This document shows, piece by piece, positions 1-64,000 of a stretch of DNA of 64,000 bases. This stretch comes from Gluconobacter thailandicus F149-1 = NBRC 100600 (lineage in GTDB: Bacteria > Pseudomonadota > Alphaproteobacteria > Acetobacterales > Acetobacteraceae). Positions within the stretch are counted from its first letter, which is position 1; each line of letters starts with the position of its first letter. The DNA lies in assembly GCF_000964465.1 (NCBI RefSeq), contig NZ_BANH01000024.1, forward strand, positions 124,001 to 188,000. Direction: 5' to 3'. The notes below the pieces were generated by a model. It ran no database searches. It was not told where the DNA came from and worked only from the letters and a program-made list of their open reading frames with translations. Made by a program: the position numbers and the translations under genes.

Positions 1-561
1 CGTAATGCGTTCATGCGGCGCAGTTTTCGGGGCCGCCGTGCCCACCCAGGCCGTCTTTTCCTGAAGCACTGGCTCACCGGGGAACAGCGAGGCGGTATGG
101 CCATCCGTTCCAAGCCCCAGCATCACGAGATCAAACAGCGGGCGAGCGGGATCAAGCTCCGTCGCGCCATACGCTGTCTCGAGCGTCTTCTGATAAGCGC
201 GCGCATCGACCTCTACCGTTGCAGCAGTCGGGATCGGATGCACGTTTTCGGAAGGAACCGGAACGCGACTGATCAGAACAGACTGACCAACCGCATGGTT
301 GCTGTCCGGGTGCCCTTCAGGAACGTGCCGCTCATCTCCGTAAAAGATCTCAACACGGTCCCAGGGAATACGCTTTGCCAGTTCCGGCTCGGCCAGCAGT
401 TCGAACAGACGCTTCGGCGTGGAACCACCAGACAGTGCCACGCGGAACTTCCCGCCCGTTTTGGCAAGAACACCGTCCACCAGAAGATCCGCCATTCGGA
501 GGGCTACTGCATCTGAGTTCGGCAGTATTTCCAGTGTGGCAGTATGGATATCGGTCGTCAT
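1..561 (-). CDS. pgl: 6-phosphogluconolactonase (partial, C-terminus beyond left edge)
   Basis: This enzyme hydrolyses 6-phosphoglucono-1,5-lactone to 6-phosphogluconate, the second oxidative step of the pentose phosphate pathway, in the cytoplasm. I translated the minus strand from the ATG at 561. The frame stays open for 187 codons to the window edge, so the last part is missing. Family marks are the phosphosugar-binding SGGSTP at residues 44-49, YGDERHV near 74-80 and GTDGHTASLFP at 151-161. The start overlaps the stop of the upstream HAD gene by four bases (ATGA), which indicates translational coupling. It is the last visible gene of the tkt-tal/pgi-gnd operon. DevB-type lactonases are usually about 230-260 residues, so roughly 50-70 residues lie outside. 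Confidence 0.93.
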   Translation of the reverse strand, partial: MTTDIHTATLEILPNSDAVALRMADLLVDGVLAKTGGKFRVALSGGSTPKRLFELLAEPELAKRIPWDRVEIFYGDERHVPEGHPDSNHAVGQSVLISRVPVPSENVHPIPTAATVEVDARAYQKTLETAYGATELDPARPLFDLVMLGLGTDGHTASLFPGEPVLQEKTAWVGTAAPKTAPHERIT

Positions 562-1418
562 GTGTTCCTGACCCTTGGCAGAATGTAGCGTTCGACAGCT
601 TTGGCCCAACCATCGCGCTCATTGGTGTCAGTAAGAACCTGGGCAGCGGCTCTCACGTCTTCTTCAGCCTGTCCCATGGCAATGCCCAGCCCTGCGACGG
701 AGAACATTGGCAGGTCGTTATGGGCATCGCCCAGACAGGCCACTTCATGCGGCGCCACACCATGGGCGAGGGCCAGTTCACGTACGGCCTCGCCTTTGTT
801 GGCAAGCGCCGGCGTAATATCGAGCAGCATCTCGGAAGAACGGCGCACACTTGCTTCACCACGGAGCATGGCTGCCAGTTCCGTCTCGACACGCTGGAGC
901 AGATCATAGTTATTGGTGACACCCATGACCTTGCCGATCCCGTCAAATTCATGACGCAGATCCGGCACTTCATGCGGCGTCAGACCCGTAATGCGGCGCT
1001 CATGTTCCACAAACGGCGTCGCAGCATCACTGACCATCCAGTGCGACTGACGTAGCAGCCAGGTCTCAATTCCATGGACATGCAGCATGTCATGCACCAC
1101 GGAAAGCACATCACGAGAGAGCACACGGCTGACTGTGGGCGTTCCGTCCGGCGCAAAGATGATACCGCCGTTGAAGCCCGCGTTTTGACCGTTCAAGCCA
1201 AGTTGTGAAATGTATTTTGTCATCGCAGCCGGAGGCCGCGCACTTGCGAGACAGAGCGGAATACCGCGCGCCTGAAGCTCCTTTGCCATCGCCAGCGTGG
1301 AGGGCGCGATGGTTTTCCCCGGTGTCAGGAGCGTTCCATCCATGTCGGAAACAACCATCCGGATTGTCTCCGGCAGTGGGGGGAGTTCCGCGTGAATAGT
1401 ATCGAGATCAATGGACAT
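558..1418 (-). CDS. HAD-superfamily (Cof-type) phosphatase
   Basis: This is a cytoplasmic phosphohydrolase of the Cof/YidA subgroup of the HAD superfamily, 286 residues. Motif I is DMDGTLL at residues 25-31, with the nucleophile and general-acid aspartates. The metal-binding motif IV is GDAHND at about 230-235, with a large C2-type cap between. The frame could extend to 1487, but the ATG at 1418 is preferred because the extra 23 residues do not resemble the family and lie in the spacer behind gnd. The substrate cannot be read from the sequence. Its position between gnd and pgl suggests a sugar phosphate or a damaged pathway intermediate, which is inference. Confidence 0.85.
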   Translation of the reverse strand: MSIDLDTIHAELPPLPETIRMVVSDMDGTLLTPGKTIAPSTLAMAKELQARGIPLCLASARPPAAMTKYISQLGLNGQNAGFNGGIIFAPDGTPTVSRVLSRDVLSVVHDMLHVHGIETWLLRQSHWMVSDAATPFVEHERRITGLTPHEVPDLRHEFDGIGKVMGVTNNYDLLQRVETELAAMLRGEASVRRSSEMLLDITPALANKGEAVRELALAHGVAPHEVACLGDAHNDLPMFSVAGLGIAMGQAEEDVRAAAQVLTDTNERDGWAKAVERYILPRVRNT

Positions 1419-1500
1419 GTAAGCCCCTGTCGGTCGGCCATATTGAATGGGGGAGTGAGCATACTGTGCCCACTCCCCCTTGCCCATCCGTCAGAGGGGC

Positions 1501-2499
1501 TTATTTCTGCTCGACGTGACCGCCGAAGCCGAAACGCTGCGCCGAGAGAATCTTCTCGGCGAAGTTATTACCCGACCGTGAACGGAAACGGGTAAACAGG
1601 GCCGCCGTCATGACAGGAGCCGGAACATCTTCTTCGATGGCGGCTTCGATCGTCCAGCGACCTTCACCGGAGTCAGCAACCTCACCGGAGAACTCGGAGA
1701 GTTCACCCGACTTGGCAAGCGCCTCTGCCGTAAGGTCCAGCAGCCACGACGATACAACACTGCCACGACGCCAGACTTCGGCGATATCGGCCATGTTCAG
1801 GTCGAAGCGCTCCCCTTCAGGCAAAACAGGAGAGTTCTTGCTCTTCATGATATCGAAGCCTTCAGCGAAGGCCTGCATCATGCCGTATTCAATGCCGTTG
1901 TGAACCATCTTCACAAAATGGCCTGAACCGGACGGGCCACAGTGCAGATAGCCCTGCTCGGCACGCGGATCGAGATTGGTGGAATCCCGGTTCGGCGTGA
2001 CGGGAACATCGCCCTTGCCCGGAGCCAGAGCTGCCAGGATTGGATCGATATAATCCGCAGCCTCCTTGGGTCCGCCGTACATCATGCAGTACCCACGCTC
2101 GAGGCCCCACACACCTCCGGACGTACCAACGTCAACGTAGGAAATCCCCTTTTCGGAGAGTTCTTCTGCACGACGGACATCATCCTTGTAGTAGCTGTTG
2201 CCACCGTCGATGATGATGTCACCCTTGCCCAGAAGAGAGGCAAGCTTCTTGACGCAGGCCTCAGTAATCGGTCCCGCAGGGAGCATGACCCAGACGACAC
2301 GATGAGCATCCCCTTCGAGGCCCTTTACAAGAGCCTCGAATGTGTCTGCCCCCGTGGCGCGCCCACCTTCGGCACGTTGCACGATGGAAGCCGTTACGGA
2401 CGGCGTGCGGTCATGCACAACAACATCATGTCCGTGACGGGTCAGACGGAGCGCAATGTTACCGCCCATACGACCCAGACCTATGATACCGATACGCAT
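1501..2499 (-). CDS. gnd: 6-phosphogluconate dehydrogenase, decarboxylating (short type)
   Basis: It oxidises and decarboxylates 6-phosphogluconate to ribulose 5-phosphate. The protein has 332 residues, matching the short class rather than the 470-residue enterobacterial class. The Rossmann fingerprint is GLGRMGGN at 7-14, the substrate motif DGGNS is at 98-102, and the catalytic Lys is probably K197 in HFVKMVHNG with N201. The end of the second beta strand reads HDRTP (29-33). NADP enzymes have Asn where this one has Asp30, so NAD use is likely; this is inference. The gene starts three bases downstream of the tal-pgi stop and belongs to the same operon. Confidence 0.95.
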
Positions 2500-2502
2500 G
2501 CC

Positions 2503-5373
2503 TTATGCTCCCGCAATCGCTTTATGAATGGCCCCGGCAAGGGTCTTCAGGCCCTCTTCCAGCGGTCCGTCAATATGCACCCGCAGCGCACGACGCCCAC
2601 GGGCTGAAAGAACCTCGAAATCACCGCGAGCCTGCGCCGCCTTGACGACACCAAAGCTGAAGCCATGCCCCGGAACCGGAACATCGGCCGCATCCTTCGC
2701 AGTAACCTGGAGGAAAACACCACTGTCCGGGCCACCCTTGTAGGCCTGCCCTGTCGAGTGAAGGAACCGCGGGCCGAACTCGGCTGCCGTAGCAACCTTC
2801 AGCGCATTCCGCAGATCCATCCGGACGTCCTGCGCCCAGTCACGCGTCTCCCGGTTACGCTCGATGTAAGCCAGAAGGCCCACATAGTCGCCCGGTCCAA
2901 CACGCTCAAAGTGCTTCTTCAGAATGGACACCGTGTCGCCTGTGCCCAGAGCCGCAGCGTTCTTCTCATCCGCGTAGAAGGCGAGATTTCCGTCAACGGC
3001 AAAGGGTGCCTCAGCCGGAAGAGCGCCAGTTTCAGCATACGCCGTGGTCAGCTTGCGCGTTTCCACCTTGCTGAACTCGACATCCGGCTGATCGAACGGG
3101 TCAATGCCCAGAACCGCACCGGCAACAGCCGTGGCGAATTCAAAGACAAAGAAAGCCTGACCAATCTCATTCTTGTCCGACAGACGGACCGTCACGACCG
3201 GAGCTCCCGCTTCGCGCAGCGCACCCAGACGACTGTCAGGTGTGTCACCTTCAAGAAGCAGGTCCACGAAAACGCGGTCCTTTCCGTAGACGTCAGGCGT
3301 ACCGAGTTCTTCTTCATCAATCGGAACGAGACCCGTGCCCTTCTTACCCGTACTTTCAGCGATCAGCTGCTCAAGCCAGGCACCAAAGGACGCAATACCC
3401 TTGGACGCAAGGATCGTGACCTTGTCGCGGCCGAAGCATTTGGCTGAATGGCCAAGAATCAGGCCCAGCGTCACACCCGGATTGACATGAGCCGGTGCGC
3501 TCGGCCCACAGCTCTCGACCATCAGCGTCGTGATCGTCAGGAACCTGCGAACATCCAGTCCGCTGACAGCGGCAGGCACCAGACCAAAGTTGGACAGCAC
3601 GGAGAACCGGCCACCGATCTTCGGATCACCGTAGAAAATGCGCCAGAAGCCATTTTCTTCGGCAACCTTCTGCATGTGGGAGTCAGGGTCCGTGATGGCG
3701 ATGAAGTTATCGCCCGGAGCCTTGCCCAGAGCCTGACCAGCGACCGTCCAGAAATGCGCGAACAGGATGTTCGGTTCCAGCGTGCCGCCAGACTTACTGG
3801 CCACGATGAACAGCGTTTTCTTGAGATCAACTGCCTTCTCGTAAGTCCGGACCTGCTGAGGGTCCGTGCTGTCGAGAACATGCAGCTTCGGCCACCCTTC
3901 CTGCTGCCCGAACGTCTCGGCCAGCACTTCCGGACCAAGGCTCGAACCGCCCATACCCAGGAGAAGAATGTCAGTGAAACCACGGCTGCGGACATCGCGG
4001 GCCAGAAGTTCCAGCTCCTCGATGTGCCACAGACGGTCCTGAACGATGGTCAGCCAGTTCAGCCAGCCAGCTTCCGGCCCATTCGTCCAGACAGATGCGT
4101 CCTTCGCCCAGATGCGACGGACCAGACCTTCCTTGCTCCACGCCTTCTCGGATTCCGCAACATCGTCGCGGATTTCTGAGGGAAGGTCAGCTGTGACGTG
4201 GAGCAACCGTTTTCCCAGCACAGACTCCCGCTTTTCGGCGACCGCACCAAGCAGGGTATCGAAGGATTCAGAGAAAGAGGCACAGCCGTCCTTCACCAGC
4301 TTCGCCGTAACACCGGCCAGATCCAGACCAAGGCGCTCGGCTTCAGCCAGAACATGACGGGCTTCTTCAACATTTTCCGTCAGGCTCTCACGGAGCTTGC
4401 CGTGATCACGGAACGCATCGAACGTTGCTGGCGGAATCGTGTTGACCGTCTCCGGACCAATCAGCTCTTCGACGTACAGGACGTCAGAATAAGCCTTGTC
4501 CTTCGTGCCGGTACTGGCCCAGAGCAGACGCTGCGGGTTCGCACCCTTGGCAGCAAGTGCCTGCCAGCGCGGGCTCTTCTTGACGTCCAGATAGTACTGA
4601 TAGGCAACCTTGGCGTTTGCAATGGCAACCTTGCCACGCAGAGCCTTGAGCGCTTCCGCATCCTTGTCACCAGCAGCGACGCGGCGATCAATCTCGCCAT
4701 CGATCTTTGCGTCGATACGGCTGACGAAGAAAGAGGCCACGCTGGAGATGTGGGAAATGTCTTCCCCACGGGCGGCGCGGGCTTCAAGGCCGGAAATGTA
4801 GGCTTCCAGAACGTCCTTGTACGCCTCGAGGGAGAACAGCAGCGTCACATTGATGTTGATACCGTCTGCAATCGCTTCGCGGATCGCGCCCGTGCCTTCT
4901 GCCGTGCCCGGGATCTTGACCATTAGGTTCTTGCGACCGACAGCCTTCCACAGGCGACGGGCTTCCGTGATGGTGCCGTGCGCGTCAAATGCGAGATACG
5001 GAGAGACTTCGAGGCTGACGTAACCGTCCAGGCCCTTCGTCTTTTCAAACACCGGATAAAGGACACCGCAGGCAGCACGGATGTCATCAATCGCGAGGTG
5101 TTCGTAAAGGTCTCCCGCAGAGAGACCTTCCCCCTCAAGAAGTTTACGGATCTGGGGATCGTATTCCGTCCCCTTGCCGATGGCCTTCTCAAAAATGGCA
5201 GGGTTAGAGGTTACCCCACGAAGCCCGTCTTCCTCGACGAGCTTCTTGAGGCTGCCATCTTCCGTAAAGCTGCGCTGGATAAAGTCCAGCCAGGGGGACT
5301 GGCCGTGCTTTTCCAGATCCCGCAGGACACTGCCTACTTTTTCTAGGCCGGTATTAGAGATTGTGTCTGCCAC
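2503..5373 (-). CDS. tal-pgi: Bifunctional transaldolase / glucose-6-phosphate isomerase
   Basis: A 956-residue fusion. Residues 1 to about 370 are transaldolase (Schiff-base lysine probably in NLMVKIPGTAEG) and about 400 to 950 are phosphoglucose isomerase (GMGGSSLGPEV and SKSGGTLEPN phosphate-binding stretches). It links sedoheptulose and erythrose phosphates to fructose 6-phosphate and recycles that to glucose 6-phosphate, as needed by bacteria that run the pentose phosphate cycle. The frame opens with a GTG at 5388, but I chose the GTG at 5373 because an AGGAGAG ribosome-binding site overlapping the tkt stop lies five bases before it. Such fusions are known in Gluconobacter and some other bacteria. 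Confidence 0.94.
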   Translation of the reverse strand: MADTISNTGLEKVGSVLRDLEKHGQSPWLDFIQRSFTEDGSLKKLVEEDGLRGVTSNPAIFEKAIGKGTEYDPQIRKLLEGEGLSAGDLYEHLAIDDIRAACGVLYPVFEKTKGLDGYVSLEVSPYLAFDAHGTITEARRLWKAVGRKNLMVKIPGTAEGTGAIREAIADGININVTLLFSLEAYKDVLEAYISGLEARAARGEDISHISSVASFFVSRIDAKIDGEIDRRVAAGDKDAEALKALRGKVAIANAKVAYQYYLDVKKSPRWQALAAKGANPQRLLWASTGTKDKAYSDVLYVEELIGPETVNTIPPATFDAFRDHGKLRESLTENVEEARHVLAEAERLGLDLAGVTAKLVKDGCASFSESFDTLLGAVAEKRESVLGKRLLHVTADLPSEIRDDVAESEKAWSKEGLVRRIWAKDASVWTNGPEAGWLNWLTIVQDRLWHIEELELLARDVRSRGFTDILLLGMGGSSLGPEVLAETFGQQEGWPKLHVLDSTDPQQVRTYEKAVDLKKTLFIVASKSGGTLEPNILFAHFWTVAGQALGKAPGDNFIAITDPDSHMQKVAEENGFWRIFYGDPKIGGRFSVLSNFGLVPAAVSGLDVRRFLTITTLMVESCGPSAPAHVNPGVTLGLILGHSAKCFGRDKVTILASKGIASFGAWLEQLIAESTGKKGTGLVPIDEEELGTPDVYGKDRVFVDLLLEGDTPDSRLGALREAGAPVVTVRLSDKNEIGQAFFVFEFATAVAGAVLGIDPFDQPDVEFSKVETRKLTTAYAETGALPAEAPFAVDGNLAFYADEKNAAALGTGDTVSILKKHFERVGPGDYVGLLAYIERNRETRDWAQDVRMDLRNALKVATAAEFGPRFLHSTGQAYKGGPDSGVFLQVTAKDAADVPVPGHGFSFGVVKAAQARGDFEVLSARGRRALRVHIDGPLEEGLKTLAGAIHKAIAGA

Positions 5374-5384
5374 AGGCTCTCTCC

Positions 5385-7442
5385 TCACTTGCTACGGGCA
5401 GCCTGACGCTTTGCGGCGTCAAAGACTGCTTCCGGCGTAAACCCGAACTTGGTCAGAAGTGCAGAAGCCGGAGCCGATGCACCAAATGTATTCATGGCGA
5501 TGATCGCGCCGCCGAGACCAACATAACGATCCCAGCCAAAGGCTGCTGCCTGCTCAACGGCCACACGGCCGATCACGTCAGGCGGCAGGACAGAGTCGCG
5601 GTAGTCCTGAGGCTGCTCTTCGAAAAGATCGAAACTTGGGAACGATACCACGCGAGCCTTCACACCTTCTGCCGTCAGCTTTTCGTAAGCCGCGACAACC
5701 AGCGATACTTCAGAACCCGACGCCATCAGAATCACATCCGGCTTACCTTCACAGGAGGCCAGAACGTATGCGCCCTTTGCCAGACCAGACGCCGCGGCAT
5801 ACTTGCTGCGGTCGATCGTCGGCAGATTCTGGCGGCTCAGGGCCAGAACGGCAGGCTTGTGCGTCATAGGGATCAGGGTGCGCCATGCCTCTGCCACTTC
5901 GTTGGCGTCGGACGGACGGATCGTCATGATGCCCGGGGTCGCGCGAAGTTGAGCAAGCTGCTCGATCGGCTGATGGGTCGGGCCGTCTTCACCGACGCCA
6001 ATGGAGTCATGCGTGAAGATATACGTGACCGGCAGTTCCATAATGGCCGACAGACGGACCGGGGCCTTCATGTAATCCGAGAAGATCAGGAAGCCGGAGC
6101 CATATGCACGGATACCGGACAGCGCGATGCCGTTACAGATCGAGCCCATGGCATGTTCGCGCACACCGAAATGCAGGTTGCGGCCCCCATACGTGCCCCC
6201 CCACTGCGGCGGCTGGAACGATCCGCCACCCTTGATGTCCGTCTTTGTAGATGGCGTCAGATCAGCAGAACCACCGATCATCCAGGGCAGGTTCTTGGCA
6301 ACGGCATTCAGCACCTGGCCAGAGCTGGCACGGGATGCCACGCCCTTGGCGTCGGCTTCGAAAACCGGAATGTCCTTGTCCCAGCCTTCTGGCAGACGGT
6401 GCTCGAAGATGGCTTCAAGCTCGGCAGCTTCCTTGGGATAGGCTTCCTTGTAAGCCGAAAACAGCTCGCTCCACTCAGCGTTGGCAGCTGCACCGCGCTT
6501 CCCAAGACCTTCTGCGAAGTGTTCCTTCACACCATCCGGCACATAGAAGTCCCCAGCGCCGTCCGGCCAGCCATAAGAGGCCTTCGCGCCCTTGATTTCG
6601 TCTGCGCCAAGCGGCTCGCCATGAGCGGACGCCGTGCCAGCCTTCTTGGGAGCGCCATAACCGATGACCGTCTTCAGAACGATCATGCTTGGACGGTCCG
6701 TGACCTTCTTGGCTTCCTGAAGGGCCTTCAGGATCGCTTCCACGTCATTGCCGTCTGTCAGCGTCTGGACATGCCATTTGTAGGCCTCGAAACGCTTGCC
6801 GACGTCTTCCGTCAGGGCAAGGTCCGTCGACCCTTCAATGGAGATCTGATTGGAATCGTAAACCCAGGTCAGGTTCCCGAGACCAAGATGTCCAGCCGTG
6901 GACGCGGCTTCGGACGCCACACCTTCCATCATGTCACCATCGCCACAGAAGACCGTGACGTGATAGTCGAACAGCTTGAAACCGGGACGGTTATACGTCT
7001 CAGCCAGCCACTTCTCGGCAATCGCCATACCAACGGAATTGCCACAGCCCTGACCCAGCGGACCAGTCGTCGTTTCGACACCAGCCGTGAACCGGTATTC
7101 CGGATGGCCCGGCGTGCGGGAATTCAGCTGACGGAACTGCTTCAGATCCTCGATCGTCAGAGCCGGGCTCTCGACAACTTTGCCATCCTGAATGTCCCGG
7201 ACGCCTGCCAGGAAGAGCGTCGAGTACAGCAGCATGGACGCATGCCCGACGGACAGGACAAAACGGTCTCGGGCCGGCCATAGCGGATCGGCCGGATCGT
7301 AGTTCAGATCATGCTGCCACAGCGCATACATGGCCGGAGCCAGAGCCATCGCCGTTCCGGGATGACCGGAATTCGCGCGCTCGACAGCGTCCATGGAAAG
7401 TGTGCGGATGGTATTGATACCGAGTTCAGGAAGGGTACTCAT
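5385..7442 (-). CDS. tkt: Transketolase
   Basis: Thiamine-diphosphate enzyme that moves two-carbon units between pentose, tetrose and hexose phosphates. Its 685 residues match the usual 660-700. The ThDP/Mg motif starts at GDGDMMEG and runs to the NQI about 30 residues later. The pyrimidine-domain motif GVGEDGPTHQP and the transketolase signature near the N-terminus (RANSGHPG) are present. It is the first gene of the minus-strand operon tkt, tal-pgi, gnd, HAD, pgl. The stop lies just before the tal-pgi ribosome-binding site. The 122 bases upstream are shared with a divergent metallo-hydrolase gene and presumably hold both promoters. Confidence 0.96.
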   Translation of the reverse strand: MSTLPELGINTIRTLSMDAVERANSGHPGTAMALAPAMYALWQHDLNYDPADPLWPARDRFVLSVGHASMLLYSTLFLAGVRDIQDGKVVESPALTIEDLKQFRQLNSRTPGHPEYRFTAGVETTTGPLGQGCGNSVGMAIAEKWLAETYNRPGFKLFDYHVTVFCGDGDMMEGVASEAASTAGHLGLGNLTWVYDSNQISIEGSTDLALTEDVGKRFEAYKWHVQTLTDGNDVEAILKALQEAKKVTDRPSMIVLKTVIGYGAPKKAGTASAHGEPLGADEIKGAKASYGWPDGAGDFYVPDGVKEHFAEGLGKRGAAANAEWSELFSAYKEAYPKEAAELEAIFEHRLPEGWDKDIPVFEADAKGVASRASSGQVLNAVAKNLPWMIGGSADLTPSTKTDIKGGGSFQPPQWGGTYGGRNLHFGVREHAMGSICNGIALSGIRAYGSGFLIFSDYMKAPVRLSAIMELPVTYIFTHDSIGVGEDGPTHQPIEQLAQLRATPGIMTIRPSDANEVAEAWRTLIPMTHKPAVLALSRQNLPTIDRSKYAAASGLAKGAYVLASCEGKPDVILMASGSEVSLVVAAYEKLTAEGVKARVVSFPSFDLFEEQPQDYRDSVLPPDVIGRVAVEQAAAFGWDRYVGLGGAIIAMNTFGASAPASALLTKFGFTPEAVFDAAKRQAARSK

Positions 7443-7518
7443 CGGTATGGGATCTCCGGCTTGTGACGAGCGGGGGAAAGGTCAATGATGCCCCCCGCAC
7501 CTTCTGCAGCCACGGCAT

Positions 7519-7534
7519 GACGCGTTATCGCGTC
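7519..7534. promoter_or_regulatory. Perfect inverted repeat in the tkt / metallo-hydrolase divergent spacer
   Basis: Six-base arms GACGCG and CGCGTC separated by TTAT, followed at once by another TGACGC copy. It sits in the only intergenic space upstream of the whole pentose phosphate operon and could be an operator. No regulator is identified, so the role is inference. Confidence 0.3.
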
Positions 7535-7564
7535 TGACGCAATGCTTGATGGGTAAACCATATT

Positions 7565-8584
7565 GTGAAACACGCTCTTGTGCTCGACGACAACCCGCTA
7601 CACTTCGATGGAACACGTTATTTCAACCCACCTGCGTGGCGTCCGGATGACCTTGGCCCAGCGCGAACACCGGCCCAGCGCGTCCGAAATATCCTAAAGT
7701 GGCAGCTCAGCCTGCGTCCCCGCTGGCCTGATGCCCTACCACCACAGAAACTCCACACCCTGACTGCTCCCGCGCCCGGTGAATGTCTTGCAACCTTCAT
7801 CGGCCATGCCACCGTCCTGCTTCAGTTCGGCCGGCAGGGACGTGAACCATTACGCATCATCACGGACCCGGTGTTCTCGGAACGCTGTTCCCCCTTCCGC
7901 AGTTTCGGTCCCAAACGCGTGAGGCCCCCCGGAATTACACTGGATGCCCTTCCTCCAATTGATGTGATCCTGGTGTCGCACTGCCATTACGACCACATGG
8001 ACCTTCCGACACTGCGTGTGCTGGCAGAAAAAAACGACGCACTTTGCATTTCTTTGCCCGGCAACCGTCGACATCTGGAGAAGTCTGGCCTCCCCCGCAT
8101 CGTTGAACTCGACTGGTGGGCAGAAACCGAGGCCGAAGGCGCGCGCATCACGGCGACCCCCGCCCTGCATGGGAGCGCCCGCACACCATTTGATCAGAAC
8201 CAGGCACTCTGGGGCGGCTTCATGATCGAAGCCGAAGGTAAAAGAGTCTTCTTCGCCGGCGATACCGCATGGGGGAAACATTTCGAGGCCATTCATCGCC
8301 GATGGGACACGATGGATCTCGCCATTCTTCCCATCGGGGCCTACGAGCCACGCAACTTCATGCGCCGGGTTCACATGAACCCGGAAGAAGCCGTCATGGC
8401 CTTTGACACCCTCAAGCCGGATCACGCTATGGCCATCCATTTTGGAACCTTCCAGCTCACGGATGAAGCCATTCTGGAACCGGGTGCCCGGCTGAAGATT
8501 GCTCTTCAGGATCGACCGCCTCTCTTCAAGGCACTGGAAAACGGCGAAACCCTTGCCCTTTCGCCGCTTTCCCCAACTCGCTAA
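7565..8584 (+). CDS. MBL-fold metallo-hydrolase, NAPE-PLD-like
   Basis: This 339-residue protein has a beta-lactamase fold. The metal motif is SHCHYDHMD (HxHxDH), with further ligands in the ALHGSA, FAGDTA and AIHFGTF stretches. The last of these and the overall layout resemble the N-acyl-phosphatidylethanolamine phospholipase D / RomA group rather than true beta-lactamases. No signal peptide is visible, so it should be cytoplasmic. Translation begins at a GTG. It is transcribed divergently from tkt, and the next gene follows closely on the same strand. The natural substrate is unknown; a phosphodiester lipid is only a guess from the family. Confidence 0.82.
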   Translation: MKHALVLDDNPLHFDGTRYFNPPAWRPDDLGPARTPAQRVRNILKWQLSLRPRWPDALPPQKLHTLTAPAPGECLATFIGHATVLLQFGRQGREPLRIITDPVFSERCSPFRSFGPKRVRPPGITLDALPPIDVILVSHCHYDHMDLPTLRVLAEKNDALCISLPGNRRHLEKSGLPRIVELDWWAETEAEGARITATPALHGSARTPFDQNQALWGGFMIEAEGKRVFFAGDTAWGKHFEAIHRRWDTMDLAILPIGAYEPRNFMRRVHMNPEEAVMAFDTLKPDHAMAIHFGTFQLTDEAILEPGARLKIALQDRPPLFKALENGETLALSPLSPTR

Positions 8585-8619
8585 CCTAGAGCAAGATTGT
8601 CCCCTTGGTGGAAACCGTC

Positions 8620-9123
8620 ATGAACGCACAGACCGTCAACTTCACCCCCGAACAGATTACCGCCCTGTTCATTGACGCCGCCCGTGAGGGTGACACAGAC
8701 CTGCTGACCCAGTTTCTGGATGCTGGCATGGTGATTGATACACCGGACAGCCGTGGATATACGGCCCTCATCGTCTCGACCTATAACGGACACGTGGACG
8801 CAGCCCGACTGCTCCTGCAGCGCCGCGCCAATACGGAAGCCACGGATCTCAAGGGCGCGACTGCTTTGTCAGGTGTGGCCTTCAAGGGCCTGACAGAGAT
8901 CGCCAAAATCCTTATCGACCACGGCGCACAGGTCGATCATGCCAATTTCTCGGGACGGACCCCGCTTATGTTTGCGGTAATGTTCGGCCGGGCAGACATG
9001 GCGCGGCTCCTACTTTCCGCAGGGGCTAACCCCGAACACCGGGACATGGATGGTGTTTCGGCACGTGATCTGGCTGAACGGCAGAACCTGACGGGCCTTT
9101 TTACCGAAGGGACAGGCGCATGA
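8620..9123 (+). CDS. Ankyrin-repeat protein
   Basis: 167 residues made almost entirely of ankyrin repeats: at least three units with the G-T/D-A-L-x-x-A and A-x-x-L-L-L pattern (for example GYTALIVSTYNGHVDAARLL and GRTPLMFAVMFGRADMARLL). There is no signal peptide or membrane segment. The frame opens upstream with TTG at 8605, but the ATG at 8620 gives a normal N-terminus and is preferred. Its stop overlaps the hisC start by four bases, so the two are translationally coupled. Ankyrin repeats bind other proteins; the partner is unknown. Confidence 0.85.
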   Translation: MNAQTVNFTPEQITALFIDAAREGDTDLLTQFLDAGMVIDTPDSRGYTALIVSTYNGHVDAARLLLQRRANTEATDLKGATALSGVAFKGLTEIAKILIDHGAQVDHANFSGRTPLMFAVMFGRADMARLLLSAGANPEHRDMDGVSARDLAERQNLTGLFTEGTGA

Positions 9124-10190
9124 GCCGCTTCTGGAACCGCCGCGTCCACGATCTAGATCCTTACGTTCCGGGCGAGCAGCCAAAACTCACAAACCTGCTC
9201 AAGCTCAACACCAATGAGTCACCCTACGGCCCCAGCCCGAAAGTGTTGGAGGCCATCCGTGCCTCTGCGACAGACACGCTCCGCCTGTATCCGGACCCCA
9301 CGGCGACAGCACTGCGCGAAAGCATTGCTGAGCGTTTTGACGTCCCGACAGACTGCGTCTTCGTTGGCAACGGCTCAGACGAAGTGTTGGCTCATGCCTT
9401 CCGCGCCCTGTTCCATGACGACGCACCGCTCTATTTCTCGGATGTCACATACGGATTCTACCCGGTCTATTGCAGCCTGTTTGAACAGCCGTTCAAACAG
9501 TTCCCTCTGAATGACGACTATGAGATCGACATCAACGCCTATGACGGCCCATGCGGCGGCGTTGTCGTCGCGAACCCCAATGCCAATACGGGGCTGGCCC
9601 TCTCGTTGGAAGAGGTCGAAACACTGGCCCTTCGTCACCCGGACCGCACGGTCATCATTGACGAAGCCTATGTGGATTTTGGTGCCGAGTCGGCCATTCC
9701 GCTGACAAAGCGTCATGACAACCTTCTGGTCGTGCAGACGCTCTCCAAATCCTATGCGCTGGCGGGCCTGCGTGTTGGCTTTGCGATCGGCTCGCCGGAA
9801 TTGATCGAAGGGCTGATCCGCGTGAAGGACAGCTTCAATTCATACCCCCTTTCCCGCCCCGCGCAGGAAGGAGCAATTGCCGCCATCAAGGATACGGACT
9901 GGTTGGCTGACATTACCTCCAGAGTGATTGCCAGCCGGAAAACACTTGTTCCGGAACTCGAAAATCTCGGCTTCCAAGTCCTGCCATCCTGTGCCAACTT
10001 CATTCTCATGCGTCATCCGGCGCATCCGGCCGGATCGATTGCCGCCGCCTTGCGCGAACGCTCGATCCTGGTGCGGCATCTTTCAACCCCGCGTATCCAG
10101 AACTGGCTACGCGTCACGATCGGAACTGACGAGGCCTGCACACGCCTGATTGACGCCCTGCGGGCCATCATTCTGAGTAACCGATCCTGA
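9120..10190 (+). CDS. hisC: Histidinol-phosphate aminotransferase
   Basis: PLP-dependent class I/II aminotransferase of 356 residues that converts imidazole-acetol phosphate to histidinol phosphate in histidine synthesis. Typical features are the N-terminal LNTNESPYGPSP, the YPDP stretch, the DEAYVDF motif with the PLP-binding aspartate, and the Schiff-base lysine K210 in SKSYALAGLR. The ATG is inside the stop of the ankyrin gene (ATGA). HisC paralogues can also act on tyrosine or phenylalanine, so the exact substrate is less certain than the family. No other his gene is in the window. Confidence 0.92.
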   Translation: MSRFWNRRVHDLDPYVPGEQPKLTNLLKLNTNESPYGPSPKVLEAIRASATDTLRLYPDPTATALRESIAERFDVPTDCVFVGNGSDEVLAHAFRALFHDDAPLYFSDVTYGFYPVYCSLFEQPFKQFPLNDDYEIDINAYDGPCGGVVVANPNANTGLALSLEEVETLALRHPDRTVIIDEAYVDFGAESAIPLTKRHDNLLVVQTLSKSYALAGLRVGFAIGSPELIEGLIRVKDSFNSYPLSRPAQEGAIAAIKDTDWLADITSRVIASRKTLVPELENLGFQVLPSCANFILMRHPAHPAGSIAAALRERSILVRHLSTPRIQNWLRVTIGTDEACTRLIDALRAIILSNRS

Positions 10191-10343
10191 ACCACAGCCG
10201 GGCGGACTGATCCGCCCTCACGATCATGACCTCCCAGAGGCCAGCCGGTGCACCTTCGTGCCCCGTTCCGCATTTCTGACAAATGCGGAGGCTTCTGGCA
10301 TTTCGTGCTGAAAGACCAAGACATGCGCGCATTCCACGGACAG

Positions 10344-10607
10344 ATGTCCGACAACCAGCCTATCCGCCGCAATCAGGCCGAAAAGGAAAAGCAGCTTCGG
10401 GACCTCAAGGAGACGCTTGCGTCCATGAAGTCCCACACATCTCCAGCTCTCAAAGAGAGCGTCCAGCGCCGCATCAAGGAGTTGGAAACCGAACTCCGTG
10501 CCGCTGCCCGTGAAAAGGCAACCCGCGTCGCCAGCCGCACCGAGCAGCCACAGGACCAGCAGCGCCAGCGCCGTGCGCCGCGCCGGAACACCATCCGTTC
10601 CATGTAA
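10344..10607 (+). CDS. Small coiled-coil hypothetical protein
   Basis: About 87 residues from the ATG at 10344 (an upstream ATG at 10323 is also possible). The chain is rich in Lys, Glu, Gln and Arg. The region from about residue 10 to 60 has helical heptad spacing typical of a coiled coil, followed by a very basic Arg/Gln tail ending RRNTIRSM. There is no signal peptide or transmembrane segment. It follows hisC by about 150 bases and converges with the glycosyltransferase gene. I do not recognise the family; the basic tail might contact nucleic acid, but nothing shows that. Confidence 0.55.
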   Translation: MSDNQPIRRNQAEKEKQLRDLKETLASMKSHTSPALKESVQRRIKELETELRAAAREKATRVASRTEQPQDQQRQRRAPRRNTIRSM

Positions 10608-10634
10608 GTGCGGGCGGAACCGGGCTTGTGCCGA

Positions 10635-11426
10635 TTATTGGCCAGCCCGGTCCCACGCATCACCCATGCACCGAAGCCTTATCGGGTGCATCCCATCCGT
10701 TTCCGTCAAAACATAGAACGCCGAATATTTTCCGCTCGGATGCCCCGGACGGGACTTGAGAAAATTGAAAATACTCCGATCCGCCGTCATTCGTGTCTGA
10801 TCCCCAGCCAAAGGCTGATTCCATAGGTCTAAAACCTCCGGCACACGGGTTCGATCAATCATCAGACAGTTCGGATCAACGAACCCCCCATACGCCTCAC
10901 GAAACAGACCGCCACCCAGCCCGACAGATTCCCATTGGTCTTCGCAGACTGGTTTCAGTGTTCGCGGATGAACGAACCAACGCCCGGACCACGCCCAGTC
11001 CTGCCCTTCAATCGCTTCAAGCAGAGACTGAAGATGGTCTGGACCCCACCAGTTATCATCGTCCAGATAGGTAATCCGGGGCGCATTGGAGAGCTGGCTC
11101 AGCACACTCCGCAACACGCCGCCATCCCACGCTTTTCCGAAGCCGCCATGCCGTTCGGATGTGGAATATCCTGGCCACAGGACTTGTACGGACCCCCCTT
11201 CCGGCCTGCCCTGACAGGCCCGCTCCAGCATCTCTTCCGCACCAGGGGGCGGAGCAATATCGGCTCCGATCATGATCTGAACCCGCAGATTGCCCTTCTG
11301 GGCAAACACGGACTGCAGTGCATGAAACAGGGAAGGCCTCAGCAGGCTGGGTATGATTACAGCGACATCAAACGGACGCTGATCGGGCTGACCTTCGTCA
11401 GCGAAAATATGAAGTCCAGGACGCAT
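10635..11426 (-). CDS. Family 2-type glycosyltransferase
   Basis: 263 residues with a GT-A fold start (DVAVIIPSLLRPSLFHALQS) and a metal/nucleotide-sugar acidic motif DDDNWWGPDHL near residue 130. The middle contains a conserved-looking GGGLFREAYGGF stretch. No membrane segment is seen, so it should be soluble or peripheral at the cytoplasmic face, adding a sugar to an unidentified glycan or lipid acceptor. An HNH gene lies 19 bases upstream on the same strand. No other polysaccharide genes are near, so the pathway cannot be told. Confidence 0.75.
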   Translation of the reverse strand: MRPGLHIFADEGQPDQRPFDVAVIIPSLLRPSLFHALQSVFAQKGNLRVQIMIGADIAPPPGAEEMLERACQGRPEGGSVQVLWPGYSTSERHGGFGKAWDGGVLRSVLSQLSNAPRITYLDDDNWWGPDHLQSLLEAIEGQDWAWSGRWFVHPRTLKPVCEDQWESVGLGGGLFREAYGGFVDPNCLMIDRTRVPEVLDLWNQPLAGDQTRMTADRSIFNFLKSRPGHPSGKYSAFYVLTETDGMHPIRLRCMGDAWDRAGQ

Positions 11427-11445
11427 ACCACAAGATTACGGGCTC

Positions 11446-11814
11446 TCAGGCCATCCGTCCACGACGAGGTCCCCGCTTGGACGCAGCCCGCCGCGTTAGT
11501 GCATGAAAATCAGCAGGCTTCTTGCGTATCCATGACAGAAACGGCGCAAGAGCGGCGTCCTCCCGCAGGATGTCAGGTTCCGTCAGACGTGCCGCCAGTT
11601 CTGCTTCGCTGAAATTCGCATGAATGGCGTTATGGCAGATCTGATGCAGGCGCACTGTTTCTGCCTGCGCGCCACCCTTCAGCTTCGGCGTGAGATGATG
11701 ACGTGAAGACCGTGCCGTCGATGGAATCGGACGTCCACACAACGCACAGCAAACCTCTTCGTCATACTCCCCGGAGGGCTCCAGCCGTTTTTCGAATGCT
11801 CGATTTCGTCCCAT
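11446..11814 (-). CDS. Small HNH-type nuclease-domain protein
   Basis: 122 residues from the ATG at 11814. A CxxC pair (CALC, residues about 25-28) is followed by RHHLTPKLKGG and LHQICHNAIH. This is the Cys-His-His-Cys-His layout of HNH endonucleases with a structural zinc. The frame can be read further upstream to 12075, but that region is occupied by the divergent aminopeptidase gene. The C-terminal tail is basic (KRGPRRGRMA). Stand-alone proteins of this type occur in many proteobacterial chromosomes without known function. I see no partner methylase or mobile element. Confidence 0.72.
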   Translation of the reverse strand: MGRNRAFEKRLEPSGEYDEEVCCALCGRPIPSTARSSRHHLTPKLKGGAQAETVRLHQICHNAIHANFSEAELAARLTEPDILREDAALAPFLSWIRKKPADFHALTRRAASKRGPRRGRMA

Positions 11815-11893
11815 GAACGGTAAGAGTGAGTGCACTTTGAGAGAACCGCAAGCCTCAGAGGTCCTCTTGCACTTCCCCCGCTCAACCCCCACC

Positions 11894-13177
11894 ATGACAG
11901 ACAGATTTTTCATTGCGAAAGAGCAAGACGTGCCCGTTCCTTCCCCCTTTTCGCACGAACAGCTTCTGGACCGGCTTGGTGAAGTTGCCGTCCGCGTTGG
12001 CCTGAACATCAAGCCTGGGCAACAGCTTCTCATTACTGCCCCTCTGGACGCTGTGCCTCTGGTCCGCCGCGTCACGGAACACGCCTACAAGGCTGGCGCC
12101 TCCCTCGTCACCACGCTTTACGCTGACGATGAAACCACTTTGGCGCGTTACGTCCACGCCTCTGATGACGCCTTCGATACCGCACCAACATGGCTCGCCA
12201 ATGGAATTGCTCAGGCGTTTCGGGACGGTGCGGCCCGTATGGCCATCACGGGCGCAAACCCCACCCTTCTCGCCGGACAGGACCCGGAGCGCATTTCCCG
12301 CGCCAACCGCGCCAACTCCGCCGCCAATCGTCCGGCCATGGAAATCATCACCCAGTTTGCCGTGAACTGGAACATCATCGCCTGCGCTACTCCTGCCTGG
12401 GCCGCTCAGGTCTTCCCTGACCTTCCCGCAGACGAAGCCCTGACCGCTCTGTGGAACGGTATCTTCAAGGCCTCCCGCGTGGATGTTCCCGACCCGGTCG
12501 CTGACTGGAAAGCCCACAATGAGCGCCTTCACGCCCGCGCAAAATACATGAACGATACGCACTTCGAGGCGCTGCACTTCTCCGGGCCCGGTACAGACCT
12601 GACCGTAGGACTCGCCGACGGCCACGCCTGGGCTGGTGGCTCGGAAGAAACGCTGAATGGCGTTGTCTGCAATCCGAACATCCCGACGGAAGAAATCTTC
12701 ACGACACCGCACCGTTCCCGCGTCAACGGAACAGTGTGCAGCACCAAGCCCCTTTTCCATCAAGGCACTCTGATTGATGATATTTCCGTCCGTTTCGAGG
12801 ATGGTCGCATTGTCGAGGCCCATGCCAGCAAGGGCGAAAACGTTCTGCACCGCATTCTGGATACGGATGAAGGCGCGCGTCGCATTGGCGAGGTGGCTCT
12901 TGTGCCGCACTCATCTCCGATTTCCTCCAGCGGCATTCTCTATAAGAACACCCTGTTTGACGAGAATGCGTCCAGCCATATCGCCCTTGGTCAGGCTTAC
13001 ACCAAATGCATGGTCGACATTGAGGGTCTGACGCCGGAACAGCTTCTGGAGCGGGGCGTTAATGACTCCCTGATCCACATCGACTGGATGATCGGGTCTG
13101 ACAGGATTGATCTCGACGGCCTCAAGGACGGAACGCGCACGCCTCTCATGCGTGCTGGTGAATGGGTAATTTCATGA
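11894..13177 (+). CDS. M29-family aminopeptidase
   Basis: 427 residues from the ATG at 11894; the longer frame from 11813 overlaps the divergent HNH gene. The protein resembles AmpS/AmpT/PepS metallo-aminopeptidases: an N-terminal GQQLLITAPLDAVPLVRRV region and a C-terminal catalytic part with NIPTEEIFTTPHRSRVNG (metal-ligand Glu and His), HIALGQAY and HIDWMIGS. It removes N-terminal residues from peptides in the cytoplasm using a two-metal site. The stop overlaps the next start by four bases, so the downstream secreted protein is co-translated. Confidence 0.9.
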   Translation: MTDRFFIAKEQDVPVPSPFSHEQLLDRLGEVAVRVGLNIKPGQQLLITAPLDAVPLVRRVTEHAYKAGASLVTTLYADDETTLARYVHASDDAFDTAPTWLANGIAQAFRDGAARMAITGANPTLLAGQDPERISRANRANSAANRPAMEIITQFAVNWNIIACATPAWAAQVFPDLPADEALTALWNGIFKASRVDVPDPVADWKAHNERLHARAKYMNDTHFEALHFSGPGTDLTVGLADGHAWAGGSEETLNGVVCNPNIPTEEIFTTPHRSRVNGTVCSTKPLFHQGTLIDDISVRFEDGRIVEAHASKGENVLHRILDTDEGARRIGEVALVPHSSPISSSGILYKNTLFDENASSHIALGQAYTKCMVDIEGLTPEQLLERGVNDSLIHIDWMIGSDRIDLDGLKDGTRTPLMRAGEWVIS

Positions 13178-13689
13178 TTTTTCGACGCAGCCTCCTCCCG
13201 GTTCTCGCACTGGCGACAGGGACAATCGCCCCCATGAGCAGCGCCCTGGCGCAGGGTGCTCCCAGCCAGACACAGATTGACGGCCAGTCGGACCAACAGT
13301 CAGCCCAAATCCCGCCGCAGTTCCGCGCTGATGCAGAACGCGCCATGCGGTATGCGTTGCCAGCGGATTTCATGTCGCGGGCAGTGTCCACGATCAGCGA
13401 GCTTCAGGGGCGGAACATCCAGCCCCCTAACTCGCAGGGCCTTGGACTTCAGGAGATGATCACCCGAACAAGCCAGGTACCGGGCTTTCCGGATGTTCTC
13501 CGCTCTCATGGATTTACGCCGGAAACGTTCATCATCGGCATGACAACCTTCGGCATGACACTGGCCGCCAGCAATGGTCAGGTTCCTGCAGGGATGCCTT
13601 CTCCCAACCCCACCAACGTGGCGCTGTTCAAGGCCCACCCCGATCAGGTCAATGCCCTGATGCAGGCCATGGGCAACCCGCCACACTGA
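13174..13689 (+). CDS. Secreted hypothetical protein
   Basis: 171 residues. A signal peptide is clear: MIFRRSLLPVLALATG, then a hydrophobic core and an AxA-type cleavage site at SALAQG (about residue 27). The mature part is mostly polar, with Gln-rich sequence at first and then helices (residues about 45-165). No catalytic motif is seen. The ATG at 13174 lies within the stop of the aminopeptidase gene (ATGA). A strong terminator follows at once. I do not recognise the family; a periplasmic location is the only safe inference. Confidence 0.7.
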   Translation: MIFRRSLLPVLALATGTIAPMSSALAQGAPSQTQIDGQSDQQSAQIPPQFRADAERAMRYALPADFMSRAVSTISELQGRNIQPPNSQGLGLQEMITRTSQVPGFPDVLRSHGFTPETFIIGMTTFGMTLAASNGQVPAGMPSPNPTNVALFKAHPDQVNALMQAMGNPPH

Positions 13690-13697
13690 TGTTTTCA

Positions 13698-13732
13698 GGC
13701 ATACCTTTCCAAAAAGGTATGCCTTCTTTTCT
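13698..13732 (+). terminator. Rho-independent terminator
   Basis: Perfect 11-base stem (GGCATACCTTT with AAAGGTATGCC), loop CCAA, followed by TTCTTTTCT. It ends the aminopeptidase and secreted-protein transcript. Confidence 0.9.
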
Positions 13733-13758
13733 GGAGATGCCGCTGATAAAACAGCGCC

Positions 13759-14175
13759 ATGTCCGTAATGCTCGATCCCTCTACACTTCCATCCGTCAAT
13801 ATTCTTGGCCTGGCTCAGGGCGGCGCCATTCTTCGTGCCGAACGCGAAACACCGCCTGACGGGATTCCGGCATTCATAACGAAAGAAGGCTGGGACGAAC
13901 TCATTGCAGCACATGCTGACAACCATGCCGCCCCTCATATCATCGTGCTTCCCGCTCTTGAAAAAGCCGTTACCCGCATTTTGGCTCATGCAGCTGAAGC
14001 GGCTCAGAGCGAAGGCAAGACCGCACCCGTTATCAGTCTCGAAAGCGATCTTTTCCCCAGCGATCCCACCTTAATTCTGGCGTTCGTGAGAGATGAGACA
14101 CACCCAGTCGCCTGCGCTTTGATAGGAACCGCAGCCCATCTGGTAGATATGCTTCGGGGCGACGGATCAATGTAG
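13759..14175 (+). CDS. Hypothetical protein
   Basis: 138 residues, Ala-rich and soluble, without signal peptide or membrane segment. It has alternating hydrophobic strands and helices (HIIVLPALEKAVTRILAHA, then LILAFVRD and CALIGTAAHLVDML). I do not recognise the family. The last nine bases overlap the convergent fliJ gene. It follows a strong terminator and so must have its own promoter in the short gap before 13759. Codon use matches its neighbours, which supports a real gene. Confidence 0.6.
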   Translation: MSVMLDPSTLPSVNILGLAQGGAILRAERETPPDGIPAFITKEGWDELIAAHADNHAAPHIIVLPALEKAVTRILAHAAEAAQSEGKTAPVISLESDLFPSDPTLILAFVRDETHPVACALIGTAAHLVDMLRGDGSM

Positions 14176-14592
14176 GTTTCGTTGCCTCAGAGCCAGCTCA
14201 TCCAGCACAGCCTGCTCCTTGCGAAGACGATGCTGCTGTATTTCCCCCTGCTGCTTTTCTTCCAGCTTTTCTACGGCTTTCAGGGCGGCCTGCGCCATCA
14301 GAAGGGCTGAGCGGATGCAGTCCCTGTCTATTGCCGCCTGCCGGCATCGTTCCTGAGCCTCAGAGATTGCGCGCTGGCCAACAGGCAGCCAACGACTGAA
14401 AGCCTCAACGGCCCGATCATCGGCCAGCGGATCAGAAGCCAGCTTCTGTTCCATCAGCAAGTCTTGATGCCTTTGGCCAAGTGCCGTTTCCGCAGCCGCT
14501 TCCCGCGCCACAGCTTCGCCAAAAGCCTTCTCCACATCTGCAAGTTCATGACGTCTCAGACGACGAAGAACTTCAAGTGGCATCTGCCTCAT
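14167..14592 (-). CDS. fliJ: FliJ-like flagellar export chaperone
   Basis: 141 residues, almost wholly predicted long helices rich in Ala, Glu, Gln and Arg, in keeping with the antiparallel coiled coil of FliJ. It begins MRQMPLEVLRRLRRHELADV. Sequence alone is weak in this family. The call rests on length, coiled-coil character and position 20 bases downstream of fliI. FliJ forms the central stalk of the FliI hexamer and escorts chaperone-substrate complexes to the export gate. Confidence 0.75.
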   Translation of the reverse strand: MRQMPLEVLRRLRRHELADVEKAFGEAVAREAAAETALGQRHQDLLMEQKLASDPLADDRAVEAFSRWLPVGQRAISEAQERCRQAAIDRDCIRSALLMAQAALKAVEKLEEKQQGEIQQHRLRKEQAVLDELALRQRNLH

Positions 14593-14612
14593 TGCTTTTT
14601 CTCCGATAAGGG

Positions 14613-15989
14613 TCAGGCTGCGGTGCCCATGATGGTTGCAAGCTGCTCAAAGGCGTCCAGACACCCTGAACGTTCGTTCTTTCCCTGAGACAGAAACGTG
14701 TCGAGCTGAGGCATAAGACGAATAGCTTCATCCACGTCTTTCTCCGTTCCAGATTTGTAGGCACCCAGCCGGATCATGTCGGCCATGCGCTCATATGTTG
14801 CCATGGTTGCACGGGCCTGGCGGGTTAACCTGTTTTCTTCTGCCGAATTGCACCCCGGCACGGCACGAGACAGGGAACGCAGTACGTCAATAGCCGGATA
14901 CCGGCCCTGCTCCCCGATCTTCCGGTCCAGCACGATGTGCCCATCCAGAATGCCACGCACCGCATCTGCGACAGGTTCGTTGTGGTCGTCACCTTCCACC
15001 AGAACCGTGAACAGTGCCGTAATCATTCCTTTCCCCGGATACCCCGGTCCCGCACGTTCCAGAAGTTTTGGCAGATCGGCAAAAACCGAAGGTGGATAAC
15101 CCCGCGTTGCCGGCGGCTCCCCTGCCGACAGACCAATTTCGCGCAAGGCCATGCAGTAGCGCGTTACGCTGTCCATCAGGAGTAGGACCGATTTGCCCTG
15201 ATCCCGGAAATGCTCAGCGATCGCCATGGCGGAAACAGCAGCGTCCCGCCGCATCAACGGCGGAGTATCAGATGTCGCGATCACAACAACGCTTCGCGCA
15301 AGACCTTCCGGGCCAAGATCATCTTCGATGAATTCCCGAACCTCACGGCCTCGCTCACCAACCAGCGCAATCACCGCAACGTCACAGTCAGCCCCCCGGG
15401 CCAGCATGGATAACAGCGTTGACTTACCGACGCCGGAGCCCGCGAATAGACCCAGCCTTTGCCCGCGCCGACAGGTTGTAAACGCATCCAGCGCCCTGAC
15501 CCCCAGATCAATCCTGTCTCCGAGCCTGGCCCGCGTTGCAGCATTGGGAGGGGAATTGAGAACAGGTTGCTGGTCCAGTGCGGGGATCAATGCGCCTTTC
15601 CCATCCATTGGCTCTCCAAGCGGATCAACGACACGCCCTAACCAGCTTTCATTGACACCAAGAGACGCCGAAGACTGGCGACTCAGGGGAATACGCGCCT
15701 CACAACCAGGTCCAATCCCTTCAAGACTGCCAAAAGCCATGACCCGAGCATGTGCTTCATGAAATCCTACAACCTCTGACTGTATAAGACTCCCCGATCG
15801 AGAACGAATTGCGATTCGATCGCCAATTGAAACGAGTCCTTCCAGGCCGTGAATCGTCACACACAGTCCCGTCACATCCTGAACCGTTCCCAATGCACCG
15901 TCAGGTTGCAGACGTACCGCTTGATCCAGCAGCCCCTTAAGACAGCCGGAAATCGCCATTTTTTTCTGGTTTTGGGCGGTTTCCATCAT
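14613..15989 (-). CDS. fliI: Flagellum-specific export ATPase FliI
   Basis: 458 residues, usual length for the family. The Walker A motif is GLFAGSGVGKSTLLSM (about 170-185), Walker B lies in SVLLLMDSVTRYCMAL, and the F1-beta-like ATPase signature region around PPATRGYPPSVFADLPKLLERAG is clear. It hydrolyses ATP at the cytoplasmic base of the flagellar type III export apparatus. The start could be ATG 15989 or the adjacent ATG 15986. The gene is divergent from a CtrA-family regulator with a 153-base gap that holds CtrA-like half sites. The cell is therefore expected to be flagellated. Confidence 0.95.
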   Translation of the reverse strand: MMETAQNQKKMAISGCLKGLLDQAVRLQPDGALGTVQDVTGLCVTIHGLEGLVSIGDRIAIRSRSGSLIQSEVVGFHEAHARVMAFGSLEGIGPGCEARIPLSRQSSASLGVNESWLGRVVDPLGEPMDGKGALIPALDQQPVLNSPPNAATRARLGDRIDLGVRALDAFTTCRRGQRLGLFAGSGVGKSTLLSMLARGADCDVAVIALVGERGREVREFIEDDLGPEGLARSVVVIATSDTPPLMRRDAAVSAMAIAEHFRDQGKSVLLLMDSVTRYCMALREIGLSAGEPPATRGYPPSVFADLPKLLERAGPGYPGKGMITALFTVLVEGDDHNEPVADAVRGILDGHIVLDRKIGEQGRYPAIDVLRSLSRAVPGCNSAEENRLTRQARATMATYERMADMIRLGAYKSGTEKDVDEAIRLMPQLDTFLSQGKNERSGCLDAFEQLATIMGTAA

Positions 15990-16013
15990 TTCTCGAACGT
16001 TAAACCCAGAGAG

Positions 16014-16028
16014 TTAACAAAACCTGAA
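16014..16028. promoter_or_regulatory. Candidate CtrA-type binding site in fliI/ctrA spacer
   Basis: TTAAC followed by a second half so that the pattern is TTAA-N7-TGAA, one mismatch from the known TTAA-N7-TTAA CtrA box. Another GTTAAA half lies at 15999-16004. The site is 25 bases upstream of the fliI start and 115 before the regulator gene, so it could control either. Confidence 0.35.
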
Positions 16029-16142
16029 GCCAACTCACTTCGGGAAGAAATAATGAAAAATTTACGCTTTTTCATTTGTGTCTATCGACATACACAACTC
16101 CAGGTAGTAACCACTGCTTCACCAATCCGGGAGTTGAAAAAC

Positions 16143-16886
16143 ATGCGTATCCTTCTTGTCGATAGCGATCTTCAGGCCGCAGCCACTCTGTCCCAGATCC
16201 TGCGGACAGCAGCTTTCACCGTGGATCACACAGCGTCAGGTGAAGAAGCCATCGAGATGCTCCGTCATTACGATTATGATGTGATGGTTCTCGAACTGAT
16301 GCTGAACGACATTGAGGGATATGACGTCATTCGTCGGGTCCGCTCTTCCCGGATCACAACGCCTATCCTGGTTCTGTCCGCCCTGCTCCGTCCACAAGCC
16401 AAGATCCGCGCATTCTCGATGGGGGCGGACGATTACATGACGAAGCCCTACGATCCCGGCGAACTGATCGCCCGTCTCCAGGCTGTCATGCGCCGCTCCC
16501 GCGGTTTTGCTGAGCCATGCCTGCGGGTTGGGAACCTGGAACTCGATCTGAATGGCAAGAATGTCACGATTGATGGATCAGCTCTGCACCTGACAGGCAA
16601 GGAATATGCCATCCTGGAGTTGCTGGTCATCCGCAAGGGTTCAGTGCTGACAAAAGATGCTTTTCTGAACCATCTTTATGGCGGTATTGATGAACCGGAA
16701 ATGAAGATCATTGATGTCTTCATCTGCAAGCTGCGCCGCAAGCTCCAGAAAGCCGGAGCAGAAAATCTGATCGCAACCGTCTGGGGACGGGGCTACATCC
16801 TGCGCGACGAGCCAACCACCGAAACCGGTTCCACACTACAGGGCGAGCGCCCTCGTGCGGTTCAGCCCGTTACAACATTCGCCTGA
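16143..16886 (+). CDS. ctrA: CtrA-family response regulator with Glu at the phospho-acceptor position
   Basis: 247 residues from the ATG at 16143 (GGGAG nine bases before). The receiver domain is residues 1-116 and the OmpR/PhoB-type winged-helix domain about 125-230. The C-terminal domain carries the very conserved CtrA stretches LTGKEYAILELL, FLNHLYGGIDEPE and KIIDVFICKLRRKL, so the family is firm. The receiver aligns to Caulobacter CtrA without gaps (from memory): Asp9, Ser79 and Lys101 are kept, but position 51 is Glu (GAA, 16293-16295) and position 8 is Ser. Phosphotransfer is therefore unlikely and the protein may be constitutively active. A C-terminal tail of about 25 residues ends TTFA. 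A standard CtrA might exist elsewhere in the genome. Confidence 0.9.
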   Translation: MRILLVDSDLQAAATLSQILRTAAFTVDHTASGEEAIEMLRHYDYDVMVLELMLNDIEGYDVIRRVRSSRITTPILVLSALLRPQAKIRAFSMGADDYMTKPYDPGELIARLQAVMRRSRGFAEPCLRVGNLELDLNGKNVTIDGSALHLTGKEYAILELLVIRKGSVLTKDAFLNHLYGGIDEPEMKIIDVFICKLRRKLQKAGAENLIATVWGRGYILRDEPTTETGSTLQGERPRAVQPVTTFA

Positions 16887-16896
16887 AGACCGTTTT

Positions 16897-17706
16897 TCAG
16901 GATTGGTGCCATTCAGGCCGGATCGTCACACCATGATCGACCGGCCCGTGCCCCTGTCCTAATCCCGGCGCGCGTAAAAGCGCCAGCCTGAGATATCTGT
17001 TTCCACGCCGGACAGCAGCCTCAAGGCCCATCCCCTGCGCTACGCCCGTCGCAATCGCACTTGCAAGAGTGCATCCTGTTCCATGTGTATGACGGGTCTT
17101 TATTCTTTCACCACGAAGTACAATTTCGTGTCCCTCGGGAAAGACCAGAAGGTCTTCAAGTTCATCTCCCCGAAGATGCCCCCCTTTGAGCAGAACGGCA
17201 CCTGCCCCCTTGTCCTGCAGTATCCGCGTAGCAGATCGCATCCCATCGAGATCCGTAATGACATGCCCGGTCATGACTTCAGCTTCCGGAATATTCGGCG
17301 TTACAACCAGAGCGCGAGGAAGAAGCCGCGTCATCACAGCGTCTACGGCTTCGGGATCAAGCAGAACCGATCCGCTAGTTGAGACCATGACAGGATCAAG
17401 CACAAAGGGAAGTTCTGGATAGTCCTGCAATTCGTCCGCCAAAGCGTGAACAATCGCAGCGTTGGCCAGCATGCCACTTTTGCAGCAATCCGCCCCCAGA
17501 TCCCGTAATACAACCTGTATCTGCTGCCTCACAAAGGCGGGCGAGACAGCTTCAACGCCAAACACGCCCAGCGTATTCTGAGCCGTCAAAGCTGTAATGG
17601 CACTCATACCGAATCCGCCAAGCGCGGTGATCGTCTTAAGATCAGCCTGGATTCCAGCTCCCCCGCCTGAATCGCTCCCAGCAACGGTCAGAACCCGGCC
17701 AATCAT
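16897..17706 (-). CDS. thiD: Hydroxymethylpyrimidine / phosphomethylpyrimidine kinase
   Basis: 269 residues of the ribokinase fold. The N-terminus VLTVAGSDSGGGAGIQADLK is the ThiD signature for HMP binding. The anion-hole and catalytic motif HTHGTGCTLASAIA near residue 205-218 contains the general-base cysteine/Asp region of the family. It phosphorylates HMP and then HMP-phosphate in thiamine biosynthesis, which supplies ThDP for enzymes such as the transketolase in this window. It begins three bases after glmM and is its operon partner. The gene converges with the CtrA-family gene 10 bases away. Confidence 0.94.
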   Translation of the reverse strand: MIGRVLTVAGSDSGGGAGIQADLKTITALGGFGMSAITALTAQNTLGVFGVEAVSPAFVRQQIQVVLRDLGADCCKSGMLANAAIVHALADELQDYPELPFVLDPVMVSTSGSVLLDPEAVDAVMTRLLPRALVVTPNIPEAEVMTGHVITDLDGMRSATRILQDKGAGAVLLKGGHLRGDELEDLLVFPEGHEIVLRGERIKTRHTHGTGCTLASAIATGVAQGMGLEAAVRRGNRYLRLALLRAPGLGQGHGPVDHGVTIRPEWHQS

Positions 17707-17709
17707 TGC

Positions 17710-19074
17710 TTAATTTCCTGTAATGGCGCGGATCGCATCACAAACATGATCCACGACTTCGACCACAAGAGCCTCATCTTCCGCTTCCGCCATGACGCGA
17801 ATCAGCGGCTCCGTTCCACTGGCCCGAAGAACCAGACGTCCCCGACCTGCAAGACGCTCCTCAGCCCAGGATTTTGCAGCAGTCAGCTCTGGACTGCTCA
17901 GCGGACTTGCGCCCGAGTAGCGCACATTTTTCAGAAGCTGAGGGAAAGGCTCGAAAACCCTGCAGATTTCGCTGGCCGGCTTTTTGGTCTCAACCGACAC
18001 GGCCAGAACCTGCAATGCAGCAATCAGGCCGTCGCCCGTCGTGGCATAGTCCGACAGAACCATATGGCCTGATTGTTCGCCGCCCAGATTGCCACCAATT
18101 TCGCGCATGCGCTCAACAACGTAGCGGTCCCCAACGGCCGTACGCTGAAGTTCCAGCCCTACTTCTGAAAGTGCCTTTTCCAGCCCCATGTTGGACATGA
18201 CTGTAGCCACAACAGTGCTGCTACGGAGGCGATCATGCTGCTTCCAGAACCTAGCAATCAGACCAAGGATCTGATCCCCGTCAACCAGCGTCCCATTCTC
18301 GTCAGCAATCAGCACACGATCCGCATCACCATCCAGCGCAATTCCGAAGTCTGCCTGGTGCTCTTTTACGGCTGCACAAAGCTTTTCCGGATGCGTTGAT
18401 CCCACACCGTCATTGATGTTCAGGCCATCCGGAGAACATCCGATCTTGATGACTTCGGCCCCAAGCTCCCACAGAGCCGTAGGCGCCACACGGTAGGCCG
18501 AACCATTCGCACAATCGAGAACGATCTTCAGGCCATCAAGGCGCAACCCACGGGGGAACGAGGCTTTGGCGTTTTCGATATAACGCCCTGCCGCATCATT
18601 CAGACGCGAAGCCCGACCGATCTGCTCTGGCGAAGCAAGACGCCCCGACAGGTCCTCGCCCATCAGGGCCTCAATCTCACCTTCCACTTCATCGGAAAGC
18701 TTGAAACCATCCGGCCCGAACAGCTTGATGCCATTATCCGTGAACGGGTTATGCGATGCAGAGATCATCACCCCGAGATCGGCACGGAGTGAACGGGTCA
18801 GCATGGCAATGGCAGGCGTTGGCAATGGGCCAACGAGAATGACATCCATGCCCGCAGACAGGAACCCGGCCACAAGCGCACATTCAATCATGTAACCCGA
18901 CAGGCGAGTGTCCTTGCCAAGAACCACACTATGGCGGCGGCTCTGGTTGCGCATGAAGTACAGCCCGGCCGCCTGTCCGAGTTTCTGGGCAACTTCTACC
19001 GTCATCGGTGCGGTATTGGCTGTTCCCCTGATCCCGTCCGTACCGAACAGTGCCCTCTTGCTGGCCATGGTCAT
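17710..19074 (-). CDS. glmM: Phosphoglucosamine mutase
   Basis: 454 residues. The phosphoserine loop is [18 protein letters not shown] (about 100-117), the metal loop [12 protein letters not shown] (about 245-256) and the C-terminal phosphate-binding loop [15 protein letters not shown]. It converts glucosamine 6-phosphate to glucosamine 1-phosphate for UDP-GlcNAc, peptidoglycan and LPS. The start may be ATG 19074 or ATG 19068. The terminator between ftsH and this gene suggests a separate promoter or partial read-through; thiD follows directly. The ftsH-glmM order is widespread in proteobacteria. Confidence 0.96.
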
Positions 19075-19100
19075 GAAATCCTGCGTGTCTCAATAGATAA

Positions 19101-19146
19101 TAAAAAGGCGCGGCACCGAGGGGAGCTCCCCCTCAATGACGCGCCT
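19101..19146 (-). terminator. Terminator after ftsH
   Basis: Outer stem AGGCGCG with CGCGCCT and inner GAGGGG with CCCCTC, read on the minus strand and followed by TTTTATTAT. It ends just before glmM. Confidence 0.82.
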
Positions 19147-19168
19147 GATGGTGCGGTTAACGGTCTGA

Positions 19169-21073
19169 TTAGCCTGCCTGCGGAGCCGGATCAAACGCGC
19201 CTGGACGCGTAGTTGGCACAGAGGCACGGCGATTATCGGGCAACTGCTCATCATCAGAAGCACGTTCGATGGCCTCGCCCCGCATGATGCGGCCTACGTC
19301 ATCCCCCGTCAGCGTCTCATATTCAAGAAGTGCTGCGGTCAGACGATGCAGATCATCGATATGCGTCAGAAGAAGATGACGGGCCTGCTGGTAGGCCGTA
19401 TCGATCAGCATCTTGATCTCGGTATCGATATCCCGTGCCGTCTGCTCGGACAGGTTCTTGTTCTGCGTCACCGAATGACCCAGGAACACTTCCTGACCAT
19501 TATCGCCGTAAGCAATCATTCCGAGCTTGTCGCTCATGCCCCATTCGGTAACCATCCGTCGTGCAAGATCAGTCGCACTCTTGATGTCACCCGAGGCACC
19601 GGCACTGACTTCTTCCGGGCCAAAAATGATTTCTTCAGCCACACGGCCACCCATGGCGATGACCAGACGGGCAAGGCACCATTTGCGGCTGTAGGAAATA
19701 TTGTCCTTCTCCGGCAGCGTCATCACCAGACCCAGTGCACGGCCACGCGGCACAATCGTCGCCTTGTGGATCGGGTCACTACCCGGCGTGAAGATGGCGC
19801 AGATGGCGTGCCCGGACTCATGATAAGCCGTGGAGCGTTTTTCATCCTCAGTCATGACCATGGAACGACGTTCTGCGCCCATCATGACCTTGTCCTTGGC
19901 TTCCTCAAACTGAGCCATGCCAACGGTTCGACGTCCCTGACGGGCCGCCATCAGAGCAGCTTCATTCACAAGATTGGACAGGTCCGCACCAGAGAAACCC
20001 GGCGTACCGCGAGCAATCACTTTCGGATCCACGTCCGAAGACAGCGGAACCTTCTTCATGTGCACGCGCAGGATCTTTTCACGACCTGCCACATCCGGGT
20101 TCGGCACAACAACCTGACGGTCAAAACGGCCGGGACGTAGGAGAGCCGGGTCCAGAACATCCGGACGGTTGGTTGCGGCAATGAGGATGACGCCCTCGTT
20201 GCTTTCAAAACCATCCATCTCAACCAGCATCTGGTTCAGAGTCTGCTCACGCTCATCATTGCCACCGCCAAGACCAGCACCACGGTGACGGCCAACAGCG
20301 TCGATTTCGTCAATGAAGATGATGCAGGGGGCAGCCTTTTTACCCTGCTCGAACATGTCGCGCACACGGGATGCACCAACACCGACGAACATCTCCACAA
20401 AGTCCGACCCGGAAATCGTGAAGAACGGAACATTGGCCTCGCCAGCAATCGCACGGGCCAGAAGCGTCTTACCCGTACCCGGAGGACCAACCAGCAGAGC
20501 CCCCTTGGGAATCTTGCCGCCCAGACGCGTGAACTTCTGGGGGTCCTTGAGGAACTCGACGATTTCCTCAAGCTCAGCCTTGGCTTCATCAATGCCCGCA
20601 ACGTCATCAAACGTGACGCGACCGGTCTTCTCCGTCAGAAGACGGGCCTTGGACTTGCCAAAACCCATGGCACGGCCACCGCCTGCCTGCATCTGGCGAA
20701 ACACCATGAAGCACAAACCAACCAGCAGCAGAACCGGGAGGTAAGCACCGACATACCGCAGGATTGGGCTTTCACCGCTATCCATCGGCTTGGCAGTGAC
20801 TTCCACGCCAGCACTCGTCAGACGGGCCGGGAGGCCCGGATCCATCGGCGCATAGGTCTCGAAAGACGTGCCGTTCGTCAGCGTTCCGGAGACATTCTGT
20901 TCCTGGATCACTACCGAGCGGACCTGGTGCTCGTCCACATCATGAATGAAATCGGAATAAGCGATCTGCTGGGCAGCGTGCTGGCTTCCACCAGGCTGGA
21001 AGGCGGTCAGCACTGCCATTCCGACCATGATGATGACCACCCAGATCAGAACGTTACGGCCTAAATTGTTCAT
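19169..21073 (-). CDS. ftsH: ATP-dependent zinc metalloprotease FtsH
   Basis: 634 residues, normal for FtsH. Two N-terminal membrane segments (about 7-24 and 108-126) flank a periplasmic domain. They are followed by an AAA+ module with Walker [14 protein letters not shown], Walker [12 protein letters not shown] and the SRH region, then the [11 protein letters not shown] zinc protease site. It degrades misassembled membrane proteins and short-lived regulators at the inner membrane. A 168-base spacer separates it from tilS, so a promoter may lie there, and a clear terminator follows. The tilS-ftsH order is common in bacteria. Confidence 0.98.
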
Positions 21074-21241
21074 CTCGTTCTCTGTCGTCCTTCAGACTGT
21101 CCAACCGATGCAGCGTGGCTTCATCATCTCAAACAGGCCGGCGTCATAGTCTGTGTTGACTTCATAACATAGGCGCTCCTGCCTACGTTCCTACCCCATT
21201 GGAGGAAGGAAAACGCATTTCAGGGCATTTTGGTGCGCTTT

Positions 21242-22486
21242 TCACCCTATTGCACCACTTTCTCCCGTTACAGGCACCCCTCCTGCCCAGAAAAAAGGAA
21301 CGGTTCCGGTTCCTGCCAGAACATCGGGCAAGCCTATGATCTGTCCTCCCTGCCAAAGTGCAGGAAGAGTTCTAAGGGCAGCTTTGGGCAAGCCGAGTCT
21401 TCTGGCATTAAGCCTCGTGGCCTCATCGCCTACGGCACCGATCAGGCTGTTTGTCGGAAGATTTTGCGCATTACAACGCCATCGACCATCCCACAACGCT
21501 TCAGCATCGACCCGGATGGGCCGTTCAACAGCACGCTCTTCACGCACAAGCACCACGCCTTCACCAAAACGCCCCGCAGGACGCATCATCACGCCACCCA
21601 GCGTCCCCTCTCCCCGCAGCACAAGAGCCTGTACCTGCTCACGGGACGGACGATATCGACGTCCGGATACCAGACGGATCAACGGTGGGAGTGTGCTTTC
21701 ACAAACTCCTTCAGGCGCCAGATGAACCCAACCTGCCGGGTGCCAGACGGCACTTTTTGCCAGCACACGAGCCAGTTCGTCCTCTTCTGAATGACGAAGC
21801 CCTTGTGCAGAAATCTGCCATTCCCGGGCCTGATCCCGTTGGGTGGACGATAGATCCTGCCGCCAGCGGACACGTTCAAAACGCCTGTTCTGATTGGAAG
21901 GATCTTCAATCCATGCAAGCCCTTCTGAGCGCAACGTCGCACGCAACCGGTCCGGATGAAGTGTCAGGCAAGGACGGACAATCCTGATACGACCACGAAG
22001 TGTCGTCATCTCCATACCGGCCAGCCCTCGTGGGCCGCTGCCAGCATGATGCCGCATCCAGACCGTTTCATCCTGATCGTGCAGATGATGAGCGACCAGA
22101 AGATCGAGACATCCCGCCTCGACACAAGCAGCTTCCAGCGCTTCAAAACGCGCATCCCGCGCACGCTCCTGAAGTCGCCCCTTGGGAAATGGGGCCAGTG
22201 TCAGGACACGCGCCTTAATCCCCATGGCTTCCAGCCGCTCTACTGTCAGGTACGCCTCAGCACCGGACTCAGGCCGCAAGGCATGATCCACTACAAAGGC
22301 GAGAACATGTCGCCGCCAGCGCCTTGCGAGCAAAGCCAACGCGAGGGAATCGCCTCCCCCCGAAACCGCAAGTCCGACGGGAGCTTCTGGAACATCGGGC
22401 AACCATGGCCCGACATCCTTCATCAGGGCGGAAAATTCGTCCGCCCCGACAGGACTGTTCAGATCAATGACAGGCTGCACGTCCAC
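21242..22486 (-). CDS. tilS: tRNA(Ile)-lysidine synthase
   Basis: 414 residues. The PP-loop ATP motif is [15 protein letters not shown] at about 39-53, followed by [26 protein letters not shown] and an N-type PP-ATPase core. The C-terminal part is the tRNA-binding domain. It attaches lysine to the anticodon C34 of the tRNA that reads AUA. The frame begins with a GTG at 22486 that lies 23 bases inside the cpoB gene; a second GTG at 22480 is also possible. The overlap suggests translational coupling. Confidence 0.92.
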
Positions 22487-23339
22487 GGAACGTCGCAGCT
22501 GCAGACTTCACACGAGGCGTCGGAGTTGGAAACTCGTCCTTCAGCTTGTCGAGCGCCTGACAGGCGGAGTTCTTGTCACCCATCGCCAGGAAGGATGCTG
22601 CCACGCCCAGCAGAGAGTCCTGAGCCTTGGGTGACTTCGGAGCCTTGTTATAGGCATCGTAATAAGCAACCGCCGATTCACGATACTGCTTCTGCCCCGC
22701 GAGAGACTGGGCTAGCAGGAACTGGGAATCCATTTTACCCGAAGCGCTTTTGGCCGTCTTGATCGCGAAGCGCGCATTCGTTTCAGCGTCGTCGTATTTG
22801 CCAGCCTTCAACGCGGCATTGCCGAGCTTCAGAGCGTCAACGGCTGTCTTGGGTGCGGCGTCATTCTCAGGGGGCGCGGCCGTTTCAGCAGACTTTGCGC
22901 TGGGAGCAGGAGAAGCTACGGCAGGAGCTCCGCCGCCGCCATTCTGAGAGGCAAACTGCATGTCAGAAATCTGCTTGGACAGATTGGCCTGCGTTTCCTT
23001 CTGGGCATTGCTGAGCTGATCCAGTTCACCACGCATCTGACGGTTCTGCTCTTCCAGAGCCGAAACACGCTCCAGAAGCTGGGCAACCATATTTCCATCG
23101 GCTCCCCCCCCAGACGAACCCCGCGATGGTGAAGAACTCGGTGCGGGCAAAGGTCCACTGTTCTGGATCTGCGAAAGCTGCTGCCGCAGCGAGGCAATTT
23201 CATCCTGAAGCGCAATCGCCTCGCGGGAGGAAATTCCTCCGCCATCCGATGCGTCCTGCGCCAGAGCCGGCAGGACAGGGCAAAGCACAGAAAACGCCGT
23301 TCCGAGCATCAACGCGCGGAGGGGACGGGACAGGGCCAT
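22464..23339 (-). CDS. cpoB: Tol-Pal system protein CpoB (YbgF)
   Basis: 291 residues with a signal peptide ([19 protein letters not shown], cleavage near ALAQD at residue 28). A coiled-coil segment of about 35-130 ([31 protein letters not shown]) and a Ser/Pro/Ala linker follow. The C-terminus is a TPR domain of about 165-290 ([19 protein letters not shown] and later units). It links peptidoglycan synthesis to the Tol machinery during outer-membrane constriction. It follows pal after a strong terminator, so it may be expressed from its own promoter with tilS. Confidence 0.92.
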
Positions 23340-23420
23340 GCAAGATCTCCTGAAACAGTTCAGCGCCCGGCCAGGACGCCCTCTCGCAATCGCCGGCGAG
23401 CACGGCAGACAGAGACAGTC

Positions 23421-23461
23421 ATAAAACAGAAACGGCCGGGGGATAAGCTCCCCCGGCCGTT
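23421..23461 (-). terminator. Strong terminator after pal
   Basis: Perfect 12-base stem AACGGCCGGGGG with CCCCCGGCCGTT around a seven-base loop. Read on the minus strand it is followed by TCTGTTTTAT. Confidence 0.9.
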
Positions 23462-23495
23462 CAAACTGTCAGTCCGTCAGACGGATGACCTGGGT

Positions 23496-23975
23496 TCAGC
23501 GAACCGAGGTGATCGCGTTACGGTTCTGAGCCCATGAAGCTTCGTCGTCACCATCGGCGGTCGGACGATCCTTACCGTAGGAAATCGTCGTGATGCGGGA
23601 AGCGCTGACGCCCTTGGCAACCAGATAGTCGCGAGCAGCATTGGCGCGGCGCTGGCCGAGAGCAATGTTGTATTCTTCGGTGCCGCGGTCATCGCAGTTA
23701 CCAGCAATCTGAATGCTGACCTGCGGGTACTTTGCAAGCCATGCAGCCTGCTTGTCCAGCGTGGCGCGAGCTTCTTCGGAAAGCTGGGAAACGTTCAGCT
23801 CGTAGAAGACGCGGTCACCAACATTGGCAACCAGATCAGCTTCGCTGCCTGGCGTCGGGCCAGCTTCCTGCGTAGCTGCGCCAGCACCGGTGCTGTTGCC
23901 CGTATCGGTTTTGCCATCGGAGCAGGCTGCGAGAACGAGCGCTAGACCAAGCGCACCAAACACCTTGAACTTCAT
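23496..23975 (-). CDS. pal: Peptidoglycan-associated lipoprotein Pal
   Basis: 159 residues from the ATG at 23975. The lipoprotein signal has lipobox LVLAAC with Cys18. The OmpA-like peptidoglycan-binding domain (about 60-158) contains IQIAGNCDDRGTEEYNIALG and RANAARDYLVAKGV. The mature lipoprotein sits in the inner leaflet of the outer membrane and connects it to peptidoglycan and TolB. The open frame can be extended upstream to 24134, but those extra 53 residues lack sense and precede a perfect lipoprotein signal. The leader upstream contains three hairpins. Confidence 0.95.
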   Translation of the reverse strand: MKFKVFGALGLALVLAACSDGKTDTGNSTGAGAATQEAGPTPGSEADLVANVGDRVFYELNVSQLSEEARATLDKQAAWLAKYPQVSIQIAGNCDDRGTEEYNIALGQRRANAARDYLVAKGVSASRITTISYGKDRPTADGDDEASWAQNRNAITSVR

Positions 23976-23994
23976 GTGTCTCAACCCTGAGAAC

Positions 23995-24089
23995 GGTTCC
24001 TTTGCAGGAACCGAAATGCGGCATAATGCCGCGTTGTTCCGGACCCCATGCCCTTCATCGGGACCGCTCAAGAGTTGCCCTGCAACTCT
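23995..24089 (-). promoter_or_regulatory. Three hairpins in putative pal 5' leader
   Basis: Perfect stems GGTTCCT/AGGAACC (loop of four) at 23995-24012, GCGGCA/TGCCGC (loop TAA) at 24018-24032 and AGAGTTGC/GCAACTCT (loop of three) at 24071-24089. The nearest ends 20 bases before the pal ATG. None has a U-tract in the minus direction, so they are more likely leader structure than terminators. Confidence 0.45.
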
Positions 24090-24123
24090 CAGCGTGCCCT
24101 CTGAAAAACATTGGCCACTAGCG

Positions 24124-24153
24124 CCCATACTCATGACTTAAATCCGGGGTCAA
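24124..24153 (-). promoter_or_regulatory. Candidate sigma-70-type promoter for pal
   Basis: On the minus strand TTGACC, 18 bases, TATGGG. The -35 box matches five of six consensus bases; the -10 box is weak. It would give a leader of about 140 nucleotides containing the three hairpins. Confidence 0.3.
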
Positions 24154-24272
24154 GCATCCTGTAAGACACCCCCCGGCCGCCAGAGAACGATTCTGTTTCG
24201 AAACTAGAGAATGCAACATAAATGTCACAGCATTTGGACAGGAATGTGGCGGAATTCTGCCGGTTATTTTGC

Positions 24273-24291
24273 AGAACATCCCTGATGTTCT
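24273..24291. promoter_or_regulatory. Perfect 19-base palindrome between tolB and pal
   Basis: Arms AGAACATC and GATGTTCT around CCT. On the plus strand it is followed by TTATTATC and could act as a weak terminator. On either strand it has the size and symmetry of a dimeric repressor operator. Confidence 0.4.
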
Positions 24292-24512
24292 TTATTATCA
24301 TGCAGAGAACGCGCATCAGCCCAGCGCAAAATGCGGAACAGAATCTTCCCGCCGTTCAGTGCAGCTTATCTGTTTTACAGAACATGCGATGGAACCGTGC
24401 CGCTCGTCACAGACGCTCAATGCGCACTCGACTCCAGTTCAAGGCGTTTCACCCGCCCTGCTCAGGCATGGCGCCTGCCCTCTTCGCCCAGCTTCTGCCC
24501 AAGGCATTCACG

Positions 24513-24552
24513 AGGGGAAACGCTCCGCGTCAGATCCTGATCTGACGCGGAG
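24513..24552 (-). terminator. Terminator after tolB
   Basis: A 14-base perfect inverted repeat CTCCGCGTCAGATC / GATCTGACGCGGAG with almost no spacer, followed on the minus strand by CGTTTCCCC. It starts 10 bases after the tolB stop. Confidence 0.82.
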
Positions 24553-24561
24553 AAAACCTGC

Positions 24562-25926
24562 TCAGCCGTTCAGAGGAGACCAGGCTGGATCGGACGCGCC
24601 AGTTGCTGTCCGGATCGGGCGCTCATTGAAGCCCGTGATGTCGATTGTCCCAATGCCAGAAGAGAACCCCGCTCCACCGGCGCTGGAGGCGCTCTGGCGG
24701 CAGAATGCCAGCACACGACCGTTCGGACAGAAGGTCGGGGATTCAACCGTAAAGCCCTGCGTCAGAATACGCTCGCCAGTTCCATCAGGGTTCATGACGC
24801 CCAGCGAGAAGCCACCGTGACCGATACGGGTAAACGCAATCAGATCACCCCGCGGCGACCAGACCGGTGAGCCGTACTGACCGGAACCATAAGAGATCCG
24901 GCGCGCACCACCGCCTGATGCGCTCATGATGTAAAGCTGCGGACTACCGCCACGATCGGAGTTGAACACGATCTGACTGCCATCCGGGCTAAAGCACGGG
25001 CTGGTATCAATGGCACCACCAGAACTCGTGATCTGATGCTTGCTCCGGGAAGCCAGATCCACCACGAAGATGTCCGACCCACCGCCCCGCGTCGCAGACA
25101 AGACCACGCGGCTGCCATCAGGCGAGAAACGCGGCGCGAAGGAAATGCCATCGAACTCGCCCAGCATCTGCTGACCGCCAGAGCCAAGATCGAACAGATA
25201 CACACGCGGACGATTGTTCGCGTAGGACATGAACGCGACCTGATCGCGCGCCGGGTTGAATCGCGGCGTCAGCGTCAACCACTGGCCACCGGTCAGCATA
25301 CGGGAATTGAACCCGTCCTGATCCATCAGCGCCAGACGCGTGATCTGATGACGGCGAGGGCCTGTACGGGCAATGTAAGCGATGCGGGTATCAAAATAGC
25401 CCTTCTCACCCAGCATCCGCTCATAAATCACATCAGCAATAATATGAGCGATACGACGCCAGTTGGACGGAGACGCCGTATAAGCCGTGCCCTGAAGCTG
25501 CTCACCGGCCACAACGTTCCACAGCCGCATCTCAACGCGAACACTGCCTGACCCGACGGCGCGCCCAGCTACAGCCGCACGTGCGCCCTGCGCCTTGAGG
25601 GCACTGAAGTCAGGCGTGGAGCCCGGAGGCACATCGCCACTCATGACTTTGAAGAGGCCCGTGCTCTCCAGATCAGAAGAAATGACGCCAGAAATCTGCT
25701 CGCCCATCCCGGCACCAAAACTCGGAATCACGATGGGGATCGGTGCCTGACGGGCCTGATCCACGGTAATTTCAGCTTCACCCGGGCCAGCCGCAGTGGA
25801 GCCCTGGGCAAAAGCAGACAGCGGCGTTGCCAGAAGGCCACCGGCCGCAGCCGTGGCACCAAGAACAGAACGGCGCGACAGCAGCGCGCTCAGAGCATCA
25901 GCTTCGGAATCGGAAATGAAGGTCAT
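24562..25926 (-). CDS. tolB: Tol-Pal system beta-propeller protein TolB
   Basis: 454 residues. The N-terminal domain (about 50-185) is followed by a six-bladed propeller of about 200-440 with repeated FSPDGS / PSWSP-like blade motifs (RFSPDGSRVVLSA, CFSPDGSQIVFNSD, WSPRGDLIAFT). It is periplasmic and binds Pal and TolA. The N-terminus is unusual: about 14 residues precede SRRSVLGATAAAGG, a twin-arginine-type motif with a hydrophobic core and AFAQG cleavage site, so export may use Tat rather than Sec. It follows tolA by 17 bases and is ended by a strong terminator. Confidence 0.94.
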   Translation of the reverse strand: MTFISDSEADALSALLSRRSVLGATAAAGGLLATPLSAFAQGSTAAGPGEAEITVDQARQAPIPIVIPSFGAGMGEQISGVISSDLESTGLFKVMSGDVPPGSTPDFSALKAQGARAAVAGRAVGSGSVRVEMRLWNVVAGEQLQGTAYTASPSNWRRIAHIIADVIYERMLGEKGYFDTRIAYIARTGPRRHQITRLALMDQDGFNSRMLTGGQWLTLTPRFNPARDQVAFMSYANNRPRVYLFDLGSGGQQMLGEFDGISFAPRFSPDGSRVVLSATRGGGSDIFVVDLASRSKHQITSSGGAIDTSPCFSPDGSQIVFNSDRGGSPQLYIMSASGGGARRISYGSGQYGSPVWSPRGDLIAFTRIGHGGFSLGVMNPDGTGERILTQGFTVESPTFCPNGRVLAFCRQSASSAGGAGFSSGIGTIDITGFNERPIRTATGASDPAWSPLNG

Positions 25927-25943
25927 GATGATTCCTCTAGGGT

Positions 25944-26939
25944 TTACGGCCTGAAGACAAAACGCAGCTGATGCGTCTGGCCTAGCAGGTTGGAAGGAAT
26001 GGGCAGATGGGCACAGGTTGGGCTCAGCACTGCATCGCGCGCACGCTCCGCCAGCACACGATAGGACGGATCTGCCGCCATCTTCGCTGCCGTGTCTGGA
26101 GCATACTTCACAAGGCGTGCCTCACCCGTTGCATCCACCGTCACAATCAGATGCGCGACAAAGCTCGCATAGTTCCGCGCTTCCGTGTCTTCCGTGTAGC
26201 AACGCCGCACGGAACCACCGATGGCTTTCTGATCCGCCATGGACAGGGACTTGGTAATATCCCCGTTCGGAACACCGCCGCCATCCGGCGCACCACCCTG
26301 CGGCGGGTTGGCTTTCGCCTTGGGCGCATGCGTCTGCTTCTGGTCGGACCGGAAGCTGTCCAGCGTGGCCAGAAGGGAATGACTGTCCGCCTGCGTATTC
26401 TTGGACGCATTCGGCTGAGTCAGGTGTGAGAACTTCGGCGTATCCGGCAGCTTGTCAGCCTTCTGCGTCTGCGGGCTCGGCGGGGCTACCATCGTCGACT
26501 TGGTCGGCGGGGATGGCTTTGGCGGCGACGCAGGCACAGGCTCCGGCGACGGCTCCGTAATCTTGGGCGGAAGCTTCGTCGGTGGCAGAGGCTGAGGCTT
26601 GGTCTCAGGCGCTGGCGGAACCGGCTGCGGAGGCGGTGGGGGCGGAGGCGGTTCTTCCGTCGGCGCTTTCAAAGGAGGCGTCGGAGACGGAGGAGCCTCG
26701 TTCTTCACGGGCGCAGGCGCGGGTGCCGGCTTGGGAGCCGGATGATCAGCCTTGATAGGATGAGTGGGAGGACCAGCCTCCTCGAACTCCATCTGCACCG
26801 CCGGGGGTTCCGGCGGCTCAGGAGGTTTCTCGAACGGGATCCGCACCACCAGGTACAGGATCAGTGCCGCATGGACACCAACCGAACCCAGCAGCGCGTT
26901 GCGAAAGCGACGCCTGTCCGAACGACGTGGACGCACCAC
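25944..26939 (-). CDS. tolA: TolA-like energy-transducing envelope protein
   Basis: 331 residues. A basic N-terminus is followed by one membrane anchor (about 13-34, LLGSVGVHAALILYLVV). Then comes a long Pro/Lys/Glu-rich linker (about 40-180) with runs such as PPPPPPPQP, and a C-terminal globular domain (about 225-331) ending RFVFRP. It is anchored in the inner membrane by TolQR and reaches across the periplasm to TolB and Pal. The linker is proline-rich like TonB instead of the Ala/Lys helix of enteric TolA; position in the tol operon decides the name. Confidence 0.88.
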   Translation of the reverse strand: MVRPRRSDRRRFRNALLGSVGVHAALILYLVVRIPFEKPPEPPEPPAVQMEFEEAGPPTHPIKADHPAPKPAPAPAPVKNEAPPSPTPPLKAPTEEPPPPPPPPQPVPPAPETKPQPLPPTKLPPKITEPSPEPVPASPPKPSPPTKSTMVAPPSPQTQKADKLPDTPKFSHLTQPNASKNTQADSHSLLATLDSFRSDQKQTHAPKAKANPPQGGAPDGGGVPNGDITKSLSMADQKAIGGSVRRCYTEDTEARNYASFVAHLIVTVDATGEARLVKYAPDTAAKMAADPSYRVLAERARDAVLSPTCAHLPIPSNLLGQTHQLRFVFRP

Positions 26940-26951
26940 TGGCGAAGTCCT

Positions 26952-27386
26952 TTACTGGCCGCTCTGAGGCTGCTGAGCGAGCAGCGCCACATGCGTAAAG
27001 CCGCCAGACGTGATCTGACCCATGACCTGCATCACGCGGCCATAGTCGATATGCGCATCGGCACGAACGAAGATCCGATGGTTCGGATCATTCTGGGACT
27101 GGACCTTAAGCTGGTCCACAAGCTGTTCCGGCGTGATCGGATCTTCGCCCAGATACAGCGAACCGTCATTGCGCAGCGAAACCGTGATCGGCTTCGTATC
27201 AGCATTGACCGGGCTGGCATCCGTTTTGGGCAGATCGACATTGACACCACTGGTCATCATCGGTGCCGTCACCATGAAGATGATGAGCAGCACAAGCATG
27301 ACGTCCACCAGCGGTGTGACGTTGATCTCGGATGCCGGACGCCGACGACGGCTCCCTGCGCGTCCTCCTCCAGCGGACATCCCCAT
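26952..27386 (-). CDS. tolR: TolR / ExbD-family proton-channel subunit
   Basis: 144 residues. A Gly/Arg-rich N-terminus precedes EINVTPLVDVMLVLLIIFMVTAP (about 22-44), the family membrane helix with the essential Asp in PLVD. The rest is a periplasmic domain (PITVSLRNDGSLYLGEDPI to the C-terminus). With TolQ it forms the proton-driven motor that energises TolA. It lies three bases after tolQ and 12 before tolA. Confidence 0.95.
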   Translation of the reverse strand: MGMSAGGGRAGSRRRRPASEINVTPLVDVMLVLLIIFMVTAPMMTSGVNVDLPKTDASPVNADTKPITVSLRNDGSLYLGEDPITPEQLVDQLKVQSQNDPNHRIFVRADAHIDYGRVMQVMGQITSGGFTHVALLAQQPQSGQ

Positions 27387-27389
27387 GGA

Positions 27390-28133
27390 TCAGGCCTTCC
27401 CGCTGGACGTCTCGTCCGCACGCTCTTCGGACTGACGGGACAGGATGGCGGCAAATTCGGTTCCGAATGCCTCCATACGGTCCGCAAACTTGTCCGTGGA
27501 GTTGCTGAGAACGTTATAGGCCACGTAGGCGGGAATAGCCGTCACAAGACCAATAGCCGTTGCGAACAGCGCTTCGGAAATACCCGGGGCCACGACGGAA
27601 AGGTTGGTGTTGTGCATGGCGGCAATCGAGCCGAACGCATGCATGATACCCCAGACCGTACCGAACAGACCCACGAACGGTGCTACCGGACCAATCGTCG
27701 CCAGGAAGATCAGGCGACGGCCCAGACGATCATTTTCGCGGGAAACGGTAATATTGATGGCACGGTCGATACGGTCCCGCACGCCACCGCGCGCCAGATC
27801 GATCCCGACGATACGTGCCGAACGACGCCATTCGCCCATGGCTGCACCGAATACGGCGGCCATCGGATGCGTCGGGCGGGCACCATCGGATTCGTAGAGG
27901 TCGTCCAGCGAACCGCCGGACCAGAAACGGTCTTCAAATTCCGTCGCTTCACGATTCACGCGCCGCATCAGAATGATTTTTTCCGCGATGATCGCCCACA
28001 CGCCTGCACTGCACAGGACGAGCCCGATCATGACCAGCTTTACGACGATGGACGCGTGCAGGAACAGGTCCAGAGGCGACAGACCGGCCGCACCGACCGC
28101 CCCAAGCGCACTCGAACTTACCTCATGATCCAC
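27390..28133 (-). CDS. tolQ: TolQ / ExbB-family motor subunit
   Basis: 247 residues with three membrane segments: about 24-46 (ASIVVKLVMIGLVLCSAGVW), 145-170 (LIFLATIGPVAPFVGLFGTVWG) and 185-210 (PGISEALFATAIGLVTAIPA). The GPVAPFVGLFGTVWGIMHAF and EALFATAIGL stretches are the MotA/TolQ/ExbB signature. It is the inner-membrane stator-like part of the Tol motor. It is the first gene of tolQ-tolR-tolA-tolB, 77 bases after ybgC. Confidence 0.96.
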   Translation of the reverse strand: MDHEVSSSALGAVGAAGLSPLDLFLHASIVVKLVMIGLVLCSAGVWAIIAEKIILMRRVNREATEFEDRFWSGGSLDDLYESDGARPTHPMAAVFGAAMGEWRRSARIVGIDLARGGVRDRIDRAINITVSRENDRLGRRLIFLATIGPVAPFVGLFGTVWGIMHAFGSIAAMHNTNLSVVAPGISEALFATAIGLVTAIPAYVAYNVLSNSTDKFADRMEAFGTEFAAILSRQSEERADETSSGKA

Positions 28134-28210
28134 TGTTCTCTCCTGTCCAGATCCTGTCCCTTACGGGTCAGGTCTCTCCATTGCACTTCGTGAGGAAACA
28201 GGAAAGTGGG

Positions 28211-28636
28211 TCAGACCTCTCCAGCCTCGAGTTTTCGAACAGCATCACACCAGCGAGGCGGAATTTTGGCAGGTTTCATTGTTTCTGCAGAAAGGCAGGC
28301 CAGTTCCACATCAATGACAACGGCGGTTTCGTTACCCTTTGAGAAATTCCGCACTGTTTGCTGAAGTTTCAGCCGTGTTGGCGTCATGGCCTCCAGAGCA
28401 GTCTCGATTTCCATTTCATCATCGAGTCGCAACGGGGAGCGATACCGGATGCTGGCCTGCCGGACGACAAAGGCCAGACCGAAATCATTCAGAAGTTCCG
28501 TAACGGACGCATCCGCATCCCGCATGGCCTCACTGCGTGCACGTTCGGCAAAGCCGAGATAGCGCGCGTGATAGACAATCCCCCCGGCATCCGTGTCTTC
28601 GTAATAAACCCGGAACCGGATTTTATGCGTTGCCAT
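28211..28636 (-). CDS. ybgC: Tol-Pal associated acyl-CoA thioesterase YbgC
   Basis: 141 residues, hotdog fold. The signature VYYEDTDAGGIVYHARYLGFAERARSE (about 9-35) includes the catalytic Asp. The family hydrolyses short-chain acyl-CoA or acyl-ACP and may act in phospholipid metabolism. It directly precedes tolQ, as in many proteobacteria, which supports the YbgC subgroup over other 4-hydroxybenzoyl-CoA thioesterases. Confidence 0.93.
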   Translation of the reverse strand: MATHKIRFRVYYEDTDAGGIVYHARYLGFAERARSEAMRDADASVTELLNDFGLAFVVRQASIRYRSPLRLDDEMEIETALEAMTPTRLKLQQTVRNFSKGNETAVVIDVELACLSAETMKPAKIPPRWCDAVRKLEAGEV

Positions 28637-28662
28637 CAGATCCTCCGCTCATGTGCCCGGTT

Positions 28663-29706
28663 TCAGCCCGCCGTATCGTCATCGAGCGCAGAAAGGAGAT
28701 CCACCTGGCTCGCTGGCGGGTTCAGCCCCAGATGGCGCCACCCCGCCTCACCCAGCATACGGCCTCGTGCTGTCCGAAGCACCATACCTTCCTGAATCAG
28801 GTAAGGCTCAATGACATCTTCCAGTGTATCGCGTGCTTCCGCCAGACCAGCCGCAAGCGTTTCAACACCCACCGGGCCGCCATGATGGTGTTCCGCAATC
28901 CGCACCAGATAGCGCCGGTCCATCGCATCCAGACCGCGCTCATCAACTTCAAGACGTGACAGCGCCGCATCCGCCGTGGCGCGATCGATGATCGGCTTCT
29001 TCGCCACCAAAGCAAAATCGCGCACCCGACGCAAAAGACGCCCGGCAATACGCGGCGTCCCACGGGAACGGCGGGCAATTTCTTCCGCGCCATCGTCATT
29101 CAGATGCACACCGAGCTTGGTCGCTCCACGAGACACGATGGCCCGCAGTTCATCCGGCGTATAAAAAACAAGTCGCAGGGGAATGCCGAAGCGATCCCGC
29201 AAAGGCGTGGCCAACAGACCGGCACGCGTCGTGGCGGCAACAAGCGTGAACGGGGCGAGATCAATCCGCACAGATCGAGCCGCTGGCCCCTCCCCGATAA
29301 TCAGATCGAGCTGGAAATCTTCCATCGCAGGATAGAGAATTTCCTCAATCGCGGGCTGAAGACGGTGAATTTCGTCAATGAACAGCACATCGCGTGGCTG
29401 GAGATTCGTCAGGATCGCCGCCAGATCTCCTGCCCGCTGAATGACCGGCCCGGATGTGGCCCGGAAACCGACACCCAACTCACGGGACACAATCTGTGCC
29501 AGTGTCGTCTTACCCAGACCCGGAGGGCCATGCAGCAAGACGTGATCCAAGGCCTCGCCACGGGCCTTGGCAGCCTCGATGAAAATAGCAAGATTTTCCC
29601 GGCTAGCTTTCTGCCCTGTAAAATCAGCAAGGCTCTCCGGTCTTAACCCGCTCTCTGCAATATCTTCCGGCAGACGAGCCGGGTCCGTTTCCCGAAATTC
29701 GCTCAT
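28663..29706 (-). CDS. ruvB: Holliday junction branch-migration helicase RuvB
   Basis: 347 residues from the ATG at 29706, which overlaps the ruvA stop by four bases. AAA+ module: Walker [16 protein letters not shown], Walker [10 protein letters not shown], sensor-1 LVAATTRAG, and a C-terminal winged helix ([18 protein letters not shown]). As a hexameric motor it pulls DNA through the RuvA-junction complex. The longer frame from 29727 is inside ruvA and not needed. Confidence 0.97.
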
Positions 29707-30305
29707 CGGGCCAGTTCCTTCAGGCAAAGACGGATGGCCAGATCAAGGCTGGCGTTCTCGTTTTCAGCCAGAACACGACTCAGCACCGGCCATGCCTCTG
29801 CTCGACGGAAGCCAAGACCTGCCAGCGCCAGCAGCGCATCATTCTCAACGCTTGGCCCGGTCACGATCCCCGGCATCGGCGCAGCAGCTCCGCCACCTGG
29901 CATCTTGGCAACCTTGTTGCGCAGTTCGCTCAGAATACGGTCCGCAAGGCGTGGCCCGACACCAGCAGCACGTGTCAAAGATCCACGGTCCCCGGCATTA
30001 ATGGCCAGCAGAATTTCACCCGGGGAATTAGCTGACAGAATAGCCAGCGCAACCTTGGCGCCCACGCCCTGAACAGTCGTTAGCAGACGGAACCATTCTC
30101 GCTCGTCGGCAGTCCCGAACCCATACAGCAGGATCGCGTCTTCCCGCACCACGGTCTCAATCAGCAAACGCGCCACTTCCGGCGGGTGCGGAACCGTGCC
30201 GAGCGTGCGCGTTGAGGCGGACACCTCATAACCAACGCCATTGACGTCTACGATGCAGCGCTCGCCTTCAATCTGCCCGACAAGGCCAGTCAGTTGTCCG
30301 ATCAT
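29703..30305 (-). CDS. ruvA: Holliday junction-binding protein RuvA
   Basis: 200 residues. The OB domain ([28 protein letters not shown]) is followed by helix-hairpin-helix motifs ([16 protein letters not shown] and [17 protein letters not shown]) and a C-terminal domain III (about 150-200) that contacts RuvB. The tetramer holds the four-way junction in a square-planar form. It is coupled to ruvC upstream and ruvB downstream by ATGA overlaps. Confidence 0.97.
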
Positions 30306-30808
30306 GCCATTCGCCTTCCCACAGCCACGTGCGCTGCGCTGGCACGATGATGCGCGTGGCAGATCGCCACGGCCAAAGCATCGGACGCATCCGCCTTGTG
30401 AATAGCCACACCCGGAAGCAGGCGTTTCACCATCATCGTGACCTGTTCCTTTGTGGCAGACCCTGTTCCCACAACGGATTTTTTGACCGTCATGGCGCCA
30501 TATTCTGCGACCGGAAGCCCTTCATAGGCAGGCGTCAGAAGCGCCACACCGCGAGCGTAGCCAAGCTTGAGCGTCGAAGAGCCGTTGCGGTTCACGTAAG
30601 TTTCCTCAACCGCGGCTTCAGCGGGAGCATACTCACGGATCAGGTTCTGCAACTTCCCATGCAGCTCACAGAGCCGCAGGGGAACCGATTCATGGCCATC
30701 CGTTGCAATTACACCGGAGGCCACATGTTTCAGGCGGTTGCCATCCACATCAATAATCCCCCAGCCCATGAAACGCAGGCCGGGATCTATGCCCATCAGA
30801 CGGATCAA
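30302..30808 (-). CDS. ruvC: Holliday junction resolvase RuvC
   Basis: 168 residues with an RNase H-like fold. Catalytic acids are seen in MGIDPGLR (Asp8), [11 protein letters not shown] (Glu) and [14 protein letters not shown] (two Asp). The dimer nicks opposite strands of the junction. The first ATG and the ATG four codons later are both possible starts. It overlaps yebC by four bases upstream and ruvA by four bases downstream. Confidence 0.96.
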
Positions 30809-31554
30809 GCGGCGAGCGCCTGAGCCACGTCATCCGGAAGGTCAAAGTTGGCGTACACAGCCTGAACGTCGTCGTTGTCTTCCAGAACGTCGATCAGCTT
30901 CAGAACCGTCCGGGCCTTCTCTTCGTCCAGCGAAACGCTGTTTTCCGGGCGCCAGTCCAGCTTGGCGGACTGCGGCTCGCCAAAACGGCTCTCAAGGGCG
31001 TCACGAACCGCGAAGAAATTTTCCATTTCGCAGGTGATCTCGTGACCTTCCTCGGTCAGCACAGCATTGTCAGCACCAGCTTCAATGGCGGCTTCGAGCA
31101 TCTCGTCTTCAGACGCCGCATCAACCGGATAGGTCACGACACCCAGACGCTGGAACATAAAGGACACCGAGTTCGATTCACCCAGTGAGCCGCCATGCTT
31201 GGAAAATGCAGCGCGGACTTCGCCAGCCGTACGATTCCGGTTGTCGGTCAGGCCTTCGACAATGATCGCCACGCCAGCCGGGCCATAGCCCTCGTAGCGG
31301 ACTTCCACATAGTCTTCCCCGCCGGCAGCACCGGATGCCTTCTTAATAGCGCGCTCTACATTGTCTTTGGGCATGTTCGCTTCACGTGCGGCCGTAACAG
31401 CGGCACGCAGACGCGGGTTGGACGCCGGGTCAGGCAGACCGGACCGCGCTGCAACCGTAATTTCACGCAGGATCTTGGCGAACTGCTTGGCGCGCTTGGC
31501 ATCCTGCGCACCCTTGCGGTGCATGATGTTCTTAAATTGCGAATGACCGGCCAT
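30805..31554 (-). CDS. yebC: YebC/PmpR-family protein
   Basis: 249 residues with the family start [21 protein letters not shown] and the acidic centre [16 protein letters not shown]. Members are described as transcriptional regulators, and more recently some as factors that relieve ribosome stalling at proline tracts. The family often precedes ruvC, as it does here with a four-base overlap. The proline-rich proteins in this window (TolA, the PPPPVVYA protein) make the translation role worth noting, but that link is speculation. Confidence 0.95.
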
Positions 31555-31586
31555 CGGTCGCTCCTTCCTCTACGGGTGTCAGAGGC

Positions 31587-34331
31587 TCAGGCGAGCCTGC
31601 CATGACAGTGTTTGAACTTCTGGCCCGATCCACACGGGCAAAGCGCATTGCGCGGTGTTTCTTCATACCACCGCTGAAGCGTGGCTGCATCTGGCTCTTC
31701 CACCGAACCCTGCGCAGCAAACTGCGGCTGCGGGGCGGCAAAGCTCATAACCGGCTGCGAAGCCTGCTCAAGGGAGGCCGGAGCGGCAGGCGGGGCCTCG
31801 AATGTCTCATGCTGGGCAGACGTATCCACAACCGGATAAGGTGGTGGCTCACTCACGGCCTGAATGCGGCACATGGTCTGCGTCACACGCAGACGCATGT
31901 CATCCAGCATGGCCGTGAACATCTGGAAGGCTTCCTGCTTGTATTCGTTCAGCGGATCACGCTGACCGTAAGCACGCAGGCCAATGCCCTGACGGAGTTG
32001 GTCCAGCCCATGCAGATGCTCTTTCCACACGGCATCGAACGTCGTGAGCACAACCTGCTTCTCGATCATGCGCATGAGTTCCGGCCCCATGTTCGCCGTA
32101 CGGGCGGCCTGAGCCTTCTGGGCTTCGGCTTCCACACGCTCGATCACGCCTTCTGCATCCATGCCATCTTCCTTTGCCCATTCGGCAATCGGAAGATCGA
32201 GGTTCAGGGTCTCTATCAGGCTCTTGGAAAGCCCTGCCGTATCCCAGGCTTCCGCAAAGGACTTCTCAGGAATATGGGCGTGAACCAGATCCTCGATAGT
32301 GTGCAAACGCAGCTCCGCGATCACACCAGACAGATCTTCAGACGACATGTATTCCTTGCGCTGGGAATAGACTTCCTTGCGCTGGTCATTCATGACGTCG
32401 TCGTATTTCAGCGTGTTCTTGCGCATGTCGAAGTTGCGGGCTTCAACGCGCTTCTGAGCCTTCTCGACGGCCTTGTTCAGCCAGGGGTGAACAATCGCCT
32501 CCCCTTCCTTCAGGCCCATCTTCTGCATCATCGCGCCCATACGGTCGCCAGAGAAAATGCGGATCAGATCGTCTTCAAGTGACAGGAAGAAGCGCGAATT
32601 ACCCGGATCGCCCTGACGTCCCGAACGGCCACGCAGCTGGTTATCAACACGACGGCTCTCATGGCGCTCCGTCCCGATCACATACAGACCACCGGATTCA
32701 TGAACGGCGCCATGATTGGCCTCGACAGCCGCCCGGATCTCCTCGGTAATGCGCGCCCGTTCCGCTTCATCCTCGATGCCGTCCGTGTAGGCATGGGTCA
32801 GCATTTCAATATTGCCACCCAGCTTGATGTCCGTACCGCGACCAGCCATGTTCGTGGCGATCGTGATGGCACCGGGCGCACCAGCCTGAGCAATGATGCT
32901 GGCTTCTTTCTCGTGGTGCCGTGCATTGAGCACGTTATGCTTGATGCCGCGTCCAGTCAGGATGCTGGAAAGGTATTCACTCTTCTCGATGGACGTCGTG
33001 CCCACCAGGATCGGCTGTCCCTTCGCACTGACTTCCTGAATCAGATCGGCAACGGCGTTGAATTTCTCACCCGCCGTCAGATAAACTTCATCGTCCGTAT
33101 CAATCCGCTTCACCTGACGGTTCGTCGGGATTTCCACAACCGTCAGATTGTAGATTTCCGCAAATTCGTCAGCCTCAGTCATGGCCGTACCGGTCATGCC
33201 GGACAGTTTCGGATACAGACGGAAGTAGTTCTGGAACGTGATGGATGCGAGCGTCTGGTTTTCCTGCTGGATCTCGACGTGCTCTTTCGCTTCCAACGCC
33301 TGATGCAGACCGTCGGAATAACGGCGCCCATCCATCATACGGCCAGTGAATTCATCAATGATGATCACCTTGCCATCACGGACGATGTAATCAACGTCCC
33401 GCGTAAACAGCGTATAGGCCCGCAGGGACTGCTGAACGTGATGAACTACAGCCACGTTATGGATGTCGTACAGACCGCCTTCCTGCAGAACGCCGGCTTC
33501 ATTCAGAAGCTCTTCAATGCGGTGAGAGCCAGCCTCGGTCAGCGTAACGCTGCGCTGCTTCTCGTCCTTGTCGAAGGTCTCGGGTTCCAGCACAAGCTTC
33601 GCCACGACCGCGTCAACCGTTCGGTACAGATCTGAACTGTCATCGGCGGGACCGGAAATGATCAGCGGCGTCCGAGCTTCGTCGATCAGGATGCTGTCCA
33701 CTTCATCCACGATTGCGTGGTTGAACGGACGCTGCACCATGTCGCCGAGCGAATATTTCATATTGTCGCGCAGATAATCGAAGCCGAACTCGTTGTTCGT
33801 TCCGTAGGTAATATCTGCGGCATAAGCTTCACGACGCTCTTCATCCGCCAGATTGGGGATGATCACGCCTGTCGTCAGACCAAGGAAGCTGTAAAGAACC
33901 GACATTTCTTCGGCGTCACGACGGGCCAGATAGTCGTTCACCGTCACGACATGCACGCCCTTGCCGGACAGCGCGTTCAGGTAAACGGCCAGCGTGGCAA
34001 CAAGAGTCTTACCCTCGCCTGTCCGCATTTCAGCAATACGGCCGTCATGCAGAACCATCGCGCCGATCAGCTGTACATCGAAGTGACGCTTGCCCATTAC
34101 ACGACGGGACGCTTCCCGGCAGACAGCAAAGGCTTCCGGCAGCATCGCATCCAGCGTTTCGCCTTTGGCGACACGTTCTTTGAACTCTACCGTCTTATGC
34201 TGAAGCTGCTCGTCACTGAGCGCCTGAACCGTGGGCTCCAGAGCGTTGATCTCGGGCACACGGCGCTGATACGCCTTGAGCGAACGATCATTGGCGGAAC
34301 CGAAGAGGGCGCGTGCGAGGCGTGCGAACAT
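31587..34331 (-). CDS. secA: Protein translocase ATPase SecA
   Basis: 914 residues from the ATG at 34331 (a longer frame to 34376 is not supported). Order of parts: Walker [18 protein letters not shown] (about 100), preprotein cross-linking region, Walker [14 protein letters not shown], helicase motif [10 protein letters not shown], scaffold and wing domains. The C-terminal zinc finger is [14 protein letters not shown], which binds SecB and phospholipid. It drives unfolded proteins through SecYEG. It is followed after 32 bases by yebC. A hairpin lies in its leader. Confidence 0.98.
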
Positions 34332-34367
34332 GCTGAACCTTGAGATGCCGAGCACCCGACCCGAAGC

Positions 34368-34387
34368 TCTTTCCACCAGCGGAAAGA
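34368..34387 (-). promoter_or_regulatory. Hairpin in secA leader
   Basis: Perfect stem TCTTTCC/GGAAAGA with loop of six, ending 37 bases before the secA ATG. It could be part of the transcribed leader; no SecM-like ORF is evident beside it. Confidence 0.25.
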
Positions 34388-34600
34388 CCTCCCAAATCGG
34401 GCAATCACGATTTTCACGTCACGTGGAGATAGGACCCGCGTGCTCACGGGTCAATGGAGAGGTACCCGAGAGGTCCACTAAAATGCCCATTTCCGGAGTG
34501 TGACGGAATGGTAAGGGAGCACGCTCTTGCAGGGTTGAGCGCGCTTTGTCATGGTGCTGCCCATTCGTTTTCCTCCTTCTTTATGGTCCGAGGTATTTTC

Positions 34601-35518
34601 ATGCGGCTTTCCCGCTCCACTCTCGCCTGTGCGGCACTTCTGGCTGGCACGTCGGTTTCAGCTCCTCTCGCCTTCGCGGCTCCGGCAACCCCGGCTGCAG
34701 CTCCGGCACCGGCTGCAGCCCCTGCTCCGAACCCGGACATGGTGATCGCGACCGTCAATGGCGAAAAAATTACCCTCGGCGACGTTCAGCAGGCTGCTGG
34801 CAACCTGCCACCGCAGGCCCGTCAGCTTCAGCCGTCCATGCTGATCCCGCTGCTGGTCAACCAGCTCGTCGATCAGAAGGCGATCCAGATCGCTGCCGGC
34901 AAGGAAGGTCTGACCAGCAAGCCGGAAGTCAAGGCTGCCATGCAGAACGCTGCCAACAGCGCCCTGCAGAATGCCTATCTGGAAGAGAAGGTCGCCCCTC
35001 TCGTGACCGATGCGGCTCTGCACGACTACTACCAGACGCATTACGCCAACCAGAAGCCTGAGCAGGAAGTTCACGCTCGCCACATTCTCGTGGAGACCGA
35101 GGCACAGGCCAAGGACATCATCGCCCAGCTCAACAAGGGTGCTGACTTCGCGAAGCTTGCTGGCCAGCTGTCCAAGGACAAGGGGTCCGCGGGCGCAAAC
35201 GGTGGCGATCTTGGCTGGTTCAAGAAGGGCGACATGCTGCCGGCTTTTTCTGACGCCGCGTTCGCCATGAAGCCGAACACGATCTCCCAGACGCCGGTGC
35301 ACACGCAGTATGGCTACCACGTGATCCAGGTTCTGGGCACGCGGACCGCTCCGATCCCGAGCTTCGACCAGATCCACGATCAGGTTCGTCAGGAACTGAT
35401 CCGTGACAAGGTTCGCCAGATCGTTCAGCAGGCTGAATCGCAGGTGAAAGTTGTTCACTTCGATGCACAGGGCAAGCCGGTCTCCGACGCCCCGGCTGCG
35501 GCTCCGGCCAAGAAGTAA
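34601..35518 (+). CDS. Periplasmic parvulin-type peptidyl-prolyl isomerase
   Basis: 305 residues from the ATG at 34601 (AGG ribosome-binding site eight bases before); the longer frame lacks support. It has a signal peptide (RLSRSTLACAALLAGTSVS, cleavage near AFAAP), an Ala/Pro linker, an N-terminal helical chaperone part (about 45-155) and a parvulin domain (about 160-265: HARHILVETEAQAKDII, GGDLGWFKKGDMLPAF, YGYHVIQVLG). It helps fold outer-membrane and periplasmic proteins, like SurA/PpiC/PrsA. It is divergent from secA, a sensible functional pairing. Confidence 0.93.
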   Translation: MRLSRSTLACAALLAGTSVSAPLAFAAPATPAAAPAPAAAPAPNPDMVIATVNGEKITLGDVQQAAGNLPPQARQLQPSMLIPLLVNQLVDQKAIQIAAGKEGLTSKPEVKAAMQNAANSALQNAYLEEKVAPLVTDAALHDYYQTHYANQKPEQEVHARHILVETEAQAKDIIAQLNKGADFAKLAGQLSKDKGSAGANGGDLGWFKKGDMLPAFSDAAFAMKPNTISQTPVHTQYGYHVIQVLGTRTAPIPSFDQIHDQVRQELIRDKVRQIVQQAESQVKVVHFDAQGKPVSDAPAAAPAKK

Positions 35519-35522
35519 GACC

Positions 35523-36758
35523 ATGGGAAAGCCGATCGCCGTCTCTCCGCTGTCCCGTCCCCTTCCGGACCTTTCAACGGTTGCCGGCGTGCGGCTTTCC
35601 GCCGTCGCTGCGGGCGTCCGCTATCAGGGCCGTACGGACCTGATGCTGGCGGAGTTTGCCCCTGGCACGGTTGTCGCAGGCGTTTACACCCGTAACGCCT
35701 GCCCTGGCGCACCCATCCTGTGGTGCCGTCAGGCCCAGACAACTCCCTATGCCCGCGCTCTTCTGGTCAACGCCGGAAACGCCAATGTCTTCACCGGGCG
35801 CGCAGGTATCCAGGCCTGTGAAGACTGCGCTGACGCTGTCAGTGCCATGTTTGACTGTCCGCCGCAGGACGTGTTCCTCGCCTCAACAGGTGTGATTGGC
35901 GAGAAACTTCCCCAGCAGCGCATTATTGACGCCCTTCCCGCTGCGCAGGCTGGCCTCGACGAAAACAACTGGGAACAGGCTGCCCGCGCCATCATGACGA
36001 CGGACACCTTCCCCAAAGCCGCCCGGCGTGACGTGACCATCAACGGAACACCCGTTCGCCTTCAGGGCATCGCCAAGGGGTCCGGCATGGTCGCCCCTGA
36101 CATGGCCACAATGCTGGCCTATGTCGCGACTGACGCCAAGATTCCGCAGAATATTCTTCAGTCACTGCTGTCTGCCGGCTGCGCCAAGAGCTTCAATTCC
36201 ATTACCGTCGATTCGGATACGTCCACGTCTGACATGCTGGTCCTGTTCGCCACAGGTCTGGCCGACAATGAACCGGTCACTGGCCCTCACGACCCCGCTC
36301 TCGCCGAATTTACCGAAGCCCTGAACGACCTGCTGCTGGAACTCGCCATTCTCGTCGTCCGTGATGGTGAAGGCGCCACGAAGCAGATCCGCGTGGATGT
36401 CACGGGGGCGGAATCGGATTTTTCTGCCCATCGCATTGCTCTCTCGATTGCCAACTCGCCACTGGTCAAGACGGCCATCGCTGGCGAAGACGCAAACTGG
36501 GGTCGTGTCGTGATGGCTGTAGGCAAAAGCGGCGAGCCGGCGGACCGTGACCGCCTGTCCGTCGCCATGGGCGGCACGTGGATTGCGCGCGAAGGTGGCG
36601 TCGTTGAAGATTATGACGAAGCCCCTGTCGTGGCTCATATGAAGGGTCAGGACATCGAAATTACGGTTGATCTTGGGCTAGGTGATGGGCAGGCGCGCGT
36701 TTGGACCTGCGACCTGACCCATGGTTACATCGACATCAACGGATCCTATCGCAGCTAA
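35523..36758 (+). CDS. argJ: Bifunctional ornithine acetyltransferase / N-acetylglutamate synthase
   Basis: 411 residues from the ATG at 35523; five bases separate it from the PPIase stop. The self-cleavage site is KGSGMVAPDMATML with the nucleophilic Thr196 becoming the N-terminus of the beta chain. Other family stretches are LVNAGNANVFTG and EDANWGRVVMAVGKSG. It recycles the acetyl group in the arginine pathway and may also make N-acetylglutamate. Cytoplasmic heterotetramer. Confidence 0.95.
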   Translation: MGKPIAVSPLSRPLPDLSTVAGVRLSAVAAGVRYQGRTDLMLAEFAPGTVVAGVYTRNACPGAPILWCRQAQTTPYARALLVNAGNANVFTGRAGIQACEDCADAVSAMFDCPPQDVFLASTGVIGEKLPQQRIIDALPAAQAGLDENNWEQAARAIMTTDTFPKAARRDVTINGTPVRLQGIAKGSGMVAPDMATMLAYVATDAKIPQNILQSLLSAGCAKSFNSITVDSDTSTSDMLVLFATGLADNEPVTGPHDPALAEFTEALNDLLLELAILVVRDGEGATKQIRVDVTGAESDFSAHRIALSIANSPLVKTAIAGEDANWGRVVMAVGKSGEPADRDRLSVAMGGTWIAREGGVVEDYDEAPVVAHMKGQDIEITVDLGLGDGQARVWTCDLTHGYIDINGSYRS

Positions 36759-36861
36759 AGCGGTCAACACGAGAGCGGGAGCAGGGGTTGTGCACCTCTT
36801 CCGCTGCCTTTAGCACAGTCATCAGCCCAATTGGCGGGCGCCCGATAAGAGGAAACTGTCC

Positions 36862-38091
36862 ATGTCTGCTGCAACTCGTGTCGTTGTTCTCGGTGGCGGA
36901 GTCGGAGGTCTGGAGGCCGCGACGGCACTTGGTCGCCGCGGCAATATTTCCCTGACACTCGTTGATCGCAGCCCGGTTCACTACTGGAAGCCGTCGCTGC
37001 ATGAATTTGCAGCCGGCACGATGCAGCATGACGGCAACTGCATTCCCTTTACGGAAACTGCCGCGAAATTCGGCTTCAGTTTTACCCAGAGCGTTCCGAC
37101 AGCTATTGATCGCACGACCCAGACGGTCACGCTCGAAAACGGATCGACCCTCCCCTACGACTATCTCGTTGTAGCCCTCGGGTCCCGCGCGAACGATTTC
37201 GGCATTCCTGGCATTGTGGAGCATTGCCGCTTCATTGACAGCCTCAATGACGCCGACACTCTGTATTCCGAATTCCGCAAGGCCCTTCAGACGGCACGTG
37301 CAGCCGGTCAGAAACTGAGCCTCGGCATTGTGGGTGGCGGTGCGACTGGCGTTCAGCTTGCCGCTGAACTCTGCAAGGCCATTGACGAAGCTCCCGGCTT
37401 GGGTGTGTCTGTTCGCAAGACCGGGCTGGATGCCGTTCTGATTGAAACCGGTCCACGCATCCTGCCAGCTTTCCCTGAAGCCGTGTCCGAAGCCGCAGCA
37501 GCACAGCTTGAAAAGCTGGGTATTGCGGTTCGCACCGGCGCGATGGTTGTGGGAGCTGATGAGAATGGCTTCAATCTGAAGTCCGGCGAACAGATCCCCG
37601 CAACACTCCGCATCTGGGCAGCAGGTGTTCGCGCTTCTGACGCAACAGCCCTGTTCGATGGCCTGGAGCGCGGCCGTGCCGGTCAGCTTGGTGTGACGCA
37701 GACACTCCAGACCACAGAAGATCCCAAAATTTTCGCCATTGGTGACTGTGCCCGCATCGACGCGGCCCCTGTTGCGCCTACTGCGCAGGCAGCCCGCCAG
37801 CAGGGCCAGTATGTCGGACGTATTCTGCCACAGATCATCGCCGGACAGACCCCTGCTCCGTTCGTTTATAATGACCGCGGTGCTGTCGTGGCCCTTGGTG
37901 ATTACAACGGCTGGGGCATGCTGGATGCCAACCGCAGCTTCGGTGGCGGCTTGCTCTCTGGCCTTTTTGCCCGCCTGATCCATGAAGGACTGTACCGCCA
38001 GCATCAGGCTGGTATCGTAGGTCTGGTAAAAACGGCGAGCACGACGGTTCGGGAACATCTTTCGCCCGTCAAGCCGGACCTCGGAGCCTGA
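36862..38091 (+). CDS. ndh: Type II NADH:quinone dehydrogenase
   Basis: 409 residues. FAD-binding GGGVGGLEAATALG lies at about 9-22 and a second GxGxxG, IVGGGATGVQLAAEL, at about 155-169 for NADH. The C-terminal IFAIGDCARID holds the flavin Asp. The protein has no full membrane span and is expected to sit on the inner face of the cytoplasmic membrane by amphipathic helices. It passes electrons from NADH to ubiquinone without pumping protons, which fits the rapid incomplete oxidation of acetic acid bacteria. A GAGGA ribosome-binding site precedes the ATG. Confidence 0.92.
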   Translation: MSAATRVVVLGGGVGGLEAATALGRRGNISLTLVDRSPVHYWKPSLHEFAAGTMQHDGNCIPFTETAAKFGFSFTQSVPTAIDRTTQTVTLENGSTLPYDYLVVALGSRANDFGIPGIVEHCRFIDSLNDADTLYSEFRKALQTARAAGQKLSLGIVGGGATGVQLAAELCKAIDEAPGLGVSVRKTGLDAVLIETGPRILPAFPEAVSEAAAAQLEKLGIAVRTGAMVVGADENGFNLKSGEQIPATLRIWAAGVRASDATALFDGLERGRAGQLGVTQTLQTTEDPKIFAIGDCARIDAAPVAPTAQAARQQGQYVGRILPQIIAGQTPAPFVYNDRGAVVALGDYNGWGMLDANRSFGGGLLSGLFARLIHEGLYRQHQAGIVGLVKTASTTVREHLSPVKPDLGA

Positions 38092-38093
38092 AC

Positions 38094-38119
38094 TGCCCGA
38101 CAGATGTTAGTGTCGGGCA
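38094..38119 (+). other. Stem-loop between ndh and dioxygenase gene
   Basis: Nine-base perfect stem TGCCCGACA/TGTCGGGCA with an eight-base loop, three bases after the ndh stop. There is no T-run, so termination is uncertain. It could separate the ndh message from the next gene or protect its 3' end. Confidence 0.5.
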
Positions 38120-38141
38120 TGGCATCACCAAGTGAGCAGAC

Positions 38142-38891
38142 ATGACCGACACACCTCTGCCTTCAGCCTTCGACCAGACCGTTCAACGGGTCGAGACCAT
38201 TCTCGCAGAAAAAGGTTTCAAGTTCCTGCAGGCGGACACAATGCGTCCGCTTCTGGAACATGAAGGCCTGAAGGACTGGGATACGTTTGCCGCGAGCTGG
38301 AATGACCTCGGCCTTGATCTCTACATGGCCGATGGCGGCCGCTACCGGCGGCGACGTTATGCGACCTTCTCCGTCAGCAATGGCCTCATTACCCGCAAGA
38401 CGCACCAACCCCATTACCAGAGCCGGGATCACAACCTGCTGAATGGTGGAATCGAGCGCTGGTTCGGAGCGATCGAAGACAATATCGCGACCCACCCCGC
38501 GATGCTGGCAGCAATCAGCACGATCAGCCGATTCGCCGATGCTCTGACGCCTTCCGAAGAAAAGCCGGAGACCTGGCACACGGAGGCGCATCAGTTCCGC
38601 ATCGAAGCCAATCCTGACAACGAAGGGCGCCCCACTCCGGAAGGTATGCATCGGGACGGCGTGGACTGGGTTCTGGTTCTGATGATTGGGCGACACAATG
38701 TCGAGCAGGGCGTGACGACCATTCACGACAATCAGAAAGACCTTCTGGGGTCTTTCACCCTGACCAGACCTTTCGATGCCGCCATCGTGGATGACCATCG
38801 CGTCTATCACGGTGTAACGGCCGTAACGCCGCAGAACCCTGACGAACCGGCTTATCGGGACGTTCTGGTCATTACGCTCCGACACGAATAA
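38142..38891 (+). CDS. 2-oxoglutarate/Fe(II) dioxygenase (2OG-Fe_Oxy_2 type)
   Basis: 249 residues. The iron triad is HRDGVD (HxD, about 168-173) and the distal His in DDHRVYHGVT (about 220-228). The Arg in RDVLVITLRHE near the C-terminus can hold 2-oxoglutarate. The N-terminal half has a conserved-looking GGRYRRRRYATFSV and HYQSRDHNLLNGG. Known members of this family include free L-isoleucine 4-hydroxylase from Bacillus, so an amino acid or similar small molecule is a likely substrate. This is inference from the family. Soluble and cytoplasmic. Confidence 0.82.
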   Translation: MTDTPLPSAFDQTVQRVETILAEKGFKFLQADTMRPLLEHEGLKDWDTFAASWNDLGLDLYMADGGRYRRRRYATFSVSNGLITRKTHQPHYQSRDHNLLNGGIERWFGAIEDNIATHPAMLAAISTISRFADALTPSEEKPETWHTEAHQFRIEANPDNEGRPTPEGMHRDGVDWVLVLMIGRHNVEQGVTTIHDNQKDLLGSFTLTRPFDAAIVDDHRVYHGVTAVTPQNPDEPAYRDVLVITLRHE

Positions 38892-38922
38892 CGTCGAAAT
38901 TCACCTCAGCCGGAAATCTGTC

Positions 38923-39513
38923 ATGGATCGACTGGCTTCATTCCGTGTTAAGAATCACATCATGACGATCCAGCAGATTCTATCCCGCACCCGGCTTCGC
39001 CATCTGGCGCTGCTCACGGTCTCAGTCCTCTCGGTTGCCGCAACGGTGAGCGCCGCGACAACGCATCATCGGGCAACGCATCACACGCAGCATCCTTCTG
39101 CTGCGGCACCTGTCATTCTGTCTGCCCATCCCGGCACACAGCTTGATATCGATGCCCGCAAGCTGAATTCAGACGATCTGGAAGATGCTGCCAAACATCA
39201 TGACCATCCGGTTGTGCTGGTCGGCTCTGCGCCACTGTCTTCTGGCAAGAATGACGAAGCCTTGTTCGTTCAGCTTCAGTCTGCCCGTCTTTGCGGGTCC
39301 GCCGGCTGCACAACATCTGTCTATCTGCGCCATAACGATAGCTGGAACACGGTTCTGGACTCTGTGAACGGCGATATTTCCGTTCTGCCGACGCGCCACA
39401 AGGGCATGCATGACCTGCTGGTCGGCAAGAATGACAAGTGGATCTGGGACGGCAATGAGTACCAAGACACGCTGAGCGCGCCGCCCATGCCGAAGATGAA
39501 CGGACCGAACTGA
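38923..39513 (+). CDS. Secreted hypothetical protein
   Basis: 196 residues from the first ATG (GGAAA seven bases before), or 183 from the ATG at 38962, where a signal peptide begins (LRHLALLTVSVLSVAATVSAA). The mature protein has His-rich TTHHRATHHTQH at its start, a probable disulfide pair in RLCGSAGCTTSVYL and the strand-like VLLVGSAPLSSGKNDEALFVQL. It ends with Trp-rich KWIWDGNEY. I do not recognise the family. The pattern suggests a small periplasmic beta-rich domain. Confidence 0.68.
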   Translation: MDRLASFRVKNHIMTIQQILSRTRLRHLALLTVSVLSVAATVSAATTHHRATHHTQHPSAAAPVILSAHPGTQLDIDARKLNSDDLEDAAKHHDHPVVLVGSAPLSSGKNDEALFVQLQSARLCGSAGCTTSVYLRHNDSWNTVLDSVNGDISVLPTRHKGMHDLLVGKNDKWIWDGNEYQDTLSAPPMPKMNGPN

Positions 39514-39531
39514 CAGTTTTTCAGGGAAGTC

Positions 39532-39605
39532 TGGAGCGGGTGAAGGGAATCGAACCCTCGTATGCAGCTTGGGAAGCTGCCGTTCTACCATTGAACTACA
39601 CCCGC
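39532..39605 (-). tRNA. tRNA-Gly(CCC)
   Basis: On the minus strand a full cloverleaf: acceptor GCGGGTG with CACCCGC, D arm TAGTTCAATGGTAGAAC, anticodon stem GCAGC/GCTGC around TTCCCAA (anticodon CCC), and T arm GAGGGTTCGATTCCCTT. It has discriminator U and an encoded CCA end. It reads GGG codons. Confidence 0.95.
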
Positions 39606-39724
39606 AATGTCGTCGCTTATATCCTCCCCTCCGCTCCTCTGCAATCCATGCCGGGGGGTGTTGACGCAAAACCACTCCTCGTCCCATAGTCCTGCCTGTC
39701 AGGCGGACCTAAAGACCGTTTGAC

Positions 39725-39783
39725 CCTCGTGATTTGAGCGGCCGGCTTGCGGCGAGGATAAATAATTGCGCTAAAGAGGCCCT
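39725..39783 (+). ncRNA. SAM-II riboswitch aptamer
   Basis: The consensus elements of the SAM-II (metA-type) aptamer are in order: P1 arm CCTCG with CGAGG, TGATTTG after the 5' arm, GCTTGC in the loop, GATAAAT after the 3' arm, then GCGCTAAAGAGG for the pseudoknot. This class binds S-adenosylmethionine and is mostly found before methionine genes in alphaproteobacteria. Here it is upstream of metZ. The aptamer ends about 90 bases before the metZ ATG, longer than the usual arrangement in which the ribosome-binding site lies in or beside the pseudoknot. Confidence 0.88.
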
Positions 39784-39833
39784 GCGGTTTTCCACCTACG
39801 GTTTCCCCAGGACTTCCACGGCCCGCCACATGC

Positions 39834-39854
39834 TTTTCACCGTTGAGGTGAAAA
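39834..39854 (+). promoter_or_regulatory. Perfect hairpin just before metZ ribosome-binding site
   Basis: Stem TTTTCACC/GGTGAAAA with loop GTTGA, five bases before GGAGGG. It lies between the SAM-II aptamer and the metZ start and could be part of the expression platform. It has no following U-tract, so it does not look like a terminator. Confidence 0.45.
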
Positions 39855-39874
39855 CCTTTGGAGGGACTGATTTC

Positions 39875-41068
39875 ATGTCTTCAGAAAACTGGCGTACTGC
39901 CACGCGTCTCCTGCACGATGCCCCGAACCGTACCGAGTTTGGTGAAACGTCCGAAGCGCTCTTCCTGACATCCGGCTTCGTTTATGACAGCGCCGAGCAG
40001 GCTGCTGCAACGTTCACGGGCGATGTCGAGCATTTCCAGTATTCGCGTTTCGGCAACCCCACCGTGGACACGCTTCAGGAACGCCTTGCCCTTCTGGAAG
40101 GTGCAGAAGCCTGTATCGCCACGTCCACAGGCATGGGCGCCGTCTCGTCAGCCCTTCTGGCGCACGTCAAAACCGGTGAACGCGTTGTTGCGTCCCGCGC
40201 GATCTTCGGTTCCTGTTACTGGATCGTCACGACCCTTCTGCCGCGCTACGGCATCGAGACCGAACTGGTCGATGGCGATGATTACGACGCCTGGGAACGC
40301 GCCCTTTCCCGCCCGACAGCTGCCGTCCTGATCGAAAGCCCGTCCAACCCGATGCTCGACGTGCTGGATATCCAGCGTATTGCAGATCTGGCCCACAAGG
40401 CAGGCGCCCTGCTGATGGTCGACAACGTCTTCGCCTCCCCGATCGGCCAGTCCCCGCTCAAGCTGGGTGCTGACGTCGTGCTATACTCCTGTACGAAGCA
40501 TATCGACGGTCAGGGACGCGTTCTGGGTGGTGCTGTTCTGGGCAGCGACAAGTGGATCAAGGAGACGCTTCAGCCGTTCACCCGCAACACGGGGAACGCC
40601 CTGTCTCCGTTCAATGCGTGGGTGCTTCTCAAGGGCCTCGAAACTCTCAAGCTTCGCACCGAAGCCATGGCGCGCAATGCGGCTGCCGTTGCTGACGCAC
40701 TCGCAGCACTTCCGGGCGTCGTGAACGTCCGTTATCCGGGCCGCGCCGATCATCCGCAGCATGACCTTGCTCAGACGCAGATGAACAACGGTGGTTCTCT
40801 GGTTGCCTTTGAAGTCGAGAATGGCAAGGCCGGTGCGTTTGCCTGCCTCAATGCTTTTGGCCTGATCGCTATTTCCAACAACCTCGGTGATGCTCGCAGC
40901 CTTGCAACCCATCCGGCCACGACGACCCATATGCGCGTTAGCGAAGAAGAACGTGCACGTCTGGGCATTACAGATGGCGTGATTCGTCTGTCTGTCGGCC
41001 TTGAAGACGCAGCCGATCTGATTGCCGATGTCACAGCAGGTGCAGCCGCTGCACACTCGGTCAAATAA
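39875..41068 (+). CDS. metZ: O-succinylhomoserine sulfhydrylase
   Basis: 397 residues from the ATG at 39875, chosen because GGAGGG lies nine bases before it; the open frame runs back into the riboswitch. Cys/Met metabolism PLP family: YSRFGNPTVDTLQERLA at the N-terminal third, VDNVFASPIGQSPL with the PLP aspartate, and K208 in YSCTKHIDGQG as the Schiff-base lysine. It makes homocysteine directly from activated homoserine and sulfide. MetZ rather than cystathionine synthase is favoured by the SAM-II riboswitch. Confidence 0.92.
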   Translation: MSSENWRTATRLLHDAPNRTEFGETSEALFLTSGFVYDSAEQAAATFTGDVEHFQYSRFGNPTVDTLQERLALLEGAEACIATSTGMGAVSSALLAHVKTGERVVASRAIFGSCYWIVTTLLPRYGIETELVDGDDYDAWERALSRPTAAVLIESPSNPMLDVLDIQRIADLAHKAGALLMVDNVFASPIGQSPLKLGADVVLYSCTKHIDGQGRVLGGAVLGSDKWIKETLQPFTRNTGNALSPFNAWVLLKGLETLKLRTEAMARNAAAVADALAALPGVVNVRYPGRADHPQHDLAQTQMNNGGSLVAFEVENGKAGAFACLNAFGLIAISNNLGDARSLATHPATTTHMRVSEEERARLGITDGVIRLSVGLEDAADLIADVTAGAAAAHSVK

Positions 41069-41109
41069 GTTTTCCTGACAAAGAGGCGGGATGACATTAG
41101 AATGGCGTC

Positions 41110-41583
41110 ATGCCTGACAAGTCATCCCACCCTCACCTCCTGGCTGATCCGGAAGCGGCTCTGGCCGAAGCCATGGATAATGCACCGCGTTTCAGCCAGA
41201 TAACGGACGACGTGACCGTCACGGTCCGTACGTTCTGGCTGGACGACCAGTCCCAGCCCGAAGACCATCGTTTTGCCTGGGCCTATCACATCAGCATCGA
41301 AAATGGCCGGAAAGAAACTTTCCAGCTCATTTCCCGGAGCTGGGAAATCGTGGACGGTCTTGGACGGGTTGAACATGTCCATGGAGACGGGGTTGTCGGC
41401 GAGCAGCCGATCATCTCTCCCAAAGACCAATATGATTATACGTCAGGTGCGATGCTCACCACACCGGGAGGCTTCATGCGCGGGACGTATCATATGCTAG
41501 AGCCTGTCTCAGGGCAGCGCTTTGACGTCCATATCCCTACGTTCAGCCTCGACAGCCCACATGATGGCGGACTGCTTCACTGA
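41110..41583 (+). CDS. apaG: ApaG-domain protein
   Basis: 157 residues; the ApaG (DUF525) domain occupies about 35-155. Marks are FAWAYHISIENGRKETFQLISRSW, GDGVVGEQPIISP and YTSGAMLTTPGGFMRGTYHM. ApaG forms a fibronectin-III-like fold; deletion phenotypes link it to cobalt and magnesium tolerance, but its biochemical role is not settled. It lies 41 bases after metZ and may be co-transcribed with it. Confidence 0.92.
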   Translation: MPDKSSHPHLLADPEAALAEAMDNAPRFSQITDDVTVTVRTFWLDDQSQPEDHRFAWAYHISIENGRKETFQLISRSWEIVDGLGRVEHVHGDGVVGEQPIISPKDQYDYTSGAMLTTPGGFMRGTYHMLEPVSGQRFDVHIPTFSLDSPHDGGLLH

Positions 41584-41638
41584 TCGGCACTGACGCGGAC
41601 CCTTGACGTTGCGGCCCCCGCGGCCCATTCCTGCGCCC

Positions 41639-42805
41639 ATGCGTATCGCCGCCCTTCTTCTCGCCGCCGGTCGTGGTCGGCGATTTGCCGCCGCCTCACC
41701 CGAGGGTGAAGGTTCCAGCAAGCAGTTCCGGATGCTACGGGGCAAACCCGTCATCCGCCGTGCTGCCGAAGCCCTCCTTCCGCATGTAGATGTTCTTCTG
41801 CCAGTCGGAGACGATCCCCTGCTGGCCGAAAGCCTTGCCGGGCTGGAGGTTTTGCCCCCCGTTGCGGGCGGTGCAGAGCGCCACGACAGTGTGCGGAACG
41901 GGCTGGAGACGCTCGCCAACCTGCCGGAGCCGCCGGATCTTGTGCTGGTTCATGATGGCGCGCGCCCCTGCGTCCCACCGGAAGTGGTCCAGAATGTCAT
42001 TGAGGCGCTGAAGACCCATGCAGGCGTAATTCCCGCAGTTGCGGTCAGCGATACCATCAAGAAAGCCCGGGACGGCATCATCATCGACACTGTCCCGCGC
42101 GAGAACCTGTGGCGCGCGCAAACCCCACAGGGCTTCCATTTCCCGACCTTGCTCGAGTTGCATCGCACTCACCGCGATGCCCGCACCGACGATGCAGCCC
42201 TGCTTGAACAGGGTGGCCATCCGGTCGCGATCGTTCAGGGATCGGACAACAATATCAAACTGACAGTTGCGGAGGATCTGATGCGTCTTGAAGGTGTAAT
42301 CGACGGCAACCTGCTGCCCCGCGTCGGGCTTGGCTACGACGTCCACGCATTCGAGGAAGGCCGCAAGCTGATCCTCTGCGGTATCGAAATTCCGCACACG
42401 AAAGGCCTGGCTGGCCATTCGGATGCCGATGTTGGCATCCACACGCTATGTGACGCCATTTATGGTGCACTGGCCGAGGGCGACATTGGCCGTCACTTCC
42501 CGCCGACAGATAACGAGTGGAAAGATATGGATTCCGCCCGTTTCCTCGTGCATGCCGGTGAGCGCATTCGCGCGCGTGGCGGCTTTCTCGTAAACGCAGA
42601 CATTACACTGATCTGCGAGCGCCCAAAGATCGGCCCGCATGCCAAAGCCATGCAGGAACGTCTGGCAGAGCTGCTTCAGGTCAATGTCAGCCGCATCTCC
42701 GTGAAGGCCACGACGTCCGAGCGTCTGGGTTTCACAGGCCGCGAAGAAGGCATTGCTGCCACGGCAGCTGTCAGCATCATGGTGCCGGACAACGGAGACG
42801 CCTGA
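41639..42805 (+). CDS. ispDF: Bifunctional IspD/IspF isoprenoid enzyme
   Basis: 388 residues from the ATG at 41639. IspD domain (about 1-220): [34 protein letters not shown]. IspF domain (about 225-388): [13 protein letters not shown] with metal-binding Asp/His, [35 protein letters not shown]. The fusion catalyses two non-consecutive steps of the methylerythritol phosphate route (MEP cytidylyltransferase and MEcPP synthase) and is common in alphaproteobacteria. It ends at a strong terminator. Confidence 0.96.
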
Positions 42806-42835
42806 GCGTCTTCAGCTATTTCTGTTTTTGTAGCG

Positions 42836-42867
42836 AGCCCGCTTCCCTGTGGAAGTGGGCTTTTTTC
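42836..42867 (+). terminator. Rho-independent terminator after ispDF
   Basis: Stem AGCCCGCTTCC/GGAAGTGGGCT (one G-U pair), loop CTGT, followed by six T and C. Confidence 0.93.
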
Positions 42868-42924
42868 ATGCCACCACAGTCCGGGTGGCAGGGCAGGCAA
42901 ATAAACTATGAGGCTATGGGCGCC

Positions 42925-43053
42925 TCAGCCGTGGATGGCGCAGACAACAACAATAATCGGCGTTGCTGCCAGTAGAAGCCATGCCCCCATCGAGCACTTC
43001 GCTACAAGACGTGTACCCATGTGACGCATGAGGCGACTGACGGATACCGACAT
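42925..43053 (-). CDS. Candidate 42-residue membrane protein
   Basis: A short frame on the minus strand: ATG at 43053 with GAGGAAAAT immediately before it, stop TGA at 42925. The predicted peptide has an amphipathic basic N-terminus (MSVSVSRLMRHMGTRLVAK) and one hydrophobic span (GAWLLLAATPIIVVVCAIH), as in small single-span membrane proteins. It lies in the 388-base gap between ispDF and the ATP12 gene. The ribosome-binding site, membrane helix and lack of overlap with other genes support it. I recognise no family. Confidence 0.45.
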   Translation of the reverse strand: MSVSVSRLMRHMGTRLVAKCSMGAWLLLAATPIIVVVCAIHG

Positions 43054-43193
43054 ATTTTCCTCGACTCTGACGTTACAGGACAGATCGGAAATTGCGCCTT
43101 AACTTCCCTCAGAAGCCAGTCACTAATCATCTCTTTCTGTCACAGCGCCAGATGCGCCCCGAATATGGCAACATCATGCCTCACACGGAAAAT

Positions 43194-43883
43194 TCAGATC
43201 TCTCTTGAAAACTCCAGAAAGGTCATTGCTTCGGACGAATCCTGTTCACGCGCGGTCATGACACGGAACAGTTCATCGTCCCTGCCCCAGACCAGAAGCT
43301 GCTTGCGCTCATCCGCATTTGCGACTGAGACAGCCTCTTCTTGCTCAATGACATCCGAGACCAGCGCGAGAGCCAGCAGAAGACTGCCAAAAGTCTGTGT
43401 CAGCACCCCCAGAGCGGCCAGTTCGGCTTCGTTCTGCCGGGTCAGGAGACGCTCCAGCCCCGTAATGTAATCGCCAGACTGAGTGACCGGCATAAGACCG
43501 TCTGTAACAGACGGCTGAATACCTTCCTTGGCCAGCCATTCAAAAATGCGTTCTACCGTCAAGTCGGGCTGCTCTTTGCGGTAGCAGAGGCCATCATCAA
43601 GCCCATGCCGAAGCAGGGCTTCACGCGCTTCAGTCAGATCGGGACGAATCCGCTCGATCATGGTTCCGGCAATCCGTGTCAAAGGAAGCTGCTCCGGCGT
43701 GAACGCTTCATTCTCGGGGATACGACTCCATTCCGCGACAATGGCCTGCGCCAGCGGTCGGGACGACAAAGCCAGGACTGCCCCCTTGGGCAACCGGATG
43801 GGTCGACCGTCCAGCTCAGGACGGAACAGCCCGTCCTGCTCCCCGAGGGTCACACTTTTCCAGAAACGCTTGCGACTGCTCAA
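43194..43883 (-). CDS. ATP12-family F1-ATPase assembly chaperone
   Basis: 229 residues. Family stretches are RFWKSVTLGEQDGLFRPELDGRPIRLPKG at the N-terminus (about 5-33), AIVAEWSRIPENEAFTPEQLPLTR (about 48-71) and the acidic-Trp C-terminal half. In mitochondria Atp12 protects the F1 alpha subunit during assembly; alphaproteobacterial homologues are thought to act alike. Its start overlaps the stop of the AsmA-like gene by four bases, and it closes the rarA-rluC-asmA-atp12 operon. Confidence 0.9.
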   Translation of the reverse strand: MSSRKRFWKSVTLGEQDGLFRPELDGRPIRLPKGAVLALSSRPLAQAIVAEWSRIPENEAFTPEQLPLTRIAGTMIERIRPDLTEAREALLRHGLDDGLCYRKEQPDLTVERIFEWLAKEGIQPSVTDGLMPVTQSGDYITGLERLLTRQNEAELAALGVLTQTFGSLLLALALVSDVIEQEEAVSVANADERKQLLVWGRDDELFRVMTAREQDSSEAMTFLEFSREI

Positions 43884-46456
43884 TGGAGAACTCCCAGCGC
43901 ACGCAGGATGTCACCTGCCTTGTTGTGATGATGGGGCTGCTCGCCAACTGGCGGTCCGGCCTGTCCCTCACGTGCAGCAGCCAGCGCGGGCGTGCAGGGA
44001 TCAGCCGCCGGGCCATCCCCGATGGAAAGCTGGAACCGCCCGTTTCCGTCCCGATCCTGCTTGGCCTGAGGCTCAGAGATCGTTCCAGTGACAATCACAG
44101 GCGTTGAGGCACCCGCTCCTTCGAAATCGAGGCTGGGCACAAGATGCAGCGTCATATCCTGCGATCCGAGATGCACCTCACCATGTCCCTGGGTCGAAAA
44201 CCGGCCCGATTGCAGGCCGATGGTATCCAGCGTAGCGACATCATCAGAAAGAGCCAGATGCAAACCGAGGCAACGGAGCGGACGAGAACCGCTTCCCAGC
44301 AGTGAACTTGCTCCCGGTCCGGCAATGCGCCCAAGGATCTGACTATCCACCTGACCATCCACCATCGAAACGCCAAGATGGCCGTTCAGGGACTTCCGGA
44401 TAGTCTCCAGACTATCGCCCTGTCCCGTCACCTCACCAACAAGCTGGACCGGCCCCTGAAGCAGGAGCGGCAGTTTCAGGCTTTCCTCAAGCAGCCCGAC
44501 CGGCAGAACCAGCGGCTGAAACGTAAGATGCGTTGTGACCGGCAGCTTTGAGCCATCCAGATCAGCCTGACCGGACAGGGTCAGCCCCTGCCCCTGTCCC
44601 GAAATCGGATCAAGACGCAGATGGCCGTCGGACAGCGTCAGATGGGTGACAAGATTGGTGTAATCGTGGCTGTAGAAAACAACACGGTCCAGCGTGAGAT
44701 GCAGGTCCAGATCCTGTGCGCGCAGGCGCTCAATCCATGCGGGCACCACTGCCCCTGAGCCTGTTGAAGCCTCGGGTACCGGAGGCACAGCAGACTGATC
44801 CTGCGTCTGAACAGGCTGGGTTGCAGCCTTTTCCATTGCGCCGGCTGGGCCGGGCATTGGTACGGGCTCAGATTTCACAGGCTTTTCTGCCTGGTCTGCC
44901 TTGGCTTCAGCCAGCCATAGCCCACGCAGCGCATCCAGATCCAGCTGCGTGGCATGCAGACGACCGTTCAGCAGCGGAACCGCGTCGTCATCTGTCAGGA
45001 GATGCAGAACTCCGTCCACATCCACCTCGTGGCTTTTGAACGCAAAGCCATCGAGCGTTGCTTCGCCAAGGCCCTTGCTGTCCAGCGTTCCCTGAAGGGA
45101 AACGTCATGCAGAAGGGTTTTCGGCAGATGGAGCGTTCTGGCCCCACCCTGCACCACGAAATGACTCTTCTCGGCACCCAATGTGCCGGAGATGGTAATT
45201 TTGGCCTCATCCTGCGTATTGGCAGGCGGCACCGCCCCCTTGATGCCAACCGCGGATGAGAGCGACAGCGGCATGGAGCGGATTTCAGCTTCGACGGGGA
45301 CCGCAGTCTGTCCATGATCGCGCCAGCTACGGGCCGCCTGTTCCAGCGTTCCGGCTTTACTCAGGATTCTCCAGCCCATATTATGCCAGAGGACATCCGC
45401 GCCCACAGACAACGGGGCAGAGCCGGCATCAGCATCAAGATGCAGATTGTTGATCGCCACACCCCGAACAGTCAGTCCCGCGGCATGAAGATGCACGCGA
45501 CCCGGAACAAGGCTCATCAGAAGCGCCTGCCCCTTCTCTGCCCAGTCTGCATTCGTCCGTTCGCCCGCATCACCCTGAACCGAGAGTTCGCCGCCAAGAC
45601 CACGGACATCCGGCAGATTCGCATGCGGGAAGAGACGATGCGCGTCCTGCAGGTTCGGCCACTCGCCCTGAGCCGTCACGGACAGGCCACGAAGATGGCG
45701 GGCATCATGGATCTGCCCGTCCACATTCAGCCAGTCCCGCTTGGCATCTGCCCCCAGTGTCGTCCCCAGACTGAATGTCCATGGCTTTGCGCCAGAACGT
45801 AGCAAGGACAGATCACCGACATGGCCCTGAAGCGTGAAGGGGGTCGACCCATGTGTGCCTTGCAGATTGATCCATGGGCTGGGACTGCGAAGCCCTGCGA
45901 GATCCATCGTCCCGATCTGGAACGACCCGCTCGTACCCTTCAGGTCGTCCTGCCAGCGGACGGTACTGTTCGTCAGGTGCAAGGCGTCTAGCGACAGATC
46001 CCAATGCGCCTGAACACGCTCCCCGATATGCTGCCGAACCGGCAGCGAAGCGTTTTCTCCACTATTTTCAGGAGACGCATCGCGGCTGAAAGACCAGTTG
46101 GCATTTCCGTCCCGATCACGCTCCAGCAGCAGCGTTGCCCCATCGACCACAAAATCCTGAAAGCGGACCTCCCGGTGCAGGAGCGCCAGAACCGACAGGC
46201 CGGCATGGAGGGTCGTTGCCTCCAGAACGGGCTTCTGGCCGGGGCGTTGCAGAACAAGGTTCCGCGCTTCAAACGATGGCCATGGCAGGATCTGGATGGA
46301 TGATCCCTTAACGGCCATGGAAAGGCCCGTCTCTTTCTTCAGGGCCTCGGCCACACGCTGGCGCAGCGCATCCTGGTCGATCAGTTCATGTGCGGCAATG
46401 GAGGCGCCCACGAAGGCAACGATGACCCCGATGAGCGCGCCAGTGAGTTTCCTCAT
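43880..46456 (-). CDS. AsmA-family envelope protein
   Basis: 858 residues with one N-terminal membrane segment (ALIGVIVAFVGASIAAHELI, about 6-25), an AsmA N-terminal domain (KGSSIQILPWPSFEARNLVLQ) and a long periplasmic beta-rich body. A Pro/Ala/Lys-rich linker lies near 525-570. The AsmA C-terminal domain (about 590-800: GNGLTLSGQADLDGS-like strands and LNGHLGVSMVDGQVDS) ends in a polar tail with HHHN. Large AsmA-like proteins are bridges for phospholipid transfer between the membranes. TAATG overlap with rluC upstream. Confidence 0.88.
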   Translation of the reverse strand: MRKLTGALIGVIVAFVGASIAAHELIDQDALRQRVAEALKKETGLSMAVKGSSIQILPWPSFEARNLVLQRPGQKPVLEATTLHAGLSVLALLHREVRFQDFVVDGATLLLERDRDGNANWSFSRDASPENSGENASLPVRQHIGERVQAHWDLSLDALHLTNSTVRWQDDLKGTSGSFQIGTMDLAGLRSPSPWINLQGTHGSTPFTLQGHVGDLSLLRSGAKPWTFSLGTTLGADAKRDWLNVDGQIHDARHLRGLSVTAQGEWPNLQDAHRLFPHANLPDVRGLGGELSVQGDAGERTNADWAEKGQALLMSLVPGRVHLHAAGLTVRGVAINNLHLDADAGSAPLSVGADVLWHNMGWRILSKAGTLEQAARSWRDHGQTAVPVEAEIRSMPLSLSSAVGIKGAVPPANTQDEAKITISGTLGAEKSHFVVQGGARTLHLPKTLLHDVSLQGTLDSKGLGEATLDGFAFKSHEVDVDGVLHLLTDDDAVPLLNGRLHATQLDLDALRGLWLAEAKADQAEKPVKSEPVPMPGPAGAMEKAATQPVQTQDQSAVPPVPEASTGSGAVVPAWIERLRAQDLDLHLTLDRVVFYSHDYTNLVTHLTLSDGHLRLDPISGQGQGLTLSGQADLDGSKLPVTTHLTFQPLVLPVGLLEESLKLPLLLQGPVQLVGEVTGQGDSLETIRKSLNGHLGVSMVDGQVDSQILGRIAGPGASSLLGSGSRPLRCLGLHLALSDDVATLDTIGLQSGRFSTQGHGEVHLGSQDMTLHLVPSLDFEGAGASTPVIVTGTISEPQAKQDRDGNGRFQLSIGDGPAADPCTPALAAAREGQAGPPVGEQPHHHNKAGDILRALGVLH

Positions 46457-47448
46457 TATTTTGCAGGCCCTTTGTTTCCCTTGATCCGCTTGGGCGCCGG
46501 TGTGTCACCCGGCACAAACCCCAGAGAGCGGAATGTCTCACGCATATGCGGCGGCAATGGTGCCGTGACGATCAGACGTCCACCGGCCGGATGCGGAATA
46601 TCGAGCTGGCGTGCATGGAGATGCAACCGATCGATGAACCCTTCCGGGTGAGCGGCTTTCCCGCCATAGCGCGGATCACCAACGATAGGCGTACCGAGGG
46701 ATTCGCAGTGGACGCGAAGCTGATGCGTACGACCCGTCAGCGGAGACAGGGCCAGCCAGGAGAACTTCTTTCCAGCCGCATCAATCGTCTCGTATTCGCT
46801 CTTGGCCGACACGGCATCTTCCTCGCCACGTGACGCAGCGACCACGAGTGCCGCTCCACCTGCGCCGATCTTGGCGAGAGGCTGATCAATGATGCCGGAG
46901 GCCTGCGCCGGACGGCCCACAACGATTGCCCAATACGTCTTGCCCACATCACGCCCACGGAATGCGGCTGCCAGCTTGGCGGCAACGCCCGGGGTACGGG
47001 CGATCAGAAGGATGCCGGACGTGTCACGGTCGATGCGGTGCACAAGACGCGGGCGATCCCCGTCTTCCTTGCGCAGACCGTCGAGCATCATGTCCACATG
47101 CTTGGTGATGCCGGGGCCACCCTGCGTTGCAAGGCCGGATGGCTTGTCCAGAACCAGCAGGTGATCGTCCTGATAGATCACCATTTTTTCGATCTCACGC
47201 ACCAGCATCGGATCTGGCGGCGGCAGTGGTGCAGGCTGGCTTATATCCGGCAACGGTGGGATGCGGACGGTCTGTCCCGGCGCAAGGCGGGAATTGGTCT
47301 GCACACGCCCTCCGTCGACGCGGACCTGGCCTGTCCGGCACAGCTTCTGAAGCGCGCCCTGCGTAAGATTGGGGTAATGACGTCGGAACCAGCGGTCGAG
47401 GCGCAGATCGGCTTCGTCTTCGGTGACAATACGGTTGGAAACTCTCAT
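46456..47448 (-). CDS. rluC: RluA-family 23S rRNA pseudouridine synthase
   Basis: 330 residues. An S4 RNA-binding domain (about 1-70: LRLDRWFRRHYPNLTQGALQKL) precedes the catalytic core with HRIDRDTSGILLIART (catalytic Asp in HRIDRDTSG, about 140-155) and LSPLTGRTHQLRVHCESLG. By length and S4 domain it is RluC-like, modifying three uridines of 23S rRNA near the peptidyl-transferase centre; RluD cannot be excluded. Four-base overlap with rarA, and the asmA gene starts at its stop. Association with ATP12 genes is common in alphaproteobacteria. Confidence 0.9.
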   Translation of the reverse strand: MRVSNRIVTEDEADLRLDRWFRRHYPNLTQGALQKLCRTGQVRVDGGRVQTNSRLAPGQTVRIPPLPDISQPAPLPPPDPMLVREIEKMVIYQDDHLLVLDKPSGLATQGGPGITKHVDMMLDGLRKEDGDRPRLVHRIDRDTSGILLIARTPGVAAKLAAAFRGRDVGKTYWAIVVGRPAQASGIIDQPLAKIGAGGAALVVAASRGEEDAVSAKSEYETIDAAGKKFSWLALSPLTGRTHQLRVHCESLGTPIVGDPRYGGKAAHPEGFIDRLHLHARQLDIPHPAGGRLIVTAPLPPHMRETFRSLGFVPGDTPAPKRIKGNKGPAK

Positions 47449-48857
47449 GGCTCGCGGGATGCCCTTTTGGCGGCCCGTATGTCCAGAAGTTTTCTGATAC
47501 GGCCCTCGTAGCCCCGGTCTGTCGGCTGATAGAGCGAGACGCGCTCCATGCCCTCCGGGAAATAGTTCTGCCCCGAAAATGCTTCTTCGGAGTCATGATC
47601 GTACTTATAGCCCTTACCGTACCCGATGTCTTTCATCAGGGCCGTCGGGGCGTTGAGAATATGGGATGGCGGCATCAGGCTTCCGGTTTCCCGAGCCAGT
47701 TTTCTTGCGGCCTTGTAAGCAGCATACACCGCATTGGACTTCGGAGCGGTAGCAAGGTGCACAACCACCTGCGCCAGAGCCAGCTCTCCTTCCGGAGAAC
47801 CAAGCCGCTCATAAGTCTGCCATGCGGCAACGGCCATTGGCAGAGCATTCGGGTCCGCCTGTCCCACGTCTTCTGCTGCAAACCGCGTCAGACGGCGAGC
47901 GATATAACGCGGATCTTCGCCACCTTCGAGCATTCGCGCGAACCAGTACAGGCCAGCATCCGGGTCGCTGCCACGCAGGGATTTATGCAGCGCGGAAATG
48001 AGATTGTAGTGCTCTTCGCGATCCCGGTCATACAGCACGGCCCGGCGGGACAGCAGTGCAGCCAGATCCTTCGGGGTCAGCGGCCGGTTCGGGTCCAGCA
48101 CGACGAGCTGTTCCACCATATTCAGCAGATAGCGCCCGTCCCCGTCTGCCATGGCGCGAAGACTGGCTCGCGCTTCCCGGTCCAGCGGCAGGCAATGGCC
48201 GACTTCTTCTTCCGCACGTCGCAGGAGCGCTTCCAGACTGGCATCGTCCAGACGGTTGAGGACCAGAACCTGACATCGGGACAGCAGAGCCGCATTCAGT
48301 GCAAAAGACGGATTTTCTGTTGTCGCCCCAACCAGCACAACCGTCCCGCGCTCAACATAGGGCAGGAATCCATCCTGCTGAGCACGGTTGAAGCGATGAA
48401 TTTCATCTACGAACAGCAGGGTGCCGCGTCCTGTGGCTTCCTGCCTTTTATCCGCCTCGTCAAAGGCCTTCCGCAACTCTGCCACACCAGAGAAAACAGC
48501 AGAAATCTGGGAATAGAAAAGATTGGCCTTCCCTGCCAGCAGGCGGGCAATCGTGGTTTTCCCACAGCCTGGCCCACCCCAGAGGATCAGGCTGGAAAGC
48601 GTCCCTCGCGCCAGCATCCGCGTCAGTGTCCCTTCAGGACCAAGAAGATGGTCCTGCCCTCGCACGTCCTCGAGTGTCTTTGGCCGCAGACGGTCTGCCA
48701 GTGGCTGCGTTCGCGATGGTGCGCGAGTTGGCACTTTGGGAGCTTCGATCGGGCGAGACGGCTGAGCAGGACGCGAGGGCTGCCCGTCACGTCGCGGGGG
48801 CGTTTCCCTGCCGCTGGGGCCGGGCGTCGTCCCGAACAGATCCGTCATGTCCGTCAT
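47445..48857 (-). CDS. rarA: Replication-associated recombination ATPase RarA (MgsA)
   Basis: 470 residues. The N-terminal 55 residues are Pro/Arg-rich and probably disordered. The AAA+ core (about 60-250) has GGPGCGKTTIARLLA, FVDEIHRFNRAQQDGFLP and sensor-1 GATTENPSFALN. The helical C-terminal domain of the MgsA/RarA family (about 290-460) includes the GSDPDAGLYWFARMLEGGEDPRYIARR stretch. It acts at stalled replication forks. First gene of the operon with rluC, AsmA-like and ATP12 genes. Confidence 0.95.
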   Translation of the reverse strand: MTDMTDLFGTTPGPSGRETPPRRDGQPSRPAQPSRPIEAPKVPTRAPSRTQPLADRLRPKTLEDVRGQDHLLGPEGTLTRMLARGTLSSLILWGGPGCGKTTIARLLAGKANLFYSQISAVFSGVAELRKAFDEADKRQEATGRGTLLFVDEIHRFNRAQQDGFLPYVERGTVVLVGATTENPSFALNAALLSRCQVLVLNRLDDASLEALLRRAEEEVGHCLPLDREARASLRAMADGDGRYLLNMVEQLVVLDPNRPLTPKDLAALLSRRAVLYDRDREEHYNLISALHKSLRGSDPDAGLYWFARMLEGGEDPRYIARRLTRFAAEDVGQADPNALPMAVAAWQTYERLGSPEGELALAQVVVHLATAPKSNAVYAAYKAARKLARETGSLMPPSHILNAPTALMKDIGYGKGYKYDHDSEEAFSGQNYFPEGMERVSLYQPTDRGYEGRIRKLLDIRAAKRASREP

Positions 48858-48933
48858 GGCTGCCTCCTGATACGGGAACGATCATAGAACTCCCGTCCCT
48901 ATTTCGGAACCACTGCGCCCCGAAGGAAGAGGC

Positions 48934-51900
48934 TTATTCCATAATCTTCCGCAGAACGCCCGGAAGCAGCATGGACAGTGGGTTAACCGTCATCTGAGGC
49001 TGACCGACGGTTCCTTTGACGTCGAATGTCGCAGCCAGAAGGCCGCCCCCCTTCTCGGGTGCCAGAATATGGCCAACACCCGGCAGCTTCCCCGGGAGGG
49101 CATTCAGACCGAACAGCGGCACAATCGTGCCATGCAGACTCACCACGGACGTATCGAGATCAACCGGCCCTTCGACGGTCGCGCCAAGAGCCTGATTGCC
49201 GATTGTTCCGTCATGCAACGTGAGTTTACGGCCTTCCAGACTGATCTTTGTAGAGACGTGCTTCACCTGGAAGCGGTCCATATGGCTCTGGGTCCAGTGA
49301 AGCGGAGACAGGTCGGAAACCGCCGTGAGTGTGAACGGTGGCTGAAGAAACTCGAATGGCCCGATTTCCAGATGCCCACGGAAGGGCGGCAAACCAAGCC
49401 CCAGCCCTGACGATCCGGCTTTTTCGCGAAGGAAATTTCCGTCCATATGCGCGACACCGCCGCCGATCCGGTCATAAAGCCCCAATCCTTTGAGCAGACC
49501 GCCGAGGTTATCCACGTCCAGCACGAACGGCTGTTGCTGACCGGTATCCGCCAGCACAGCCCGGACACGGGAAGGCGCATCCAGAGCAAACCGGCCTGAA
49601 ACAAGCGCGCTCTGACGGATCTCCAAATGAGAAACAACGCCGCCGACCATACCTTTCGGCCCGAAATAGACATGCGGGGCATGAACATCAATGGACCAGC
49701 CCTGATCGTTTTTGCCTGAAGCGCCGGGACTTCCCGCTTCATGCGTGGCAGTCTCCGTCGCGTCATGGACGGCCTTGCGTGTGACAGGATCGAACAGCGG
49801 TGCAAGATCCAGCGGGTCAGCATCCAAAGCGATATGAACGGGATCAGAGGGCTGGTCTGGCAGCATGATCCGGGCGCTGCCTTCGGTACGCCCCAATCTG
49901 AAACCTTCAACAACGATGCCGTTCAGCTTACCGTTCCGTGTAACACCTCGGCCCGCGATGGCCATTGTCTGGCCGTGAGCCTGAAGGCCATCCAGCGCGA
50001 CCATGTCGTGAGCACGGAACGCGATGTGACCAGTCGCAACGGCCGCTTCACCGACAGGTTTGGTCCAGACCGGCACCGTAATGCCAGCCCGCTCCATATC
50101 AAGTGACAGAGCGAGATCTGCGAGGGAACTGGCATGCTGGATGTAATGCGCGGAAAGCGTGGCATGTCCGGTGAAGAGGCCTGCCGGAACCAGATGAGCC
50201 CTCACGGCAGAAAGCGGATCGAGAAACGCCTTCGCCTGAATATCCTGCAAAATGCGGTCAGGCGCTCCTTTGCGGAAATTTTCATTCACAACGACATGGA
50301 CAGGAATACCCGTCAGACGCCCATCTCCCGTGAGATCCAGACCACTTTCCGTAGCAGTCAGAGTGCCGGATGCGTCATCAACGGCGTGGTCCATCAACAC
50401 GTTGCCCAGATGGACCCTGGCAAAGGATGCCTTGGCCTGAACGTGAATATCCTTGTCCTGAACATGCGCGGTTAATGGCAACGTCAGACGCGCATGAGCA
50501 TCGACTGTTCCGGCGGGGTCCGTGAAGGGTAGCGGATGTTGGGAGAGAAGGTGCAGTCTCGGGTGCGACAGGATGTCTTTGAACGCAGGTAGAGATCCTT
50601 TCAGATGCGTCCTGATGTCACCGGTGGTGGGGCCTTTTTCATAGAGATTGCCCAGACGGACTTCTCCGTCAGCAATCTCGATTCCCCCGCTATCCGTCGC
50701 CTGCATCCCATGCTGGAACTGGACGACCAGTGTGTCGAAGCCGTCAAATCCCAGCTTCGCATCAATCCCCGTGGCGGGCGGAACCGGACGCAGCCAATGC
50801 ACCGTCAGATCGTCGCCGAGTAGTTGTCCATCCATGCTTGTCGGCCGGATATGCTTTGGACCGTCATTCGAATGAACATGCGTGCGCACTTCAAGATCAT
50901 GCCCGCGGCCATTCGTGATGTTGGCGATGATCCATTTCCGGCCGCCTTTGATCACACCTGCCGGCCAGACATTGCCCAGCGTCGCAAAATCAAAGCCGTC
51001 CAGAGTGGCTGTCGCATCCCCGTCCAGCACATGAGGATGCTTCAGTTCGTCCACTGTCAGTGCGGCCGTCGCCTGAACATGGGTCAGGGCCCCATGAACA
51101 TCTGCAATCGTCACTTTCAGGGAGGGAACAGCAAGAGCGGCGGGGCCCTGCACACCGGGTGTACCCATGCGAAGGTTCAGTTGCGCTTCACCGCCGCGCA
51201 GATCAATCGGTCCCTCGGAATCCTGCCGGATATGTCCGGCGCCGAGCATGAGGTGAATCGCCAGACTGGAAGGGAGTTCTCCCATCCTGTGGGGAACCAC
51301 CTGCATGTCAGCAGCAATGGTTATCGGCAGATCCCAGTTGGCCAAACCCTTATTGAAGACGCTCAGGCCACCCGGATGAAACGGCGTGGACGTCAGATGC
51401 CATTGACCCATGCGTGATGAGGTCTGGCCACCCTTGGCACTCAGGACAGTCTGAAACGACCCGACCCGCACGCTACTATGCCACCAGCCATTCCAAAGGT
51501 AATCCTCGGACGTCGCAGCAACTTTCAGACGCTGGCCATGTGCTTCGATAGGGCCAAGCAGCAGACTCTGCCTGTCAGGCAGACCCAGCAACGTTATGGA
51601 GACGTTCCGCAGGTCAATGGCGGCCAGACGGTCCATTTGGGTTGGAACGCCCCGACCGCCATGTTTCTGGGCAGGAAGGTCAAGATCAATATCGCCATCG
51701 GGCTGTCGACGCAGCACAAGGGAGACGTCCTGAAGGCGCAGACGACGGGGCGCGATGACCCCGTGAAGCAGCGGGGCAAGCGCCATGACCACATCGGCCT
51801 CACCGGCCCGCTCGGCAATGGTGCCGTCCAGCCTTGTCACGGTCAGGCCGCGCGCTTCCAGCATCAACCCTGCGGAAATTCCACCAGAACCTGGCTGCCA

Positions 51901-52161
51901 CTGAACACGGAGCTGCGACCAGGCCAAACGCCCCGCAGGGTGGCCCGGCCGCTTGCCGGCTACTACGGGAATCGGCTCTATCAGACGGGAAACCGACGTA
52001 ACATCGACCGGCCCGTGCGCAAGTTTCCAGAGCAGCAGGGTTCCCGCTGCTCCAGCAGCAGCAACAGGCGCCATAAGCGCAATGCAAACCCAGCGTGCAA
52101 CGCTCAGGTGACGCGGAAGGCAGAACGGTCCAGGTGAATAAGGGTCAGGCAGGGCCATCAC
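48934..52161 (-). CDS. Very large YhdP/AsmA-like (DUF3971) envelope protein
   Basis: 1075 residues with one N-terminal membrane anchor (about 22-46, VARWVCIALMAPVAAAGAAGTLLLW) and an extended, beta-rich periplasmic body with repeated short strands. The C-terminal part (GTVGQPQMTVNPLSMLLPGVLR) resembles the AsmA-like end of the YhdP family, whose members form long hydrophobic grooves for lipid transfer to the outer membrane. It lies 76 bases upstream of rarA. Two proteins of this superfamily within 9 kb is notable. Confidence 0.82.
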   Translation of the reverse strand: MMALPDPYSPGPFCLPRHLSVARWVCIALMAPVAAAGAAGTLLLWKLAHGPVDVTSVSRLIEPIPVVAGKRPGHPAGRLAWSQLRVQWQPGSGGISAGLMLEARGLTVTRLDGTIAERAGEADVVMALAPLLHGVIAPRRLRLQDVSLVLRRQPDGDIDLDLPAQKHGGRGVPTQMDRLAAIDLRNVSITLLGLPDRQSLLLGPIEAHGQRLKVAATSEDYLWNGWWHSSVRVGSFQTVLSAKGGQTSSRMGQWHLTSTPFHPGGLSVFNKGLANWDLPITIAADMQVVPHRMGELPSSLAIHLMLGAGHIRQDSEGPIDLRGGEAQLNLRMGTPGVQGPAALAVPSLKVTIADVHGALTHVQATAALTVDELKHPHVLDGDATATLDGFDFATLGNVWPAGVIKGGRKWIIANITNGRGHDLEVRTHVHSNDGPKHIRPTSMDGQLLGDDLTVHWLRPVPPATGIDAKLGFDGFDTLVVQFQHGMQATDSGGIEIADGEVRLGNLYEKGPTTGDIRTHLKGSLPAFKDILSHPRLHLLSQHPLPFTDPAGTVDAHARLTLPLTAHVQDKDIHVQAKASFARVHLGNVLMDHAVDDASGTLTATESGLDLTGDGRLTGIPVHVVVNENFRKGAPDRILQDIQAKAFLDPLSAVRAHLVPAGLFTGHATLSAHYIQHASSLADLALSLDMERAGITVPVWTKPVGEAAVATGHIAFRAHDMVALDGLQAHGQTMAIAGRGVTRNGKLNGIVVEGFRLGRTEGSARIMLPDQPSDPVHIALDADPLDLAPLFDPVTRKAVHDATETATHEAGSPGASGKNDQGWSIDVHAPHVYFGPKGMVGGVVSHLEIRQSALVSGRFALDAPSRVRAVLADTGQQQPFVLDVDNLGGLLKGLGLYDRIGGGVAHMDGNFLREKAGSSGLGLGLPPFRGHLEIGPFEFLQPPFTLTAVSDLSPLHWTQSHMDRFQVKHVSTKISLEGRKLTLHDGTIGNQALGATVEGPVDLDTSVVSLHGTIVPLFGLNALPGKLPGVGHILAPEKGGGLLAATFDVKGTVGQPQMTVNPLSMLLPGVLRKIME

Positions 52162-52220
52162 TGTATGCCGGCGGACGTCCGGCGTTCTCCCTGTCTGTGG
52201 AAAGAATGGCGGAAGGGCGC

Positions 52221-52715
52221 TCAGGCGCCGCTGGTCATATCCTGGAAAGCCTCAGCCACCAGCGCAGTATGGTCCGCCGGCTTCACCTTGCGCCAGATAT
52301 GGCGGATCACACCGTCTCCATCCACAAGAAAGGAACTGCGCTCCATACCCATATAGGTCCGGCCATACATGGATTTCTCAACCCACGTTCCGTAGGCCTC
52401 GGCGACGCTGTGATCTTCATCGGACGCCAACGGGAAGGTAAGCGCATATTTGTCGGCAAAACGGTCAATCTTCGTGACCGGATCCGGGCTGACACCAATG
52501 ATCGTCAGACCCTCACTGTCGAATGACGGCAGGCTCTCCTGAATGGAGCAGGCCTGCGTCGTACAGCCAGGCGTGTCGGCCTTGGGGTAGAAATAAAGCA
52601 GATACGGTTTGCCCTTCAGCGTTTCACTGCTGACGGTGCCACCTCCCGAAATGGGAAGCGAAAACGCTGGAGCGCGGTCACCCGGCTGAAGAGCATGTTC
52701 TGTCATAGGCACCAT
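52221..52715 (-). CDS. bcp: Bacterioferritin comigratory protein-type peroxiredoxin
   Basis: 164 residues (or 161 from the ATG at 52706; the first ATG has AGG five bases before it). Catalytic site YPKADTPGCTTQACSIQE with peroxidatic and resolving cysteines five residues apart, and later the conserved MERSSFLVDGDGVIRHIWRKV. It reduces hydrogen peroxide and alkyl hydroperoxides using thioredoxin, cytoplasmic. Useful in a strongly aerobic organism. Monocistronic or with the downstream YhdP-like gene, 59 bases away. Confidence 0.94.
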   Translation of the reverse strand: MVPMTEHALQPGDRAPAFSLPISGGGTVSSETLKGKPYLLYFYPKADTPGCTTQACSIQESLPSFDSEGLTIIGVSPDPVTKIDRFADKYALTFPLASDEDHSVAEAYGTWVEKSMYGRTYMGMERSSFLVDGDGVIRHIWRKVKPADHTALVAEAFQDMTSGA

Positions 52716-52766
52716 GATTGCCTGACACCCTTCGCCCGATCAAGGCGGACGAAGAGCAATAATGGC

Positions 52767-53162
52767 TCAGTATTGCGGATAAACCACAACTGGCGGCGGG
52801 GGCGGCGCATAAACAACCGGTGGTGGTGGCGCATAAACCACAGGTGGCGGCGGAGCATAGACAACCGGCGGTGGCGGCGGTCCATAAGGATGGCTCAACA
52901 TAGCGCCACCCATGGCCCCAATGGCGAGACCGCCCAGAATACCGCCTACAACAGCGCCAGTATTCCCACGATGCCCACCGTGATTCCAGCCTGGTCCCGG
53001 ACCGTAATATCCACGTCCTGGGCCGCCATATCCCGGACCTCCATATCCCGGACCGCCATGCCAGTGAGCTTCAGCGGTGGGAACAACGGCGTTCGGGGCA
53101 ACTACTGCCGTGCCGATCAGCAGGGGCGCAGCCAGCAGGACTGCACGGGTGATGCGACGCAT
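52767..53162 (-). CDS. Secreted Gly/Pro-repeat protein with glycine zipper
   Basis: 131 residues from the ATG at 53162, with AGGAG seven bases before; a longer open frame exists but is not supported. Signal peptide about 1-31 (AVLLAAPLLIGTAVV, cleavage near AEAHW). Then come Gly/Tyr-rich units (GPGYGG repeated), a glycine-zipper helix (GAVVGGILGGLAIGAMGGAM) and four proline repeats PPPPVVYA at the end. The layout resembles outer-membrane-associated glycine-zipper proteins. Function unknown. Confidence 0.75.
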   Translation of the reverse strand: MRRITRAVLLAAPLLIGTAVVAPNAVVPTAEAHWHGGPGYGGPGYGGPGRGYYGPGPGWNHGGHRGNTGAVVGGILGGLAIGAMGGAMLSHPYGPPPPPVVYAPPPPVVYAPPPPVVYAPPPPPVVVYPQY

Positions 53163-53310
53163 GGCAAATCTCCTCATTACGTCAGACGGGCGAGATCCGA
53201 AGAGTGGTTCTGCCCGCCCTGTGAGAGAAAATCTGCCACACGAAAATGGCAGGAAAAGGCAACAATCATGGCAGATATTTCTCAAATTATGACTGCCATA
53301 AAGAGTGTCT

Positions 53311-53880
53311 TCAGTGACCGGAATCGACCCGATGATATCCTTCCGGAGGGTCAAACAGAGCATCGGCCTGAGCCGCGCGACTGACAGACGCAGCCTGCAC
53401 AACAAGCCGTCCCCCCTGCGTTGCACCCAGCAACAGCCCATCCGCCGTGTAACAGAAATCAGTCGGGAGTTTGTTCGTGTCCAGACTCTCCCAGATCATG
53501 CAGCTCTCGCCGGCAATTGTGGCAGGCCCCACCTGTTTCCACCCACCGGGTGCGAGAGTGCCTGGTGCGGAAAACGAATCGCCAGGGGCTCCGGTCACGG
53601 TGGCGCTTTTCGCAGTCGTATCCAGCACCATCAGCTTATGCGTCCGGTAATCCGTCAGCATGACCGTCGCCGCACCTTCAGGATCCACACGCTGCCGCCA
53701 CAGCTTCGCACTCCAGCGCATCCGCTGATGAAGATGCTGACCGCCGGGACCAACCATCACGTAGTCAATGTCAGCATCATGCATCGGCGTAACGTATGGG
53801 GCTGTGTCTGCGGCATGTGCCACCTGAGTGCCAAGAAGCAGCCCTGCCAGAACTCCGAAGCTCCAGAAACCGCGCCGCAT
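53311..53880 (-). CDS. Secreted protein, paralogue of next gene
   Basis: 189 residues with a signal peptide (SFGVLAGLLLGTQVAHAADT). The rest shares a layout with the adjacent 289-residue protein: an opening strand (DIDYVMVGPG with HQRMRWS), a strand ending KLMVLD, a central ATIAGESCMIWES with one Cys, then FCYTADGLLLGATQG and a C-terminal FDPPEGYHRV. The two Cys may pair. This looks like a lipoprotein-carrier-like beta fold, by inference only. Its start overlaps the stop of the upstream gene by one base. Confidence 0.72.
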   Translation of the reverse strand: MRRGFWSFGVLAGLLLGTQVAHAADTAPYVTPMHDADIDYVMVGPGGQHLHQRMRWSAKLWRQRVDPEGAATVMLTDYRTHKLMVLDTTAKSATVTGAPGDSFSAPGTLAPGGWKQVGPATIAGESCMIWESLDTNKLPTDFCYTADGLLLGATQGGRLVVQAASVSRAAQADALFDPPEGYHRVDSGH

Positions 53881-54749
53881 TATTTCTGACCGCCGTTGGA
53901 CGGGCCGCTCGGCGGTTGATCCGGAGTCGAGACCGTTCCATCACCTGCGGAATCATTCGGAACAGAGGGCTGGCTTACGTCGTCGGGGGATGCGGGCGGG
54001 GCAGCCGGGACCGCGTCCGAGTTCTCCGCCGGAGTGCCCTGTGCGGCAATATGTCCTGGAGCCTGCACGGCCGAGTCTCCTGCCGCTCCGCCTTCCGGAA
54101 CAGGGGCCGGCGTGGGCGATGTGGACTGACTGCCGTCGGTTGAGGAATGCCGGGCTGGTGCCCTCGGCGTGATTTCCTGAAACCCTGCGGGAGGCTCGAA
54201 AGTGGAGGTTGGCAGGTCACCGTAGGTGACGGTCGTTGCCTGAATGGAGCCTTCTGCCCCATCCGCATCCACACCGTTCTCGGACAGGATAACGCCATCA
54301 TCCGTCACGCAGGCTGCGGCCTTGCCATGGGCTGTCTGGATATCCCATCGATCGCAAGAAACCCCGGCGATCGTAGCCTGACCCGCCTTGGTGTATTTCA
54401 TCCCAAGATCAAGCATGAACGGATTATGCAGCCCGTGCTGAGGCCGAATATGAGCGTAAAGTTTCCGCTCCAGCATGACGAGCGTGACAAGCTGCTTCGG
54501 GCGATCCAGAATCGTGATGCCACGACCATCGGCTGAATCAATCCGCAGCATATCTCCCGATCCGGAAAAATAGACCTTCACGTTCCCACCGGCACCCTGC
54601 ATTCCCGGGGCTGACAGATGATACGTGACCGTCACATCCCGAGCCGGAGCCAGTCTCGGATGGTCATCGGCGTATGCTGCGCCGCTGCCTGCCACAAGGA
54701 ACAGGCTGGCGAGAAAAGCAGACTGATGCCGCCGAAGAAATGAAATCAT
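53880..54749 (-). CDS. Secreted protein with Pro/Ser-rich tail, paralogue of neighbour
   Basis: 289 residues. Signal peptide about 1-27 (LASLFLVAGSGAAYADD). The folded part (about 30-190) follows the same order as its neighbour: VTVTYHLSAPGMQG, KQLVTLVML, QATIAGVSCDRWDIQ, ACVTDDGVILSENG, FEPPAGFQEI. A disordered tail of about 100 residues rich in Pro, Ser, Asp and Gly follows and is missing from the paralogue. Periplasmic or outer-membrane location is likely; no known function. It starts one base before the end of the aat gene. Confidence 0.72.
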   Translation of the reverse strand: MISFLRRHQSAFLASLFLVAGSGAAYADDHPRLAPARDVTVTYHLSAPGMQGAGGNVKVYFSGSGDMLRIDSADGRGITILDRPKQLVTLVMLERKLYAHIRPQHGLHNPFMLDLGMKYTKAGQATIAGVSCDRWDIQTAHGKAAACVTDDGVILSENGVDADGAEGSIQATTVTYGDLPTSTFEPPAGFQEITPRAPARHSSTDGSQSTSPTPAPVPEGGAAGDSAVQAPGHIAAQGTPAENSDAVPAAPPASPDDVSQPSVPNDSAGDGTVSTPDQPPSGPSNGGQK

Positions 54750-55408
54750 CAGGTGTCTCCTGGATGTGGGCGCAGGGACGCGATGTCATCGCGCAGGGCG
54801 TGCAGACTGAAGTCGTCCGGCCAGACGGCACGAACAATCAAAGCCTGTTTCAGCAGCACCAGATATTCCGCAGCGGGAATACCGATACCGCCCAGTGTTG
54901 TCAGATGAGGCGTGGTGTACTGCGTATCCAGAAGGCGATACCCTCCCTGACGCAATCCTGCAACGAGATGAACCAGCGCAATTTTGGAAACATCCCGTTG
55001 GCGGGAAAACATGCTTTCCCCGAAAAACGCGCCGCCCAGCGTTACGCCGTAAAGACCGCCAACAAGCGCGTCCCCCTCCCAGACTTCGATGGAATGGGCA
55101 TGGCCTCGTTGATGGAGTGCACCGTATAGCGCGCAGATTTTGGGGCTGATCCAGGTTTCCTCCCGGCCAGGTGCCGGAGCGGCGCAGGCCAGCATGACGT
55201 CTTCAAAAGCCCGGTCTGCCGTTACCTGCACCCTGCCGGACCGAATGGTCCGCATCAGCTTGCGCGGCACCACCATTCCATCCAGTGGAAGAATTCCGCG
55301 TTCCTCCGGAAAGTACCAGCTCAGCTCATCACTGTCCCGATCAGGCGCCATCGGGAAAATGCCTGATGCATAGGCATCAAGCAGGCTTTCCGGTGTGATG
55401 TCAGACAT
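54749..55408 (-). CDS. aat: Leucyl/phenylalanyl-tRNA-protein transferase
   Basis: 219 residues from the ATG at 55408; the frame upstream to 55540 crosses the region of the divergent gene and is rejected. Family marks: LLDAYASGIFPMAPDRD (about 9-25), WYFPEERGILPLDGM, TWISPKICALYGALHQRGHAHSIEVW and GGAFFGESMFSR. It attaches Leu or Phe to N-terminal Arg/Lys of proteins and marks them for ClpAP degradation. The downstream secreted genes overlap by one base. Confidence 0.95.
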   Translation of the reverse strand: MSDITPESLLDAYASGIFPMAPDRDSDELSWYFPEERGILPLDGMVVPRKLMRTIRSGRVQVTADRAFEDVMLACAAPAPGREETWISPKICALYGALHQRGHAHSIEVWEGDALVGGLYGVTLGGAFFGESMFSRQRDVSKIALVHLVAGLRQGGYRLLDTQYTTPHLTTLGGIGIPAAEYLVLLKQALIVRAVWPDDFSLHALRDDIASLRPHPGDT

Positions 55409-55431
55409 GCCTTCGATACTTTCGGTCCTGC

Positions 55432-55668
55432 ATGGGGGAAATATTGGCCTCTCTGTCTCCTGACATGATACACAGATCTCCAATCTCATGGAGAGCCGCT
55501 TTGCCAATAGCCTTTGTTTACATGATCTTTCTGGTGCCACTGGCGCTTCTGCGCCTGCTTATTCCTGAAGCGCACGGCCTGCTGATGGCACTTGCCAAGA
55601 TCTGTTTTGCAGGAATTGTTTTCTGGGGTCTTCTGGACTTCTGGCGTCTGCGCCCCAGCAGGAGCTAG
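55432..55668 (+). CDS. Small membrane hypothetical protein
   Basis: 78 residues with two probable membrane helices (LPIAFVYMIFLVPLALLRLL, about 24-43, and MALAKICFAGIVFWGLLDFW, about 52-71) and an Arg-rich C-terminal end. It is divergent from aat and converges with the MAPEG gene three bases away. I recognise no family. The frame fills the space between two clear genes, with codon use like its neighbours. Confidence 0.55.
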   Translation: MGEILASLSPDMIHRSPISWRAALPIAFVYMIFLVPLALLRLLIPEAHGLLMALAKICFAGIVFWGLLDFWRLRPSRS

Positions 55669-55671
55669 GCC

Positions 55672-56061
55672 TCAGATCAAGCCGAGAAGTACCAGAAACA
55701 GCCCGACCATTGATCCGCCCCAGATGAGACTGCGGATCGGTCCCCAGCCGAACGCATAGGCCGGGACGTAGATCAGACGCCCGAAGAAATAGAGCCCTGC
55801 ACCCCAGGCAACAAGAGCCCCATCTTTTCCGGCGATGTGGGCCAATAGAACAGCCCCGATGAAAATCGGGAGCGTTTCCTGAAGATTAGCCTGCGCGCGG
55901 CGCATGCGGGCAGCGAGTCCCGTATAATGTGGCGCCTCGCCATCCCGGTTTCCGGTGGCCCACTGAACGCCATCCTGACGCCGACAGGCTGCCGAGGTGA
56001 GAAACAGGTGTACAAAAGCCAGAACAAGCGTCCAGCCAAGCCAGATAAGACTCATCGACAT
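55672..56061 (-). CDS. MAPEG-family membrane protein
   Basis: 129 residues with four membrane segments (SLIWLGWTLVLAFVHLFLTSA, ETLPIFIGAVLLAHIAG, VAWGAGLYFFGRLIYVPAYAF and SLIWGGSMVGLFLVLLGLI). RMRRAQANLQETLPIF with NLQE and the GRLIYVPAY stretch match the bacterial MAPEG branch related to microsomal glutathione S-transferases. Substrate unknown; roles in detoxification or lipid-peroxide handling are inferred from the family. Confidence 0.85.
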   Translation of the reverse strand: MSMSLIWLGWTLVLAFVHLFLTSAACRRQDGVQWATGNRDGEAPHYTGLAARMRRAQANLQETLPIFIGAVLLAHIAGKDGALVAWGAGLYFFGRLIYVPAYAFGWGPIRSLIWGGSMVGLFLVLLGLI

Positions 56062-56092
56062 CCTGTTTCTCCGGTTTCAGCCTCCCGCGAAA

Positions 56093-56935
56093 TCAGGAGA
56101 AGGATTCAGACGTTGCCCCGGATCGCAGATCCATGGCTGCTTCATGAACGGCTCGGCCGTGCGTCCGTTCCAGACGGCGGATCGTAAAATGTGCCCGGGC
56201 AAGCGCACGGTAATGCGCGAGGAACGCCGAGTTGAGCGATGCCCCACACAGCGCACCTGCTACCGGCACCATCTGAAGCGCAAACTTCCGCGACAGTCCG
56301 ATGCCATAATGGGACGCAACTTCGGAAATCAGCATCACGACCGGGCGTCCCCGTAACAGGGCACGAGCCGAGAAGAAGCCAAGTTCTCCGTCCTCTTCTT
56401 CCTGCCGGGCCGGAAAGGTCTTGAGTGCAAACACTTCGAGGCACGCCCTGCGTGTGTCCTCATCACGCAGATCCTCCCCTTCCTCGCGGGCGATGCGGGC
56501 GATTTCGCGCATGATGGTCAGGGTCGTGAACCCGACATCCGGAGCAAGGCCAAACACGCCACCAAAGCCGCCGACAGCACCCGAAATGGCAACAGCCGCC
56601 TGCCCGGCGTTCTCCCGCCACATATCGCGCTTGAGCGGAACGTCATTTTTGATACCGACGATGGCGACATTGAACGCCTGCTCAATGGCGATTTCCGCCG
56701 TCTTCTGGATTTTTTCCTGAAGGCCCGGCGCAAGACCAAGTCCCTTCATACCGAGTCGCGCAGCCTGGCCGACGGCACCACCCATCAGATCCGCCAGACG
56801 GACGAGGACGCCGCGCCCCTGCTCGACACGTGCCAGCACGGACTGAAGCTGGGCAAGGGATTCCCCGTCCAGCGCCAGTGATGCAAATTCGCTGGTCGGA
56901 AGCTGCGAGCCATTCTCTACGGTCATGACGATCAA
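56093..56935 (-). CDS. EcsC-family protein
   Basis: 280 residues (or 277 from the ATG at 56926). Resembles the EcsC family named from the third gene of the Bacillus ecs operon: ARIAREEGEDLRDEDTRRACLEVFAL and a Gly/Ala-rich stretch AISGAVGGFGGVFGLAPDVGFTTLTIMREIA that may contact the membrane. Molecular role is unknown. No ABC transporter genes accompany it here. It is divergent from the secreted protein that begins at 57047. Confidence 0.82.
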   Translation of the reverse strand: MIVMTVENGSQLPTSEFASLALDGESLAQLQSVLARVEQGRGVLVRLADLMGGAVGQAARLGMKGLGLAPGLQEKIQKTAEIAIEQAFNVAIVGIKNDVPLKRDMWRENAGQAAVAISGAVGGFGGVFGLAPDVGFTTLTIMREIARIAREEGEDLRDEDTRRACLEVFALKTFPARQEEEDGELGFFSARALLRGRPVVMLISEVASHYGIGLSRKFALQMVPVAGALCGASLNSAFLAHYRALARAHFTIRRLERTHGRAVHEAAMDLRSGATSESFS

Positions 56936-57046
56936 AACTCCTGTTCGTAAGACCCGAAACCGTTTACCCGATAGCAGGTTTCATATCGCATCACGAAAGC
57001 CCCCTGCTTGACGGGTGCCCCGGCCGGGTGTGGAGAAGGACATACT

Positions 57047-57562
57047 ATGAAAACATTTTCCCGCTGGATCCTGTCTGCCCCGCTGGCGGTCAGTCTCCTT
57101 GCGACAGCAGCCACTCCGGCCCTGTCCGCTCCACATCATGCCCATCGTAGCCATAGTACGGCCGATCTGCCACAGATCCCGCCCTCGACGGCACATCAGC
57201 TGAACAATCAGCCTGAAAAAGTTCTGACACCCGCACAGCAGGTTGCCCTGCCGGACGGCGGCGCCCCTCCTCCGCCCCATGGCTATACAACGGTTGAGGA
57301 CTCGGAAGAGAAGCTCGCGAATTACAGCGGGGAAGTCCGGACGCATCTGCCTGTTGGCATGCCAGGGACCAATGCCGAGCAGAAAACCAACGGCCCGAAC
57401 AACCTGCCGTCCCATTTCAGCATTTTCGGGATGCCGGTGAAGTTCAACGCCCCCGTCACGGCACCTTATCATAGCGAAGACCTGCCACTGACTTATGCCG
57501 GACATCCGTCCAACGGGCAGACCAACGTTCTGGTCAACGGCGACGCCTCAGATATTCACTAA
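57047..57562 (+). CDS. Secreted hypothetical protein
   Basis: 171 residues from the ATG at 57047 with GGAGAAGGA before it. Signal peptide about 1-30 (SAPLAVSLLATAATPALSAP). The mature chain begins with a His-rich HHAHRSHS and is mostly polar and Pro-rich with little predicted helix (PDGGAPPPPHGYTTVEDSE, NAEQKTNGPNNLPSHFSIFGMPVKFNAPV). No catalytic motif is evident. Probably a small periplasmic or envelope protein; family not recognised. Confidence 0.68.
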   Translation: MKTFSRWILSAPLAVSLLATAATPALSAPHHAHRSHSTADLPQIPPSTAHQLNNQPEKVLTPAQQVALPDGGAPPPPHGYTTVEDSEEKLANYSGEVRTHLPVGMPGTNAEQKTNGPNNLPSHFSIFGMPVKFNAPVTAPYHSEDLPLTYAGHPSNGQTNVLVNGDASDIH

Positions 57563-57589
57563 GACTGAAGGCACCAGGGTTGGGGGCCA

Positions 57590-58006
57590 TCAGGCCCGAA
57601 CCCAGTCTCCGATTTTCGTCAGGTAGCGGAACTCCGGTTCCGTGACTGGCGCAACGGACAGGCGTGACTGCTTCAGAAGCGCCATGTTTTCCAGTTCCGG
57701 ATCAGCCTTGATCTGGGCGAGCGTGATGGGTTTGGCGAAAGCGCCATTCGCTTTCACATCCACACAGACCCATTTCGGATCATCGGCAGTCGGGTCCGGG
57801 TAGGCCTCTTTCACAACTTCCACGACACCCACAATCTGCTTTTCACTGACGGAATGGTAAAAAAGTGCCAGATCTCCGATCTTCATGGCGGCCAGATTGT
57901 TGCGGGCCTGATAGTTGCGAACACCTGTCCAGGGTTCCACTCCGTTATGGATCTGTTCGCTCCATGAGAAGGCTTCGGGTTCGGATTTTATCAGCCAGTA
58001 CGCCAC
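57590..58006 (-). CDS. EVE-domain protein
   Basis: 138 residues, a single EVE domain (YWLIKSEPEAFSWSEQ at the start, VRNYQARNNLAAMKIGDLALFYHS, then VGVVEVVKEAYPD). The PUA-like EVE fold reads modified bases in DNA or RNA; alphaproteobacterial members of this length are related to thymocyte nuclear protein 1. A free-standing housekeeping role is likely, with no methylase or nuclease beside it. Converges with the preceding gene and is divergent from ccmC. Confidence 0.92.
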   Translation of the reverse strand: MAYWLIKSEPEAFSWSEQIHNGVEPWTGVRNYQARNNLAAMKIGDLALFYHSVSEKQIVGVVEVVKEAYPDPTADDPKWVCVDVKANGAFAKPITLAQIKADPELENMALLKQSRLSVAPVTEPEFRYLTKIGDWVRA

Positions 58007-58155
58007 GTCATTCTCCTGCGAAAAGTTCCCTTTTCGCGCTCATTTCCGTGAAACGTGATAACAGTCATAGGAACATTGGGACAATGCGCCTCTTCCGATT
58101 GTGAGGGGTTCGGACTATTTCATGTAGAAATATTTCGCGGAGTTTGAGAGTTCCC

Positions 58156-58917
58156 GTGCGCCCTACGCCTAATCTGCTCCATCGTTATGCCAATCCGGGG
58201 CAGTTCCTGCGTCTGGCCCGTGCGCTTCAGCCGTGGTTGTCCACCGGTGCGATCATCTTCCTGACTGTCGGGATCGTCTGGGGGCTTTTCTTCGCCCCTG
58301 CGGACTGGCAGCAGGGCGAGACCGTCCGGATCATGTATGTGCATGTTCCGATGGCCTGGCTCGCATCGTCCTGTTACCTCGGCCTGGCAATCTGCGGGCT
58401 GTTATCGCTGGTCTGGCGCCATCCGCTGGCGGACCTGGCCGCCATCGAGATTGGTCCGGTCGGGGCCTGCGCTGCTGCCCTGTGCCTCATTACGGGTTCC
58501 CTCTGGGGTCAGCCGATGTGGGGAACATGGTGGGTCTGGGATGCACGCCTGACCTCCGTTCTGGTGCTGTTTTTCCTGTATCTGGGCCATATCGCCCTGA
58601 TCCGTGCCTTCGATGAACCGGCCCGCGGACAACGCGCCGCCGCCATTCTGGCACTCGCGGGGGCAATTGATCTGCCGATCATCAAGTTCAGCGTACAGTG
58701 GTGGAACACCCTGCATCAGCCGGACAGCATCACGCTGACAGGTGCTCCCACCATGTCCATGACGATGCTCTGGCCACTTCTCATCACGACCATCGGCTTC
58801 ACCCTCGGTGTCGCCGCCGTCATTTTCGCCCGGCTGAGTGCCGCAATCCACGAGAGCCGTACCCGCCAGCTTATGGCACGGTCCCGGCTCAACCGTTCGG
58901 ACAGGTCCGCAGCATGA
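58156..58917 (+). CDS. ccmC: Haem exporter / delivery protein CcmC
   Basis: 253 residues from the GTG at 58156, chosen because GAGAG lies five bases before; a TTG four codons upstream is possible. Six membrane segments. The tryptophan-rich WGTWWVWDARLTSVLVLFFL motif and HVPMAWLASSCYL (periplasmic His) match the haem-handling site that passes haem to CcmE. ccmA and ccmB, which form the ABC transporter with CcmC, are not upstream here. Confidence 0.95.
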   Translation: MRPTPNLLHRYANPGQFLRLARALQPWLSTGAIIFLTVGIVWGLFFAPADWQQGETVRIMYVHVPMAWLASSCYLGLAICGLLSLVWRHPLADLAAIEIGPVGACAAALCLITGSLWGQPMWGTWWVWDARLTSVLVLFFLYLGHIALIRAFDEPARGQRAAAILALAGAIDLPIIKFSVQWWNTLHQPDSITLTGAPTMSMTMLWPLLITTIGFTLGVAAVIFARLSAAIHESRTRQLMARSRLNRSDRSAA

Positions 58918-59081
58918 TGCACCTTCCCAATCACTGGCCCTATATCGCCGCAGCCTATGGTCTCACCATCGGCTGCTCGCTGGTTCTCGGCATCGGGGCG
59001 GCCCTGCGCCTGCGTCGTGCCAAAACCCGGCTGGCGGCTGTCGAAAGTCAGCTTCGCCACCGTGAAAGCTCCGCATCATGA
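58914..59081 (+). CDS. ccmD: CcmD haem-exporter accessory protein
   Basis: 55 residues (MMHLPNHWPYIAAAYG...), one membrane helix (about 9-31) and a charged cytoplasmic tail (RLRRAKTRLAAVESQLRHRE), the size and shape of CcmD. CcmD helps release holo-CcmE from the CcmABC complex. Two adjacent ATGs, 58914 and 58917, are possible starts. The gene overlaps ccmC upstream and ccmE downstream by four bases each, which supports it more than its weak sequence conservation. Confidence 0.88.
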   Translation: MMHLPNHWPYIAAAYGLTIGCSLVLGIGAALRLRRAKTRLAAVESQLRHRESSAS

Positions 59082-59581
59082 CCCGCAAGACACGCCGCCT
59101 CTGGATTGTCATTGCCTGCCTTGCCTGCATCAGTTCTGCTGCGGCTCTTACCCTGCGGGCATTCTCGTCCAATATCGTATTCTTCATGGCTCCGTCGCAG
59201 GTCAAAGCGCACCCACCCGCTCCGGACCGGACGATCCGTCTTGGCGGCATGGTGATGGCGGGCTCCCTGCATCGCATTACGGAAAACGGTGCGCCGGTGA
59301 ACTCCTTTAACGTCACCGATGGCCAGGCTGCCGTGGAAGTCCACTACACCGGCATTCTTCCGGATCTTTTCCGCGAAGGTCAGAGCGTTGTTGCTCTCGG
59401 GACCGTGCAGAAAGACGGGGGCTTCACGGCCAGCGAAGTCCTTGCCAAGCACGACGAGACCTACATGCCCAAGGAAGTGGCCGAGGAACTGAAACGTACC
59501 GGCAAATGGGACCCGCGCTTCGGCAAGGCTCCTGACGCTGCCAGCTGGGACACCATGACCGCCAAGAAAGCCGGAGGCTGA
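59078..59581 (+). CDS. ccmE: Haem chaperone CcmE
   Basis: 167 residues with an N-terminal anchor (LWIVIACLACISSAAALTL) and a periplasmic OB fold. The conserved haem-binding motif HxxxY appears as LAKHDETYMPKEV, His being the covalent haem ligand. Earlier IRLGGMVMAGSL and VEVHYTGILPDLFREGQSVVA fit the family. It carries haem from CcmC to CcmF/H. Eight bases separate it from ccmF. Confidence 0.96.
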   Translation: MTRKTRRLWIVIACLACISSAAALTLRAFSSNIVFFMAPSQVKAHPPAPDRTIRLGGMVMAGSLHRITENGAPVNSFNVTDGQAAVEVHYTGILPDLFREGQSVVALGTVQKDGGFTASEVLAKHDETYMPKEVAEELKRTGKWDPRFGKAPDAASWDTMTAKKAGG

Positions 59582-59589
59582 ACACCATA

Positions 59590-61569
59590 ATGTTCGGACC
59601 AGAACAGGGCCATTTCGCCCTGGCCCTCGCCTGTGTTCTCGCACTCATCCAGTTTGTTGTTCCCCTCTGGGGCGCCCACAAGCGCAATGCCCGCCTTGTA
59701 GCGATGGCTCCGTTTCTTGCGGTGTCGCAGCTTCTGGCGCTGGCCATTTCGTTCTTCAGCCTCGTTATGTGTGCTGTCCACGATGATTTCTCGGTTCAGA
59801 ACGTCGCCGCCAACTCCGCGGCGTCCAAGCCGCTGCTCTATAAAATCACGGGCGTCTGGGGCAACCATGAAGGGTCCGTTCTTCTCTGGACGTTGATCCT
59901 CGGCGTTTGCGGTGCCGCTGTTTCAGCATTTGGCCGTAACCTGCCGGACATTCTGCGGGGCCGCGTGCTGGCCATCCTTGGCGGTGTCTCCGCTGGCTTC
60001 CAGCTCTTTTGCCTTCTGACTTCCGATCCTTTTGACCGTGTTTTTCCGGCTCCTATGGATGGCCAGGGCATGAACCCGCTGCTTCAGGACCCCGGCCTCG
60101 CCTTTCATCCACCCATTCTCTACACGGGCTATGTCGGCTTTGCCGTTCCGTTTGCTTTTGCCGTCGCCGCCCTGCTTGAGGGGCGTGTCGATGCCGCATG
60201 GGGACGCTGGGTTCGACCATGGGCGGTGGCAGCATGGTGCTTCCTGACCTGCGGCATTGCTCTGGGCTCCTGGTGGTCCTACTACGTCCTGGGCTGGGGC
60301 GGTTACTGGTTCTGGGACCCGGTGGAAAACGCGTCTCTTATTCCATGGCTGACGGGTACGGCACTCGTTCACTCTGCCATCGTCGTAGAAAAACGCGAGG
60401 GCCTGAAGATCTGGACGGTCCTGCTGGCAATTGCGACGTTCTCATTCTCGCTCTCCGGCACATTCCTCGTCCGTTCAGGTATTCTGAACTCGGTTCATGC
60501 CTTCGCAAACGACCCGGCCCGCGGCGTGTTCATTCTGGCCCTTCTGGCATTGGTCATCGGCGGTTCGCTGGCACTGTTTGCATGGCGCGCGCCGTCCCTG
60601 ACGTCCGGCGGACTGTTTTCGCCAGTGTCCCGCGAAGGCTCACTGGTGCTGAACAACATCCTGCTCTGCTCCATCTGCGCCGTCGTTGTAACGGGTACGA
60701 TGTACCCGCCCTTCATGCAGCTTCTGGCAGGGCGCACCATCTCGGTTGGCAAACCGTTCTTTGATGCCGCAACCATTCCTCTGACGATCCCGCTGCTTCT
60801 GGCCATGGGTATCGGCACGGCTCTGCCGTGGAAGCGCGCACAACTGGCGCGCACGTTCTCGCACCTGTTCGTGGCGGCCATCATTGCTGCTATCGGGCTG
60901 ATGCTGTGCTTCTGGAAATTCTCCGGTGCACTGCCAATCGCCTGTGGCGCACTCGCCATCTGGGTCATGGCAGCATCTGTTACGGATATTCTGCGCCGCG
61001 TAGGGCTAGGCCATTCCAGCATGAGTGACATGCTTGCCCGCGCCCGGAACCTGCCACGGTCCAGCTGGGGCGCAGCTCTGGCCCATATTGGCGCTGGCAT
61101 CACGGTTCTGGGTCTATGCGGCATGTCTGGCGCCCAGCATGCGATTGTAGAAATCCATGTTGGCGAGACCCGCAGCCTTGCCGGGGACGATTGGACGCTT
61201 CTCAATGTGCATGACTATGCAGGCCCGAACTATCGCGCCATGCAGGCCGATATTGCCATCCGCCATAACGGCAAGCTGATCACGACACTCCATCCGGAAA
61301 AGCGCGATTTCACCACGCAGAACCAGACCACGACGGAAGTTGCCATTCATACAAATTTCATTACGGATCTGTATGGTGTGGTTGGTGACAGACACGGAAC
61401 GGGCGCGGATGCGACCTATGTGTTACGTCTGCACCGCAACCCGCTGGCTCCGTGGATGTGGCTTGGCGGACTGGTCATGGCGATTGGCGGAGCCTTCTCG
61501 CTTTCAGACCGTCGCCTGCGCGTCGGAGCCCCGAAGCGGGCTGCCGCACGCAACATGGTCCAGGCCTGA
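59590..61569 (+). CDS. ccmF: Cytochrome c haem lyase subunit CcmF
   Basis: 659 residues, normal for CcmF, with about 14 membrane segments. The periplasmic tryptophan-rich motif WGGYWFWDPVENASLIPWL (about 237-255) and the flanking GNHEGSVLLWTLILG are family signatures. With CcmH it attaches haem to the CxxCH of apocytochromes. Acetic acid bacteria depend on many membrane-bound dehydrogenases with cytochrome c subunits, so this is a core function. Confidence 0.97.
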   Translation: MFGPEQGHFALALACVLALIQFVVPLWGAHKRNARLVAMAPFLAVSQLLALAISFFSLVMCAVHDDFSVQNVAANSAASKPLLYKITGVWGNHEGSVLLWTLILGVCGAAVSAFGRNLPDILRGRVLAILGGVSAGFQLFCLLTSDPFDRVFPAPMDGQGMNPLLQDPGLAFHPPILYTGYVGFAVPFAFAVAALLEGRVDAAWGRWVRPWAVAAWCFLTCGIALGSWWSYYVLGWGGYWFWDPVENASLIPWLTGTALVHSAIVVEKREGLKIWTVLLAIATFSFSLSGTFLVRSGILNSVHAFANDPARGVFILALLALVIGGSLALFAWRAPSLTSGGLFSPVSREGSLVLNNILLCSICAVVVTGTMYPPFMQLLAGRTISVGKPFFDAATIPLTIPLLLAMGIGTALPWKRAQLARTFSHLFVAAIIAAIGLMLCFWKFSGALPIACGALAIWVMAASVTDILRRVGLGHSSMSDMLARARNLPRSSWGAALAHIGAGITVLGLCGMSGAQHAIVEIHVGETRSLAGDDWTLLNVHDYAGPNYRAMQADIAIRHNGKLITTLHPEKRDFTTQNQTTTEVAIHTNFITDLYGVVGDRHGTGADATYVLRLHRNPLAPWMWLGGLVMAIGGAFSLSDRRLRVGAPKRAAARNMVQA

Positions 61570-61581
61570 GGAGAGACACGC

Positions 61582-62136
61582 ATGAACTCAACACGACGCG
61601 GGCTTATGACAGCCCTTCCGATTGTTGGTGCCGGCGTGCTTGGCGTCGGGTTCTGGAAAATGCTTCAGGGTATGGAAAGTGGTGGCTTTGATCCACGCGC
61701 GGTGAAAAACCCGAATGTTGGACGCCCTATTCCGCAGTTCGCCATGCCAGGCCTTCCGGGCCTGGGAGATGGCTTTACCGACAAGGAACTCAGGGCGGAG
61801 ACACGCCCGGTTCTGGTCAATTTCTTTGCCTCCTGGTGCATTCCCTGTGTTCAGGAAATGCCGGGCCTCCGCTCCATTTCACGGAACATGCCCATCTGGG
61901 GCATTGCCTATGAAGACAAGCCGGAAAATGCGAGCGCCTTCGTTCAGCGGGATGGAACGCCTTACGCCCGTGTCGCGGCTGACCGGCATGGCCGCGTTGC
62001 CATCGACTGGGGTGTGACAGGCGTTCCTGAGAGCTTTCTCGTAGCGCCGGGGGGACGAATTCTCTGGCACGGCAGTGCGGCTCTGGACCCGCAGATTTAT
62101 GATGCGGAAATCCGCCCGAGACTGGCAGGCCTGTAA
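61582..62136 (+). CDS. ccmG: Thiol-disulfide oxidoreductase CcmG (DsbE)
   Basis: 184 residues with a membrane anchor at about 10-27 (ALPIVGAGVLGVGFWKML) and a periplasmic thioredoxin domain with active site FFASWCIPCVQEMP. The GVTGVPESFLVAPGG loop carries the cis-proline. It keeps the cysteines of apocytochrome c reduced. The stop and the ccmH start share one base. Confidence 0.95.
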   Translation: MNSTRRGLMTALPIVGAGVLGVGFWKMLQGMESGGFDPRAVKNPNVGRPIPQFAMPGLPGLGDGFTDKELRAETRPVLVNFFASWCIPCVQEMPGLRSISRNMPIWGIAYEDKPENASAFVQRDGTPYARVAADRHGRVAIDWGVTGVPESFLVAPGGRILWHGSAALDPQIYDAEIRPRLAGL

Positions 62137-62594
62137 TGAAACGTCTTTCTGCGCTGCTCTTGGCCTCAACGCTTGTTGGGGGCGGAATTGCCTTTGCCGT
62201 CGATGATCCCGCGGAGATGCTTCCCAACCCCTTACAGGAGAAGCGGGCCGAAGCGATCGGCGCTCATCTTCGCTGTCTTGTCTGCCAGAACGAGAGCATT
62301 GAAGACAGCAGTGCGCCGCTCGCCCGTGATTTGCGCAAGGTTGTGCGTGAACAGGTCGCAGCCGGGAAGTCCGATCAGCAGATTATGGACTGGATGACGG
62401 AACGCTACGGCGAGTTCATCCGACTGGCACCTCAGTTTTCATGGTCAACCGCCCTGCTCTGGCTGATGCCGGCACTCGCGCTGGTGGCCGGTCTTGTTAT
62501 TGCGTGGCGTGCGACGAGACGCCGCATTGTCACGCCTGCGCCGCTTACGGATGATGAGCGCGCGCGTCTGGATGCCCTGTCGGGCCGGGAGTAA
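62136..62594 (+). CDS. ccmH: Cytochrome c maturation protein CcmH (CycL-type)
   Basis: 152 residues: signal/anchor (LSALLLASTLVGGGIAFA), the redox motif LRCLVCQNESIEDSSAPLARDLR and a C-terminal membrane span (ALLWLMPALALVAGLVIAW). It takes part in thioredox exchange with apocytochrome and CcmG. CcmH and CcmI are separate proteins here, as in other alphaproteobacteria, unlike the fused CcmH of E. coli. Confidence 0.95.
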   Translation: MKRLSALLLASTLVGGGIAFAVDDPAEMLPNPLQEKRAEAIGAHLRCLVCQNESIEDSSAPLARDLRKVVREQVAAGKSDQQIMDWMTERYGEFIRLAPQFSWSTALLWLMPALALVAGLVIAWRATRRRIVTPAPLTDDERARLDALSGRE

Positions 62595-62597
62595 GTT

Positions 62598-63338
62598 TTG
62601 TTCTGGTTGGGAATCCTGATTGTTGCAGGCATCGCCCTGCTGCCGGCCCTCTATGGCCTGCGCCGTCTCCGCCGCCGTGTGGATGCGCGTGATTCTGCCC
62701 TCACCCTTTATCGTGGCCAGCTTGCTGAACTGGACCGGGACCGGGACCTCGGTCTTGTCAGTGGCGATGAATATGGCGCCGCGCGGATCGAAATCCAGCG
62801 TCGACTGCTTGCTGCCGATGAGTCATCTGCCGCCCCTGATCTGAATGATGGGACCTCCCGCTCAAAGCGGTTCGTACCCCTGCTCGCTGTTGGCGTTGGT
62901 ATCCCTCTCGCTGCGTTCTGCCTTTATATCGTGAATGGCCATCCGTCCCTGCCGCCGCAACCTCTGAGTGCACGTCAGGTCAAGCCGGATACGAAAGCCA
63001 TGGCGATGATCCAGAAACTTCAGGCGCAGGTGACCACAATCCCGAAAGATAGCCCGACTTATGAGACGGGTCATGTTCTGCTTGGCCAGATTGAAGCCCG
63101 GGCTGGCCTGACATCCGAAGCGATTGCAGACTGGAAGGCCGCACTGGAGACTCATTTCACACCAGAGCTTGCAATCCAACTCGCAGAACTCCAGACCCAG
63201 AAGGACGGGCACATTTCTGCGAACAGTCTTGATCTGTATCGCCGTGCCCTGGCGGCTGCCCCGGCCGATGCGCAATGGCGCATGGCCGTGGAGGCACGGA
63301 TCGCCGTAGGTGAACATGAGGAGAATGCCGGCCAATGA
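62598..63338 (+). CDS. ccmI: Cytochrome c biogenesis protein CcmI (CycH-type, short)
   Basis: 246 residues from the TTG at 62598. Two membrane segments (about 2-20 and 93-112) enclose the cytoplasmic loop with RLRRRVDARDSALTLYRGQLAELDRDRDLGL, the CcmI signature. The periplasmic part carries only about two TPR-like repeats (VLLGQIEARAGLTSEAIADWKAAL) and is shorter than the usual 400-residue CcmI. It chaperones apocytochrome c to the CcmFH complex. Its stop overlaps the next start by four bases. Confidence 0.9.
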   Translation: MFWLGILIVAGIALLPALYGLRRLRRRVDARDSALTLYRGQLAELDRDRDLGLVSGDEYGAARIEIQRRLLAADESSAAPDLNDGTSRSKRFVPLLAVGVGIPLAAFCLYIVNGHPSLPPQPLSARQVKPDTKAMAMIQKLQAQVTTIPKDSPTYETGHVLLGQIEARAGLTSEAIADWKAALETHFTPELAIQLAELQTQKDGHISANSLDLYRRALAAAPADAQWRMAVEARIAVGEHEENAGQ

Positions 63339-63619
63339 TGGAACCGCTATCCAGCGCCGTTACGATCTGCCCGGTCTGTCGGCAGAAAATCCGCTCGACA
63401 GCGGAACACTGCCCGAACTGCGGAGCAGAACGTCATTTCGGGCCGCGTCTGATTGAGTCTGGCATTTGCGCTTTTGCGGGCATGGTGATCCTGGCCGCCA
63501 TCTCCCGATTGCTAATGCCCATGTCTCTGTGGACGATCATCTTCGCTGTGGTCGGTCTTTGCGCAGGTTTCCTGTTTTCTCACAACCGCTTTGGCGGAGA
63601 CCGATGGCTGGGCCGCTAG
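63335..63619 (+). CDS. Zinc-ribbon membrane protein
   Basis: 94 residues. The N-terminal zinc ribbon CPVCRQKIRSTAEHCPNCGAE (CxxC ... CxxC, about 13-32) is followed by two membrane segments (SGICAFAGMVILAAISRLLM and LWTIIFAVVGLCAGFLFS). ATGA overlap with ccmI makes it the last gene of the ccm operon. I do not know a named family; the coupling suggests a role tied to cytochrome maturation or membrane redox control, which is inference. Confidence 0.78.
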   Translation: MMEPLSSAVTICPVCRQKIRSTAEHCPNCGAERHFGPRLIESGICAFAGMVILAAISRLLMPMSLWTIIFAVVGLCAGFLFSHNRFGGDRWLGR

Positions 63620-63713
63620 CAGACAGAGTGCCAAACCGGTTTTCCCGCTCTGCCTCTTGAGGTAGGGTCCGCGCAGGCATGAACCCCCGTCCTGCAGGAA
63701 AGCGCCAGACCGC

Positions 63714-64000
63714 ATGAGCCGTATTGAAACCGATGGCATGGGCCAGATCGAGGTTGCTGATGATGTTCTCTGGGGCGCTCAGACTCAGCGCTCCCTGAAG
63801 TATTTCAGCATCGGGCGCGAACTGATGCCACGGGAAATGATCGAGGCCTATGCGATCATGAAGCGCGCCTGTGCCACGGCCAATGCCGCCAGTGGTCGCC
63901 TTTCGCAGGAACGGGCAGCTCTGATCCATACAGTCTGCGATGAAATTACGAGCGGCCAGCATAACCGCATGTTCCCGCTTCACGTCTGGATGACGGGATC
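63714..64000 (+). CDS. fumC: Class II fumarate hydratase (partial, N-terminus only)
   Basis: The ATG at 63714 opens a frame that continues to the window edge. The visible 95 residues read like the start of class II fumarases: [25 protein letters not shown], then [10 protein letters not shown] and [16 protein letters not shown] near the break, with the conserved WGAQTQRSL substrate-side stretch. It interconverts fumarate and malate. Aspartase shares this fold but has a different start, so fumarase is favoured. About 365 residues lie outside. Confidence 0.9.

Follow-up and report, generated by a model that had tools for sequence, protein, structure and literature searches.

The CtrA response regulator of Gluconobacter carries naturally a substitution well known from the laboratory: glutamate stands at residue 51 in place of the phosphate-accepting aspartate, the change is common to many relatives, and the phosphate donor ChpT was not found. 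CtrA serves as the textbook case of a regulator with a phosphorelay-controlled output, and older work in Caulobacter found that the D51E substitution makes CtrA activity independent of phosphorylation. As judged from sequence data, CtrA in Gluconobacter and in many related vinegar bacteria probably works without a phosphorylation switch. Aspartate-less regulators as such are already known; the case described here is a CtrA protein converted into a pseudo-receiver regulator. For the missing relay genes of acetic acid bacteria this offers a simpler answer, namely a CtrA without the phosphate-accepting residue, and it makes a natural series of residue-51 variants available in industrial bacteria that are safe to work with.

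D51E and D51A are in use as phosphomimetic and non-phosphorylatable ctrA alleles, respectively (PMC12186491, PMC6363796). According to the accessible part of one of these studies, overexpressed CtrA-D51A causes twofold more gene transfer in Rhodobacter capsulatus, and gafA is modeled as being activated by unphosphorylated CtrA (PMC6363796). The same changes are present in nature, Glu in the strain studied here and Ala in some Bombella; unlike the laboratory alleles, they are natural, held over many genera, and accompanied by changes in the acidic pocket and by the absence of ChpT. Among the aspartate-less or pseudo-receiver response regulators are ChxR and HP1043. Proteins of this kind resemble the Gluconobacter protein in that the receiver fold is kept while the Asp is missing, with Glu as the commonest residue at its position, and in being products of orphan genes; the rhizobial flagellar regulator Rem is named as an atypical case (PMC12632262, accessible part). 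The protein described here differs from them in having been derived within the CtrA family. The term 'CtrA' is absent from the main texts of PMC12632262 and PMC4395418. In Rhodospirillales, parts of the relay are missing to varying degrees, cckA is present where chpT was not found, and other phosphotransferases may replace ChpT (Brilli et al., 2010; PMC2877005), a paper whose main text contains neither 'D51' nor 'aspartate'. A survey from 2021 reports, in its accessible part, chpT, cckA, and divL in 27-36% of Rhodospirillales genomes vs. 72-82% for ctrA, gcrA, and ccrM, and offers lower selection or hard detection as possible causes of the low rates (PMC8116508). Among the matches listed for the open-access literature, as far as these texts were accessible and with subscription papers mostly outside this scope, there was no prior report of a natural CtrA lacking Asp51.

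A CtrA protein with a pseudo-receiver domain

The window, by which we mean the entire analyzed stretch of 64,000 nucleotides from G. thailandicus F149-1 = NBRC 100600, contains at 16143..16886 (+ strand) a gene for a ctrA-derived response regulator of 247 amino acids, as established by translation, Pfam, NCBIfam, and alignment. Its OmpR-type receiver and its winged helix with the CtrA recognition region assign the protein to the CtrA family. CtrA was the best of 91 NCBIfam families (next family, 161 bits), although the score of 327.5 bits against model NF045991 (RespRegCtrARhodob) lies under the curated cut-off of 350; the protein is 93% identical to the CtrA of G. japonicus. The receiver domain (residues 1-118; 16143..16496, + strand; Pfam PF00072 and superposition on 4qpj_C) has both its phospho-acceptor and one acidic-pocket residue replaced. 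Translation verified the two substitutions on which the original prediction was built: codon 51 (16293..16295, + strand), at the position of the phospho-acceptor Asp, is GAA and encodes Glu, while codon 8 (16164..16166, + strand), at what we take to be the Mg2+-binding acidic-pocket Asp of receivers, is AGC and encodes Ser, with Asp7 and Asp9 remaining. Translation and the family survey show that Ser79 (16377..16379, + strand), presumably the conserved Thr/Ser of the receiver switch, and Lys101 (16443..16445, + strand), presumably the conserved receiver Lys, are kept. The winged-helix DNA-binding region (residues 127-220; 16521..16802, + strand; Pfam PF00486 and alignment) has an intact CtrA signature, and LTGKEY, FLNHLYGGIDEPE, and KIIDVFICKL are all retained, as had been stated.

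In an alignment with 26 relatives, columns 1-200 are gap-free and E51 stands opposite Asp51 of the Asp51-bearing members, in agreement with the ungapped comparison in the original prediction. D46 and D56 are invariant in this alignment; since they are invariant in ordinary CtrA proteins as well, neither is a displaced or new acceptor. An AlphaFold2 model of the protein (mean pLDDT 82.7, pTM 0.54; pLDDT < 50 in the tail from residue 225 on) has a receiver that superimposes on the CtrA receiver 4qpj_C, which we take to be that of Brucella, with 1.1 A over 118 columns at 45% identity, a fit that does not distinguish the active from the inactive form. The protein is hence a pseudo-receiver regulator, with a receiver fold but without the phospho-acceptor Asp. 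It shares orthologous domains, the recognition-region signature, and the 4qpj_C fold with the CtrA proteins of the CckA-ChpT-CtrA relays of Caulobacter, Brucella, and other Alphaproteobacteria; it differs from them in the lack of Asp51, the changed residue 8, the failure to find ChpT, and the lack of a clear CckA.

Glu51 was read in 10 of 10 Gluconobacter loci, encoded by GAG in G. japonicus and by GAA in the other nine, and the use of two different codons excludes a sequencing error at this position. The assembly containing the window (3.43 Mb in 191 contigs) is 100% complete; its genus-level group includes genomes with the CtrA of Neokomagataea. A search for a second CtrA, which the original prediction had called for, found none in the genome, the next best protein match having only 36% identity, so that a hidden paralogue can be dismissed, as can, from the gap-free columns, a misalignment at residue 51. 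A sequencing error, a paralogue, or a misalignment, with a normal CtrA elsewhere, is therefore so improbable an account that we do not consider it further. At the equivalent position, 10 of 10 other OmpR-type regulators of this genome (read by eye) have kept the Asp.

Residue 51, the acidic pocket, and relay proteins in the Acetobacteraceae

Of 200 family genomes drawn for the survey, 176 had a CtrA match at 1e-50. Ten of these remained unread (G072, G084, G109, G125, G141, G148, G153, G168, G176, and G196); G122, whose match did not reach this limit, was added and G086, with a truncated CtrA, was excluded, so that the counts for residue 51 cover 166 genomes. The residue is Asp in 124 (including the low-identity or partial rows of G004, G045, G062, G093, and G193, possibly not all of them true CtrA), Glu in 33, Arg in four, Ala in three, His in one, and Ser in one; Glu occupies the position in 33 of the 42 non-Asp51 genomes. 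The same picture emerges from named loci, a sample selected by likeness to the window CtrA and therefore biased to close relatives: Glu51 is present in 22 loci of acetic acid bacteria (10 from Gluconobacter, three from Asaia, two from Bombella, two from unclassified Acetobacteraceae, and others from Neokomagataea, Tanticharoenia, Brytella, Acidomonas, and Acetobacter musti), Ala51 in four Bombella-type loci, and Asp51 in deeper members. The alignment of family members proposed as a check thus finds Glu51 to be common to Gluconobacter and many relatives. A very divergent clade of CtrA-like proteins (L285-L289, from G140, G068, G187, G096, and G023) has Arg or Ser at residue 51 and possesses neither K101 nor S79; the motif KIIDVFICK is present, and FlhA occurs in these genomes. 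In Bombella dulcis (L057), the ctrA gene with Ala51 (6001-6668) consists of two frames overlapping near residue 94, and the same two-frame overlap is present in G032; both genes are frameshifted or misassembled.

The acidic pocket is changed in nearly all Glu51 genomes, with Asp8 kept in only two of the 33 (G009 and G133). Glu51 is combined with an intact pocket in Acetobacter musti and G009, and with both an intact pocket and ChpT in G133. Three genomes of one genus-level group have the pocket sequence EPN, one with Glu51 (G135, locus L180) and two with Asp51 (G184, locus L183, and G060, locus L185), which suggests that residue 51 may switch back and forth once the pocket has been lost.

The search for chpT prompted by the original prediction did not find the gene in the G. 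thailandicus genome, either with Pfam PF10090 or with an alignment of five family ChpT proteins that detected six of six positive controls. Strong matches to this alignment (106-250 bits, in frames of 206-389 amino acids) were obtained in 12 genomes, including the six controls; the weak matches scored at most 40 bits and lay nearly all within larger frames. With both searches combined, 102 of 124 Asp51 genomes have ChpT vs. one of 42 non-Asp51 genomes; 97 of the Asp51 assignments rest on PF10090 at 1e-5, six of them re-tested with the alignment, as were all genomes scored as ChpT-negative. The sole non-Asp51 genome with ChpT is G133, which has Glu51 and an intact pocket, is 88% complete, and is placed among Asp51 relatives. 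Asp8 together with Asp or Glu at position 9 is found in 100 of the 103 ChpT-bearing genomes. Among the 22 Asp51 genomes without detected ChpT, 13 have a changed pocket (12 without Asp8, one without Asp/Glu9); two of the others have Gln7, and seven have the pocket EDD. Few clades underlie the association between residue 51 and ChpT, many non-Asp51 genomes falling into few related groups: in independent-pairs comparisons on the CtrA tree, a mean of 1.1 of six pairs spoke for it and none against, the rest being undecided, and for pocket residue 8 and ChpT a mean of 2.5 of seven pairs spoke for and 1.2 against an association; neither result is significant. Separate changes are nonetheless visible in the same tree: G146/G081 and G133 branch away from the main Glu51 groups, and an Asaia-type Glu51 group contains G046/G126, which have Asp51 and an altered pocket; as the backbone of the tree is unresolved, its count of 10 changes between Asp and non-Asp is a soft number.

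CckA is likely to have been lost from the G. thailandicus genome, as far as such matches can tell. The CckA test is weak. There was no match to the CckA model NF046020 at 1e-90, but 10 of 33 Glu51 genomes do match (vs. 106 of 124 Asp51 genomes). The best match to an alignment of four family CckA proteins, at 253 bits, lies within a 1223-amino-acid frame, in its kinase and receiver portion. Clean full-length matches to this alignment (389-609 bits) occur in only five of 12 genomes with ChpT (G083, G038, G058, G016, and G028), besides G177, which has no detected ChpT, and are missing from ChpT-bearing controls such as G003 and G044. The postulated uncoupling from the CckA-ChpT phosphorelay hence gains from the genus-wide Glu51, the single CtrA, and the failure to find ChpT, while its CckA part depends on a missing 1e-90 match. 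In two deeper members of the family (L153 and L155), a CckA-like gene encoding PAS, kinase, and receiver domains lies a few kb from an flhB-like frame (flhB named by eye).

There are 26 receiver-domain matches in the genome, all of whose open reading frames were read by eye and nine of which were scanned against NCBIfam. Outside the chemotaxis cluster there are three stand-alone receivers, with scores of 60.9, 35, and 42.1 bits vs. a CpdR cut-off of 180, and none of the three could be named DivK or PleD on the basis of NCBIfam scores and inspection by eye. GcrA is present in the genome and was matched in 50 of 50 family genomes searched, 49 of them over the cut-off. SciP is a known antagonist of CtrA. 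It was over the cut-off in none of the 50 genomes, Asp51 ones included (G083 and G037 were just below), and was dropped as a candidate for a substitute control.

Constraint on the protein and explanations of the Glu51 state

Receiver sequences have a mean pairwise identity of 0.70 among the 97 Asp51 genomes with ChpT vs. 0.55 among 30 of the 33 Glu51 genomes (G040, G122, and G133 left out), while the corresponding values for the DNA-binding region are 0.77 and 0.74. Among 11 Gluconobacter sequences, dN/dS has a median of 0.031 in the receiver (54 of 55 pairs usable) and of 0.017 in the DNA-binding region (all 55 pairs), at a median dS of about 1, which is near saturation. These ratios indicate that purifying selection maintains the Gluconobacter receiver, which is not decaying, and that the DNA-binding part is almost frozen; the low value for the receiver implies that this domain still has some role. 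The receiver residues that accompany the acceptor site have been retained together with Glu51: 31 of 33 Glu51 genomes have K/R101 vs. one of the nine whose residue 51 is non-acidic, and for S/T79 the counts are 33 of 33 vs. three of nine, five of these nine genomes being one clade. This pattern fits a Glu51 that would act as a phosphomimic alongside Lys101 and Ser79. Such a residue might make CtrA constitutively active in the manner of the Caulobacter D51E protein.

We consider it quite likely that the window CtrA is an orphan pseudo-receiver transcription factor that would be active as made and controlled through its amount. Leading to this reading are Glu51, Ser8, the failure to find ChpT, the constraint on the DNA-binding domain, and the sharing of this state by related genera. 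The CckA-ChpT route should then be unable to charge the protein, which would fold in or near the active state, with Lys101 and Ser79 likely to assist Glu51 in the Glu51 lineages. It would bind sites of the TTAA-N7-TTAA type, for example the one between fliI and ctrA (intergenic region 15990-16142), and protein synthesis and degradation would set its output, together with autoregulation.

Residue 51 might instead be free to drift, the receiver having become a passive fold and dimer platform after the loss of ChpT, with Glu51 contributing nothing by itself. Such drift is suggested by relatives that have Ala, His, Arg, or Ser at this position, and Glu appears dispensable in view of the Ala51 proteins of flhA-bearing Bombella (two genomes combine Ala51 with an intact flhA) and of the EPN-pocket group, in which the Asp51 of G060 and G184 stands beside the Glu51 of G135. 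Nevertheless, we regard drift as rather unlikely: Glu greatly outnumbers the other replacements and has been retained throughout Gluconobacter with both of its codons, K/R101 stays with Glu51 and is lost in eight of the nine non-acidic genomes (five of them one clade), and the dN/dS of the receiver is low.

Slightly less likely still is a new input to the pseudo-receiver, for instance from a partner protein or a small molecule or through some other modification, by which CtrA would still be switched on and off. The strong purifying selection on the receiver despite the missing ChpT could be read in this way, and pseudo-receivers under the control of partners are discussed in the accessible part of PMC12632262. 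Against it, no kinase or partner gene adjoins ctrA in the window (inspected by eye), no candidate partner was found, and SciP failed to reach its cut-off in any genome searched. That another phosphotransferase has taken the place of ChpT and phosphorylates a different CtrA residue is highly improbable: such replacements have been proposed for organisms with CtrA and CckA (PMC2877005, accessible part), and hybrid kinases with receivers are encoded in the G. thailandicus genome, but Asp51 is missing, D46 and D56 are those of ordinary CtrA proteins, and pocket residue 8 has been lost.

Returning to a CtrA that is active as made, we tentatively propose, at somewhat less than even odds, that in acetic acid bacteria a phosphomimetic change of Asp51 freed CtrA, that ChpT and the pocket decayed thereafter, and that the level-controlled regulator outlives the flagellum. 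If this is true, Acetobacter musti, G009, and G133 would be snapshots of intermediate steps in the dismantling of the relay. The natural series from Asp through Glu with an intact pocket and Glu with a changed pocket to Ala lends itself to testing how the dismantling of a relay can leave its transcription factor in place.

Flagellar genes and the ctrA upstream region

Divergent from ctrA lies a gene at 14613..15989 (- strand) that we take to be fliI from its sequence, followed downstream by a fliJ-like gene (14167..14592, - strand) named from its position and size. The divergent fliI-ctrA arrangement is common to the window locus and many Asp51 and Glu51 relatives; all 15 of the loci L019-L033 have it, as do seven Asp51 loci of the family (L034, L036, L038, and L040-L043). 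Among Glu51 loci, fliI does not adjoin ctrA in Asaia, in Bombella, or in several others. In Asaia krungthepensis, ESL0709, and Bombella mellum, fliI is missing from the locus and ctrA is still beside glmM, ftsH, and tilS; flhA is present elsewhere in the genomes of ESL0709 and B. mellum, and none was found in that of A. krungthepensis.

FlhA was not found in 12 of the 42 non-Asp51 genomes, each of them at least 99% complete and each with CtrA kept (the FlhA-negative state of G122, G135, G142, G169, and G189 was derived by subtraction), which indicates that CtrA outlives the flagellum. Among the four Ala51 Bombella-type genomes, flhA is intact in L047 and L059 and split in L060, and it was not found in L057. 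A rule by which Ala51 accompanies the loss of the flagellum in Bombella fails on the two genomes with an intact flhA, which also imply that an acid at residue 51 is not required everywhere. In Parasaccharibacter apium AS1 (G207, locus L060), the FlhA match is split over two overlapping frames (C3:245726-247746), as if the export gene were breaking down.

The best match to a CtrA box in front of the gene is a TTAA-N7-TTAA-like site with one mismatch at 16014..16028 (+ strand). All 11 Gluconobacter sequences have a site with at most one mismatch at -127 to -129 relative to ctrA, with much of the flanking DNA diverged, although it reaches p < 0.05 against shuffles in only two of the 11. The other genera checked do not have it at this position, and five of five Asp51 loci did no better than chance. 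The pattern shows no excess in the window (two matches vs. 2.56 expected) and a weak one in the flhA region (five vs. 3.13 expected). The suggestion that this CtrA drives flagellar genes is thus plausible in view of the divergent fliI and the candidate CtrA box, but it cannot describe the whole function of a protein kept in 12 of 42 genomes in which FlhA was not found. No GANTC motif is present within 250 bases upstream of ctrA in 10 of 11 Gluconobacter sequences. Closer to the gene, at about 16090-16140, the blocks GACA, ACAAC, GTAGTAA, and GGAGTTGA are conserved in 12 of 12 aligned Gluconobacter and Neokomagataea sequences and are perhaps the promoter and leader.
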